Assembly (NCBI GenBank): GCA_002917775.1 | Contig: KZ627154.1 | Coordinates: forward strand, 148,465 to 212,464 | DNA length: 64,000 nucleotides | DNA from: Glaciozyma antarctica PI12 | Taxonomy: Eukaryota > Basidiomycota > Microbotryomycetes > Kriegeriales > Camptobasidiaceae | Reading direction: 5' to 3' | Shown here: positions 1-64,000 of the stretch, in pieces | How positions within the stretch are numbered: the stretch's first letter is position 1 | How the letters are laid out: every line of letters begins with the position of its first letter | Notes under the pieces: model-generated | Databases searched by the model: none | Seen by the model: the letters and a program-made list of their open reading frames with translations, nothing else | What the model was told of the DNA's origin: nothing | Position numbers and translations under genes: made by a program

Positions 1-990
1 ATTTTTCCCGCTGTGAGAATCTGCGGTGCTTGGGTTCAGCGTAGCTCTAGGTATACTTCGGAGAGGCTTACAGTTGTGGTAGAGCACGCAGTCGAGCGTC
101 TCCGAGTGGAGAGGCCGCTCCAGCGTCGACGCCACAAGGACCTTCTTGACGCGTCTTCGAGGATCCAATTCAGCGCTATCCTCTCCCACAGTAAGCACCA
201 GAACACTCACAGCTGCTTCGCACAGCGTCCACACTGCCCCATCATCAGCGCCAGCTCCACATCCCGCTCCCAGCACTCTCCCGCACATCCCTACCCCAAT
301 CAGCTCCTTTCCTTCCCCAATCGAAACAAGACTCACAAAGCACCTCTTCCCGTGCACCAACACCGCATACCTCACTTCTCCAAGCTGCTCGATCGCAGGT
401 AGCCCAGCGCGAAGGCGCGCTGAAATCTAGAGGCTCCGACCTGCGGGCGAAAGGAGGAGAGAGCGGAAGAGGCACGTGGAGTGGGCTAAGTTCAGGAGGT
501 CGGGAGTGTTAAAGTGGCTGCAGATCTGTCGTGTCGTTTAGTGGAGGTCGGGAGGAGGAGGAGGGGGGGGGGGCACGTGCTTCGGAGACGATGTCGAGCG
601 GCAGGGCTAGGAAGAGCTGGAGAGAGAGAGTCGTCTTGTCCTCCTTTGGGAAGTAGTACCTCACCCCGTTCCTCTTGGGGCGCTTCTTTCCTGCGAGGGG
701 AGAGGGAGGGACCGTCAGCTCCTCATCCTCCCAACGGCGTCCCCCGGCTTCACCCCTCCTCACCAAGGTAGCGACGACCTCGGTAGTCACGAGGACTCAC
801 CAAACGTATCCCCAGCCCCACCACTCTTCCTCTTCTCTCCCCTAGCGTTCCCGCTCCTCCCTCCTCCCCCAACCTCTCCAGCGCTTCCTCCCTCCTTTTC
901 TTCTTCCAAGTCGTCCGCCGCGTCGAAGTCACTGTCGACCTCTGCGTAGGAGACGGTACTTGTTCTTGGGCGTCCTCGGGTAGTCGACAT
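1..990 (-). pseudogene. F-box protein paralogue, interrupted and cut by the window edge
   Basis: Start ATG is at 990 and the gene runs off the left edge. The N-terminus (MSTTRGRPRTSTVSYAE) resembles that of the intact F-box gene at 24738 (MPTTRERHKKATVSYAE). An acidic/Gly-rich stretch follows, then the F-box core (LQLFLALPLDIVSE, then ICSHFNTPDLLNLAHS). The intron at the same codon as in the paralogue runs 580-526 and uses a GC donor (GAA|GCACGT) with a normal AG. Downstream, an in-frame TAG at 427-429 stands where the paralogue has Trp (paralogue SRASRCIW, here SPAGRSL-stop). Similarity then resumes in the same frame (RAGLPAIEQLGEVRYAVLVHGKRCF). F-box proteins recruit substrates to SCF ubiquitin ligases; the substrate is unknown. 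The continued frame after the stop suggests a young pseudogene, a truncated product, or a sequence error. Confidence 0.7.
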
Positions 991-1260
991 ACGCGCGAGG
1001 TGGGAGGGGAAGGGAGAGGAGCGCGCCTGATTTCGCTTTCGGATGGTTTTCTCTTGATGCTGAGTCAAGCAGCTTTCCCGTCGCCACGAGTACGGCTCGG
1101 AGTAGACCAGGCTAGAAACAGAATTGAAATCGACGCGCCTAACCACACAAAGAAGAGCAAAGGACGCTCGGCAGCGAAGTCCCAACTCTCCTTCGCAAGG
1201 CGAAAGCCGATACCCCAATTCCTTCGCACACACTTCCATTCCGTAAGAAAGAAACCACAT
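991..1260. other. Gap between the F-box paralogue and the quinone reductase
   Basis: This 270-nt stretch lies upstream of the F-box paralogue start and downstream of the quinone reductase stop. It should hold the F-box promoter and the reductase terminator. No convincing coding exon or RNA gene was seen. Confidence 0.5.
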
Positions 1261-2908
1261 CTACAACCTCGCCTCCTCCCTCGAAACCCTCACCACGGCC
1301 TTCCCCCACGTCTCCCTCGCTCCCAACGCCCTCAACCCCTCCGGAACGCTCTCCAATCCCCTGTTCCCAGCCCATCAGCCCGAGCCTAAAAAAGGCCCTA
1401 AACGAAGAGGAGAAGAAAGGACGTACTGGAACACCTTGTCATAGACGATTCCCCGAATCTGTTTCGTCGAGAACATGTGGAGGAGAGCGGCCCAGACTTC
1501 GGGGATGCGGGAGGGCTCGTTCTTGGTGTAGGCGCCCTGCGTTTCGTAGCGTCAGTACCTCTCTACGAGAAGCGGAGAGCGGAGGGAGAGGCGAGAGGGA
1601 GGAGGGGAGGGAGGAGGGAGGACGGACCCAGTGGACGCCTGTGACGGCGATGTTCTTGAGGAGGAGGAGGTTGGCGGGGATCTGTGGTGAGGGGGTGGGA
1701 GAGGTTAGCGCGGGGTCAGAGTCGGGATAGAGATCGTCGGAGGAGGAGGGGAGATGAGAGAGGGGAAAGGAGAAGGACAGGAGTGTAGAACGGACCTTCT
1801 CGATGTTACCACCTGCGAAACCGACGACGATGGCACGGCCGTTCCAGGCGATACATTTGAGAGAAGGGATAATCATTCCGACGGGGTCGTAGATGCTGCG
1901 ATAATGAAGAGAAAGTCAGCGCACGTCCTCGCTCGACTTCGCTCGACCACCGATTCGGCCCTGAAGCGGAATGCGGACTCACACATCAACCCCCTTCCCC
2001 CCCGTAATCTCCAGCACCTTCTTCTGCCACCCCACCTCTCCATAATTGAGTACATAATTCGCTCCAGCGCGCTTGCAGACCTCGAGCTTCTCCGTCGAAG
2101 AAGCGGTAGCGATCACGGTCGCTCCGAGAGCTTTTCCGATTTGGACGGCAGCGAGTCCAACGCCCCCGGCTGCGGCGTGGATGAGGAGGAATTCGCCTAA
2201 GTCGGGTCAACTGCGTTCGAGAGTGGAAAGGAGGAGGAGGAGGGAAAGGAGGAAGGAGGAGGAGGAGCTGCCTCCGAGGAGGGGGGAAGAAGAGAGAGGA
2301 GAAACGCACCCTTCTGCAAAACCGCCCTATAAACCAACGCGGCATAACTCGTCGGGTACGTAACAAACAACCCCGCCGCTTCCTCCATCCTCATCCCCTC
2401 GGGCACCACAACGACACTCCTCCAATCGACCTTGATCTTCTCCGCGTACGCTCCTTGACCGGCGCCAAAGACGCGCGTTTGGCCCGGGATGAAAGGGCAG
2501 CCGGCGGGGAGGGGGGAGGAGAGGGAGACGGTGCCGGAGAATTCAGCGCCGGCGATGTAGGGGAAGGCGGGCTGCGTGCGTTCGTGTCAGCTTCATCTCT
2601 CGAGCCGATATGGGAAGACAGGGGGGCGGACCTTGTGCTGGTAGAGACCTTGGACTTGAAGACTGTTCGCTATCAGCTGTGCTCCACGCGGGGAGAGAGG
2701 AGGACGTACAGGTCGAAGAAGTTGAGGCCAGCAGAGTGAACGTCTACGAGGATCTCGTCCGCTAAGGGCGTAGGATCGGGAGCGTCCTTGAGGCAGGAGG
2801 GGAACTCGTTGAGCTTGATGTTGCGTTCGATTACGAAGCCTTTCCTGTTCGTCGTTGGAGAGAGGAGTTAGCTGGGCGTTCAGATTAGCTAGGAGTAGGA
2901 ACGCACAT
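1261..2908 (-). CDS. Zinc-independent NADPH:quinone oxidoreductase (MDR family)
   Basis: A medium-chain dehydrogenase/reductase of the quinone reductase type, which reduces quinones or enals with NADPH, probably in the cytosol. Spliced exons give an N-terminal GroES-like domain (MKGFVIERNIKLNEF, then DEILVDVHSAGLNFFDL), a central part (MRMEEAAGLFVTYPTSYAAL) and the Rossmann nucleotide site (FLLIHAAAGGVGLAAVQIGK). The C-terminal part includes IAWNGRAIVVGFAGGNIEKV and ends VVRVSREEARL before TAG at 1263-1261. No structural-zinc Cys cluster is seen, as expected for QOR-like enzymes. The initiator is split by an intron: AT ends at 2907, the intron is 2906-2845, and G opens the next exon at 2844. 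The final exon is likewise reached through a GTACGT intron. Length is about 335 residues, normal for the family. Confidence 0.85.
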
Positions 2909-3743
2909 TCTAGCGGTGCTGCTGGGGTGGTGGTGCTGGGCTGGGTGCTAGCTGGTGGTCCGTGGAGGTGTTATATTCCTGAAGGAGAGCTTCGGTGGAC
3001 GAGGAAGAGAGAGAGACAGCTTCCCCAGCTTGGAGGGACCCGCGCCCGCTAATCTTCCGCCCCGAGAACCCGGGCACTAAAATATTAAATTTATTTGTTA
3101 GTGTGCTATGTCCAGCCTAAGTCAATTTAATTGATCCAAGCCTCCGGATGATTCTGATCCCCCTGGTAGTCAAGCCCTGTTAAGGATCTCTCATTGCTTA
3201 AGTTATTCTCTCACTTTCAGTTTTTGAGGTGAAATTGCTGCGAAAGTTGCGAAACCGCGCTCAGAAGACGCGAAAGGCGCAAAAAACTTTCCTCCACCGC
3301 TTCTCTCCCCTCCGCTGATCGGTGCCCGATCCGCACCACTGCACGTACGACCGATCCGGGGTATAACGCCCCGTCGCCTGGCTCCAAGGAGGGGGGAGAA
3401 GATCGAACTCGCCAGGTTCCGAACGTTCTGGACCTGGCGATTCTCAAGACTCAAGAGCGCGCTGCATCGGGCGACGGCTCTCCTTTCCTTTGGCTCTTCT
3501 TCCCTCTCTTCCATCACTTCCCTGAGCACAGCCTGTACACACAGCAGCAACGCCGGCGGAGCCCAAATAGACTCTCGCGGCAAGGTTGGGCGCTTCTCGA
3601 CGCGGTCTTTTGAACTCGGACTCCCCCTTTGTTCTTTTTCGGCCTTCCTCTCTGGAACACGCGTACGTCCCTCCCCATCCTGCGGACGAGAAACGACTGA
3701 CTATTCCTTCTCCCTCCTCCCTCTCACCGCTCTCAGACGAGCG
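2909..3743. other. Long divergent intergenic region with an AT-rich island
   Basis: This 835-nt gap separates the divergent quinone reductase (-) and the membrane protein (+). At about 3075-3220 the base composition becomes clearly AT-rich (ATATTAAATTTATTTG, then a TCAAT/ATTGA inverted repeat near 3122-3134), in contrast to its GC-rich neighbours. It most likely holds two promoters. No tRNA, terminal inverted repeats or coding exon was recognised. Confidence 0.5.
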
Positions 3744-4536
3744 ATGCGTTGGTCGCTCCTCGCAACACTCGCTTTGGCACTCTTCACCAGCAGTACGTCC
3801 CCCCTCCCCTTCTAATGGCACCTTCCTAACCCTCACGCAGCTCTCGCGCTCCCCGTGGCCGAACTCCCCCGCACCGCTGACGCGCTCCTCTCCCCCGATT
3901 CGCTCGCCCACGTACTCCGTACCGAAGACCTTCGTACGCTCTCCCCTCCGCTTCGACAAGACTCCACTAACCCGAAGCGCAGTATCCTATCCGAACCCTT
4001 CACAGGATCCTCGGCACGAAGCAAGCGAGGCGACTGAATGGGAGGCGCTAGATGTCGATTATCTCGCAGACGAAGAGGATCCTCCCGAGGCTGAGTATCG
4101 GCATGAGGTCGATACCGACGGCGAGGAGGAGGAGAGGAGGTACCTCGAGGACGACCGCTCTTCATCCTCCCACCACTCGCAGCGCCAGGATCCGACGGTC
4201 ATCCACTGGCTCGCAAATACCCTCGATTTCGCCTCTCCCAATCAAGACTCTCCCCCTCGCCGACCTTCGCACGAGGAGATCGTTCCCGAAGTCCTTCGTG
4301 CGTTCCTCAACAAGTACTCCTCGCCTCCGCAACACCCTTCCCACCCTCCTCAGCACTACCGCCCTCACTACCATTCCCGACAACATCGTCTCGCGACCCA
4401 TCTCCAACACTTCCTGCGCTCGAACGCGTTCTTGGCGGCTCTTGTTGGGGTGGTGGTGTTTTTGCGTGTGAGGAGGAGGACGCGAGGGGAGGAGGAGGAG
4501 AGGGGAGTTAGGCTTGAGGTGGTGGAGGAGAAGTAG
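3744..4536 (+). CDS. Small predicted ER or cell-surface single-pass membrane protein
   Basis: Unrecognised protein of about 230 residues. Start at 3744 gives a clear signal peptide (MRWSLLATLALALFTSTLAL). Two introns are inferred: one starting near 3793 with a GTACGT donor, and a 49-nt one with a C|GTACGC donor and an ACTAAC branch, joining into a single frame. The mature part is acidic (LADEEDPPEAE, DGEEEERR), then rich in Ser, His and Pro (PPQHPSHPPQHY). A hydrophobic segment (AFLAALVGVVVFL) near the C-terminus is followed by a basic RVRRRTR and a charged tail. This predicts an N-out type I membrane protein with a short cytosolic tail. No known domain is apparent. The reading frame and exon structure are inference; the hydrophobic ends are directly visible. 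Confidence 0.6.
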
Positions 4537-4630
4537 GGCTGGTGGGGAGGGGAGGAGAGAAGAGGAGAGGAGGGGGAAGGAGAGGGAAGGGGAGGGAGTA
4601 GACACTGATTAGAGGAGGGGTTGTCGTAGA

Positions 4631-5007
4631 TTAGAGGGGTTTAAGGCTTATTGGATCGCTGGGGGAGAGGAGAGCGGTCGAGAAAAAAGGAACCGTGGCG
4701 CGACGCGTCTGCGTCAGCGCAACCCCCGGCGCCGCCGCACTCCACCTCTCCGGCTTCACCTTCTCAAACACCTGCTGTGTCGTCTCAGCACCCGTTCTAC
4801 CTGCTCAGAAAGGACGCTCCATTCCCTCCGTGCCGTCCTCCTTCTCCTTTTCAGTCTCGGCGGCTTTGCCGAAGGCGATCTTGGCTCTCCGGCGCGTTTG
4901 GCTTCCTCGGTCAGGAGACGGGTTGAGGGAGGCGAGGGCTGGGAGGGCGCGTCAGTCACTCGAGAGACGTGGAAGCGAGAGCGTGCGCTTGCTTTCTTCT
5001 CGGACAT
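4631..5007 (-). pseudogene. Possible small gene, frame interrupted
   Basis: A start in good context (CACCATGTCCGAGAAG, 5007) opens an ORF of mostly basic residues. The best coding-like signal is in another frame downstream: KIAFGKAAETEKEKEDGTEG, then an in-frame TGA at 4807-4805. The same frame then continues with AETTQQVFEKVKPERW and SAAAPGVALTQTRR, ending at TAA 4633-4631. Lys/Glu-rich codon choice on both sides of the TGA suggests one ancestral exon. I could not find splicing that joins start and body. It may be a decayed gene, or a real gene whose intron I failed to place. No family was recognised. Confidence 0.3.
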
Positions 5008-5307
5008 GGTGCGGCTGCGAGCTGGTCTTGAGGATTAGGAGAAGAACAAAGATAGACCTTCACTCGCGAAGTTGGGTTCTCGCCTCGCTCTGCCTCGCTC
5101 TGCCTCGCTTCCCCCTGCTCCATCTCCGCTGTTGCTGTCCTTTAGCAGTAGCTCTTCAAGCTCGTTCTAATCCCCTTTAACACCCTACACGCTCTTCCTT
5201 GAAGAAGGACCCTGGGGATCAACCTCTCGCTCCACAACGTTCACCCCACCGGCCTCTTTCACGTTCTCCTCCCCTCCTCTCCTCCTCCTCCCTCCTTCCA
5301 CAGCAAG

Positions 5308-7889
5308 ATGGCACGAAAGAGCAGCTCGTCAGCTCAAGGCGCTCGTCCGGACGTCGCCTCGAGGAGCAAGTTTGACGCCCGTAAGTCCCTCTCTTGAACT
5401 GGAGCCACTTCGCCGCCGGTGGACGTGTCGGCGCTGGAGGAGTCGGTATGAGATGGTTGGAGGGAACAAGGACCGGGGGGAATGCCTTGGGGTTGGCCAG
5501 GACGTGCTGGGAGGACTGGGGAGCTGAGGGAACAGCAGCGGTGCGCGGCGAGGAGGCAGGACAGCCAGCCGTCATGGTCCCCGGCAGAGGACGGTCGAGC
5601 TCTCTGCCGCGTACGGGCGCCCGCTAGGTGATGGAGTATGCATTGGGGAAGGAGGAGACTGGGCTACAACTTGGCGTTGGAGGGCCAGGACGGCGACCTC
5701 ACTTCTCACCCCAACGACGTGAGGACCCCCTACTCACCTCACTTCCACGCTCCACAGTCGCAGTAGACACGATCGACTCCTCCTCCGAATCCGACTCTGA
5801 ACCCCCGCCTGCAACCCTCTCGACTCCCCCCCTCGCCCCTCCCTCGTCCAAAAAGGCGGCAGCTCGGAGACGCGCTCAGCTGCGGAAGAACGCTCCCGAA
5901 GCCGACAGCAGCACGGAGGCTCCCGTCCTTCCTCCCGTCCCAGCTTTCCCCGCAGCGCTGAAGAAGGAAGCCCAAAAGGTCGAGAAGAAGATCGCACGAG
6001 TCGTCGAGGTCGTCACCGCTCCCAAGGCGCTCAGCACGCCGGAGAACCCGACTATCCTGCCTACCGAGTCGGCCTCCTCGTCGGACGCAGAGACGGCGGA
6101 GCACTACACGGACGACGAAGACGACGTTTCCGACTTGGACGAACCCTCCCCCTCTCCCACTCCTCTCGCCCTCTCTCCCCGCCCCTCCTCCCCCTCTCCT
6201 CCGCCTATCGACGCTGCAGCCCCAGTCTACACGGGTGCTGATCACGATCCCAAGAAGAAGCTCCAGGCGATCATTCAGCGCACCGTTGCTGGTGTGCTCA
6301 TGGCGAGTTCGTTGGTCGCGATCGTCTGCCTCGGGCACGTGTACGTTATCGTACTCGTGTTTGTCTGCCAGGCGGTCGTGTTCAGTGAGTTGTCGGGGCT
6401 GTTTGATGCGGGGAGCACGGCGGTGACGGTGGAGGAGGGTGGTGCGGTGAGCCAGAAGACTATGGAGCGAGAGGTGCGGAGGAGGGGCAGGAGGGAGGAG
6501 AGGGATCGCTGGAGTAGGAGGATTAGCTGGTGAGTCTTTTCGCGTGTGCGAGGGGGAGAGGCAGCTGATGAGCGAGCAGGTACTTTTTTGCGGCGACCAA
6601 CTACTTCCTCTATGGCGAGAGCTTGATCTATTACTTCAAGCACATCCTCACTCTCCAGGCTTCGTTCCTGCCTACGACCTTCTCCTTTGCCCAGCACCAT
6701 CGTCTCATCTCTTTCGGCCTCTACGTTATCGGTTCGCCCCTTTCCTCCCTCCTCCGCGCGCCACGCTGATGCGATGCGGAAACAGGCTTCGTTTCGTTCG
6801 TGGCGAACCTCAAGCGTGCGCAGCTGAGGCGCCAATTCGGTCTCTTCGGATGGATCCACATGTCGCTACTCCTCGTCGTCGTCAGCAGCCACTTTATCGT
6901 CAACAGCATCCTCGAGGTGCGGTCCTTTCGCTTCTCTCCAACGCCAGTGGACTAACTTCTGAGCGCAGGGTCTCGTCTGGTTCTGGGTCCCCGCGTCGCT
7001 GGTCATCATGAACGATATCGCCGCTTACGTTTGCGGTACGCGCTCCCTCTCTGGCAAAGACCGCAGCAGCTGATCGAGTTGCAAACGCAGGAATGATGTT
7101 TGGACGCCACCAGCTCATCAAGCTCAGTCCCAAGAAGACGGTCGAGGGGTTCGTTGGCGCCTTCTTTGTCACGATCGCTTTCGCCATCATCGTGCGTCCC
7201 TCCACCCTCGTTCGTGCGCACGGAAAGCTGACGAAGTGAGCAGTGGGGAACGTTCTTCATGCGGTTCAACTACATGATCTGCCCCGTCCAGGATCTGGCG
7301 ACGAACGTCCTCTCCGACATCCAGTGCGTGCCGAACCGCGTCTTCGTTTGGCGCGAGTTCCTGCTCCCGGGTTGGGCTGTCTCGGGACTCTACTCCCTCG
7401 TGCGTCCTCTCCTCCTGCCTTCCATGTCAACGAACCGCGCTAATTCTTCACGCGCCTCACAGACGCACCGCACCTTCTCCTCGATCCCTTGGAACCCCTT
7501 CCAGCTCCACTGCATCGTCATGGCCATCTTCGCCTCGCTCGTCGCGCCCTTCGGAGGATTCTTCGCATCGGGCTTCAAGCGCGCGTTCAACATCAAGGAT
7601 TTTGGAGCGAGTATCCCGGGACACGGAGGAGTGACGGACAGGATGGATTGCCAGTTCCTCATGGGGCTCTTCAGCTACGTGTACGTTCACTCCCTCCTCC
7701 CTCCACCTTCGCTCGCTGACCCTGCGCAACAGCTACTACGCCTCTCTGATTCGCGAGACGCACGTCACCGTCGGATCAGTCCTCGCGACCGTCGTTTCGG
7801 CACTCAGTACCGAGCAGCAACTCGAACTCGTCAAGGAGGTCGGAAAGGTCCTGGCGGCCAAGGGGATCAAGGCGGCCGTTCCGTGGTAG
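5308..7889 (+). CDS. CDS1: CDP-diacylglycerol synthase (phosphatidate cytidylyltransferase)
   Basis: Makes CDP-diacylglycerol from CTP and phosphatidic acid in the ER membrane, feeding phosphatidylinositol, phosphatidylserine and cardiolipin synthesis. Exon 1 ([20 protein letters not shown]) is followed by an unusually long intron (5381-5757, 377 nt). A Ser/Pro/Glu-rich cytosolic N-terminus follows, then several hydrophobic segments (from [20 protein letters not shown]). The CDP-alcohol synthase signature is complete near the C-terminus: [20 protein letters not shown] followed by GVTDRMD, including the Lys-Asp and HGG...DRxD residues. Other conserved parts are [19 protein letters not shown] and [14 protein letters not shown]. 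It ends GIKAAVPW with TAG at 7887-7889. Identification rests on the signature and is very secure; the first exon is inferred from splice signals. Confidence 0.93.
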
Positions 7890-8197
7890 AGGCGCCTTTT
7901 TCTTTAGTCGGGGCGAGTGGTTTGTTATTTGCGAATTTCAAGTCGTTGCTATGGTTGGTTTTCGTCGCTGCGATGAGCTTGATTCCTTGCCGAGGAAGGA
8001 GAATCGACCATCTTGGAGACGAGGGGATTCGGCAGCGAGATTTGGAGAGGTAGCTGGCTGTTCTCCAAATTATCGTTCCGACTAATTCTCGCTACCTTAT
8101 ATGACTTCTGTATTGTCGCTTGACCTCCCCAGAACGGCAGGACTTGACAGATGAAGGCGATGGGAGAGGGAGCCCCAACACGAATTCGAGTGGCACT
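7890..8197. other. 3' flank of CDS1
   Basis: About 300 nt with a locally T-rich stretch after the CDS1 stop. It presumably holds the CDS1 3' UTR and termination signals. No coding exon or RNA gene was recognised. Confidence 0.4.
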
Positions 8198-8308
8198 CGG
8201 GCCTCTGCGCCTGTTTCTCCCTCTTCCTCCTCCACTCGTCGTCGATACGCCATGCCGACCACTCGAGAGCGTCACATGAAGGTCACAGTCAGCTACGCCG
8301 GCCTGTAG
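8198..8308 (+). pseudogene. Duplicated 5' fragment of the F-box gene
   Basis: About 106 nt closely match, in opposite orientation, the 5' leader and first codons of the F-box gene at 24738. Both read (R)ASAPVSPSSSS..RRR.A and then MPTTRERH.K.TVSYA. I count about six mismatches, five of them transitions. The ATG is at about 8252 and the copy ends almost at once: YAGL then TAG at 8306-8308. Similarity stops abruptly on both sides. This is a non-functional leftover of gene duplication, or a transposed 5' end. Confidence 0.7.
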
Positions 8309-8673
8309 GTGGTTGGCGCAAGGGGGAAGGGAGGAAGCAGAACTACGAGTCTGGCAGCGGAGATCGCGTTCTCGCCTCCTTCCTCAAGGCTCCTTACGCG
8401 TAAAGACGCGACGGTAGGGGGAGCATTATTGTGATAGCTGCGAGTAACTGCTCTGCCAGACTCTGCCTGTTGCAGCACCAAGTGTAATGGCGATCTCGCT
8501 GCCCTTGATCTGCCAGCGAACGTTCTCCAGCAGCGTTTACTCCCCACTCCTCTCACTCCGAACGATCAAGGCATTCCAGATCTCTACAAATCAAGCCTAT
8601 GTATCTGCAGCGTCCACATCAGCTCTTTCGATTTCTTCGAACTGAACGTCGACTCTTACCTGCGCGGCGGTCT
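8309..8673. other. Unassigned intergenic stretch
   Basis: 365 nt between the F-box fragment and the 3' end of the next gene. No continuation of F-box similarity, no convincing exon and no RNA gene was seen. Confidence 0.4.
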
Positions 8674-9329
8674 TCAACGTCGCTCCTCAACGCTCGTCGA
8701 GCTCGACGCCTTCAGAACGGTATAATCCTGCACCACACCGTCAGCTTCTCAGCTTCTCTCGTAATCCCAGCGCGACTCACCTTCCTCGCTCCCTCTCTCG
8801 CCTCGTTCGGCAACGCCAACCTCTCCCGATAGCTCCTCAACCAATTCTTGTCCTCCCTCGCCGCCCAAACGCTCTCCCTCACCTCCTCCTTCGTCACCTT
8901 CTCCAGCTCGTACGGCACGAACCTAGCCGTCGCGGTCCCGTTCCCCTGGCCTAGAAAGACCACCATCGTGCGGAAGCCGTCCCCTCCTAGCCCATGGAAG
9001 CGCCGTAGCCCCTCTTGCGACCACGTCTCCGACAGCGGGACTACAGCTCCATCCACGACTTGCGTCTGCTTGCTCCCCATCAACAGGTCGAGGAGAGAGG
9101 AGAGCTTGGGGAGCTCCATCACGTCCACGTCTTCAATCTTCCAGGAGAGGAGAGGGGAGGGGTTGGTCGAGTCCCATTGGGCGCTGATAAAGATGGCGTG
9201 AGACTCGTGCAGGGGCGTCGAGGAGTTGAGCTTGAGAGCCGAGTACGCGGCGGTGGTCGTCTCGGGCTTGCTAGCCTCGACGAACGTCTTGAGCGCCGCA
9301 TCGAGCGCTTGTAGGCCTGGGGTTGCCAT
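8674..9329 (-). CDS. Hypothetical protein of about 200 residues
   Basis: Start ATG at 9329 (MATPGLQALDAALKTFVEAS) opens one long exon. A terminal exon is reached through a GTGAGT intron with a CTGAC branch and ends SSSTSVEERR, TGA at 8674. Visible features: a mixed alpha/beta composition, segments SWKIEDVDVMELPKLSSLLD and MVVFLGQGNGTATARFVPYE, and a charged C-terminus. There is no signal peptide, membrane segment or recognised motif. Codon usage and the clean intron support a real gene; the function is unknown. Confidence 0.65.
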
Positions 9330-9580
9330 TGTAGAGGGGCTGGGGTTGACGGGGCTGAGGGGAGGCGCTTCGGAGAGGTAGGAGATGGAGGTAGGAGGAA
9401 GAGAGACGCAGTTTGCGGGGAAGTCGGAAGTCGTCGTAAACACAGGACGCGAATCCCTTCTCTCTCCGGCGAGAGCGTGCGATGCTGCTAAAACGACGAC
9501 GAGATATGAACAGCGACTGAGCTACTTTTCACCATCGCACAGCGAGGCCATTCGTTTCCTCGCTCTCGACAGCCCTGTAG

Positions 9581-11978
9581 CTAGTCCTCAGCAACTTCGC
9601 TCCACCTCTCCTCGAACTCCACCCCCTTGAACCCACTCAACAACCCCTCGACCGTCCGGTTCCTCAACTCCACCAATCGCGCATCCTCCTCCCCCGCAAC
9701 ATATGGCACGATCGACTCGTCCACCCTCGCCCAATCCAGTTCCCTCCTCACCAATCCCGCATCCTCGACCTCCCAATAAACGTCCTCAACCCTCGCAACC
9801 CACTCCTTCCCACTCAACACTCTCGTCTCCTCCTCCCCATCCACCTCCATCCTCTCCACCACATCCGGCATCCCCTCACCATCCACCTTCTCCCCCTGCC
9901 ACCCCTTCACCCCTCGAACAACCTTCACCCTCCCCTTAGGCGGAGCGATCTGTCCTCCCCCATTGACGCATCCACTAGGGCACGCCATCACCTCAACATA
10001 ATCGAACGGCGTCTCCACCTCCTCCGCGAGGCCCTTCCGCCGTCGAAGAGCAGCGTTTCGTCGAGCGGTAGCGGCAGAGGCGGAGGCGGAGGAGGGGAGC
10101 TTGCCAGCGGCGCCGCGCACGACGGAGACGTTGGCGTCGCGGCCGATCTTGCGGACGACGTTTTGGAGGTTGCGAAAGCCGTAGCATTTCGCAGCGCGGA
10201 GGAGGGGCGTGCTGGGATTGGATGTGGGGGAGGAGGTGGTGAGGGCGAGTTCGGTTGAGGAGGATACGAGTTCGGTTGTCGAGGAGGAGGGGAGAGGGGA
10301 GGCGACGAGGGTGTATTCGACGTAGTCCTCTGATCGCACGACGCGAGTCTCGAGCCTCGTGTGATAGAGGTCCTCCGGCGAGAGGGTTTCGAGAACCGCC
10401 TGAATCGTGTTGTGGAGGTATCCACCCGACGACGATCCTGGCGCAGCAAGTAGGGAGGGGAAAAAGGCGTCCTCTGCGCTCGCTCGGCCATCGTAGCCCC
10501 GCGCAAGGAGAGGGAGGGAGAGGTCCTTGTCGTCGAGCATCTTCTGCACTTCTCCAGTCGTGAGAACGCAGTCGACGTCCCGCACGGTTGGAGCCGACGA
10601 TTCGGTGGCGAAGGGAGTGGCGAAATCGGGGCGGGAGGCTTCGAGCTTCTTGTCGTAGCAAGGCATGACGGTGACGTGATAGATCTGGTCTGGTCTGTGC
10701 AACTGGAATCAGCAACGACCTCCTTCGCAGCGAGCGAGCGAACTCACCGAAGACCCAACCGCTTTGCGACCTGCCCGCCCTTGACCAGCGTCCCCATCAC
10801 CGCCTGCGAGCTCTTGACATTACTGACGAACGGGAGCAGCTCTCCATGCGTCTTCTCGGCGTAGCAAATCCATCCCGGGCAGGCGGAGGACAATATTGGT
10901 AGAGGGCCGGTGGGGGAGGAAGTGGGAGACAGGGCCGAGGAGGCGAGAGAGGTGGGAGTGGAGAGTTTGGCGTAGGCGCGGCGTTCGAGGAATTCGAGGC
11001 GGTTTTCGGAGAGGGAGATGGAGCGGGCAAAGGTCGTGTCGAAGACGAGGCTGCGAGGAGAGTTAGCTACCGTGCGAGAATTCGTGCGGAGACGACGCAC
11101 TTGAAGCCGAGGTGCTCCTTGAAGAATATGCGGAGACCATACAGGGTTTCCGGTAAAGAGAGATCATGTAGAGCTGCTAGACTAGCGAGGCTCTGCGGGG
11201 AGACAGATAATATGGGGAGGAGCTCCTGCAAAGGGCTGCATCAGCGTTTGTCCTCCTCCAAGACCCACAGGTACGCACCTTCTGCTCCTCCAGCACGCGA
11301 TATACCTCCTCGTGAGATTGCATAGAAACGAGCACCGATTCAGCAGACGTGATGCATCCACTGCGAGGTCAAGGTCAGCTCCTCTCTCGCCTGTGACGGC
11401 GAGAACGTACGAGCACGCCAGGCAGTCGTTGAGCGTAATTTCTGCCTTCTTAAGCTTCTTCCCCACCAGCCCCTTGCTGACTTCGTAATATCCCTGCTCC
11501 TCATCAATCATAATCTCCGTCTGCTTGACTCGCATCAGCTCCCACCTCCCTTTACCGCCCAAATGAGACGCACCGTAGCTCCAGCCTTGTCCTTTGGTAC
11601 AGCCTCAGCAGGCGTAGGGTCCGATAGGTCCTCGACCATCGTCACAGGCTTGATACATAGCTGGGAGGGCGCGAGGTAGTCGGAGAGGTCGGCAAGCGTC
11701 TGCGGGTGGGAGGGCAGTCAGCCAAAGCGTCCTCGAGCTCGTGGTTGTGTTGTAGCTATAATCCATCCGCCACGGCGCTCCTGCAGCTCCCCTGCCTCGC
11801 TCAAAGAGCAACCAGCTCTCCCGAGCTTACACACCTCGTCCGGCAGCTCGGCGCACCGAGCTCCCCAGGTTGATCCCTCCATAGATCCTCCCAGCTAGCT
11901 AGCCCTTCTACATGCTGCCCCGCTTCCCAGGCTTCCAACAAGGCGAAAGGGACGTACCAGTCCTGAAGAGAGAGCCAT
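9581..11978 (-). CDS. NAR1: Cytosolic iron-sulfur assembly factor Nar1 (iron-only hydrogenase-like)
   Basis: Component of the cytosolic Fe-S protein assembly (CIA) machinery that helps pass clusters to cytosolic and nuclear apoproteins. Start at 11978 (MALSSGL) is followed by a long first intron (11957-11700, 258 nt), then [19 protein letters not shown] with the conserved N-terminal Cys. The ferredoxin-like cluster [13 protein letters not shown] spans an intron. Hydrogenase-like motifs follow: [50 protein letters not shown] and [14 protein letters not shown]. The C-terminus ends SEVAED, not the Trp-type CIA-targeting ending. All expected cluster Cys are present. It is divergent from UPF2 with about 255 nt between starts. 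Confidence 0.93.
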
Positions 11979-12233
11979 CGGAGAGGGATTCAAAAACACC
12001 CAGTGGCGGAGGCGGAGGCGCGATTGGGAAGGGCGGAGGGCGTAGTACCGAGTGGGCGCCTTCTCTAGAGTGTCCTGTACTCTGATCTGGCGCAGTCGGG
12101 GCGGTGGGTGATGGTGAGGAGTCAAGGGGCGTTAGGCGCCGCAAAAGATTGTTGTGCGAGTCGGCGCCGACCACATTGGCCCAGCTCGCTTTGACTCCGC
12201 CAGTCCACCTTGGTCCACCCAAAGAACGCAGGC
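11979..12233. promoter_or_regulatory. Shared divergent promoter region of NAR1 and UPF2
   Basis: The two start codons face away from each other across 255 nt. It must carry both core promoters and 5' leaders. No TATA box or known motif stands out. The call rests on gene geometry only. Confidence 0.45.
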
Positions 12234-15200
12234 ATGGCAACAGAGCCACCACCAGCAGCAGCGCCACCACCAGGCGAGGTCAAGGAGACCTCAGGACGAG
12301 CTCGCCGACGTATCGAGCTACGCAAGTCCAACCTCTCCGCCTGGGATCGCGGAGGGGAGCAAGGTGCGTTCCAGCTGCTCCGCCTACCGCGACAGAGCTG
12401 ACGTGGCGTTTGCAGAGGGACTGGGCAAGCTCGACACGTCGCTCAAGCGCCATACGACCCTCCTCACCCGCCTCCGCTCCTCCCTCCACACGCCTGCTGC
12501 TGTCCCCGGCATCCTCAAGGACATCGTCGGGCTCTCGCTGGAGAAGTACATCGAGGAGGCCGTAGGAGCCGTGATGGAAGGCGTAGGCCGGTGCAAGAGC
12601 GGTCCCGAGATAGCAGGAGCGGTCGAGGTGGGTCCCTCTCTCCCTCAGGCAAGGAGCTAAGCTGATGCTCAAGGACAGATCGTCTCGGCGCTGCACAACC
12701 GCTTTCCAGAGCTCTTTACACCGCCTTTCGTCCAGCTCCTCTTCGCGAGCCTCAAGCCCGCGCGCTCAAACGCCTCGGATCGCGATATCAGGGAGAAGGA
12801 GGACAACGCGCGCATCATTCGCCAGCGCGGATTGTTGCGCACGCTGGGAGAGCTCGAGGCGGTTGGGATTGTACGGAAGGACGGAGGGAAGAGTGCAGTG
12901 GGAGATATGAGCTGGGGCGTGTTGCGGGAGCTGGTGCGTTGTTGTCCTTCGTGAAGGCGGAGTGAGGTCCTGATGCTGTTCGAACAGCTTACGGCGGACA
13001 AGGAGGCGCTGGCCCTCCCTGCTCCTCTAGGAATCGCATTCGCCAAACACCTCGGACACCTCTACCTCCCTCCCCTCTCGCCCGCCACCGACACGAGCAC
13101 GCACGACTTCCCGACGCTCGCGCAGGCCAGCGAGGGAGAGCCAGAGGACGCGATTGTCACGCGTGAAGTCAAGGACAAGTTCCGGAAACTGCTGCTCGCG
13201 TACCTCGAAGCTCTGGGCCGACGAGAAGGACGCGATCATGTGGTGCGTCCGTTGCTTGCGGTGTGAACACAGCTAACGTGGTATACGAGCGCAGGAACTG
13301 CAGAAGCAGGACAAGCGGAATCACGAGGCCTACATTCGCAGCGGAGAAGTCTTTGAGGACCGGGAGAAGAACTACGAGAAGAGCGTGCGAGCCTGGGAGC
13401 GAGGCTGGGCCAGCGTAACCCAGTGCGTTCCTCGCCTCCTCCCCCTCTTCCCCGCTGACCCCTTCGCAGGCTCTCCGAGATCCTCGCCGTCCCTATTCCG
13501 GTCCTCCCCTCCCTCACCGCTGCTCTCTCGGGTTCGATCGTAGGAACTGGCACGTCGTCCTTCACAGCCAGCGAGGAGGTTGGAGGGCCGGGGAGCTTGT
13601 GGGTTGATGGGGAGGATAAGAAGTTTTATGAGGAGCTGAGGGAGCTGAGAGGGGAGGTTCCGGGGAGCGTGCTGGGGGTCGTAACGAAGGAGGTGGAGGT
13701 AGAGGCGGCGGAGCAGAAGGTTGAGGAGGGAGAGGAGGTCATCGAGGAGGCTGAGATTGAGGTCGAAGGAGCGCCTGAACCAGAGTACGTTCTCCTCGCT
13801 CAGCTTGAGAGCTCGGAGCTGACGTTGGCGCCTAAGGAACCCCATCACCGCGCTCGCTGCCACCGACGTTCCCGACTCGGCTCTCCCTGCTGGGCCTGCA
13901 GCTCAGCTCACAGCCCTTTTCGCACGACTTCAGGACGCCTCTTCCCGTGCGACGATCGACGCCATCGCGGTCGAGTTTGCCTTCCTCAACAGCAAGGCGG
14001 CGAGGAAGCGTCTGGTCAAGGTGCGTTTGCGTCTCGCGCAGAGAGGGGGAGAGGCTGATGAAGGTGCAGTTTCTGGGATCGGTCCATCGGAATCGGCAGG
14101 ACATCTTGCCCTACTACGCCAGGCTCGTGGGGACGCTGGATCCGTACATGCCCGACATTGGAAAGGAGCTCGTGGCGCTGGTGAGTTGCTCACGCTGCCT
14201 CTCCCTTCCGCCGAAGCTGACGCTTGCTTTGCTAAAAGCTCGAAGACGAGTTCCGCTATCTCCAGCGCAAGAAGAACACCGACATGGCCGAGACTCGCTC
14301 CAAGGTACGTCCTCCCTCGCCTCCAGCTCGCCTATGCTTATCACTTTACGCAGAACCTCCGATTCCTCTCCGAACTCACGAAGTTCCGCGTCACTCCCAC
14401 CCACTCGATCCTCCACGTCTTCAAAGTCCTCCTCGACGACTTCTCAGGCCACAACATCGACAACCTCTGCACCGTCCTTGAAGGCTGTGGGCGCTACCTC
14501 CTTCGAACGGAGGCGACGAGCGAGAAGATGGCGGCGGTGCTCGAGACGATGAAGAGGAAGAAGGCGGCGATACCGTTGGACCAGCGGCAGGTGACGATGC
14601 TAGAGAATGCGTACTACCAGGTGCGTTGCTCGCGGTCTTGGAGTGATAGAGAGCTGACTGGTGGGCGCAGTGCGATCCTCCGGATAGGCCAGTCGTGATG
14701 CAGAAAGAGCGAACGCCGATGCAGCTCTACATTCGCCAGCTTTTCTACAACACCTTGACGCGCAACTCGAGCGACAAGGTCCTCAAGCTCGTTCGCAAGC
14801 TGCATTGGGAGGATCCTGCAGTGCGTATTGTCACGTATTGTCATGGATTGCGTTGATCCTCCGAGGGAACAGATCGTGCGGAAGCTCCACAGCGCGTTCA
14901 CGAAGGTCTGGAAGATCAAGTACAGCAACGTTCACCTTTTCGCCGTCCTGCTCTACGAACTCGGTCGCTACCACCCGGACTTCAACGTCGGCGTCATTGA
15001 CGAGGTTCTGGAGAACATTCGCGTCGGAATGGAGGTGCGTTCGCTCGTGGTCGTTATTCAGCAGCTGACTCGCTTCGCCACCAGATCAACAGCTTCAAGT
15101 ACAACCAGCAACGCGTCGCCACGATCAAGTACCTCGGCGAGCTCTACAACTACCGCGTCGTCGACTCGCGCGTCATCTTCGACACCCTCTGGTCCATCGT

Positions 15201-16461
15201 CACCTTCGGACATCGTACGCTCCCCTCCTCAGCGTGCGAGCTGCCACTGACAGAATTCGCAGCTGACGGAAGACCTTGGCCCGACGTACCTTCGCCCATC
15301 GACGCGCCAGACGACTGCTTCCGCGTCCGACTCGTCTGCACCCTCCTCGATACCTGCGGCTCCTGCTTCGAGCGGGGCGCACTGAAGAAAAAGCTTGACA
15401 GCTTCTTGACCTTCTTCCAGGTGCGTTCGATTTGCGGAGCTTGTGGGGCTGCGCTGATGCTGGGAGCAGATGTACGCCCTGTCGAAGGGCACGATGCCGA
15501 TGGACGTCGAGTTCATGATGTCGGATACGTTCGAGCAGCTTCGACCGAAGCTCGAGCTCTTCAAGACCTTCCCTGAGGCGGTTCAGGCGGTCGACGAGAT
15601 GCTCGCTGCGGTTGCGAAGAATGGTGCGTCGCCATTTGCAGTGCGAGGTCGTGTGCTGACGAGCCCTTCGCAGGCCCTGGCGATGACGAAGCGGAGGAGG
15701 CAGGAGACGTTGAAGATGATGGACGACGAGCGGGTGCGACTGATGGAGCGGACGAAGCTGACGAGGACGAGTCGTCGGAGGAGGAGAGCGAGGTGAGTGG
15801 CCGCCTCGACGAAGGCGGAGCAGGCGCTGACTCGACTGGTTAGGCCGAGGCGGTTATTCCCGACGACGAGGACCTTTCCGACGACGAGATCGAGCTCCGA
15901 GCGAAGGATCCCGATGCCATCACGCAGGAGGAGGAGGACGAGTTCGACCGGGAGCTCGCCAAGATGCTCGCCAGCTCGAGCGAGACTCGGAAGGTCGCCG
16001 AACGAAAACCTGCTCTTCTCGACATGAGCGTACCGTTCGTAAAGTGGGACAGAGCACGCGCTGTCGAGGAGGAGGAGGCCGAGGTCGAGGAGGTTGGGAG
16101 GGGGATGAAGTTCACGCTTTTGACGAAGAAGGGGAGCAAGCAACAGGTGCGTTTGACTTGCTCGCTGAGTCGAGGCTGTGACTGAAGTCCGTTCGCAGAC
16201 CTTTTCGATGGAGATCCCGCGCGAGTCGTCGATTGCGATGCACACGCTCGAGAAGCGCGCGCAGGACAAGGCCGAGCAGCAGCAGCTCAAGCGGCTCGTG
16301 CTTGACTATGAGCAGCGCGAGGAGGCGTCGGAGAAGCAAGGTGCGTTTGCGCTTCTTCTTTCGTAAGCTTCGTCTAACGCGCTTCGTCCACAACAGCTCT
16401 CAAGGACTCGATGGCGAAGCGCGGGATCAATTTGCGGTATGCGCCGCCCAAGACGGGATAG
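12234..16461 (+). CDS. UPF2: Nonsense-mediated mRNA decay factor Upf2
   Basis: Scaffold linking Upf1 and Upf3 in nonsense-mediated decay; cytoplasmic. Start at 12234 (MATEPPPAAAPPP) leads into RIELRKSNLSAWDRG, typical of the Upf2 N-terminus. Many short introns with GTGCGT donors follow. The body holds the MIF4G-type helical repeats (TLLTRLRSSLHTPAAVPGIL; NLRFLSELTKFRVTPTHSIL; FNVGVIDEVLENIRVGME). The C-terminal part is acidic (DEDLSDDEIELRAKDPDA) and then has the Upf1-binding region and the diagnostic end MAKRGINLRYAPPKTG before TAG at 16459-16461. Roughly 1,100 residues, normal for the family. Individual exon borders were not all verified. Confidence 0.9.
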
Positions 16462-17049
16462 TCGTCGGCGACGTCGAGGTATCCAGGGCTCCAGCAACGA
16501 CTGCTGTTTTCACTTTCGGTACAGGACGACATGCGTGCTTAGGACCGACCAGGTGGACGGGATTCCTGGCGGCGTCGTTCGGCGCGGTGGTCTCTTCGCG
16601 TAGGGAGGGATGGATCTGGGGAGCGAGGGATGGGATCCAGCGAAGGCGCGACTAAACGGAACGCAGCCCTTTCATCTCCTCTGCACTTCATCACTGCTCC
16701 CAGGCCAAGCTGATCTCTGCGCGAGGAATGGGTGAACTTGCCGGCGACCTCGCTTCTTCTTCTCTCTCGCGATTCCTTTCCTCGGCTCCCCTATCATTTC
16801 GTCTCCTCGTACGTGTATTCTTAAACCATCGTTGCGCAGCTAAACAGTCTTCCTAATTCCTAACAGGTTCCCGAGCATCGCTGAACAGTCGCTGAGCGAG
16901 CAGGAGAGACCTGGTTACTGGTTGTCGCGTGGTGTTCACTTTCGTTTGCGTCTATTTGGGTGTTTGAGTACCCTCACCTCTTCATGGTATCTTCCTCGCT
17001 AAATCTGCTTCATCGCTCTTCCCTTTTTCAACCCCACTCAACGCACTCG
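16462..17049. other. Intergenic region upstream of the ZIP locus
   Basis: 588 nt after the UPF2 stop. It holds the UPF2 3' region and the promoter and leader of the ZIP locus, with pyrimidine-rich runs from about 16755. No coding exon was recognised. Zinc-responsive elements could be expected here but none was identified with certainty. Confidence 0.4.
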
Positions 17050-18429
17050 ATGGCTGACTGTGGACCCAGCGAACCCGACCGCCTTGGACTCCGGGTCGGT
17101 GCTCTCTTCGTGATTCTCGCCACCTCCCTGGTCGGCACCCTTTTCCCCATCGTCACGAAGCGCGTACCGTTCCTCCGTCGTGTGATACCGCCAGTCATGT
17201 TCGAGTTTGTCAAGTACGTCCCTCGCTCCTCTTCCCCCATCGCACTCCGCTTATCTCAAGCTCGCTCGCAGATTTTTCGGCTCGGGAGTCATTCTCGCTA
17301 CAGGACTTAGTTCGCCGCGTCTCTCCCACCGCTCACACCGACGCTAACGACGCTCGAGTAGTCCACCTCCTCGAACCAGCGGCAGACGAGATCGGCCCCA
17401 GCAACACCCTCTCCGCAGGAGGTTGCATCCCTGATTCCTGGGCCGGATATCCCTACGCCGTGAGTCCCTTCTCTCGACCTTAAACCACCTCTCGCTGACC
17501 TTTGCGAACCAGTTTGGGATCTGCCTCGCCTCCCTCTTCGTGACTTTCGTCATCCAACTCGTCGCCTGCCGCCTCGGGACCGCTCGTCTCGCCAAACTAG
17601 GCATCACCGACGATTCTGAAATGCCTCGACACTCTCCAGTGCAGTCCGAGGCTGATAGCGGAGTCGGAAAGGTGCTGGACCAAGAGAAGGGTTCGCTCGG
17701 CGGGTCGTCGGAAGACTCCCTCTTTAGAGAGGCATCGCAGCGGGCTCCAGCGGCGGCTTAGCTGCTTGGATTCCTTTCCGTTGCAGTCCGCCCGATGTTT
17801 GAGGGCTTGGGACTCGGTAAGCTTCCTCATCGCCCCCGCATTCGCCCCTGCTCACCTCGTCTGTATCTCCAGGCACCCGTCTCGCCTTCCTCCAGCTTCC
17901 AGATCAGTATAACTGGGTTCCCTACTTTGGCGCGCTGCTCTACTCGATCGTCACTTCCCTGGTACGTTGAGCTGCGATCAGTCTCGCGCAGCAAAGCTGA
18001 TTGTTTGGTTCCTAGGGAATGGCTATCGGACTGGGAGCTCGCGAAAGCCTCGTGAGTCCTTTCTTCTTCTCTCTGATGCACTGTATCGAGGCCAATACTG
18101 CTATCCCTCAGTCCGTCACTTCTGCCAGCGCGAGCATCGCGTCCGGAGTCCTCGATTCCATCTCCGCAGGCATCCTCATCTACACCGCGACGGTTGAGCT
18201 CAGTAAGTCCCTCATTCGCGCTCCAAGCTCTCTCGATTGACTGATATCTGCAGTGGCGCACGAGTTCATCTTCAACAAACACTACCACAACTGCTCCTGG
18301 ATCAAGTTGTGGTTCTCGGTCGTCTCCTTCGGACTTGGTGCTGGAATCATGGCCTTGCTGGTGAGAGCTCAATCACCGGGATTCTTTGCATTACTCTGAT
18401 GCGTTCACGTGCAGGGCAAGTGGGCATAG
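17050..18429 (+). pseudogene. Decayed ZIP-family zinc transporter (Zrt1/Zrt2 type)
   Basis: ZIP proteins import zinc through eight membrane helices. Visible in order: TM1 (LRVGALFVILATSLVGTLFP), TM2 (FVKFFGSGVILATGLIHLLE), TM3 (FGICLASLFVTFVIQLVACR), a cytosolic loop ending REASQRAPAAA, then an in-frame TAG at 17759-17761. The same frame resumes as LLGFLSVAVRPMFEGLGLG, followed by TM5-TM8 (to FGLGAGIMALLGKWA, stop 18427-18429). Compared with yeast Zrt1, TM4 with its FHSV..G metal motif is missing, and the conserved FHQ before FEG reads VRP, losing the metal-binding His. All other exons keep frame and splice sites. Even if an intron removed the stop, the product would lack TM4. A three-helix product ending at 17761 is the alternative reading. 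Confidence 0.75.
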
Positions 18430-18832
18430 AACGGGAGGGTGTTCCTGCCGTGCGAAGAGAGCGAAAGTCCGAGGGTGGACTTTGGACTTTCAGCCGAGGC
18501 TGCCAAATACTAGATTCCGCTGTCTCCTGTACGCTCAAACAGCAGGAAAAGCTCTTCTTCTTTACTTGTGTCACGTCTGCTGAAAGACGAAGGGTCAGTC
18601 TCGCTGTGGAGTCGGGTTGCGGAGCTCCCCAGATTTGCTCACTGGCGGAGCTGGTCCCTTTCTTCGCCAGCTTTCCACATTTTATCTGGGGGGAGAGTCT
18701 GCCTTATCGTGGCTTGCTGAAGAAGCTGAGGAAGGCAGAGAGAGCGCTGAGCGGCGGCCGCTCCGCGCCGTCGCCCTCAACTCTGCTCCGGCCTACCACC
18801 CTCTCCCTCTCCCTGCGCCCGGCTCGTCAAGG
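18430..18832. other. Intergenic region upstream of the cPLA2-like gene
   Basis: 403 nt between the ZIP locus and the phospholipase start. It presumably carries the phospholipase promoter and leader. No coding exon was recognised. Confidence 0.4.
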
Positions 18833-21800
18833 ATGCTAGCGAGATCCGTACGAGAACAGGGTCACCTCCCACGCGTCTCTATCGCCCCGCTCGCCGCTTC
18901 TCTCCAGCGCCGGTCGTTCCACCGCCGTTCCGCTCCTCCCATGGAGGCCACTGGCTGGCGACTCGCAGGAGCTGTGGTGGTGACCGGTGGAGCAGTCATG
19001 GTCGCGCGTCGCCAGCTCCACAGCCACGCCGTGCTGTGCGAGGAGCAGAAGAAAGAGGTGCGACCCCTCTACCATTTGACAGGAACACCAGCTCACCACC
19101 TGCACTCCAGCAGGGCTCCAAGTCCTTCCTCGACCTCCCCGACCTTCCTCCACTTCCCACTCTCCCCGCCCTCCCGACCCTCGAAGAGATCAAGAAGAAG
19201 TACGGCCTCGACAGCCTCTCCGCCAACCTCGACGAGTGGTTCGCCTCTCTCTCCAAGTTCCGCACCTCCTTCCTCACTCTCCAAGCCGAGCTCGAGCGCG
19301 CGCCAGGATCGCTCTACGATAACGTCGTCAAGGCGGCGCAGGACGTGAAGCTGCATCCCGAGTTGGAGTGGGACGCGGAGGTGCGGTTTGGAACGGAGCT
19401 GAGCTTGCAGGAGCGGGCGTTCTTGAGGAACAGGAAGGAGGCGATGGTGACTGCGTTTGCGAAGCTTATGGGAGTGCGCGAGGAGGAGGTGGACCCGAGA
19501 GACATTCCGGTTCTGGCGGTGGCCGGAAGTGGAGGAGGTTATCGGGCCATGGTCTCGACGCTGGGGAACCTGAAGGGAGCAAAGGAGCTTGGAATATGGG
19601 ATGTGGTATCGTACGCGAGTGCGGTGTCGGGTATGTCCCTTTCTGCCAAGTATGGAGGGAGAATGAGCTGACCGCCGGAGTGCAGGAAGCTGCTGGGCTT
19701 TGAGCTTGCTCTACTCTATTGGAAGTATTAGATGTGGAGAGGACGATTGAGCACGTCAAGAGGCGTATTACGGTGCCGTTCCTGGATCCTTCGACTCTTG
19801 AGCTGCTCACGACAAAGCCGACGAGCGAGGTGCGTTTTCCGTTCCCCATTCCGCACTTTGCTTTCACTGAACAGCTCTTCGCAGTATCTCCTAGCCGGCA
19901 CCATTCTAAAAGAGTCGAGCAAGACTGGCGAAGTCTCCCTGTTCGTCGTTCCCTCCGCAACCCACTTACACTCGCTAACAAAGATTTCGCAGCGTCGACG
20001 CCTACGGCACCCTAGTCTCCTCGCGCCTCTTCATCCCATCCTCCATCCCTTCCACCATCGACACGTCAACGATCAAGATCTCCTCCGAAAACCCCTCGTC
20101 GTCCTCTCCTCTCATCCTCGACCCCGCAACGCTCAAGATCTCCTCCCAGCGAGCCTTCACGGACGACGGCTCGAACCCCCTTCCAATCTACTGCATGATC
20201 CGGCACGAGATTCCGATGATGGAGGACGTTGAGGCAGAGGACATCAAGATCCATAAGAAGGGAGCGAGCGAGAAGGAGGTACAGGCGGGGAAGGCTGAGA
20301 AGAGTCGCTTGGTGGGAGAGGGGAGGTGGATGTGGTTTGAGTGCACGCCGTACGAGGTGAGTTTGGTCGAGGGCTAAAGCGAGGGGAGCTGATGAAGTGC
20401 GCAGATGGGCTGCGACGAGATTGGAGCGTGGATTCCGACGTGGTCGCTGGGTCGGCTCTTTGAGAACAGACGCAATGCGGAGAGGTTGCCGGAATTGAGG
20501 TGCGTACTCTTGGGATCGCTGCTGGTGATACTCGAGCTGACGATACGCTGGGGAGAGCAGCCTGACCATCATGTCAGGGTGAGTGGAGCTGCGAGCTACT
20601 AAGTGAACGTGCTGACACATTCACGCACAGAATCTTTGCTTCGGCTTTCTGCGCGACGCTCTTCAACGCGAGTCCATTCGGAGATTTGTTTTCGCGATCT
20701 CGCACATGCTGACCAGCTTCGTTTGACGCAGTACTTCAAAGAAGTCAAGCCCGTCCTCTCCACTCTCCCCTACTTCTCGACCATCGAGACTTGGCTTCGT
20801 GCGTCGCTCCGCCGTTCACTGCGACGGCTTCGCTGACCGTTTTTGCAGTCGGCAATTACCAAACTTCTCTCGACGCGATCCATCCCTTCCCTCCCGCCGA
20901 ACTCCCTAACTTTCTCAAAGGCCTCAGCGTGGAGGACGACCTTCGAGAAGGCACGCCGAGCTACATCACCAAGCTCGATACGCTCGGATTTATGGACGCA
21001 GGAGTGAGCTTCTCTCTCGCTCGACCAGGACCGCTGCTGACGTATGAGTAGGCGAACCTCAATCTCCCCTATGTCCCTCTCTTCCGGCGCAATGCAGACA
21101 TCCTGCTGGCATTTGACGCCTCGGCTGACTCCCAAGTATGCTCCACTCGCTCTCCTCGCTGTCGCTCTCAATAACCCTCATCGATCGCAGGATTTGTGGT
21201 TCTCTCGCGCTCAGGCGTACGCCACCGCGCGTGAACTAAAAACCTGGCCCCGCGTCTCCTCCACCCTCTTCGGCTCCTCTCCCTCCTCCTCGAGCTCCCT
21301 CGCCGCCTCAAAAGTCGACGCTGCGAAAGCGCAAGAAGGGCAGACGACGGGCGCAGACGCTCATCCCGACGCCGATCAACAGGAGTCGAACCCCCAGCCT
21401 CCGCCCGTCGGCTCTGCACCCTCTTCGACGCAGCGAGCTGAGGAGGAGGGAGGGAAGATGCCGGCAAGCGCCGAGGGGGAACCGCCGTTGGGGAGGTGCA
21501 ACATCTGGATCGGGAGCTCGGACGAGAGCGACGAGTCGAGCTGTCGCTTCGACGATCCGAGCGTCGAGGATGTTATGCGGAGGGATGGGATCGCGTTGGC
21601 GTACTTCCCTCTCGTCGCGGGGCCGGAGCTGGGGAACCCCGGGGAGGTGTGGAGTACGTGGAAGTGAGTCCTGCTTGCTCGGCTCGAGGGTGGGAGGAGG
21701 CTGATGAGGGTGCAGGTTCGACTACAAGGAGGAGGAGACGGAGAAACTTGTCGCTTTGTCGAGAGGTGCGTTCTCGCTCTTGAGGGGTTCGAGGTCCAAC

Positions 21801-21938
21801 GAAGCTGACCTCGTTGGCGTTGCAGCAAACTTCATGTCGGGAGAGGAGCAGCTGAAGAAGCTGATACGCGGGACTTGGCTGCGAAAGCGGAAGCAGCGAC
21901 TAGATGCCGAGGTGAAGGAGAAAGAGGAGCGAGCCTAG
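18833..21938 (+). CDS. cPLA2-type (group IV-like) phospholipase, probably mitochondrial, with an apparent frameshift
   Basis: Start at 18833 gives a basic presequence (MLARSVREQGHLPRVSIAPL), then a hydrophobic segment (RLAGAVVVTGGAVMVARR). Both suggest mitochondrial import and inner-membrane anchoring. The lipase part has the oxyanion loop GSGGGYRAMVSTLGNLKGAK and the nucleophile site ASAVSGSCWALSLLYSIGS, assembled across an intron. Just after it, near 19720-19733, the frame must shift by one base to continue into DVERTIEHVKRRITVPFLDP; no intron explains this. Downstream exons are intact (VDAYGTLVSSRLF; WMWFECTPYE; GAWIPTWSLGRLFENRR; DAGANLNLPYVPLFRR; WIGSSDESDESSCRFDD) to TAG at 21938. One donor is GTTCGT. 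A single-base sequence error or a true null allele both fit. Confidence 0.75.
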
Positions 21939-22129
21939 AATAGACCGTCGTAATAGCATGTTGTACTCCTCTCGATTTCGTCGCTACATACAGCTTGCGA
22001 GCTTCGAAAACGCAGGAGCGAGCACTGAAAACCGATCAAGCGTGGTGTGTATGGCGAAAAGCGAGGGGCTACGACAGGGAATATGCAGAGAAAGCGGGGG
22101 ACCGGGATGGGGAGTAGCAGGGGAGGAAT
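21939..22129. terminator. Convergent 3' ends of the phospholipase and F-box genes
   Basis: The two genes converge across 191 nt, so both 3' UTRs and polyadenylation signals must lie here. No specific signal was assigned. The call rests on gene geometry. Confidence 0.35.
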
Positions 22130-24738
22130 CTAGTCCGAATCTGAGGCGTCCTCGTCGCTAGAGCCGTCGTTCTCGTCATCCAGATCCGACGGTGATGCTT
22201 CTTCGTCGAAGAGGGTGATAGTCGGAATCGGGAACGGCTTCTTCTTCGAATCGCGAATCCGCTTGAGCATGTTTCGCATCTTCCCGAAGAGGAGAACGTC
22301 AGCTCTCGCTCGGAAAGGAAGAAAAGACGCACGAGCGACTTCCACTCCCCAGTCGCCAGTCGCCGGCTCGTAAACGGGATACTCGGCCCATTGAAAGCGG
22401 CACCCGATCTCGTTCAAATCCTCGACCGTCGCCGTATCCTCGTCGAGCTGGGCGGCAGCAAGCAACGCGCGAAGGATCACGATGTGCCTCCTGCTGATCC
22501 CACGCGCGAGCTCGCACTCGAGCCATTGCCGATCTGGACTTGGCGAGAGAGTGTACGCGGTTGTGACAGCGGAGGGGTAGGTTGTTGTCGTGTTTTGAAA
22601 GTGGCTGGGGTACCCGGTGAAGAGGAAGTGCGAGGTGATTCGTGTGAAGAAGGCTGCGTCGTAGGTCGCTGGGTCGTAAGGAGGAGAGGGACTCGATAGG
22701 CTGTCCTGTCGTCGCGGATAAGATGAGGCGGATAGCTTTGACACGGTTGGTCTCGCGGTGCGCATCGACGGCAGCGAGGACGTCGGGACGATGCTGCGCC
22801 CAGGACGCGGTGTTGATCGACGTTGCCGAGTCGCCCTTGATCCACAACTCGATGATCTTGGGAAGATTCGTGAATTGAGAGGGAGCGGGGAACGTGTCCT
22901 TCGACTCGTCGTCCAGCTGCTCGCGCCTGAGCTGGTGGTAGAAGTGCAGGAGGCGTGCCTTGCGAGCCGCCTCCTCCTCGTGAGCTGGCCCAGCAGCCAA
23001 TTTTTCGGCAGCGTTGATTCGGATCTTAGTGAGAGCGTCGATGGCAACAGGCTTGACGGTGACCCAATCTGGGGAATCACGTCAGCACAAAAGCTTCGGA
23101 AGCGAGATCACATTTGCGGCTAACTCTCCTCGATATCGGTGGAGAGAGACGTTCCAGGGGGCAAGAGGACAGGGCGCAACCTCCACGCCGACGCAAAGGT
23201 CTCGAATCTGTAACACGAGCGTGTCAATTGCGTTAGAATCAGACGCGGTCCCAAACAATGACCACGCACTCGGCCTCGGTGTAACCCAGCTCGCCGACGA
23301 ACTTAGGAAGGAACCTGCGCAAAGCCGTCAGGACGCAGATTCAAAAAGTTCTGGACCGACATACGCTGCGACGCGTGCGTACCTGAGCGCTGCTAAACGC
23401 ACACCCCGAGCTCGCTCTTCCTCCCGCGCTTGAGTAATGGCCTTCTGCATCGACACGCTCTCCTGCGCGACGGCCGAGTTGTAAGCCCCTTTATCTGAAG
23501 GAGGATTTGGATTCACGCACAGCTTGAAGTCGGTGAATTCGCTCGGAACTGGCAGTGATGAAGCGTTCGAGATGAGTAGGCTCGACGACGATGTTCGGAG
23601 AGTCCGTTTGAAGTCGAAGAGCTGCGCGCCTCTGCCGCGATTCGGACGCTTCTTGCTTCTGAAGCTCCCAGAGCCTCGTGCTTGTCGATTCGAGGTCCCT
23701 GATCAAGTACTCGAAGCGCAGATAGCCAACTGCACGCCGCAGGACGTCAGCCCTAGGAGCCGACTCATTTCACGAGCACAAGTAGCTCACCCTCGTTGGT
23801 GAAGACGCATTTGGTAGTCTGGGGGGTGAAGGTGCTTCATGCGCGACGCAACATGCCGCCTCTCAATCCTCCTGGTCCGTAGTCAGCGCGCTGACTCGAT
23901 AATTGAATCGAGAGGAACGTACATTGTTTTTTGGCAACTTGGACACTGCCTCGTTCGAAGAGGAATGTATCCGCAATGGTCGCCATGCGCAGTCTCGTCA
24001 CAATCCTGCGCACGGGGCGAGTCAGGGCGTGCGAAGAGTAGGCGGAGGGGAGGTACCGAGACTTACGAAGCAGTGTTCCCCGTGCAGCAGTTGCGCGTAC
24101 TTCACCTCATCGAGACCTTCTACCGCAGGCATTCCAGCGTTGATCCATGCGGCAGCCCAGATGCACCTCGAGGCGCGCGACAGCAGGAGCGAGCGAAAGA
24201 GTCGGTTGGTGCGACAGAGCCGCAGCAAGTCGGCAGAGGTGAGGTGAGTGCAGATCTGGTACATTTGATGAGCTTTTGAAATTTGGGTGCAAGGAGGGGA
24301 GCCTCACCTCGGCGAGAATGTCCATCGGCATGGAGAGGAAGAGCTCCAGCGGTGCCTGCTTCGGTTCTCCCTGTTCCTCCACAGCTACGCCATAGTGTTC
24401 GCCCCGAATTGTGTACGTGTCTTGCGAGCCTTCTTCTTGACGGGCTTCGCGGCTGGTAGGGAGAGGAGAGGAGAGGAGAGAGGGTCAGCGCGCGAGCTCA
24501 GTGTCTCCCTCATACAAGGGCGCGTTGGAGCACCCCAGCCTCCTCTGGCATACTCCACACGGTCACTCAGCTTACCAGGGTTGTATTCTTCGTCTTGCAC
24601 CTCCTCCCTCCTCGCGCTCTTCCCGCCTCGAGCACCCGAAGCACCTGCGCCTCCCTCCGTCGCGCTCATCTCCTCGTCGCTCTCCCCCTCGGCGTAGCTG
24701 ACTGTGGCCTTCTTGTGACGCTCTCGAGTGGTCGGCAT
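22130..24738 (-). CDS. F-box protein (intact member of the local family)
   Basis: Start at 24738 (MPTTRERHKKATVSYAE) leads into an acidic/Gly linker, a basic KPVKKKARKTRTQ patch and the F-box (PLELFLSMPMDILAE, intron, ICTHLTSADLLRLCRTNRLF). Next comes a region with Cys pairs (YAQLLHGEHCF, HCGYIPLRTRQCPSCQK). A long C-terminal part contains RFEYLIRDLESTSTRLWELQ, NLPKIIELWIKGDSATSINT and PATGDWGVEVARA. The tail is very acidic (SPSDLDDENDGSSDEDASDSD-like), with stop TAG at 22130. F-box proteins are substrate receptors of SCF ubiquitin ligases, and the Cys pairs may bind zinc. The exon border after CPSCQK (GACCAG or CATGAAG acceptor) is uncertain; the second gives the reading TKCVFTNEG. The target is unknown. 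Confidence 0.75.
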
Positions 24739-24970
24739 GGCGTGTCGACGGCGAGCGGAGGAGGAAGAGGGAGAAACAGGCGCGGAGGCCCGAGTCCTCA
24801 CATTCTTATTTTGCTTCCCTTTTCCACCTTCGCGTCTCGAAGAGCGCGAAGTCAAATCTCGCCAGCTTAAGGACCTCCCAACTCCTTCCAGCACCACAGG
24901 ATCGACAGCAGCAGTTTCAGAACGAGATCAACAAGCAACAATGTCATTCCACCTCCCTCCCCTTGCGCCT

Positions 24971-26835
24971 TCAATCGCTCTCCGAATCCGAGTAGTCGTC
25001 CGTACTCCCTCCGTACCCGTCTGGGTGCATCGCAGCTGTGAATCGGCACGATTTGCCATAGCGGCACTTGGTACCCCACGGGCAGACATGGCCTGCGGTC
25101 CCGGTATCAGCTGAGGCGTGAGGGGAGAGAGGAGGGACGGACCGGCGTAGCACTCTACGATGCCGCAGGGCCTTCCCTTGAGCGCGTCCTGTGATGGGTT
25201 TAGTGAGGAAGGCGGAGGAAGGAGGACGAAGAAACGCACGATGCAGGGAGACTTCTTGGCGTCGATCTTGAGCGTGGCGAGGTGCTTGGGCGTGAGGACG
25301 TACTGGTGCGAATACTTGCAGTCGGAGCGGGTGCAGCTCGTCTTGGAGAGGTAGAACTGGTTGCAAGGCGGCGGGTTCTGCTTCGAGAGACTCTGCAAAA
25401 GTCGCATCAGCTTGCCTTCCTCGCTCAAAGAGAACGATCGAGCTCACCTTCTTCGGGTCCAGTTGCTTCATCGGCAACGGCACGACCTTTTTAACGACCG
25501 GCGTAAATCCTTCGGACGCCAGCTCCTCCTCCGGCTTCGCTCCCATCCCAAACATAAACTTCTTCGGCGTCGCCAGTCCCGCAGGCGTAGGCGGAGCCTC
25601 CTTCTTCCCCTCCTTGCCGCTGACGTACCCGCTCCCATTCGCCTTCTTCGGCGTCGCGTTCCCCTGGTACCCCAACACGAGCTTCTTGGATTCGAAGATG
25701 CCTTCGAGTTCCACGTCCTTGAGGTTGAGTCGCTTGAGCTCGAACGCGAGCTCGGAATAGGATTTAAGAAGGTGGATCTTGCCGGAGAGACCTTCGGTTT
25801 CGAGAGATTGGAGGGTCGACGAGTAGCCTGCGCGGGCAACGAGTTAGTCGAGGCGTTCAGAAGCCGCGAGCGTAAGAAATGCGGAAAAGCGACTCACCCC
25901 CGTCGTGGCCACATCCAGCGAGAATTAGCTTGCACGAGGGGACCTTTGCGAAGAGGCGGAGGTTCTCCCTGAATTTCGCGTCGGCTGCCTCCTTCTGAGG
26001 GCCAACGTCCGTCTGCAAGCACCACCGAGTTCAGTAAGGGCCTCGAGACGATGCGGGGGCCGAGGAGAGGGTGGGGTGGGACTGACGAGGGGGAGTTTGG
26101 AGAGACGAGGGGAGGGATGAGGATGAAACGTAAGCTTACCATCGTGAAGAGCGGGTGAGCAGCGTTGAATCCGAGCACGAACGCCTGGAAGATCTCCGGC
26201 GTAGCGATTCCGAGATCCTGCGCGTCGCGTTACCTCCTCCCGCCCTCGCACTCCAAAGAGGAAGGACGCACGTTAAGGACCTTCGCAAGACCGTTCTTGT
26301 TATAGTAGACCTGGCAGAGGATCTGCACGGATCGTCCTAGCTCCTTGTCGGCAAGCGCCATCACCTGGCGCGTGAGAGCCAACGCAGCTTCACGTCCTCC
26401 ATCGCGGCCACGAGAGATAAAGGAGCGGTTGAACTGCAGTCGATGGCGTTAGCTCCAGCTCCCCGCCCGCCAAAGAAGCGCAAGTAGCCTACGATGCAGC
26501 CATCTCCGTCCAGCAATACGAGCACAAGGGGGTCGCTCTCCTGCACAGGTCATCAGCTCCCACAATCACTCCTCCTCCACGAGTGAACGCACATTGTAGT
26601 CCCTCACTTCCCTCTCCGCCTTCTCGCGATCCTTGACAGCCTCGCGATGTCCGAGCTTCCACACGATCAGCTCCGACTCAAGCGCCTCGATCCGCTCCTT
26701 CAATCCCGCGGTTCCACTAAAAGCTCCGCGTACGAGTTCGGCAGAGGCAGCTTGGAGCTGCACGTATCTGAGAGGAAGTTAGCAGGAGGGGGACCGAGCC
26801 CTAGGTTGAAGGACGGACTGTTCGAACGGGTCCAT
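24971..26835 (-). CDS. Fungal CCCH-type zinc-finger protein
   Basis: Start at 26835: MDPFEQ, then an intron with a GTCCGT donor, then YVQLQAASAELVRGAFSG. A helical coiled-coil-like part (LKERIEALESELIVWKLGHR) is followed by a conserved fungal domain with the core DPLVLVLLDGDGCIFNRSF, reminiscent of a nuclease-like Rossmann fold, though catalysis is not shown. After a Lys/Pro linker come Cys-rich fingers: PPPCNQFYLSKTSCTRSDCK followed by YSH, CGIVECYA, and HVCPWGTKCRYGKSC. The C-terminus is acidic (DDYSDSESD, TGA at 24971). CCCH fingers usually bind RNA, so a role in mRNA handling is inferred. It is divergent from the BLES03-like gene. Confidence 0.8.
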
Positions 26836-27027
26836 GGCGGGCGTGCTTTAGGTTATACTGGGGGCAGACTGAAGCTGCTTTTAATGTTGGGAGAGCTGAG
26901 AAGGTGGGCCAGGCGATGGAGGCTGATGGAGGGGTGTGGTAAGAGAACAAGGAGAACAAAGCCGGCGTCTGCACTTTGGCTGCTGCGCTCACGGCCGACC
27001 AGGTCCCTCTCACGGCAGAGGGTCAGT

Positions 27028-28542
27028 ATGCCCTTCACAGCAGAGCTACCAGGTACGCCCCCGAAGCTCCACAGCCGTTTACAAGCTCGCTGACCACTTC
27101 GCCACTCGCAGGAGTCGTGAGCTCGACAGCAGCTGCCACTCGCCTTGGGAACTGACCCTCGCTCGAACAGTTTCAAGCTCCAAGCCCGCACATCTCCATC
27201 GAGCAGTTCCTGTCCAAGAACGTCCCTTCGACGAGGACGCGGAATCACCCAGACGACTATGGACGAGTTCGTGAGTCCGCTCGCCCGTCGCGTCTGCGAT
27301 GAGCTGACGTTCTTCGTGGGATAGATCAGTGCGGATGGTATTGGTGAGCTTGAGGAGCTTGAGCTGGACGAGGCGGAGCTAACGAAGTCGTGGGCAGGGT
27401 GTACAGCGATAGAACTGGGTGTGAGGTGGGGTCGGTTCAGCAGGAGCCGAAGGACAAGGACAAGCTCCTGAGGAGGGGGAAGAGGCTGCTTGAACGGGTT
27501 AAGATTGAGTTGGAAGACATCAAGGTGAGGCTGGCGTGCGTGAGATGGGTTGAGTCGGGGAGCGAGCTGATGTCGCTGTCGCAGATGGAACGCGTTGAGA
27601 GTCCGAGGAACCTGTCGCGGAAAGGGCGAACGTGATTTCCTCGAACATTCTCAATGTTAACCAAGCTAACAGTTATGTGCAGTTCCTGAGGTCGTTGAAC
27701 GCCGGTTCAGAGACGACGTCGAGAAGCTGTGCAGGACGACTGGCGTCAAGAGCGGCAAGTGGATCCTGTACTTGACTGAACGTACGCAGCGTCTTTGTTC
27801 CTTTAAATTGTCGTTCTCAGCTCACGAGCTTTGCAGACGACGTCGACACGATGTGGAAAAAAATCGCCATCGCTCTCGCCACTCGCGACGGTCCCTTCTC
27901 TCAGATCTCAGCCCGCGTAGCGTACGTCTCCAGCTTTGGTTTGCTTTTTCAGCTCTGACGGAGCTTCATCGTTACACAAGAAGGCCTCTCCGTCTCCGGG
28001 TCCGCGCAGCCAAGGCGACAACATCTGGGTAATCTGCCTCTATTGCGACGACAGCTGGGACAAGGCAGCCGTCGGAGAAGTTCTGAAGGTTTGCTACAAG
28101 CTTGACTTCACTCCGAATCAGTACAAAGTGAGCTCTTCCCTGCTCTCCCTCGCGTATCAGGCTCTGACGTTCCTTCCCCCTTCTCAGGCGGACGCCTATG
28201 TGCGCCAGCCTCCCTTAGTGCGATCTCCTCCTCCGTTCTGATACGAGCGACCGCAGACTCTCCTCGGTTTGTAAGGCGACAACGTCTACGGTCTCAGCGT
28301 CTCCCTGTGGCACGACAGTACGTCCCTTCCCTTCCACCGCATCGCCTCTCCTAACGAATCGCAGAGGACTTTTTTTTACGCATTCGCAGATCCTCGAGAT
28401 GGTGGATGGTATGGCGAACGCCAAGAGCGTCGAAAAGAGGACGCTCGAGGAGGAGGATGATTCGCACTGGGGGGCGCAGTTCGTGCCGGTCTCGGAGGAT
28501 GAGGATGAGCGGCCGGTGAAGAGGGGGAAGCCTGCTGGGTAA
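27028..28542 (+). CDS. BLES03/DUF1917-family protein (eIF4E-like fold)
   Basis: Homologue of the human C11orf68/BLES03 family, whose cellular role is unknown. Conserved parts: HQCGWYWVYSDRTGCEVG, TTGVKSGKWILYLTEHDVDT, DNIWVICLYCDDSWDKAAVG, EVLKVCYKLDFTPNQYK and ADAYTLLGL. Exon 1 (27028-27052) joins exon 3 (27171) only through a 5-nt micro-exon, 27112-27116, with normal 59- and 54-nt introns on either side. At 28272-28274 an in-frame TAA replaces the Tyr expected in LGIY, and the frame continues as GDNVYGLSVSLWHD. One intron would be only about 31 nt. The C-terminus (MANAKSVEKRTLEEEDDSHW) is acidic, with TAA at 28540-28542. An upstream start at 26914 could add an in-frame exon (MEADGGVWSLSRQRVS). 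Confidence 0.65.
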
Positions 28543-28699
28543 GGGCTGGGTAGCGGTGGGGCTGCTGAAGAGCGTGTTGATGAGGTGGGAGCTCGATGTG
28601 CGAGGTCGACGGTCGAACTGCGGCGTTTGTTGTTTGTGATGATGGGCGACTGCTTGCTGTGGCTTCCTCGACTCTGTTCTGCAAATCAGTGAATCTTCG

Positions 28700-29298
28700 T
28701 TAGCTTCGTGCCTCTTTGGTGCGCCCCGTCTTCGATCCCACCGTCGTCGTGTATCCCTCCCCGTCAGGCGTCCAGAACTCCTCGCTCGAGATTGCGTCGA
28801 CCAACTCCCTCCCTCGCTCGGCACGTCGCTCTCTCACATAACCCTCCGGATGTTTCAGCAGGTCCCAGCTTCTTCTACTCTGCTCCACTTCTCGCAGTTC
28901 GTCCAGTCGTGCTCCCCCAGACTCCCCCTTGCGAAGCTCGCCGACGAGACTCGCCTGCGTCGCTCTTCCCTCCAGTTCCACTTTAGAGCTCCTCCGTCCT
29001 ACACGAGGCTCGCACACGCTTTATTCTTCTTACATACGACTGAGCACTACAGCTCGAGCGTCGAATTTCCGCGCAGCCCTCCCACCCCGCCTCTGGTCCT
29101 ACTGTACGCGTCGCTCCTCTCCTCGCCCTGCGTGTCGCTCCTGCTTCCTCAAAGTAGATCGAGCAGGCGCTCACGCACAAGGTGCAAGCGACACCAACGA
29201 GCGGGCTCAGTAGGATCGCGCTCGTCGTTCGGAACGTGCGGCGCGCGAGGGCTTCGCAGAAGCAGCGTGGCGACCGACGAGCGCTGAAGCAGTACCAT
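28700..29298 (-). CDS. Small hypothetical protein, structure uncertain
   Basis: The terminal exon (28954-28700) looks clearly coding: ASLVGELRKGESGGARLDEL, then SWDLLKHPEGYVRERRAERG and EEFWTPDGEGYTTTVGSKTG, TAA at 28702-28700. It can be joined in frame to a first exon starting at 29298 (MVLLQRSSVATLLLRSPRA, resembling a mitochondrial presequence) through a 224-nt intron, 29178-28955. A different frame of the first exon contains a membrane-like segment (AILLSPLVGVACTL), so the 5' structure is open. No known family was recognised. Confidence 0.4.
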
Positions 29299-29387
29299 CT
29301 TCGACGCTCTAAAGACGATTTATAGACGGGGATGCTGTCAATTTCTAGCTGGAACGAAACTATAGACCCAGAGAACGATCCACCAGA

Positions 29388-32300
29388 TTAATCACTGCGC
29401 GCTCAAGATCGTCAGTCGCTGTCGGCGCATCTCGAAAAGACTGGAGAAACGCACATGTCGTCAACCTCCATCGACTCGGGTGCCTTGTCCGCCACGGGCT
29501 CCTCGACGACGGGCTCCTCCACCTCGGCCTCCTCGGGCGCGGCAGTCTCGTCCTTCTTCTCCTCCTCCTTGGGGGCCTCAGTCTTGGGTGCGCGGGGCTT
29601 GGGGCGAGTAATGATAGGGGAGCAGACGTTGAAGACCCTGCGTGCGTTTGCGTCAGCGAGGAAGGAGGGAGGGGAAGCGGGGAAGGAACGCACTCCTCGC
29701 TCTTCTTCTTGATCTCGGCACTCGTGATGACAGGCTTGACGTCCAAAGGCTTCTCGCCCTGGCTGTAAAGCTTGTTGCCCAACCACGACTCGGCGTTCGC
29801 GCAAGTCTCGATGACAGTCTCGAGGTCCTTGGCGTCGATGTGCGAGTACTTCTCGTCTCCCGAGCGGGCCTTGTCGTGGAAGTTGGTGATGACCTCGCGG
29901 AGAGCGGCGGTCGCGCGAGGACGGTCCTCGTGCTCGCGGCAGCGGAGCTGGATAGGGTCGCCGACAACCTTGAGGGCGTCGAGGCGGGCGACGTACGCCG
30001 ACTTGGTGGCGTCCTCACCTGCGCGCGCGTATCGTCAGCTCGTTGCGCTGAATAAAGGAGGGGAAGGAAGAACGCACCTTCATCAGAGTAGAGCCAGTCC
30101 TGAGACTCGGAAGCGAGAGTGAGAAGAGCCTCCTTGTCGGCGGCGTTGGTGTACTTCTTCCACTGACCCTCGAGCTTCTCCCGAACGTCGTAGACGTAGA
30201 CGTAGAGCGCGTTCTTGCGGTCCTGCACGCACGTCAAACACGGTCAGCTCCAATCCCTCCCCTCCCCGCCTCGACGAAAACAAACGCACCTCAGTCTCCA
30301 AAACGAGCTTGTCGCTCGCCGCCATCTGTCCCTCGGCCTCCTTGAACTCGTTCACGATCGAGACGTCGAGCGAGAGTCCTCCAGCCGAGATGGGGAGAAC
30401 GGTCTTGACCGACTTCTTGGCCTTCTTCGCCGGGGGCGCAGGGGCCGCCTCTCCCTCCACCGCGGGCGCATCCGTCTCCATAGCCTCGACGGCGGGCTCC
30501 TCCTCTTCGGGTGCGTCCTTGTAGAGCGTCGCGCCGGTGAAGGTGAGAACGCCGCTCTGGGAGAGGTGCGCCTTGACCTTGACCTGCTGCTTCGTTCCGT
30601 CGGTGGGAGGCGAGAGGTTCTTGACGGCGACCTTTCCGATCCAGGGGTTGATTCCTCCGGGGAGGTTCTCGGGGTCGGCGTAGACGGCCTCGAGCTCGAA
30701 GGGCGAGTTGCGCGAGAAGGAGAGGACCTTGGTCGAGGGGACGACGTTGCCCTTCTCGTACGCGACGAGCTCGGTTCCCTCGCTGGCCTCGGCGTCGGCC
30801 GACTGCTCCCAGACGAACTTGATGGGGAAGAGCTGAGTGTCGATCGTGGTGAACTCGCGGACCTTGAAGACGGGCGAGAGCATGGCGCAGGCGAGGGTAG
30901 CTCCGCGAGCGATCGCCTCCTCCTGGTTGGTGGTGAAGGAGAGGGGTCGTCCGAAGAAGTCCTGGATGCGGTTCTTGAGGGCGGGAACGCGGGTGGATCC
31001 TCCGACGAGCTCGACGGCCTCGATGTCGTCCTTGGAGATGCCGGCATCGGCGAGGGCGCGCTCGAGGGGGGAGATGGTGCGCTCGAGGAGGGGGGCGATG
31101 AGGGCCTCGAAGTCCTCGCGGGTGAGGGACGAGGATGCATCAATGTCCTCCATGATGGACTCGACCGAGAGGGGGGCGAGGGCGTTCGCGGAGAGGATCT
31201 TCTTGAGCTTCTCGACGGCGGCCGAGAGGCGGAAGAGGGCCTTCTTGTTGGTGAGGACGTCGATCTTGTACTTGGTCTTGAACTCGGCGGCAAAGTGCTG
31301 GACGAGGGCGTAATCGAGGTCGCGACCTCCAAAGTGGCGGTCGTACGCGGTCGACTTGACGACGAGCTGTCCCTTGTTGAAGGCGACGATCGAGACCGAG
31401 TAGTCCGAGTGTCCAATGTCGACAAAGGCGATGTAGCGAGGGGGGCTCCTCGATGGGAGGGAGGTCCGTCTTGGTGATGCCGTAGCCGAGGGCGGTGGCG
31501 GTCGTATCGTTGATAAGACGGAGGGCGTTCAGGCCAGCGATGTCGGCGGCATCCATGACGGCGCGACGCTGAACCTCGGTGTACCAGACGGGGACAGCGA
31601 TGACCACGTCGTTGACGGCAGACTTGAGCTCGCGAGCGGCCGTGTCCTTGAGGCGGCCGAGGAACATGGCGTAGAGCTGGGTAGCCGAGAACGTAGCGGG
31701 CTCTCCGAGGTACTGGACCTGTGGAAGGGTGCGCGGGCTCAACTTCCGTCCTGGTGCTGCTTGAGAAGGGCCAGCAAGCAAACTCACCGAGACTCCGACG
31801 GTGGCTCCAACCTTGACGAGATCCGCACTGAGGAAGCGCTTCTCAATCTCAATATCAGGATCCCTGCGCGCGCAAAGAAGCCAGGTCAGCTCCTGCTCCA
31901 TCTTCCCTTCATCCTCTGCGCTAGAACGTACTCCATCGTTCGGCCAATGAGCCTCTTAAGGGAACCGACAGTGTTGCGGAAGTTGGACGTCTCCTGGGTC
32001 TTGGCCGTCTCTCCAATCATGCGAGTACGGGGTCCGAAAGCGACGAGAGTACTGCAGCCAAAGTCAGCGGTGCTGTCGGAGAGCGAGAGGGGCAGGAACG
32101 TACGGCGTAGCGCGGTTGGAGACCTCGTTAACGAGGATATCGATACCACGGTTACGTGCGGCTCCAATCTGCGTTCATACACAGGCACTGTCAGCTCCGA
32201 TTCTCCTTCCCACCCACCGCCCCGCCTCCCCGAGTCGAAACTCTCGGAGAGTCCTCTTCCAGGCGGGCGGTGGCCTCCATCTCAAACCCACCTTGGAGCC

Positions 32301-32399
32301 GTACTGTCCGATATCTGCACGCCTTCATCAGCTCTTATCCTACCTGCACTGTTCTCCAGAGGGAAGAGGGGACGTACCGAGACCGATAACGCTCGTCAT
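29388..32399 (-). CDS. SSE1: HSP110/SSE-type Hsp70 co-chaperone
   Basis: Nucleotide-exchange factor and holdase partner of cytosolic Hsp70. Start at 32399: MTSVIGLDIGQYGSK, then IGAARNRGIDILVNEVSNRA and RTRMIGETAKTQETSNFRNT, typical of SSE proteins. The ATPase domain continues through GLNALRLINDTTATALGYGI and the substrate-binding-like domain through TVLPISAGGLSLDVSIVNEF. The end is acidic, near PESMEVDDID, TAA at 29388. A run of six G at 31440-31445 shifts the frame between LPPIEEP and RYIAFVDIGHSDYSV; five G would restore it. Because the gene is normally essential, a homopolymer sequencing error is the likeliest explanation. Several short introns lie in the 5' third, as is common for fungal chaperone genes. 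Confidence 0.9.
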
Positions 32400-32883
32400 T
32401 TTGTTTTGAGAAAAGTGGTTCGGAGAAGGAGGGGCGAGTGACGGGGAGGGGGTTGCTGGACGGCGGGGGTGCGGTTGCTTCTGCTGGCCGGGGAGGTGGC
32501 GAGTAGGGCTGAGTTGGTGGCTGGGGAGGTGGGGAGGAGAGGCGGGGGTGAGGAGGGAGGGAGAGAACGCCTTCGAATAAGCCAAGTCCTCTCTTGCCGC
32601 CGCCCGTTTCGCAAGTTTTCGAATGGGAAGGAAGCATTCCTCTCTTTCTCTCTCGTAGACGACCTTTGCAGCCAAAAAGAGGATACATTCTTCACGAAAA
32701 AACGGGGAGGAGGAGGAGGAGGAGGGAGAGGAGGGGGGGTACAAAAAAAGGAGGTTCAAATTGGTTCAAAGGCAGGGGACGAAAGAGAGGTGCAGATGCG
32801 TGTAGAGGGAGAGGAGGGGGCAACAGCAAACGACGAGGAGAACGACTAGCGAAAGAATAAGTCAAAGCAAGCAAAGGAGGAGT
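32400..32883. other. HSP110 promoter region and Medusa 3' flank
   Basis: 484 nt between the HSP110 start and the Medusa stop, both on the minus strand. It carries purine-rich runs (GGAGGAGG repeats around 32705-32740). A heat-shock element is expected for an HSP110 gene, but I could not assign a clear nGAAn/nTTCn array. Confidence 0.4.
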
Positions 32884-35544
32884 CTACCGCTCAGCCGGAT
32901 ACTCGGTCGGATGATACATCATCTCGCTCCTCCCCCCTCCATCCGCACTCGCCGGCCTCACCGGCGGCTGAGAGTACCTCCAACCCTCCCTCCTCCCCTC
33001 CCACTCCTGCGCATAATACTCGCCCTGGTAACCATACGCATACCCTCGTTTCTGGCCATCCGAATACGATCGAACGTGCGGGTTCGCTTCGTTCGAATGA
33101 GGAGGGTACTCGTCTGAAGGAGCGAGGTAGGCGTGTGGTTCCGGAGGAGCGTAGACGACGCCGTTCGCGAGTGCTGAGGGTCCGGACGAGGGGCCCGAGG
33201 AGGAGAATTGGGTCGTTTCGAGGATCGCGTCAAAGTCGAACGAGTTGGGGCGAGAGACGAATTGGGCTGAGGCGATCGAGGGGTGCGTGAGAGGGGGAGA
33301 GGAGGTGGGATGAGCGTGGGTAGGAGAGTGCTGAGGGTGAGGGGGTTCGGCCTGAGAGGGGAAGCGGTCGAGAGGGCGAGGAGAGGAGGGGCCGTCTTGA
33401 GGAGGGACCGAGTCGACGTTAAGGGTCGAGCCGTCGACGGAAGCCGAGTACGTAGCCGACTACACGCGACGTTAGCGACCGACTTTGACCAAGAAAAGCG
33501 GAAGGAACGCACGTATTTCGAGATGATCTTCTTGAGCGCGCTCGAGAGGACCTTCCACGGAAAGACCTTGACGTCCTTCTCAATGTTCCTCGGTTTCGGG
33601 TTCGGAAATCCCATGATGAGCTTGAAGAACGGTTCCGACTCGGTCTTGGCCTTGGAGACGGTGATGGGCTTGAACCCTTCGAGGTTAATCCTAATCCTGT
33701 ACTTAACCTCGACGCTGAACCTCGTCCCGACGAGCGCTTCGAGGAGGTAGATCGTATCGACGCTCGTGACGAAGCACTCGTTCCACTCGTCGCGAAAGAT
33801 GCACGAGATGACGATCGAGTTGGGGACAAACTCGTTCTGCGCGATCGGTCGGAACGTCGTGTTGATGATGTTGTTGTCCTGGTTCCTCCAGAACTGCACA
33901 AGCCGTCGCCGATTCGTCCATTCCTCGTTCGACCATCCCATCGCCATCTGGTCGAGGTCGCCTTGCGGCTTGAGCACCGCCTTGTTCGAGTAGGTCGCGA
34001 CCGAAGTGCCGGAGCCGTCACTCGTCGGACCGGAAGGGATTTGGGAGGTGCGAACGAGTTCGGGTTGCTGAGCGTGGTTGTCGGCGGATGCTCGTGCGCT
34101 TCGAGCGGACTGGTCGGTATCTGGAGGAGTGATGGTGCGGGCGCGAACGACGGGAGAGATGGTGTGGTGAAGATGGGGGGGGGAAGCCCATTCGGCGGGA
34201 TTTGGTGCGGGTGAGCGAAAGTAGGGACCTTCGCAAGGCACGAGTTAGGAAGAAGCCGCGAAGAAAAGAGAGAAAAACGCACTGCGTCGTCGAGGAGCCT
34301 CCCGCTCGCTAGCGAGATCTTCTCCCTCTCGCTTGAGCGTCCCCAGTCGCGGTGAAGAATCTACAATCGCAACAATAAGCTTTCTCGCTCGAGGAGGACT
34401 TGCGGAAACGAGAACTGACTCTGCGGTACCGGGTCCCACTCTCCCACCACGCACTCCTCGAGCACTCTCGACGCCTCATCCACGATCCGCACGACCATCA
34501 TGACCCTCTCTCCCGCTGGTCCCATACTTTGCCTCGCAGGGACGTACGTCGTCAGGACGACGAACGGTTCCTTGTCCTCCGTCCTCGCCAATCCCACCTC
34601 GTCAACCTTGTGCGCGCGCGAGGACTTGGTTGGCGAAGGGTAACCTCCAAAGAGGACGACGAAGCGTCGAGTGATGGGGAGTGTGGAGGGTTTGGGTTGC
34701 GGAGAGAGGGGGGAACCGAGTAGGGGAGAGCCGGGGCCGAAAGAGGAGGAGGACGACGAGTTGAGGAAGACGTGCCGCACTGCGACGGGGTCGACAACGA
34801 TCGTTACTGGCGTTCCCTCCTCCCCGCGCTCGGGCGCCCAGCGAACGACCTTGATCGCTCCTCCTCCGCTCGTTCCTCCGCTGTCAAAGCCATTGTACCC
34901 ATCTCCCGGAGCCAAATTCTGCGGCGGAGACTGGCGCGCGAAAGGGACGGACTCGACGCTCGTTCGACCGCTTCGAGAGCCCTGAGAACCGCCGCCGTGT
35001 TGAGGTGGAGAAGCGGTGCGACCGTTATCGCCGACCAAGGTCGCGTAGCTGTACGGTTCCGTTGGTGCGGGGGTCGAGACCTGGGGAGGAGGGGAGAGGG
35101 AAGGAACGCGCGAGTCGTGGCTCATGTCGATGGCTTGGGCGGCGGGGGGGAGGAGGTGGTCCGCTACGTAGGGCGAGTCGTTCGAGGAGGAGGTGTCGTG
35201 CGGGCCGGCTGGGTACGAACGGGGGAGAGGGTCGAGGGGGTAGATGTGGGGGGATGGGTACGAGTCGTGCTGTGATTTGATCTGGTGGGAAGAATGGTCT
35301 GCTCGTCGTCGAAGGAGGGCGTCAGCTCATCGTCCTCCTCGCGTTGTTGAAGACCCGCGCCGACGAGGCTCCTTCCCCTCATCTTCCTCTCCACATGCTT
35401 CCATCCCGATAACGCCCACTCGCCCGCATGCTCGCCGTCCCCAGGTCCCCATCCTTCCCGGCGCTCCTTTCCGCAGAACACTTGCTCGAGGAGGGAGATG
35501 AAGGACGGAAGCTGACCTTGTCGGTAGTACTCAACGTACGACAT
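32884..35544 (-). CDS. Medusa-type transcriptional regulator
   Basis: Member of the fungal MedA/Medusa family, nuclear regulators of development and morphogenesis. Start at 35544 (MSYVEYYRQ) with a GTCAGC donor; a roughly 213-nt first intron joins in frame to HSSHQIKSQHDSYPSPHIYP. A Ser/Pro-rich region precedes a beta-rich segment (TRRFVVLFGGYPSPTKSSRA). The diagnostic domain follows: MGWSNEEWTNRRRLVQFWR, NSIVISCIFRDEWNECFVTS, RIRINLEGFKPITVSKAKTE, PKPRNIEKDVKVFPWKVLSS and ALKKIISKY. The C-terminal tail is low complexity (Ser, Pro, His, Tyr), ending PTEYPAER with TAG at 32884. It has about 1 kb of upstream non-coding DNA, in line with a regulated gene. The domain assignment is firm; the first exon is inference. 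Confidence 0.85.
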
Positions 35545-36549
35545 GCCTTTCTCGCAGTTGGGGCGTGGCGCTGGAGCGATTACTCCTGTGGACTGGCGGA
35601 CAAGGTCGGAAGAGAAGGGAGGAGGTGCGGGTCGGGAGAGAGGAAGGCTCAGCCCTCTGGTGTTCGTGGGGACAGTGTGGGAGAGAAGTTAGCGCGCTCT
35701 GGCAGATCCTCTCGCTTGAAGAGGATCAACTCGTTCAAGGCAAAAGCGAAAGGGAGATCCCCGTCACTTTGAAAAATGAAGGAAGCAAACGGGAGACGAG
35801 CCCACGCGGAATGGAAACTCGTTCCTCTGTTCCTTTTTCTTTAATCTCTCGCGATCGTGACTTCCGATCCAGCAGCACCTCTTGCTCCTTCCAGGGCAGC
35901 CAGGAACGAACACGACCAACCTCGCACTCCTTCTCCTTGGAACACGGACAACCCAGCGGAGGAGAATCGAGTATGGCCTCTCGACGCGTTCAGCCGTCTC
36001 CTTTCGACAGTCAAATGATCAACTATTTGGTGCTCACAAGACCGCGGATCAAGAGAGAGCACGCCAATTTTTTTTTGCAGTAGCGAGCGCAGGTACCGAG
36101 ATGATAATCGAAGCAAAGTCTCGATGGGATCGGGCTTCGCACTCTGGTTTTTATCTCGCTATCAACGGGGCCTCGTCGCGTGGCAGCTTCGTCGCGAAGA
36201 ACGGGCGATGGGCAAAGTTGGGGGCAAAGCAGCACAGTCCTCGTCCCCCGAGGCGAGTAGCTGCGATACCTCCACGGCCCCGAAAGAGGAAAGAGCAACC
36301 CAAGGGACGCGCACAAATGAAAAAGAGCCTGGACCTCCTGGTGTGTCTCTCCACTACTTCGCACGGAACTCGCAACCCGACCCAACTTCATCCTCCTCCG
36401 CTCAAACAGCAAATCATCTCCCACGTTCTCTCCCGGGGAGCTTCACAGTGGAGCTACTGAGCGCGATACGAGTGGCAATGCGGGGGGGACCTGCGGGGAC
36501 AGCGAGCGAGAGGGAACCAGCGTCCACGCGATGGAAGAGCCAACAGCGT
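35545..36549. other. Long upstream region of the Medusa gene
   Basis: 1,005 nt between the Medusa start and the paladin-like stop, the longest gap in the window. It contains short open frames on both strands without conserved features and a T8 run near 36067. It most likely holds a long regulatory region and 5' leader for Medusa. No RNA gene was recognised. Confidence 0.4.
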
Positions 36550-39500
36550 TCATTCCAGCGTCCGTTTCTGAAGAATGTGCGAGATCTCGGGGCGGTCCGC
36601 AAGCCAGGTCTTGAATGGTGGGAGGGGGAACACCTCATCGTCGTCCTCATCGAGTTGAGCCTTCTCGAGGAGGTAGTTGGAGAAGACGATCAGAGTGCCG
36701 TACCTGCGCGCTCAAGAGTGTGAGCTACGACGATGAGGGATATGAGGAGACGACGCACCGATACAGGTAGTTGAGAGCCTGTACGAACATCTTGTTCGCC
36801 TTCTTGGACCCAACCTCCGCTGCCTCGGCACGAAGCTTGAAGTCGTACACCGCTCGTCTAAGATTCTGGACCCCCTCCATCGCACTGCGCCCATCAGCCA
36901 CCGACCAAGGAAAAAAAAGACATTGGGAAAGGGAGAGGAACCCACTCTATCGCTCGGTCAGCGAGCTTCTTCGCGAGCTTGCCATGCTGGGTAACTCCCA
37001 CGAGCTGGAGGATCAACTTGTAGTCTCTGCGTCAGTAGCTCGTTAGCTTCCAATACACGATGTTTAGAGCAGTGCAACGTACCCTTGAAGATAAGGGTCG
37101 GATTCACGACCGTCCCATGCGAGCGAGTCGGGCGTCGTATCGACTTCGACAACCGACGCTGAGAGATCCGAGACGCCGAGGTGGCTGAAGAGGATGTTGG
37201 AGATGAGCGTCGCAGCGACCCTGCAGCGTCCATCAGCTCCGCACCGCAAAGCTCCATCAGATTGGGGGATACGCACATGCCAGTCGTCGTGCGGCCGCGA
37301 CCCTGAGACAAGAGGAAAGCCTGGGTCAGGATCGTCGAAACAAAGAAAGTATGCAGAAAGGAAGGAAGCTGCGCACCATCTGGCAGTTGAAGACGATCGA
37401 GGCGTCCTCGATCCGGTTGCCGAGGGCGCTCGTAACACGCTCTTCGATCCTCGAGAAGACGCCCGGGATGGGAGCTTGCTCGTCGGTGACTGTATCGGGT
37501 CCCGCTTAGCCTAGACCACAGCGAACAACAAAGGAACGCACCTGGGAGTCGCTCGTAGTCGACCTGCAATCCCTCGCTCCGCATCGCCGCAAACACCTCC
37601 CTCGGGGTCGAAATGCTGCACGAAACGGTCATCAGCGAGCTTCGCAACTGGCGTAGAAAACAAACGCACTCTCCAGCGTTGACCTCCTCCCATTGCGCGG
37701 TCACGGTGAAGCTCCCATCGGCCTCCTGGATCTCGTCGTGACACAAGATCTTACCGCCGTTCGAAGCAGCTTCGCGAAGGAGATCGTCCTTGAGAGCAGT
37801 CTCCATCGCCTCGACCGTCGCTGCGTTGACGCCAGTAGTAATGACGTTCTCGAGCGGAGCGTCGTAGAGGCGAAGGACCTGCGAGAGAAGCTGTCAGTGC
37901 GCGAGAAGGAGAGATCGAGAGGAGAGAGCGTACGTGAGGTCGGCCACCGCTCACGTAGATGACGGGTTCCTATGATGAAAGTTCGTTAGCTCGATCGAGA
38001 GAAACGGCGAGGGAGGACGCACCTCGCGCATCGAAGTCCAGACGACCAGCTTGTTCTGCGCTCCCATCTTCTCCAACGCCCGACGAAGCCTGCTCGACTT
38101 TCGTAAGTAGGCGCGCCAAAGGGAGGGAAGTGGACTCACCCGTCAATAGTAGGCATCCCGCTCCCGTAGACGATTGGGCTCGAATCGCCAGACGCAACCG
38201 CAGTCTCGGTAGCGAACAACAAACTCGCTCGGCGAAAGTTGGGCGCGCCGTCGATCCGCTCGGGAAGCGACATCTTCTGCAGTCCAGCCTGCAAACTTGT
38301 TAGCGTCGAAGTCGACCTCGCGAGAACGAACGGCGGCTTACAAAGAAGTCGCTCTTGAGCAAGGTGAAGGGCGACAAAATCCGTCCTGACCGCTTCGCAA
38401 CAAAGTCGGCGATCTCGTCCGTGAGCGCGTTGCCGGCAGCGAGAGGTTTCTCGAGCGGGAGAAGGCCTTCGATCCCAGCGTGGTCCAGCTCGCGCTCGAT
38501 GGTCTTGAAGACGGGGTGCTCCTTGACGTAGGATTCGTCTGCGAAGCCAAGTGAGCAATCGATCACCTCGCTCACCGACCATGAACGCACAGGACGAAGT
38601 CTCCCGAAGCTCCCGCCAAGTATCGGCCTTCGACTCGTTCAGGAACGATGCGAAGAGAATCATGAAATAGTAAGCCCTGCGCGACGTCCGAATCAGCTCA
38701 ATCAAGCCCCACCTCGCACAGCTCGACTCACCGTAGCGTCTGAATCCCCTTCTGCGTTTTGGCATCCTTGAGCGCCTCGTTGTCCTTGACCTCCTCCGCC
38801 GCCTCCCTCGCCTCTTCGATGGAATCGAAGATGTTCTCCACCTCTCCGCAAGCCGTAATCGCATCGTCCACGGCATTCTTGACCTCCTGACCGCACCGAA
38901 TCGTCCGCAAAAGGTTGTTGATGACGGTGTACGAGTAGCGAGCCGAACGAGGAGTGTCGGAATGCTGCGTGGGGAGACGATGTCCGCCTGCGCGAAGCCA
39001 GCGCTGCACCAGCGTGATGATGACCTGCGCGCGAGTACTGCGACCGCGACCGAGTTGGCAGTTGACGACGATGGCACAGTTCTTGGGGTTTGGGTCGAGC
39101 TGAGCGACGATCTCGACAATCTCCTTGACGTCCGAGAAGTCGGGACTGCAGGCTCGTCGTCAGCTCGTACGGTTCCCAGCCAGCTTGGAAGAGACCTACC
39201 TCTTCTCCGCCGTAATCGGGATCCTCCTGAACGAGAAGCTTGGGCCTGCCTTCATCTTGCTCGCCGCGTCGTCCATGATCTCGCGCAGCGTCTTGACGCA
39301 CGACTCATCCTCGACGACCTCCCACATGGGGTTGACCGAGCCATCCTCAGCCTCGGTGTGAAGCAGGAGACGACCGTCAAACGCCTTGAGCTCGGCGAGA
39401 ACGTCCGACTTCAGGCGATCTTCGAGGAGTTCGAGGCGAGAGCTTGAGATACCGCTGTGAGAGAGCATGTTTAGCGTAGGGTCTCTCAATGCGCCCGAAA

Positions 39501-42091
39501 GAGGACGTACGCGTAGGACTTGACGTTGCGCAAGCTGACAGTCTCCTCACGAAGGACGTACGGAACGCCGTTGACGTACAGGATCGGCTCCTCCCTGTCC
39601 AGCTCATCAGCTCACCAGCTCCCAGAACATGCGAAAAGACAAACGAACCTCAAATTGATCCACACCACATGCCCATCCTCGGCGATACCCCCCCGCACCG
39701 TCGCCAACACACGCTCGATCCCGTCCTGCGTCGGCTGAGAGAGGCCATACAGCGATGAATTCGGCACACGACGAAAGTTGATCGCTCCTCGAACGACCGG
39801 CTCGTGTCCTTCTGCCGACGCGCTCCACTGATCGTTCTTGAGGATCATGCCCGTGCGAAGAATGATACCGCTTCGGTTCTGGTCCACCGCATCAGCACCG
39901 TCCCCAGCTTGCGAAAGGAGAGCACGTACACTGACGATCTGCTGAGCCCACTCGTCGCCCACCACCTTTCCCCCAGTCCGTTGAACGTCCGCGAACTTCC
40001 CCTTCACCGCACTCGTCGACGCCGAAAGTTCTCCCGCATCCCCCTTTGCGATCGCCGAGAGGTCCGAGACGGGGGAGAAGACGTAGTAGTGCCCCGTCTT
40101 ACGCAGGCGAGAGATCATCTTCGAGATCTCTATACGCGAGTTGAGCCACGAGGAGAACTTGGTCGTGCGGAGGTCCGAGTCGCTCACGAAGGCGGCGTAG
40201 ACGATCAGGAAGAAGTACCTGCGGACGAGGATCAGCGGTAGTTGAAGAAAGAGGGAACAGAGCTGACCGTTCCAGTGCTGAGAGGGCTTTAATGCGGTGG
40301 TCTCGGCTTGAGGCCTCGTCCTGGAGAGCGAGAGAGGCGTTCCGAACGCGGTGCTGGAGGACGCTTTCGCGGAGGTTGACGAGAGCGTCGCCTGCGACCT
40401 GATGTTTAGCGACGCAGCTGAGACGACGTAGAGGAGAGCTTACAGCGATCGATGATGGAGTCGACGAGCAGCTTGGCCTCGCTGCCGTGGTCGAGAGTTG
40501 AAAGGAGCGAGAGAACCAAGTCGTACTGCCCGAGCAATGCAGTCCTATCGTCGCATCCGGTCAGTGAAGCCAACCTCATCACAGGCACGCAACGCACCTC
40601 AGGTTCTCGAGAAGAGCTGGCTGCGCACTCAGCAGCGAAAGTACCGGGTGCTGTCCCTTGGTCGCCAAACCTGCTCGACGCCCATCAGCACCTTCCCTCC
40701 TACCCATCGCAACGAACACTCACTCTTTTGAAGCACGTTCATCAGCCGTAACAGACTGCGATCCCTCGTCGCCTGTTCCGCTCGATCCCTGAGCACCTGC
40801 GCGAGCTTCTCGTCTCCTCCTCCCACGACCTTCTTCCCCAAAATTTCCTGGTAAGGATCTCCCTGGCCCTCGTCAATCATCTGTCTCCGCCGCACGATCA
40901 GGGCCGCGCTCATAGCGAACGTTGTGCGCACGACTCCGAGGCCACAGTTAAAGACGAGGGAGGAGGTGGTCGGAATGGTAGAGAGAAGGGCCGTGTCTGC
41001 GGAAGAAATTAGCGGACTCGGGGGAGAAGAGGAGAAGACAAACAGGTGTCGAGATAGCGGTCTTCGGGAGACTGGTCGCGCGAGACGGGGACGCGGTGGT
41101 AGGAGACGTTGTAGCCCTCGGAGCGAACTTGCTCCCAGACTTCGCGGACCGTCCTGACGTTGTCGGTCGCGACCCAGGTATTGACAATCTCCTTGTCTCC
41201 TGTCGATATCGCAGTCAGTAACCACGCACAAGCAGCATCACAGCGAGATGTACCGATCTCCTCCTGAACGAGGATAACTCCACCGTACCGCGATCCCTCC
41301 TTGAGCACGTCCATCTTAAGCCTACGCTCCGCATCAGCTATTTCCTCTCAGTTCAACGCGAGAACGCACCTCGTTTCAATTTCCTCGAGGTTGGCAGCAC
41401 GTTCAGAAAGTGAGAACGTTCGCGTCGGATGCGCCGCGTCCCTCAGCACGAACGGCTGACTTCCAATATACACCACCGGCTCCTCCCTCGTACAGAACCA
41501 CACCGTCTCCCTCCCCTTCCCCTTGCCCTTCCCACCAGGCCCCACGACCGGCTGACTCCTCAACACGCTCAGCACCGTGCGCAACCCCAACTCCGTCGGC
41601 TGAGCCACGCCGTACACTCCCAGCTCGGCCATACGAAAGTTCGGAGCTCCACGAAGGTGCACTCCTCCGGTAGCACACTCGTCGTCGCCTGGAGCCAAGC
41701 TCGGAGGAGCGGACGGGAGGAAGTCGCTCTTGAGGATATAGCCGCGCGAGAGGACGGAGCCGGTGCGAGACTTGACGGCACCGCTGGCGAGCTTGAGGAG
41801 CTCGCGCGGGTGGGGAGGTGGGAGGTCGAGAGAGCTGTGGGGGAGAGGTTGGAGTGCGTGCGTTGTTGACAAGGTGCCGGCGTTGGGAAGGGCGGATGCG
41901 CTGAGGATTCGCTCCATGCGCTGGGGAGGAGAGGAGGGAGAGGTGAAGGTGGTTCGGCTGGGGCTGAGCTTGGTGCGGCTGGGAGAGGTGGGGATGCTGG
42001 CGGCTGGCGAGGAGACGTTGCGGGCGTGTTGCGCCGGAGCGGTTGGTGAGTCCGATTTGGGCCTTGGTGGAACCTCTGGAGGAGTTTCCAT
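36550..42091 (-). CDS. Paladin-like protein with three PTP-like phytase motifs
   Basis: Very large multi-exon gene starting at 42091 (METPPEVPPRPKSDSPT), with a disordered Ser/Pro N-terminus. Three similar modules each begin with a segment like VLSRGYILKSDFLPS or GIILRTGMILKNDQW and contain a FRR-type motif (RGAPNFRMAELGVYGVAQPT; RGAINFRRVPNSSLYGLSQP; DGAPNFRRASLLFATETAVA). Each has a CX5R phosphatase loop: NCGLGVVRTTFAM, NCQLGRGRSTRAQVI and NCQMGRGRTTTGM (split by an intron). Such loops hydrolyse phosphate from inositol phosphates or phosphoproteins. The first loop lacks the usual Gly before Arg. Spacer helices such as LLRTIRCGQEVKNAVDDAIT separate the modules. The C-terminus reads PPFKTWLADRPEISHILQKR, TGA at 36550. 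Substrate and location are unknown. Confidence 0.85.
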
Positions 42092-42364
42092 GGCTGATCC
42101 TGGTCTGGCTGGCGGTGGGTGCAGCTCTAAGCTGAGACTTGGTTGTTGGCGAGAAGGAGAGCCGCTTCATCGTCCTCGAGGGCCACGCGTTTGCGGCGAC
42201 CCGCCGAGGTAGAAGCTGACTCGACGAGTTCGCCCTCGTCTCTCTCTCTTTGGAATCCTAAAACGCGCTCTGGACAAAGTGACGAGAAGCGTATCGGCGC
42301 CACCAAGAGCAAGCGAGCTGAAACCACCTTCGCAAGAATCACCACATTCCACAACCTCGCACTC

Positions 42365-43629
42365 CTACTTCTTCTTGTTTGCCAATGCCTCCTTCTCCTT
42401 CGCGAGTCCCTGCATGATCTACGTCCCTCATCAGCCCTCGTCTTGTTTCCCAAAGAGAGAAGAACTCACCCAAGCACTAGCCTCCTTCGCCCTCTTCTCA
42501 ACGGCCGCAGGACTCATATCATCCTCAACCACCTTGGTCGGGACGTTGAGTCCCAGCTTAACAGCCGGGCGAGCTTCGATGCGCGCGAGCCAGGCGGCAA
42601 GAGCGGGGAAGTCGTCGAGCGAGACTCCCGACCAGTCATGAATCTTGACCCTGGTTTCAGACGGAGCGTTAGTACGCTCGCTCAAGCAAAGAAAGGAAGA
42701 AATACGTACCAGGGGAAGGTGCAGATATCGGCGTATGAGTACTTGCCTGCGCCTGATCCGCAAAGCCACTCGCGGTTGCCGTCGACCAAGTGCTTCTCGT
42801 CTGGGTTTCAAAGTTAGTCGGCGCGTCTGGAAAAAGTGGAAAGGACAAACAGGTGCTGTAGAGGCGACGGGTCTCGTTCTGGTAGCGGTCGATACCGTAT
42901 TGGATCTTCTCAGGAGCGTAGCGGACTGAAGCGGGCTTAGTCTAGGGGAAAGAGGAGAGGAGAAGAGGTTAGCTCGCACAGAAGTGGTTCGCTTGGCCCT
43001 GCATGGGTCCAAGACCGCCTTGAATGAAGAAGATCTGGTGTGGAGCGAGGTTAGCTGCTGCGAAGGCAGTGCGGGAAGGGAGAGGGACGGACCCAGTTGA
43101 GCATGTCCTGCTCCTCATCCTCGTCGGCAAAGTGGAAGGCAAACTTGGTGTCGTACACGCGCGCGAGGTAGAGGAGAATACTGGCACTCTGCACGGCAAG
43201 GCGATTAGCTCCCCTCCTTCCTTCGTCGTAGCTAGCCCGCAAAAGACGCACCTCCCAGACGTTGATCGGCTTCTTTCCCTCGCGGTTGTCGACGAGCGCA
43301 GGGATACGTCCATTAGGGTTGATCTGCAGCAGCACCACCGTCAGCTTTGCCGCTTATGCCTATCCCAGCGCCAGCTCACCTTGAGGAAGTACGGCTCCTT
43401 CATCTCCGAATTGGGGAACGAGATACTCTTCCATGCGTACCCAGGGATAGCGCCGATAGCCTTTGCGATGCTCGAGTGCGATGCTGGGCTTGTGTCTGCA
43501 CCGAGGTGAGTTCGTCAGCGGTCCTCCTGAGAGAGCGGGGTAGGCTCACCCGTTGGGAGTACCGGCAGTGAGGAGGACCAGGCCAGGCGTGCTGGAGATC
43601 TCGGCGATGGTAGTGATGGAGGTCGTCAT
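42365..43629 (-). CDS. Glutathione S-transferase, Ure2-like
   Basis: Start at 43629 (MTTSITTIAEISSTPGLVLL, then TAGTPNG) opens a thioredoxin-fold domain: ALEYAKAIG, FLKINPNGRIPALVDNREGK, INVWESASILLYLARVYD. A helical C-terminal domain follows: [60 protein letters not shown]. It ends AKEKEALANKKK, TAG at 42365. The NPNGRIPAL and ES(A)SI motifs bind glutathione. Expected role is glutathione conjugation or peroxide/disulfide chemistry in the cytosol. Six or more short introns. It is divergent from the DDHD lipase gene. Confidence 0.9.
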
Positions 43630-43975
43630 GGTGTGTAGGTGGCGGGTGAGTTGAGAGAGGCGAACAGAGGGAGAAAGCATTAGACCAAAGAGAGAGCGAG
43701 TGGGTTCAGTCAGCCTGCGAGCAGCCGTGCGCTTGCTCCGAGCGCCGCTGCCCGAGCGGTTTCGTTTCAACTTGGTTTGAGCTGCCGTCAGAGCTCACGA
43801 TAGGCCGAGCTAACTAGTATTTATTGTGCAAGTTTGGGAGCAGTTGGGCGAGGACTGAAGGCAGAGGAATTTTTCGGATCCGCGGAGTCGATCGAGCCAC
43901 GAGAGCGCGTCAGTTTGTTGACTTCGCCGGGAACGAACACAGGTTGGAACTGCCCTCAGCGCCTTCACGAAGAAG
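43630..43975. promoter_or_regulatory. Divergent promoter region of the GST and DDHD lipase genes
   Basis: 346 nt separate two outward-facing starts. An ACTAGTATTTATTGTG stretch near 43812-43827 is locally AT-rich and could be part of a core promoter. The assignment follows from gene geometry. Confidence 0.4.
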
Positions 43976-46900
43976 ATGGACTACTTCAGCCCAAACCAGC
44001 CTAGTCTCGTACCCCTTGGAGACGTGGCGGAGGAGCCTCTCTCGCCGTTGGACTCGCCGCTCGAGGTCGTGGAGCTGCAGGAGCTCAAGAGTGGGGAGGA
44101 GGAGGCACAGCAACAGCAGGAACCGGCGCCAGAGGAGGAGCAGGACAGTGGGGACTCGTCTTCCACCCCCACAGGCGTGGTGTCGGTGGTGCGAGAGGAG
44201 CACCATCCTCCACCGGCGAAAGCTCGTGCGTAACTTCGGGTCTCCTCCCTCCTCAAGCTAACCTCTCCGCTGCACGAACACAGGCTTCCTACACGGTGGA
44301 CCTCCTTTATCCGACCTCTCTGCTCCATCCGTTATCATCCCCGCCATCTCCAGCACTCCGACCGTCACCGCCTCGAGCTGGAGAGCTTTCACGGACGAGG
44401 AGGAGCGTCGCCTACAAGCCGGTTGGCAGGCGCTGGAAAGCTCGAAAGCTTCTGAAGAGCCCGAAGAACCGTCTGCTGAAAGCGTCGTCGACCCAGGAGA
44501 GTCGTCGTCCTCTCTCGCGAACCGCTCTCCGCTGACACCTGTGGCAGACTCCTTCTCCGACCCCAACATCATTCCCGTCGGCCTCGACTTCCTCTTCAGC
44601 GTGAACCTCAAATCTCTCGTCCTATCTCCCGACTTCTGGGCCGGCACTCCCGTCCGCGTCCTGGTCTCCCTCTGGTTCTACGCCCCTCCTCGCCCCTCGT
44701 CCCGCCCTTCGCACCTCATCAAATGCTACCCCGTCGACCCCGCTCTCGCTCTCGCTCTCGAAAAGGCGTACCTCGAGATCAAGCCTTGGGAATCGAGCTA
44801 CGAGGCCGAGCTCCAGAGCGCACTGAGGGTCGGAGTGAGCGCAGAAGCGAAGTTGCGGGTTCCGTTGATCCGGGAAGCGGGACAAGGGCTCGAGTGTATC
44901 TTCCAGGACGCCGATATGGCGAGATTATACTCGACGGGGATTGTGGGGTCGGTCGGGAAGAGCTTCTTGAGTAGCGGGAAGGCGCATGGGGGCGGGCAGG
45001 TCGTTTTGAGGGGGTGGGACGCCGTGCGAGCGTGGAAGAAGAAGAAGGCTGCCGTCGATGGAGGGGAAGGATACAGGACGCCTTCAAAGGCCGATACGAG
45101 CGCATCGGAGACGGACGACGGAGAGGCCTCTCCCGCTCCGAGGTCAAGGACGGCTTCGTCCAGCTCGCCCGTCAAACCTTCGCAACCTCCGCTGGGTTTT
45201 TTTTCGACGCTCAAGACCAAGATTGGAGTTGCGGCGGCAGCAGCGGAGGGGGCGAGCGAGGAGGAGCTGCTCAAGACGGACGGGAACGATACGCAGGAAG
45301 CGATGGCGGGACCGAGGAAGCGCAAGGAGGGGGAGAACGAGATTGAGGGGGATGTGGAGAAGGTCGGCGAAGTCGACGAGCTTGTTCTGGTGATTCATGG
45401 GATCGGGCAGAAGGTGCGTTCGTTTGGATCGGGTAGTCTCGACGATTGGGGACTGACGGAGAGTCTCCTTCGTAGCTCGCAGGCACCTACAAGTCTCTCT
45501 CTTTCGTCCACGCCGTCAACGATCTTCGCACAAACTGCACCACTCTTTCGACCTCGTCCATCGCCCCTCTCATCCACTCGAAGCGAGCTCAGTTCATCCC
45601 CGTTCAGTGGCGGACCGACCTCGAGTTCGAAGACGAAGTGGGCGACGGAGCTGATCAGGAGGATGAGAGCTTAGGAAATCGATTCAACCTTGAGGAGTAG
45701 GTACTTTCGCTGCCACAGCAGGCGCGACAAGCTGATGGCCTGGTTCGCAGCATTGAAATCAAGGACAGTGTTCCCGTGCTTCGCCAGATCGTCAACGGAC
45801 TCGTCCTCGACGTTCCTTTCTACCTCTCTTCGCACAAAGACAAGATGATTCGCGCCGTTGTCGTACGTTTCCGTCATCTCTTCCGCATTCCCACTCATCT
45901 GACTTCCGCTCGCACAACAGCGAGACGCCAACCGAATCTATCGCCTCTTCTCCGCCCGCAACCCCGGCTTTACAGGTCGCGTCTCTATCATCGCTCACTC
46001 GCTCGGCTCCGCCCTAGCAGCCGACATCCTCTCTTCTCAGCCTACGTTCGTCAAGCCGCTGTCGCAGATGACTCTGGCGGAAAGGACGTCGGAGAAGCAG
46101 TTCGTCTTTGACACGCGCGTGTTGATTCTCGTTGGGTCTCCCGTGAGTCGTTTGCTGAGGCTGGGAAAGGACGGCACTGACGAATTCGCGTAGCTGGCGT
46201 TCTTTTTGCACCTTGGCAAGGGACAACTCATCGCAGAGGAGAGATCGTGAGCGAACCAAGGACGTCCCGCGCGATATCGGTGCGAGAGTTTAGTTTCGGC
46301 TTCTGATGCGGAGCTGACTCCTTTCGCAGCTTTGGATCGAGCTGGACGGTATGGTTGCATGGCTGCAGACTCGGTCTACAGTAGGTTGACTGGCATTCCT
46401 CTGAGGGCTGCGCTGACCTTGTTGCCTCGCAGACGTCTATCATCAGACCGACCCAGTCGCTTTCGCACTCAACGCCACCGTCGACGTTGCGTACGCTCAT
46501 CTTCCCTCTTCTTTCTGCTGCTCGCTGAGATTTATCGAAACAGCTACAGCCGCCAAATTAAGCCCATCGCGATCCCCTCGACCAACATCACCCTTCTCCA
46601 GAACCTCTCCGACACGTACAACCGCGTCTCCCGCCTCTTCGACGTCTCGACTCTCTGGTCATCCGCCGATCCCGCACCAGCTGAGGTTATCGAGGAGAAG
46701 CTTCTCGAGGCGAAAGCGAGCGAGGAGAAGAAGGTGCGGAAGGAGAAGGGTCCTCCGACGAGTGCGCGGCCGATGAGGCCAGGTGGGATGAAGAGGATGC
46801 CGAGCGAGAAGCCGATGGGGAAGGAAGAGTTTGTGAAGGTCGATCGGGCGGAGAGGAGGTGAGTAGTTTGAGTCGGCGAAGGAGGACGCGAGCTGACGGT

Positions 46901-47221
46901 CTCGGGGGGAGCAGGTTCAAGGCGCTTAATCCTCAAGGTGAGTTTCGCTGCCCCCCCTCACCAGTTTTGATACATACTAAAGGCTCGCCTGCAGGTTGCG
47001 TCGATTTCTTCCTTCCGGCGGAAGGCCTCAATCAGTATGTCGAGGCGTTGAGCAGTCACGGTTCCTACTGGGTCCGTCCGTTTTCGCCCCTTCGGGCTCA
47101 TCGCTGACTTCTCTCTCGACAGTACGACCAGCGATTCGCAACGTTCGTGCTTACGCAGCTCTTTGCGTCGTCTGAAGACTTGGAGCGAACTGGTCGCGAG
47201 GAGATTGGGACGGAGGATTGA
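43976..47221 (+). CDS. DDHD-domain phospholipase (PA-preferring phospholipase A1 type)
   Basis: Start at 43976 (MDYFSPNQPSLVPLGD) leads into an acidic/Gln-rich N-terminus. A WWE-like/SEC23IP-type region follows (PVRVLVSLWFYAPPRPSSRP; HLIKCYPVDPALALALEKAY). The hydrolase part has ELVLVIHGIGQK, the nucleophile elbow RVSIIAHSLGSALAADIL (Ser in AHSLG) and FDTRVLILVGSPLAFFLHLG. The DDHD domain has DPVAFALNATVD and CVDFFLPAEGLNQYVEALSS, then HGSYWYDQRFATFVL. It ends GREEIGTED, TGA at 47219-47221. The family hydrolyses phosphatidic acid and related phospholipids at organelle membranes; in yeast the homologue Ddl1 acts on mitochondrial lipids. One donor is GTAGGT. Exon order is secure; some borders are inferred. 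Confidence 0.87.
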
Positions 47222-47472
47222 GCTCGCTGGGAGGCGATGGGACTGTGCATACTTTGTGATTGTCGAAATGAAATAGCAGTCAGTAAAATCGCCTTGTAAA
47301 GGACGCTAGCGAAGAAAAGATGAAGGCCTCGGGCGAACATGAACGCGACACGCGACGCAGGCGCCTTCGTCGACCACGATGGCGATGGCGGATTCTCTTC
47401 TTCAACGGGGAAAGTTGCAGAACCACGATGCGGCGACAGCATTAATAACAGGGTATAAGGTGTATCCAAGCT

Positions 47473-48853
47473 CTACACAAGGAGGGCGAATGCGCCAGCA
47501 ACGAATGACAACACCGAGAACTTGGCGAGGGTGGAAGCGCCGCCGGTCATGAGGGTAGGGGATGCAGCGGCTCCGGAGCCAGTGGCGGTGGCAGATCCTC
47601 CGAGAGTGGGGGAGGCAGATCCAGTGGCGGATCCAGAGGCGGAGGGGGAGGCTCCGACGGCGGCGAGCTCGATGATGGCGGGTCCGGCGAGGACGGATGC
47701 GTCGGCGACGGAGGGGCCCGAGGTTAGGACAACGTCTGTGGAGAGCGAGTCAGCGAGAGGTCGTGGAGGAGGGCAAGGAGACGAACAGGTCTGGCCAGCG
47801 GTGACGTTGGCGGTGGGGATCATGCAGGCACCGTTCTCGTAGACGGAGAATCCAGCACCGAGTCCACTGCGAAGGGGGAGCGAGTTAACTAGAGTCCAGA
47901 CGGTCAAATCGGGAAAAGACGTACGAGGCGAAGCCGCAGTACACGGTTCCCTCGAAGGTGGCAGCGAGGGAGGTGTTGGTGGGAGCGATCTCGAGGGAAG
48001 CGCCAATGGCGGGGGCGTCGGAGGTGACGGTGAGAGGCTCCTTTCCAGCGATGGCAGGAGCGCTACCGTCGGGGCAGCTGGCGAAGAAGGGAGTAGCCAT
48101 CGTCACGACGGCGGCGGCGCTCTGGGGGGTGTCGTAGGCGGAGGGGAAGGGGCTGAGACTGTTAAGGTAGCGGATGAACGCGTTGTGACGAGCCTGGAGA
48201 AGGAGGGTTCAGTTCGTGCGAGCGAGGAAGCGAGGAGGAGAGGACTGACCTCGACGGTAAGGATGCTTCCGGCGGCGGTGAGGAATGCGGTGGTCTCGAT
48301 AGATCCAGCAGCACCTAGAGAGTATGAAGCGCGTTAGCGAGAGACGAGCGAGCAGGAACCAGGAGAGACTCACCAAGGTAGGCGGAGGTACCAACACCCT
48401 CAAGAACCTGGGAGAGGGCGAGGAAGCCGCCAATGGTGTCGTAGGGGAAAGTGTAGTTGCAAGCTTGCACTGCAAGTGGAGTCAGGTTAGCTTGAGCGGC
48501 AGAGAAGCGGAAGGAGACGCACCAGGAGTGGCACCAGCTGCCTCGAGAGCACCGGTGAGGAAAGCGACGTGGGAAGCCTCGTCCTCAGCGATCTTCTGGA
48601 GAAGGGGGTAGGCGCCAGTGTATCCAGCGGCGTCAAAGTCGGCCGCGGTGTACTTGGCGAGTCCCTCTTTGTAAAACGCGTCTTCGAGATGCTCTAGAGT
48701 CAAAGCGAAGTTGAGAACGACGTCGTCGGGAGCTCCAACGGTGGTGCTCTGGCGCTTCATGATGCTGCGCTTCATGGAAGGGATGTCCTGGTTGATAGCG
48801 ACGGCATTGGCGACAACGGCGCAGGCGGCGAGGGTGATGATGGAGGAGCGCAT
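47473..48853 (-). CDS. Ferritin-like (Rds1-type) secreted protein, probably GPI-anchored
   Basis: Start at 48853 with a signal peptide (MRSSIITLAACAVVANAVA) and a KR-rich pro-region (MKRSIMKRQ). The ferritin-like four-helix domain has NFALTLEHLEDAFYKEGLA, the ExxH motifs EDEASH and VEARH, and the conserved ALSQVLEGVGTSAYLGAAGS. A beta-rich C-terminal part (GLGAGFSVYENGACMIPTAN; SGPSVADASVLAGPAIIEL) and a Ser/Thr/Gly linker lead to a hydrophobic end (FSVLSFVAGAFALLV), typical of GPI attachment. TAG at 47473. Family members are stress- or starvation-induced surface proteins; metal binding is inferred from the Glu/His pattern. Its paralogue at 53994-55307 lacks the linker and anchor. Confidence 0.85.
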
Positions 48854-49360
48854 GTTGAGAGTGCTGGCGATGGCGAGTGAGATGTGGAGAAGGAAGAGCA
48901 GAGGAGCCGGTCTCTTTGTAAAGGAAGCATCACGAGCAGTAATCGCCGACCTGTATTAGCGCCGGAAGGTGGCCTGTTGAACGACGGTCGCGTCGTGCGA
49001 TGGCGAGGAGTTGGTGGGGATCGCCCGAGCCGTGCGTCACTTGGACTGTTTCGAACGCGCCACTCCTTCCTCGGCGCTTCGCTCTCGTCTGCCCTGGACT
49101 TGTAGAGGAGATTAGCTGAGCGATTCCCGATGAGGATAGATGCAATCAGGTACGCACCCATCAGCGAATCCGCAAAAACAAAGGGCTTCGGCGCCAACGA
49201 CCCATCGCCCCCACCTGTCCCCCAAGCGTGAGCCCACCCTGACGAGTGAAAGGAGACGTGCTTTGCAGCAAAGAAGACGTGCGGGGAGTGGGTAAAATAA
49301 AGCGGTGGGAGGGGGTATCAAAAATAGGCGCGTACACAAACAAAAACTGCAAACCCCCCC
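48854..49360. other. Region between the ferritin-like gene and MGM1
   Basis: 507 nt holding the promoter of the ferritin-like gene and the MGM1 3' flank. On the minus strand at about 49159-49098 a well-formed intron signal (GTGCGTACC, GCTAATC branch, AG) is visible, so a small unplaced gene or 5'-UTR intron of the ferritin-like gene is possible. No coding exon could be confirmed. Confidence 0.4.
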
Positions 49361-52300
49361 TCAGAACATACCGAAGAGCCCTCGAGGAGTATCACGTCGC
49401 CGCAAGGGATCCCGCGCAGCCTTGTCGCGCTGGAGTTTGACGAGCGAGTCGAGCTTTTCTGCGACCTGAGGAGAGACGGAGTCAGCGACGGCCCCGAGGA
49501 GCGGCAGAGGGAGGGGACGCACGAGTTCGAGCTTCTCCTTGCGTTCCTGTAATGAGAGATGCTGGTGCACAGAAGGGTTCTCCCGCGCGAACCGCACGAC
49601 TTCTGCTCGGTCGAGGTCGTAGCCTAGCCGAGTGTCGATCTCGCGGGGGAACTGGATTGAGAAGAAGGGTTCAGCTCGGCGCGGTTCCAACGAGAGTAAA
49701 GGCACGAACGCGGTAGAAGAACTCGACGAGGAGCTCGATCTGTAGCGGGAAAGGCTGTCAGCAAAGGCGGCATAGAACGAAGGACTGGACGAGAGCGAGC
49801 GCACGTTGATAAACTGCACCGCCGTATCGGAGAGCTTGTCGGCGACGACGTTGAGGAAGGCTTCGGGGCAGAAAGCCTTCTCCTCCGGGCCAGCCTTGCA
49901 TCTCCGCGACTTCAAGGCCATGAGACGTAGGCGCAGAACCGAGCTTCGAGACGAGAGGAACATCGCCTCGCGCGCTGTCGACGAAACCTCATCAGCTTCC
50001 TCGCACCGAAGCCAACAAGAATGAGAAGTCACCCTTCGCCAGCAACGCCGGGTTGTACGCCGGTCTGTTCGGGTCCGAGTCGTCCTCCTCCCACTCTTGC
50101 CCGCCCGCTTTCGCCTCCCTCCTTCTCTCCCTCCTCCTCCTCTCCTTCTCTTCCACCTCCCCGACATACTCCATCGCTCCCCTCAGCTTCCTCCCCCCGA
50201 CCGCGTCCCTAATCTTGCTCAACGCCCCCTCGCACATCGTCAACTCGCGCTGCATCAACCCGAGCGACCTCGAGCGTCCCTCCTCCCACTCCTTCGGGTT
50301 CACCTCGACCTCGTACTTGAGCGGCTTGACCGAGTTTTCCACTTGATCCGCCGTAAGCGAGAACCGGTCGTGCAGGATCCCCTCGGCCGTCATCCTGATC
50401 CTCTCCGACGCGGAAGGGTGGAACGTGAGCGGCTCCTCCTCCGACAAGCTCGCGAGCTTCCTCTGAATCGCTCCGACGACGAGAGTAGTCGCTGCGCGCC
50501 CGACGCCCGACTTGGTAAGCGACGAAGCGATCGCGTCCAGCTTGCGTTGGTAGTAGAGGTCGAGCTCGTCGGGCGAGACTTTCGAGTTGGCGAGTTTGCT
50601 GAGATCGGGGGTACGAGGGTCGGTCCAGTACTGTTGCGCGAGGAGGTCCATGACTTGATCGTCGAGTGCCATCTTGAGGCTCCGTCGCACCTCGGCCTTG
50701 CTGAACGCCTTGCTGAGCCCGTGGATCCGAGCCTTGAGCGCGTCCATCGTTTCGGCGACGTACGATTCCGCCGAGATCGACCGGTCGTTGTACTGGACCT
50801 TGAACTGGTACCGCGCTTCCTCGAGTTCGAGCGAAACAGCGTTCGAGATCGTATGCAGCGACGCCGCCATCGACTCCTCGAGAACTTGCATGAGTCGTCG
50901 CTTGAGAGTATCCGTCCCGACGAGCATTCCCTCGCGCGAGAAATGGTCGCCGTTCGATCCGAAGAAGGCGTCTTCCTGCGCCTTGATCGGTGCGACGAGA
51001 CTCCCGCCGTCCTTCTTCCCTCGTCCCTTCGAGCCAGCCTTGCAGACGACTCCGACGTAGCCGAGGACGAGCGGGTACCGATCGTTCGAAAGGATCGCTG
51101 CGCCGACTTCGGGAGCGACGAGGTCCATCTTGGTGACGACTCCGATCGTGCGCATTCCGAGCGGGTCGACCTTTTTGCTCGCGCGAAGAGCGGGCGAGTT
51201 GGCAAGGTCGACGTCGGCGGCGCAAACGGCGAGGACGAGGTTCGGGGACCGGATGTACTTGTCGCAGAGCTTGTTGATCTTGTCCTTGAGCCCCTCGGGC
51301 TGGTCCATCGAGCTGATTTGGACGTAGCCGGGGAGGTCGACGAGAGAGAGGTCGGGGACGTTGGGCGAGTGGATGCGAAGGTGAATGGGGGAGTCGGAGA
51401 CGCATTCGGAGGCAGGTACGGAGAGGTTGAGGTCGAGGAGGGTTTGCTGGACGATAGAGAAGTCGGTAATGTGGCCGGGACCGAGAGAGGGGAATTCGGC
51501 AAAGGTTTGAGGGGAGGGGTCGGAAGGAGTGGGAGGGGTGTGGATGAGGGTGAGCTCGATGGGTCGGCGCGTGACCATGTTATCGCCTCTGCAGTAGCTC
51601 CAGTATAAGCTCGTGCTGTAGCGGGAGAGGGAGCTGTACGTACTTCGGCAGGAATTTCCTTCCCACAATCGCCTCCAATACACTGCTCTTCCCGCTACTC
51701 TGGCTCCCAATCACGACGATGCTCGGTAGCGTCAAGCCTGCGTCCTCGCCAATGCTCATCAAGATCGACCTGATCTCAATCAAGCGCCTCGTCAAGAGCA
51801 TGAGGTCGCCCGTCGGGTCCCCAAGCTTCGACTGCTCCTCCCCATCAACGACGACTGGTAGCGACGCCGCAATCACCGCAGCCGCCGTAGCTGGGGTCCT
51901 GAATGCTGAGCCATCTCCTCCGCTTTTCTTCCCACCCTCTCCTCCATCTCCCCCGCTCGCCACCGCTCCCTCATCCTCCCCTTCGCCCGGCGGGAAGGCT
52001 TCTCGGATCTTGTCCCGGAAGGCTGCGAATCGGCCTTGAACTCCCATAGCAGTATCCGTCCAAACTTCGGATGCTGTGCTGGAGAGTGCAGAGTAGTTGT
52101 CGGAGGCGGTGGTGGAGAGGGAGTCGTAGGTGGAGCCGACCTTGTCCTTGATCTCGTCGATGAGGTTCCGTGCGTTCTGCTGAAAGCCTGAGAAGGTCAC
52201 ATAGTGAGCAGGGCGCTCGCATGCAAAGACAGAGCTGTCCCTCCACCCCTGGCAAGCCAGCAGCATCCTCCTCCGCTGAGGTCCACGCTCTTGTCTCTTC

Positions 52301-52636
52301 CCTCGTAGCAACGTCTCCAGTCTCTCCCCAATGCCAGCTTCTTAATCATGCTGCTGTGAGAGTTCAAGGAGCTCCACAGTGTTCCCACCCGACTCGTAGT
52401 TGACCCTCGTCAAAAGGAAGCACGGACTCACCATCGACCTTGTACTCGGCGTACGTGACCGCTCCCGCTCCAACGCCCAGCGTAACGACTCCGCGTGAAG
52501 CTGTCCTTCCTCCTAGTCGTAGGATCCCGCTGAGAAGAGAGACGGAGCGGACGTGCATGTTTCGTGAGGGCGTGAGTCGAGCGTGAGGGTGGCGCAAGAG
52601 GGAGGGGCGATTAGCGCGGCGAAGGAGGGCCGACAT
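49361..52636 (-). CDS. MGM1: Mitochondrial dynamin-like GTPase Mgm1 (OPA1 homologue)
   Basis: Mediates inner-membrane fusion and cristae shaping. Start at 52636 gives a basic presequence ([20 protein letters not shown]) and a hydrophobic inner-membrane anchor ([20 protein letters not shown]). A second Met in frame at 52558 would shorten it. The GTPase domain shows G1 [18 protein letters not shown]2 [14 protein letters not shown]3 [11 protein letters not shown] and G4 [11 protein letters not shown]. The middle and stalk regions include [20 protein letters not shown] and [20 protein letters not shown]. The GTPase effector domain is near [18 protein letters not shown]. It ends [13 protein letters not shown] at 49361. 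Most of the coding region is one long exon (51710-50000 area). Roughly 900 residues, as expected. Confidence 0.93.
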
Positions 52637-53156
52637 GGCTGGAGGAAGGAAGGTGGTCCTGTCTCCTCGAAGAGTTTGTCGTCGTCGTCGTCGTCGTCGA
52701 CAGGTTGGTGGTCGACGAGGAAGAGGTGCCGACGCCGTCTTGACGCGTTCTGCCCACCTTGTCCTGTTCTTCTTTCACCCCGTCGCAGCAAGCCACTCTA
52801 CGCTGGTACTTCAAGAACACTCTGCGAAGGTCTGCACCAGCGGAGGAACTGCCAGCACTCGTATCCTGCTCGAAGGAAGCCTCGTCTTTGCATCTCCAGT
52901 CGCTCTCTCCCTCCCTCCCTTCCCTCCCGTAGCTCTCGCTGCTGCTACCCTGCCCGCCGTTAACCGGGCCACCTCCCAACTCCTCTCGCAGCGCCACAAC
53001 GAGCAGCGAGCACAGCTTCTCCTCGAACGCGTCAGATCAATCGACCAAGTTCTCCTCCCGGCCATGACGGCGAACCCGTGCCCTTCTTCACAACGGCGCG
53101 CTCTCTTCTGCTCCCACCTTGCTCCGTTCTCCTTCTCCTCCGAACTCGAACTCGCC
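52637..53156. other. Divergent region between MGM1 and the His-rich gene
   Basis: 520 nt of promoter and leader sequence for two outward-facing genes. It contains a (GTC)7 microsatellite at 52678-52698, immediately upstream of the MGM1 start. No further coding exon was recognised. Confidence 0.4.
52678..52698. repeat. GTC trinucleotide repeat, seven units
   Basis: Seven perfect GTC units in the presumed 5' leader or promoter of MGM1, 42 nt upstream of its start codon. Length variation among strains is likely for such a run, but its effect is unknown. Confidence 0.9.
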
Positions 53157-53560
53157 ATGACCCACCACACGACCCACAACACGACCGGCGCGACTGGGGT
53201 ACGTTGCTCCCTGCATCCCTGCTCTCGACATCAGCTAACGAGCGCTCACAGGGAGGACTCCTGGGCCACCACCAGACAGGCCACCACAACTCGCACGTCA
53301 AGACGACCGAGAAGCACACGACTACGCACCATCCCAACGGAGCCGTCACTCACTCGACTACGACGGGAATCCCCAAGGTCCCGATGGGGCAGAAGGTCTC
53401 GGGCAAGATGGATGTGCTGATTGGAGAGGTGTGTTTCTTAGGACTAGGAAGGAAGAGGAAAGCTGATGGTGGAGAGCAGATGACGCATAACCCTGCGAAG
53501 GTGGCGATTGGACATGCGAAGACATGCGAAGGAGGATTGATGAGGCCGCAGGCGCACTGA
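53157..53560 (+). CDS. Small His/Thr-rich protein
   Basis: Three exons give about 98 residues. The first is MTHHTTHNTTGATG. Exon 2 follows a GTACGT intron with a CTAAC branch and reads GGLLGHHQTGHHNSHVKTTE, then KHTTTHHPNGAVTHSTTTG. Exon 3 is reached through a GTGTGT intron and ends MRPQAH, TGA at 53558-53560. The end of exon 2 (VPMGQKVSGKMDVLIGE) plus exon 3 (MTHNPAKVAIGHAK) resembles the G-x-(V/M)-x-x-x-x-G-x(6)-NP pattern of small fungal stress-linked (CsbD-like) proteins; this is a loose resemblance only. It has no signal peptide. The many His could bind metal, but this is not shown. Confidence 0.6.
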
Positions 53561-53993
53561 GCGAGCGTGCTCTTGCTGTAGTGTGTTATTCCTTTCGCTG
53601 TGCATTGTAACACCCCCGTTCGACGCCTACTTCGACGTACTCCATCGCGACTCGGCGCTCAGACGCGTCCTCGAGTCGGAAAGGCCGCACTTGCGGCCCC
53701 GTTCCTTCCTCGCAGTCGTGAGAGAAAGCTCGGCCATCGTTGAGTTTCTTGAGCCCTGCGCATGCCAAAGTCCGATCCGAGAGGAAGGATGCGTCGTCGG
53801 GAGAGAAATCAAGTCGCGAGTTCTCAGCGTATCGCCAGCAGCTGGCGCAAGCGGGACGTCGAAGCGGGCAGGAAGCGAAAATTGAAGCCAGCAGGAAGAG
53901 TGAGGCAGGAAGCTTTGGAAGCAGCAGCCGCGAAAGCGAAGGCTTGTATCAACAAAAGTCCATTACTGTTTAAAAGGGTGGAACACGAGACGA
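53561..53993. other. Convergent 3' region
   Basis: 433 nt between the stops of the His-rich gene (+) and the second ferritin-like gene (-). It should hold both 3' ends. No coding exon was confirmed. Confidence 0.4.
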
Positions 53994-55307
53994 TTACGCC
54001 ACAGTGACCATGATATCGGAAGGACCCAACTCGATGATGGCGGGTCCAGCGAGGACGGAAGCGTCGGCAACCGAGGGACCGCTGGTGAGGACGACGTCTG
54101 CACAGCGAGCGAGGTCAGCAGCCGTGCGAGGATCGAAAGAAGAAAGCGACGAACAAGTCTGTCCGAGGGTGATGTCGGAGGGGATGGCGCAACTTCCGTC
54201 GGTGTAGGGAGTGAAGGAAGCTCCGAGTCCACTGCATCGATACCAGGGTCAGCGAGGTGCCGACTCGAAAAGGTGGAAAGGGACGAACGCTGCGAAACCG
54301 CAGAAGACCTCGGCAGGGAAGGACTCGACGACCATGGGGTCGGCGGGAGCGAGAGTGAGGGATCCTCCAAGGGCGGGGACGGCGGAGGCGTCGCCACTGA
54401 TGACGAGCGCGGGGAGGCCCATGATCGCGGGGGCGGATCCCTCGGGGCAGCTGACGAAGAAGGCTGCGAGAGGATTGAGAGGTTAGGAATGTCGAGACGA
54501 GGGGCACTAAGGAACGCACGAGTGGCCATGGAAACGACGGCGGCGGCGGACTGGGGAGTGTCGTAGGGTGCGGGGGCAGGGAGGCGGGAGTTGAGGAGGC
54601 GGATGAAGGCAGAGTGGCGAGCCTCGACGGTCAAGATGGAGCCGCTAGAAGCAACAAAGTCAGCTTGGGGTCTTCTCGAAGGGCGAGTACGACGTACGCA
54701 GCGAGGAGGAAGTCCTTGTTCTCGATCGAGCCAGCAGCGCCGAGGTAGGCGGAAGTTCCGACTCCGACGAGGACCTGGGAGAGGGCGAGGAATCCTGAGA
54801 CGTTCTCGTAGGGGAAGTTGTACTCGCAGGCCTCCACTGCAAACGGGGGTAGGAGTTAGCTGTGAGCGATGGGGGGGAAGGTGCGAGAGACTAACCAGGA
54901 GTTGCGCCAGCGGCGGTGAGGGCGGTCGAGAGGAAGGCAACGTGGCTCTGCTCATCCTCGGCGACCTTCTGGAGGTGGGCGTAGACACCAGGGAATCCGG
55001 CCTCCTCAAAGTCGGCCTCGCTGAACTTGGCAACACCCTCGGCGTAGAAAGCGTTCTCCAGGTGCTCCAGCGTGAGCGCAAACTGTCCAGGCCGTTGTCA
55101 GCGTTGCCCATGGATGGTCGTGGTAAGCCAGAGAGGACGCACGTTCAGAACCGTCGCGTCATCGGCGCCGGTGGTCGTAGACTGGCGCTTGATGATGTTG
55201 CGCTTCATTCCGGCGTTGGACTGAGGAACCATGAGAGCCGAAGCTGCGACGGCAGAGACACAGATGCCGGCGAGGATGGAGCGAAGGGAGATGGTGTTGG
55301 AACGCAT
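53994..55307 (-). CDS. Ferritin-like (Rds1-type) secreted protein without GPI tail
   Basis: Paralogue of 47473-48853, with the same order of motifs. Start at 55307 gives a longer signal region (MRSNTISLRSILAGICVSAV) and the matching MKRNIIKRQSTTTGADD segment. The ferritin-like part has NFALTLEHLENAFYAEGVA, EDEQSH, FLALSQVLVGVGTSAYLG and VEARHSAFIRLLNSRLP. It ends SVADASVLAGPAIIELGPSD, IMVTVA, TAA at 53994, so the Ser/Gly linker and hydrophobic anchor of its sister are absent. It is therefore probably released rather than anchored. Intron positions look shared with the paralogue, which supports duplication. Confidence 0.85.
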
Positions 55308-56186
55308 GTTGAGTCTGGTGGAGGTGTTGGGAGGAGGTGGTACTTGGGAGTTGGATGAGCTGGTGATGAGAGAGAAGGAGAGAGAAAAAGGGAGTCCCCT
55401 TTCAATAGAGCTCCTCGAAAGCAGTGGGCCGAGAGGGCAGGAGAGCGTAATTGAATGACGAGCAGACGAAAGCCAGCGGCCCAGCGAGGTCGAACGATGA
55501 GATTAGTCGGCTCGAATCACTTCAGCAGTAAGCTCGATCCAGCCAGACCGGCCAGGCCCCCCACAGTTTTTCCGCGAAGTCGTCTCTGGATAAATGGAGT
55601 GACAAGCAGACAACACCCACGAGAGGAACTAGCGAGGAGGAAGAGGAGGAGGAAGAAGAACTCGCCGATCGTGTTCGCTCTTCTGCTCCAACCGCCCGCC
55701 CCGCCGACCCCCACGCCATTCTCCGACAGCAGTAGCTTCCAGCAAGGTGCCAGTCCGCCTTCTCGTGGCATCGAATCGCCCTACCCGTCCAACTCCACCG
55801 CCGCAGCTCCACCGCCTCAAACCTCCTCCTCGTCCGATCCAGCATGCAGCCAGCTCGCCAACCACCAGGAAATGCATTCCAGGAAGGCGTCATGGACTTG
55901 AGAAGGGTTGCGGAACCGCAGGGCGCGCAGGGGTGGAGCCGGAGTGAAGGAAGATGGGGCTGCCGGGGAGCGGAGGGCGGGATGCGGGTTGAGGCGGAGG
56001 GATCTGCTGCTGAACTGGGAGGGCGTGGAGCTGACTGCAACGCTGCTGTTGACCCAAGAGACGTGCACTAGTTGTTTAAAGGCTCCCAGAATTGCGTAGA
56101 CGCGAAGCTCGCGAGAAGAGGTTCTGCTCACTGTGGACCGCGCCATCAGCTGCCGCGCTGCAGACCCCCGCACCACAGTAACTCAC
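55308..56186. other. Unassigned region upstream of the second ferritin-like gene
   Basis: 879 nt. It includes the ferritin-like promoter. An unassigned minus-strand open frame begins near 56149 (MARSTVSRTSSRELRVYAIL) and ends near 55820. It has no recognised family, and its start overlaps an intron-like GTGAGT...CACAG signal just after the stop of the neighbouring gene, so it may instead be 3' UTR. Codon use is not decisive. Confidence 0.35.
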
Positions 56187-56465
56187 CTAAGCCCGATCCG
56201 TCTTCTCCTCCCCATTCGTCTCCGCTTCCCCTGCGTGTCCTACTTCCTGCGCCGAAGTCGAAGTGTCCCCAGAGGCATTCGCGCTCTCACTCTCGCTGGG
56301 AGCCTGCTGTGTGCAGACGGACTTGTAGACGAGCTGCTCGGGTAGGGCTCTTCTTCCCCCGGTCAATCTGCGGGCCGTTGCCTGGGGAAGCCGGAGAGGG
56401 GAACGTTAGAGAGGTTCCTACGGAGAGCGCGATACGGCGAAAGGACGGACGTAGGTGCGTGCCAT
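56187..56465 (-). CDS. 69-residue protein with histone H3-like N-terminal tail
   Basis: Exon 1 (56465-56451) encodes MARTY. A 69-nt intron (56450-56382; GTCCGT donor, CTAAC branch, CAG acceptor) joins in phase to exon 2 beginning ATARRLTGGRRALPEQLVYK, so the protein starts MARTYATARRLTGG. Histone H3 starts [20 protein letters not shown] followed by LATK. Allowing a one-residue insertion, A1, R2, T3, T6, A7, R8, T11, G12, G13, A15, Q19, L20 and K23 match, while K4, K9, K14 and K18 are replaced (Y, R, R, E). The rest is acidic and Ser/Glu-rich (QQAPSESESANASGDTSTSA), ending NGEEKTDRA, TAG at 56187, with no histone fold. Function is unknown. It could be an H3-tail mimic, or a decayed H3 5' end that kept an open frame. 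Confidence 0.5.
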
Positions 56466-56847
56466 CAGGAGGGCTGCTGGATGATGGGAATGAGGGCGAG
56501 GACAGGGTACAGAAAGGACGAGTCTTGTTCAAGGGGGTGTGTGGGAGCAGGAGCCAAGTCCGCAAGTCCGCGGAAGCTCTCCTCGCCTACCGGTCGAGCA
56601 GTGCGCTCCCTCTGATCACTCACCAGGGCTGTGAGCTCCTAGCTCGCATGCGTGCTTGCGCTCAGAAACGACCCCGCGAAGCGGTGAGAGTGGGAGCAGA
56701 GCGCCGGCCGGAGCAGTCCCTCCTCCCCTGTGAGCGAGACCACAGCCCAACCTCTTCTCTCTCTGCGCCGTAGCTCCCAAACTGCACACAACAGCTCACT
56801 CCGAGAACCCTCAATACATTCAATACCGCTCCTCCCTACTCCCAGGC
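56466..56847. other. Region between the H3-like gene and the glutaredoxin gene
   Basis: 382 nt holding the upstream region of the H3-like gene and the 3' flank of the glutaredoxin gene, both on the minus strand. No coding exon was recognised. Confidence 0.4.
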
Positions 56848-57891
56848 TCACGCCGCCAGCATCTCCGTTAGCTCCCCCGACTCGACCATCTCCTGCACCA
56901 CATCCAATCCGCCCACAAATTCGCCCTTGATGATAAGCTGAGGGAACGTTGGCCATGTGTTGAGTTCCTTGAGCTCTGCGCGTGCTCGGGGTCAGCTACG
57001 AGAGGACGAGAGGGAGGGGGAGGGACGCACTCTGCCGCACGCCTTCGTCGCTGAGGATATCAAAGGTCGTGTACTCGAGCCCCTGCTTCTCGAGGATGCC
57101 AATGATCTTCTGCGAGAAGCCACACCTGCGCAGAGGCGAAAGCGAGGTCAGCTCCATCGTCCTCGACCCCACCTGACGCTCTCGACACACCATCCCCACC
57201 CTTCTCCCTCCTTCGAACCCTCCTTGCCATTTCCCTCACCGCATACGATAGCACAAGCACTCACCTCGGCGTCTCCCGGTTCCCCTTCATAAACAGCACG
57301 ATATCGCTCTGCGCCATGAGGGCATTACACCTCTCGACCAACTCCTCCTCTCCCTCCTCATCCATCTTGTCATCCTCCTCCTCCTTCTCAGCAACGTACG
57401 TCCCTGCCGCAGCCTGCGGTCGCTGAGAAGTCGAAGAGAGTGCTGCGGGCTTGGTGGCGTGCGAGGTGAGAGCGGCGGAGAGGACGGAGGGCTGGGCGCC
57501 TGAGAGGCGAGTGAGGAGAGTGTGGCCCTATGGACCGTGAGAGGTGTTAGGGAGGTCCTGCGAGAGGGGCAAAGGGAGCGCACGCGGAGGAGGATAAAGT
57601 AGGGGACTGCGTCGACTTCGAACGATTCGGAGATGTCGGGGAGGGATTCGGCTTCGATCTGGTTGATCGCGCAAGGGATTATTATGCGAGTCAGGTGGGG
57701 GTAGGGGGGAGCGGGAGGCGTACGGAGAGGAAGAGGACGCCTGGCCAGCGTTTGGCGAGTTCGACGATGACTGAGTCCATTTGAGTGCAAGGCTCTGCCC
57801 AGTCTGCCCTGAAGTAAAGGCAGGAGACTCGGGAGAGGTCCTTGGAGAGCAACTTCTGCAGGTGCTCAGGTGAATCCACGATAGTCGCCAT
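56848..57891 (-). CDS. GRX4: Monothiol glutaredoxin Grx3/Grx4
   Basis: Cytosolic/nuclear Fe-S-binding glutaredoxin used in iron sensing and delivery. Start at 57891: [20 protein letters not shown], then a thioredoxin-like domain with [20 protein letters not shown] (single Cys as in Grx3/4), and [14 protein letters not shown] with the cis-Pro. An acidic linker ([16 protein letters not shown]) leads to the glutaredoxin domain: [34 protein letters not shown] with the CGFS active site, and [20 protein letters not shown]. It ends [11 protein letters not shown] at 56848. One thioredoxin plus one Grx domain matches yeast Grx3/4. Only 85 nt separate its start from that of the divergent THI20-type gene. 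Confidence 0.93.
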
Positions 57892-57976
57892 GCTTGAGAG
57901 GAAGTGGTTGCGAGTCAAGAGACGTTCGCTGGGCGGACACTCGTTGTCCCTTCTCTTCCACGCTGCCGACTTGAAG
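57892..57976. promoter_or_regulatory. Compact bidirectional promoter of GRX4 and the THI20-type gene
   Basis: 85 nt between two outward-facing starts, so core promoter elements must be shared or overlap into transcribed sequence. No thiamine-riboswitch-like structure was seen here. Confidence 0.5.
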
Positions 57977-59809
57977 ATGGCACCAGAACGCCATGCTGAT
58001 ACACCACCACGGCTACTGACTATCGCAGGATCAGGTCAGTCCTTTGCCTCAACTCGCGGTACAGCCTCCTGAGCTGCTCCTCCCATCTCAGACTCCGGCG
58101 GAGGTGCTGGCATTCAAGCGGACCTCAAGACGTTCGCCGCCTTCTCCACCTACGGAATGAGCGTTATCACAGCCATTACAGCTCAGAATACGCTCGGCGT
58201 CCAAGCCGTAGGCCACCTCGACTCGGCTCTCGTCTCCGCGCAGCTCAACAGCGTCGTCTCTGACATTGGCGTCGACGCGATCAAGACGGGAATGCTCTCG
58301 AGCGCCGAGACGATCCTCTCCATCACCAGCACCCTCGCATCCCTATACACCCTCGACGCACACCCTCCTCTCGTCGTCGACCCCGTCCTCGTTAGCACCT
58401 CCGGCCACTCCCTCCTCCCCTCCTCAGCCGTCGACGTCCTCCGCTCCCACCTCTTCCCCTGGGCAACCGTTATCACTCCTAATATCCCAGAAGCGGAAGT
58501 CCTTGCCGACGCGCCGGGGAGCATCAAGACGCTCGAGGACATGCGGAGTTGCGCGCGGAAGCTGGGAGGAATGGGTGCGCGCTGGGTGTATTTGAAGGGA
58601 GGGCATATGCCGCTCGAGATGGGTGGTAAGAAGGTCGTGCTGGACCTGCTGTGGGATTCGAAGGACGAGGTCGAGGTGTTGGCGGAGCGACCGTATCTCG
58701 AGTCACGCAACACTCATGGAACGGGGTGTACGCTCAGTGCTGCTATCGCTGCTGAGCTGGCCAACGGCAAGACGGGTGCGTTTCAGGAGCCTCTAGTGAC
58801 GCAGGGTGGAGCTGACGACCTTGCTGCAGTCCCTGAAGCAGTCCTCTCGGCGGGAGACTACGTCTCGGCGGCTATCGCATCCTCCTACCCTCTTGGCGGT
58901 GGTTCAGGTCCCGTCAACCACTTCCACGCCCTCATCCCTCGCTCCCTACCTCTCCCCAATCCCTTCTCTCCCCAGCCTTTTACCGACTACCTCATCAACT
59001 ACAAGCCTGATGTCTGGCGTCGCTACGTTCACCATCCGTTCCCGACCGCTCTCGGGGCTGGAACTGCGTCTCTATCTGCGTTCCTCCACTTTATCGAGCA
59101 GGACTACCATTTTCTCAAGGCGAGTCGCTCACGAATCATCCGCAGCGTTCGTGCTGACCTCTTTACAGCAATATGGAAGGACGAACGCGCTCGCAGCGTA
59201 CAAGACCGAATCCATGGACGACATGGCATCCTCTATGGTTATGTGCGTACTTCCTTACACTCTTTCTTTCCCAACTGACTGTTCTCCGTCGCAGCGTCGC
59301 CGCCATCGTCCACGAAACCGAGAACCACATCAAGACGTGCGCGACGTACGGCATCTCTCGCGAGCAGCTTCTCGCCGTCCCCGAATCCGTCACCAACATC
59401 GCCTACAACCGCTACGTCCTCGACACGTCCGCTAAGGGAGACCTGCTCGACACTCGCGTCGTCACTGCGCCGTGCTTGATCGGGTATGGCGTCGTGGGAA
59501 AGCGATTGGTCGAGGCGACGGAGGGAGTGGACAAGAGTGAGGCGAACCCGTATTGGGAGTGGGTCAAGGAGTATGGTGGGGAGTGGTACCAGGGTGCTGT
59601 GAGCACTGGGATCGGTGAGTTTATACGCTGTTGTGGGCGGGGGGCGAAAGCTGATAGGGTCGCAGAGCTGTTGGAGAAGACGATTGCGGAATCGCCTGTT
59701 GCGCCAAGAAGGCTGGTGGAGCTGGCCAAGATTTTTTGTGCAGGCGACCGAGTTGGAGATCGCGTTCTGGGATGCGGCGATGGAGGCTGCGACGACGGTT
59801 AGAAATTGA
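57977..59809 (+). CDS. THI20: Hydroxymethylpyrimidine/phosphomethylpyrimidine kinase fused to TenA (Thi20 type)
   Basis: Bifunctional thiamine-pathway enzyme: phosphorylates HMP to HMP-PP, and the TenA part hydrolyses pyrimidine breakdown products. Start at 57977: MAPERHADTPPRLLTIAGSD, spliced to SGGGAGIQADLKTFAAFSTY, GMSVITAITAQNTLGVQAV. Kinase motifs: DAIKTGMLSSAETI, VDPVLVSTSGHSLL, ITPNIPEAEVL and the anion hole NTHGTGCTLSAAIAAEL. The TenA domain starts near FTDYLINYKPDVWRRYVHHP and includes FLHFIEQDYHFLKQYGRTNA, ETENHIKTCATYGISREQLL and ELAKIFVQATELEIAFWDAA. It ends ATTVRN, TGA at 59807-59809. The domain order matches yeast Thi20. Introns use CTGAC branches. Confidence 0.93.
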
Positions 59810-60178
59810 GTTATCTTGCGAAGGGGCGAAGGTCTTCTCTCGCTGTTCCTGATACGCTCTATCGACTCTTTCTTTCGCCGTTTTCCTTTTGCTCTGCTGT
59901 CCTCACCAAGATACCTTTGAGAAACGAAGTCATTAGTAGCGATTTTGTAGTCTTCAACTAGAAAAGTAAGGAAAAGTAAGTAAATGACTCCGGCTGAGTG
60001 CTTGAGCTCTCTTCTCCTCTTCTCAACTCGCCACTCCACTCGCTCAACTCTCGACTCGCTTAAAGGAAAGCTCAGCTCAGCCAACTCAAGGGAAGGCCCA
60101 CCTCAGCCTCGCCTTCGCTCCCTCTCCTACACTCCCTCCTCCTATACTCCTCGAGTCTGAACGCAACCCCCCGCCACC
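59810..60178. other. Region between the THI20-type gene and PRP6
   Basis: 369 nt with the 3' end of the THI20-type gene (locally AT-rich near 59915-59985) and the PRP6 promoter and leader, which is pyrimidine-rich and leads to a CCGCCACCATG start context. No coding exon was seen. Confidence 0.45.
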
Positions 60179-63100
60179 ATGCAGCAAGGCGCCGACAAGT
60201 ATGCCTTCGTACGTACACCTCCAGCTAATCAGGAAAGGGTGGCGCTGACTCCGCAGCTCCCACAGCTCAAGATGCGTGCCCCCGCCTCGTACGTCGCCGG
60301 ACTAGGTCGAGGCGCGTCGGGCTTCACGACTCGTTCCGATATCGGTCCTGCACGCGAAGGGCCCAGCGAGGAAGTGGTTGATGCGGCCAAGGAGGCGCGA
60401 GGGGAGGAGCTCGAGGCGGACCCAGAGCGGTTTCAGGATCCAGAGAACGAGACGGGCTTGTTTGCCGGTGCGTCCGCTGTCTCTCTGGGGTTCGAGGAGG
60501 AGGGAAGCTGATACTGCGTACAGGGATGGTGTATGAGGCGGACGACGAGGAGGCGGATAGGATCTACGAGGCGGTCGACGCCAAGATTGATGAACGGCGC
60601 AAGGCGAAGCGCGAGGCCAGGGAGAAGGAGGAGGAGGAGAAGTTCAGGGCGGAGCGGCCAACGATTCAGTCACAGTTTGCGGACCTCAAGCGTGGACTGG
60701 CCGACATGACGGACGCCGAGTGGGACAGCTTGCGTGAGTCGGTTGCGGGATTGGCTTAGAGGAGGGAGAGCTGACGGTCTTTGATTGCACGCAGCGGAGG
60801 TGAACAACATGGTGGGCAACCGTGCTAAGAAGCCTCGACTCGAAGGAAGGACCTACGTCGTTCCCGACAGCATCCTCGTCGGCGCGCGCGACCAGAACGC
60901 TCTCGAGACCTCCCTGGACGCCGAGCAGATGGTGCGTGCCTGTCCTCTTCCCGTGCCACCTCCGCTGACTCCCCACGTGCAGGCCAACGGACTGGAGACT
61001 CCTGCGAACGCGATGACCGACTTTGCCGAGATCGGAAACGCGCGCAAGGGGATCCTCGCGATCAAGCTCGAGCAGATGGCGAACGGGAGTGGAGATTCAG
61101 CTTCGGGCGCTTCGACGATCGATCCCAAGGGCTACCTTACTGGTCTGCAGAGTCAAATCCTCAAGACGGACGCCGAGATTGGGTGCGTCCTCTCGTGCAT
61201 GCTCCCTTACGCTCGTACTGACGTTCTGCCGCAGCGACATCAAGCGTGCTCGCGCCCTCCTCCAGTCACTCATCAAGACGAACCCCAAGCACGCACCAGG
61301 ATGGGTCGCAGCTGCGTGGCTCGAGAACGTTGCGGGCAAGTCGGTCCAGGCGCGCAAGATTATCGCAGAAGGATGCGAGCACTGCTCGAAGAACGAGGAC
61401 GTGTGGATCGCAGCTAGCGAGCTAAATGTGCGTTAACCTGTCTCCCTATGCAGACCTGCTAGCTGATACTCGCTTGGGCGCTCGCAGACTCCCGACAACG
61501 CCAAGGTCATCCTCGCGAACGCCGTCCAGGAGCTACCTCAATCGGTTCGGATTTGGCTGCGCGCCGTCGAGCTCGAAACGGAAGCCAAAGCGAAGAAGCG
61601 TGTCTTGCGAAAGGGTGCCTTCCCTCCCATATCCCCAAGCCTCACCGAGACTGACCCCGTTTCGCAGCCCTCGAGTACATCCCCGCCTCGGTCAAACTGT
61701 GGAAAGAAACGGTCAAGCTCGAGGACAACCCCGAAGATGCACGCGTCCTCCTCGCCCGCGCCGTTGAAGTCATCCCTCATTCTCAAGAACTCTGGCTCGC
61801 GCTCGCCCGCCTCGAAACCCCCGACAAGGCTCGGCAAGTCCTCAACCGCGCGCGCAAGACGATTCCGACTTCTCACGAGATCTGGATCGCGGCTGGACGG
61901 TTGCAGGAGCAAGAAGGGAACCACGAGCAGGTCGATGCGATCATCGCGAACGGAGTCCTCGCGCTCAAGAAGAACGGAGCCGAGCTGTCGAGAGAGCAGT
62001 GGTTGGTCGAAGCAGAGAAGTGCGAGAGCCAAGGGAGTACGATTACGAGTCAGGCGATCGTCAAGGCAACGATTCATCTCGAGCTCGAGGAGGAGGACCG
62101 CCAGGACGTCTGGATGGAGGACGCGGAGAGCATGGAGGCCAAGGGACTCATCGGCGTCGCGAGGGCCATCTACGCGTACGCCCTCAAGGTGTTCCCGCAG
62201 AAGCAGGCGATCTGGAGGCGCGCGGCGGGACTGGAGAAGGCGCACGGGACGAGGTGCGTTCAGTCCGATCTGCGATGGCTGCAAGGGACGATGCTGACGC
62301 CTCTCTTTGACGCAGGGAATCTCTGGTCGCGCTTCTGGAACGAGCAGTCGCTTCGGTCCCTCAGGCCGAGATCCTCTGGGTACGTCTTTCCTCCTCCATG
62401 TGGTCACTCCGTCACTTGTGCTAACCCTCCCCACCTCAGCTCATGGCCGCAAAAGAGTCGTGGCTCGCGAACGACGTCCCTGCCGCTCGGGCTATTCTCG
62501 GCCGCGCGTTCGCTGCCAACCCGGAGAGCGAGGGTATCTGGCTCGCTGCGATCAAGCTCGAGGCGGAGAACGGGCAGATCGAAGCCGCGCGACAGCTCAT
62601 GGAGCGAGCTCGCGATGTCGCCGCTACGGAACGGGTGCGTTCTCTTTCCCACTTCCCTCCTCCGATGGTTGCTGATCACTGGCTGTGTAGATCTGGCTCA
62701 AGTCGGCCGTCTTCGAGCGACAGCACGGCACGCCCGAATCGGCTCTCGCGACCGCCAAGCAAGGCCTCACGCACTACCCCTCCTGCGCCAAACTCCACAT
62801 GCTCCACGGTCAACTCCTCCTCTCTCAAAAGCCGCCCAACACCTCGGCCGCCCGGGAAGCGTTCGCGATCGGCGTCAAGAAGTGCCCGACGGCGGTGCCG
62901 ATGTGGATCATGAGTTCGCGGTTGGAGGAGCAGGTCGGGATGAGGATCAAGGCGCGCGCGTTGTTGGAGAAGGCGAGGAGCGTGAATCCCAAGAGCGAGG
63001 AACTTTGGTTGGAAAGCGTCAAGGTCGAGGAGCGGGACGGGAGTGGCGCGGCGAAGGGGATGCTCGCGCGAGGTTCGTCCTTTGATCGTTTCAACCGTAC

Positions 63101-63620
63101 CGTGCTAACTCTCTCTCTCGCAGCCCTGCAAACTCTCCCTGCGTCAGGCCCTCTCCATTCCCATTCCGTCTGGACCGAACCTCGCCCGACGCGCAAGAGT
63201 CGCTCAGTCGACGCGCTCAAGAAGACCAACAACGCTCCCGCCGTCATTGTCACCGTCGCCCGTCTCTTCTGGAGCGAACGCAAGGTCGACAAAGCGCGCG
63301 ACTGGTTCGCTCGCGCGGTCACTGCCGAACCGGATTTTGGAGATGCCTGGGCGTGGTGGTACCGCTTTGAGAAGAACCATGGGAATGTCGTGAGTGTTTT
63401 CTCCTCGACGCTGCTATGGATTGGTGGCTGATGTCTGTTTTGGGTGCAGGAACATCGCGAGACGGTCGTGGTCAAATGCGTTGAGGCGGATCCTCATCAT
63501 GGCCCGGTTTGGCAGGCGATTTTGAAGGACCCCAAGAATGTCGGGAAGGACTTGAGGCAGGTCTTGTTGATGGCGGCGGAGGTGTTGGACGAGAGTGCGA
63601 ATGCGGCGGCGGCGGTGTAG
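60179..63620 (+). CDS. PRP6: Pre-mRNA splicing factor Prp6 (U4/U6.U5 tri-snRNP)
   Basis: Bridges U5 and U4/U6 snRNPs in the nucleus. Start at 60179 in a strong context. The N-terminal PRP1 domain shows [26 protein letters not shown] and [21 protein letters not shown] charged part, [20 protein letters not shown], comes before a long array of HAT repeats ([41 protein letters not shown]-type units such as [16 protein letters not shown]). The conserved C-terminal block reads [19 protein letters not shown], then [14 protein letters not shown] and [20 protein letters not shown]. It ends in an Ala run (GCG repeats), TAG at 63618-63620. Roughly 920 residues, normal length. Ten or more introns. Confidence 0.93.
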
Positions 63621-63789
63621 ATTGGAAGTATTTGTTGCGCTGGGTATGCGGACAGTCCGGGAGTGCGCTGTCCAGGTCCCTGCGGGGGAACTTGCGTGGC
63701 GGGCTTCCTCCTTCGGCCGATTCTTGCACTGCCTTCGACCAGCGGGCAGCGTGGCAGAACAAGTGGCCTCGGCGTAGCGAGGGTGACTA

Positions 63790-63830
63790 GATTGGCGGAT
63801 TCCGGGCGAGCGAGCACTGATTTCGGTTCC
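63790..63830 (+). repeat. Direct repeat, copy 1
   Basis: 41 nt from GATTGGCGGATTCCGGGCGA to TTTCGGTTCC. It matches copy 2 at 63959 with two substitutions and one inserted T. The start-to-start distance is 169 nt. Confidence 0.85.
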
Positions 63831-63958
63831 CCCGGTCCTTCAAGTGTCGCACTTGCGTTTGCGGTTCGGGCAGCATGTTTCCTGCGTATGCGGTCGAGAT
63901 AGACGAGCTGTGCGTGAGGAAAAGCCTTCTTGACCTAGGTCGGGGAGCCGTTCAGCCA

Positions 63959-64000
63959 GATTGGCGGTATTCCGGGTGAGCGAGCACCGATTTCGGTTCC
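63959..64000 (+). repeat. Direct repeat, copy 2 (reaches the window edge)
   Basis: 42 nt from GATTGGCGGTATTCCGGGTG to TTTCGGTTCC, almost identical to copy 1. The repeat may continue beyond the window. The spacer between copies is unique within the window. Confidence 0.85.

Follow-up and report, generated by a model that had tools for sequence, protein, structure and literature searches.

A partial duplicate of a histone H3 gene, with its first intron and an open reading frame, in Glaciozyma antarctica PI12

We report that a short two-exon gene of Glaciozyma antarctica PI12 is, as read from its DNA, a real, partial, intron-bearing duplicate of a histone H3 gene with an intact reading frame. 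It lies on the minus strand of the window, i.e., the whole stretch of 64,000 nucleotides analyzed here (positions 148,465 to 212,464 of contig KZ627154.1, assembly GCA_002917775.1). An earlier reading of the same letters (hereafter, the sequence-only reading) had noticed a tiny protein that begins like histone H3. Taken jointly, the start of the protein, the intron and the DNA similarity make its descent from an H3 gene highly probable, and the comparisons below strongly support the step from "begins like H3" to "derived from H3". For the locus as a whole, the explanation that we rank best, at slightly less than an even chance, is a partial H3 duplicate that is still translated and would serve as an unmodifiable competitor or adaptor.

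Structure of the candidate gene

The locus comprises the following features, given in window positions and in the order of transcription.

56466..56847, minus strand: intergenic space upstream, reaching to where a gene with a glutaredoxin domain ends, the presumed place of promoter and leader (from the sequence)
56451..56465, minus strand: exon 1, codons 1-5 (MARTY), counterpart of H3 exon 1 (MARTK; from the sequence and the comparison with the H3 genes H3a and H3b)
56382..56450, minus strand: predicted intron (69 nt) that follows codon 5 in phase 0, at the position of intron 1 of H3a and H3b
56298..56381, minus strand: portion of exon 2 that derives from H3 (codons 6-33) and whose DNA can be aligned to H3 up to about A29-P30
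56190..56297, minus strand: acidic tail rich in Ser, Glu and Ala, codons 34-69, with no relative recognized in our searches (from searches and composition)
56187..56189, minus strand: stop codon TAG, with a donor-like GTGAGT directly after it

The frame of 69 residues is read from exons at 56465-56451 (15 bases, with the ATG at 56465-56463) and 56381-56187 (195 bases), and its product is MARTYATARRLTGGRRALPEQLVYKSVCTQQAPSESESANASGDTSTSAQEVGHAGEAETNGEEKTDRA. When re-read, the coordinates, the intron of 69 nt at 56382-56450 and the 69-residue product were all as the sequence-only reading had them. We found no disabling lesion (stop, frameshift, lost start or lost splice site): the 69 codons are open, the ATG is present and the GT-AG intron has the donor GTCCGTCC, a branch-like CTAAC at 56409-56405 and the acceptor CCCCAG. 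These signals suggest that the intron is spliced out of the transcript; were it retained, a stop would be reached at the 11th codon past exon 1. The start context is weak, with C at base -3 (read by eye). Among the 390 upstream bases that we examined, the sole ATG in the same frame, at -354, is followed by a stop after one further codon, and the ATG nearest to the start in any frame, at -184, opens a frame of 9 codons. The GC content of the window is 59.8%. On the same strand, stretches of a glutaredoxin domain lie upstream and stretches of a ferritin-like domain lie downstream.

Past the stop codon, the GTGAGT donor after TAG (window 56181-56189) is followed by a branch-like CTGAT and by CACAG, which might represent a 3' UTR intron or the leftover of a longer gene. 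Further exons joined through this donor were considered and rejected: in the frame of the candidate, only a 3' UTR intron results. Just downstream, also on the minus strand, there is an open frame of 121 residues (55817-56182) with no Pfam match at E 0.01.

An H3-like start on a protein that is no histone

The candidate begins MARTYATARRLTGG, which is identical to the start of H3 in 10 of 14 residues when the initiator is counted, as the H3-like start of the sequence-only reading implied. The residues kept are A1, R2, T3, T6, A7, R8, T11, G12 and G13; after one insertion, A15 (as in H3b), Q19, L20 and K23 are also kept. This agrees with what had been listed for R2, T3, T6, R8 and T11 and for the positions after the insertion, A15 matching with H3b. 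The replacement of K4, K9, K14 and K18 by Y, R, R and E, and of S10 by L, is also as first described. Hence, despite the 10 matches in 14, the candidate does not have the N-terminal tail with modifiable lysines by which an H3 is recognized. Further on, codons 16-30 encode another residue than H3b in 11 of 15 cases and another than H3a in 12 of 15. The local score of the spliced protein against H3 was attained by 6 of 20,000 shuffles, which is good but not overwhelming.

Judged by its sequence, the candidate is no histone, since the histone fold (about residues 40-136) is absent. The sequence-only reading had described an acidic remainder without this fold, and three results bear it out. The 69 residues have no match in Pfam, a search of the six frames of 53501-58500 for a remnant of the H3 fold detected none (best score 35, p = 0.915), and the calculated charge turns from +4.5 in residues 1-31 to -7.1 in residues 32-69. 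In sum, the candidate is like H3a and H3b in its tail residues, its first intron and its DNA to about codon 31, whereas it differs from them by the missing fold, the changes at K4, K9, K14, K18 and S10, two net insertions of one codon and the acidic C-terminal tail.

Kinship with the H3 genes of the genome

We scanned the whole genome (19,983,266 bases in 18 contigs) with an H3 probe, which matched 11 stretches at four places. Two of these have canonical tails, H3a on C5 (L009) and H3b on C6 (L010). In both, the first intron, as read from the sequence, lies directly behind codon 5 and in phase 0. The candidate has its own intron at the identical place, MARTY|ATARR, again in phase 0. Hence, the alignment with the organism's own H3 genes that the sequence-only reading had proposed as a check gives one intron position and phase for the candidate, H3a and H3b. 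Moreover, the donor octamer GTCCGTCC of the candidate is the one that opens intron 3 of H3b (as read by eye). The intron sequences themselves show no clear alignment between the candidate and the two H3 genes (shuffle p 0.056 and 0.174; 0.034 for H3a versus H3b).

Some features of the H3 genes are worth recording in their own right. H3b (G000:C6:927400-929600) reads as an intact H3 of 136 residues when its exon boundaries are picked by eye; this gives seven exons, one of which has 12 bases and is followed by an intron that starts with GC. H3a (G000:C5:858600-861000, minus strand) has KGNG in place of KAPR in its tail, and its frame is disturbed near residues 98-106 in the present assembly. Two of the splice pairs tried there stay in frame: one gives EAYLVFRVRGRDTNL where H3b has EAYLVSLFEDTNL, the other skips the segment, and none of the pairs tried yields the normal EAYLVSLFEDTNL. 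As its sequence stands, H3a may be a divergent copy, a decaying copy or an assembly error. The remaining two places, L011 (G000:C5:737200-739100) and L012 (G000:C17:249400-251200), are two more H3-like genes, in both of which additional residues separate the first two helices of the fold, as in CENP-A (read by eye). Two CENP-A-like genes within one genome would be unusual.

To assess how often such a start arises by chance, we simulated DNA by an order-4 Markov model of the window and looked in it for an ATG with four further codons and a GT, then for a YAG at a distance of 40-150 bases with nine codons after it. Over 160 Mb (single strand), no instance with the intron after codon 5 had ten H3 identities in 14; the maximum, 8, was seen a single time. 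On both strands of the window itself, 10 of 14 occurred once, at the candidate locus, and the runner-up had 6. The kinship is also seen in the DNA. In codons 1-14, 32 of 42 bases are those of H3a and 30 of 42 those of H3b; none of 20,000 random segments of the window reached these values (best 24). Past these 14 codons, too, the similarity exceeds chance: when codons 15-34 were compared with H3 codons 15-32, the score was attained by 1 of 19,995 random segments for H3a and 0 of 19,988 for H3b. The local DNA alignment to H3 reaches about Ala29-Pro30 and beyond, with two net three-base insertions in the candidate before that point, and 0 of 500 shuffles were as good against either H3. Finally, a 23-base pattern from the start of exon 2 was found in the whole genome, at up to 3 mismatches, only in H3a, H3b and the candidate (reversed control, 0), although it was written from those same three exon-2 starts.

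Searches with protein alone say less. When H3 residues 6-40 were compared with the six frames of the window, the best match lay elsewhere, on the plus strand (score 45, p = 0.38, 100 shuffles). Within 53501-58500, a basic stretch of the plus strand outscored exon 2 of the candidate (47 with H3 residues 1-40, p = 0.055; 45 with residues 6-40, p = 0.015). A phmmer search of the 69 residues against PDB chains gave no match. The resemblance to H3 becomes conspicuous only when the start, the intron and the DNA are combined.

The shared intron position and the DNA similarity past codon 14 thus point to part of an H3 gene that was duplicated and joined to a new acidic tail. The sequence-only reading had offered a histone-tail mimic or decoy, or a decayed H3 5' end with a new tail; descent from the 5' end of an H3 gene is strongly supported by these comparisons, the DNA being similar up to about codon 31. 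What remains of the duplicated gene would be exon 1, the first intron and exon 2 as far as about Pro30; the part for the histone fold would have been lost, and the H3-derived part would now be followed by the acidic segment, which by its composition is probably disordered.

We also looked for relatives of the candidate itself. A search of the whole genome with the 69 residues returned only the candidate and a weak match on C13 (E 0.449), which we did not count as a relative; the one frame in which it was translated contains stops. A DNA search with the 541 bases around the gene returned only the gene itself, i.e., no close duplicate with flanks in this genome. A probe made of the 33-residue H3 tail found H3a and H3b and missed the candidate, and is thus blind to copies that have diverged to a similar degree. 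In two collections without fungi by design, none of the 33 pattern stretches in viral contigs and none of the 583 in prokaryote genomes was confirmed as a relative.

Possible action as a tail mimic

The initiator methionine is cleaved before alanine, so its removal from the candidate would expose Ala1-Arg2-Thr3, the portion of H3 that is anchored by BIR domains and by many PHD fingers. With ARTYATARR, the candidate would have what a mimic of the H3 tail needs, a small first residue that is exposed and H3-like residues after it. Tyrosine at position 4 and the lack of lysine at 4, 9, 14 and 18 would make the usual tail marks impossible there; the change from Lys4 to Tyr also argues against readers and writers of Lys4. 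If the candidate is translated, its likeliest action would then be that of an unmodifiable competitor or adaptor whose Ala1-Arg2-Thr3 docks into the pocket of a BIR or PHD domain. Its most plausible place of action would be a BIR domain of the Bir1 type, perhaps after phosphorylation of Thr3, and this particular role we consider unlikely. Somewhat less unlikely, in our view, is the broader proposal that the start of an H3 gene has turned into a stand-alone microprotein that competes for tail binders such as Bir1 or PHD readers. If this were true, the H3 N-terminus of the microprotein could not be methylated or acetylated at positions 4, 9, 14 and 18.

The genome encodes possible partners. Two neighboring BIR stretches score above the Pfam cut-off, which we take to be the arrangement of fungal Bir1. 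There are also three haspin stretches at one place, as well as 12 PHD and 4 chromo stretches as candidate readers of the H3 tail. According to PMC9253516, Survivin requires Ala1, which sits in a pocket of its BIR domain, to bind H3; Sgo1 uses the same pocket through an H3-like start of its own (Ala1-Lys2-Glu3-Arg4), which is bound almost as H3 is. Shugoshin 1, with its AKER tail that binds Survivin, and the candidate both have alanine after the initiator methionine and an H3-like start. They differ in that the H3-like part of Shugoshin 1 is described as four residues of a longer protein, whereas the resemblance of the candidate, whose binding is putative, extends by descent over some 30 residues. 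For H3 binding, K62, E65 and H80 of Survivin are named (PMC9253516). Compared with Survivin by eye, both BIR repeats of the genome keep E65, while position 62 is Leu or Arg and position 80 is Arg or Lys. The absence of K62 and H80 from both repeats makes binding of the candidate by BIR doubtful.

Alternative explanations

A chance likeness, or an independent convergence on an H3-like start with no kinship to an H3 gene, would fit a match that spans only about 30 residues, a six-frame protein comparison over the window that is not significant and the lack of a PDB chain found by phmmer. Against it stand the identical position and phase of the intron, the two similar stretches of DNA and the 0 occurrences in 160 Mb simulated, and we regard it as very improbable. 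We give marginally less weight still to a different mode of action, in which the tail, like a SNAG peptide, would occupy an LSD1-type demethylase as a pseudosubstrate, Tyr 4 standing in for the methyl-lysine. Position 4 is aromatic in SNAG peptides as it is in the candidate, and SNAG transcription factors share with it an N-terminus like the H3 tail. Unlike in these factors, we saw no zinc fingers in the candidate, and we recognized no LSD1-type SWIRM protein in the genome, where a divergent or intron-split LSD1 could escape the search. The single SWIRM match adjoins a SANT-like frame, as in Swi3/Rsc8 (naming by eye), and not an amine oxidase, which makes the pseudosubstrate less likely. PMC12612597 describes the SNAG domain as a mimic of H3 tails that recruits LSD1.

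The main rival to the tail-mimic reading is a young relic, i.e., a partial H3 duplicate adrift without selection that is by luck still free of stops, frameshifts and broken splice sites, to which we assign a probability somewhat short of one half. Neither codon usage nor the pattern of substitutions demonstrates selection on the candidate. Exon 2 has a coding score of 6.6, computed after training on long ORFs that were not curated, and 0.7% of 433 open base shuffles score as high. Yet it ranks at the 27th percentile among segments of long ORFs and at the 46th among random open segments taken from the window, from which codon usage does not set it apart, and one frame of the opposite strand scores 7.0. 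Given the DNA differences in codons 1-14, the probability of keeping 10 amino acids is 0.02-0.18 against H3b and 0.08-0.62 against H3a, a range that hinges on the number of silent changes assigned to the H3 side; under most assumptions, silent change is not clearly in excess. The 11 or 12 residues replaced in codons 16-30 fit a relic as well, and so does H3a, which with KGNG for KAPR and its disturbed frame at about 98-106 suggests that H3 copies may decay in this genome. What speaks against a relic is how seldom neutral copies stay intact. When neutral decay was simulated at 0.2-0.4 substitutions per site, the start, the splice signals and a frame open as far as H3 codon 31 outlasted it in 0.17-3.3% of copies; in 0-1.5%, 10 of the 14 tail residues were left as well. 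This rarity favors retention by selection, though only intact copies would come to notice. Both insertions are, moreover, net multiples of three, and the 23-base pattern of exon 2 matches no further place at up to 3 mismatches. Processed or partial histone pseudogenes are, like the candidate, partial copies of a histone gene, but the candidate differs from them by its retained intron, open frame and intact splice signals. That the two-exon gene still yields its protein of 69 residues is what we consider the most likely outcome, at about even chances.

Implications

Known mimics of the H3 tail resemble H3, to our knowledge, over few residues. In a light search of one open-access library, the titles and first parts of abstracts that we looked at mentioned no gene of the kind described here. 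The mimic-like start of the candidate stems, by the evidence above, from an H3 gene by descent, intron included. If the candidate is a relic, it would record a histone gene that lost its fold but kept an intact start. Conservation and translation would make it a natural H3 tail devoid of the main lysines, a tool with which readers satisfied by Ala1-Arg2-Thr3 alone could be told from readers that depend on lysine marks. If the tail-mimic reading is true, a histone gene of the genome itself would have been the direct source from which histone mimicry evolved there.
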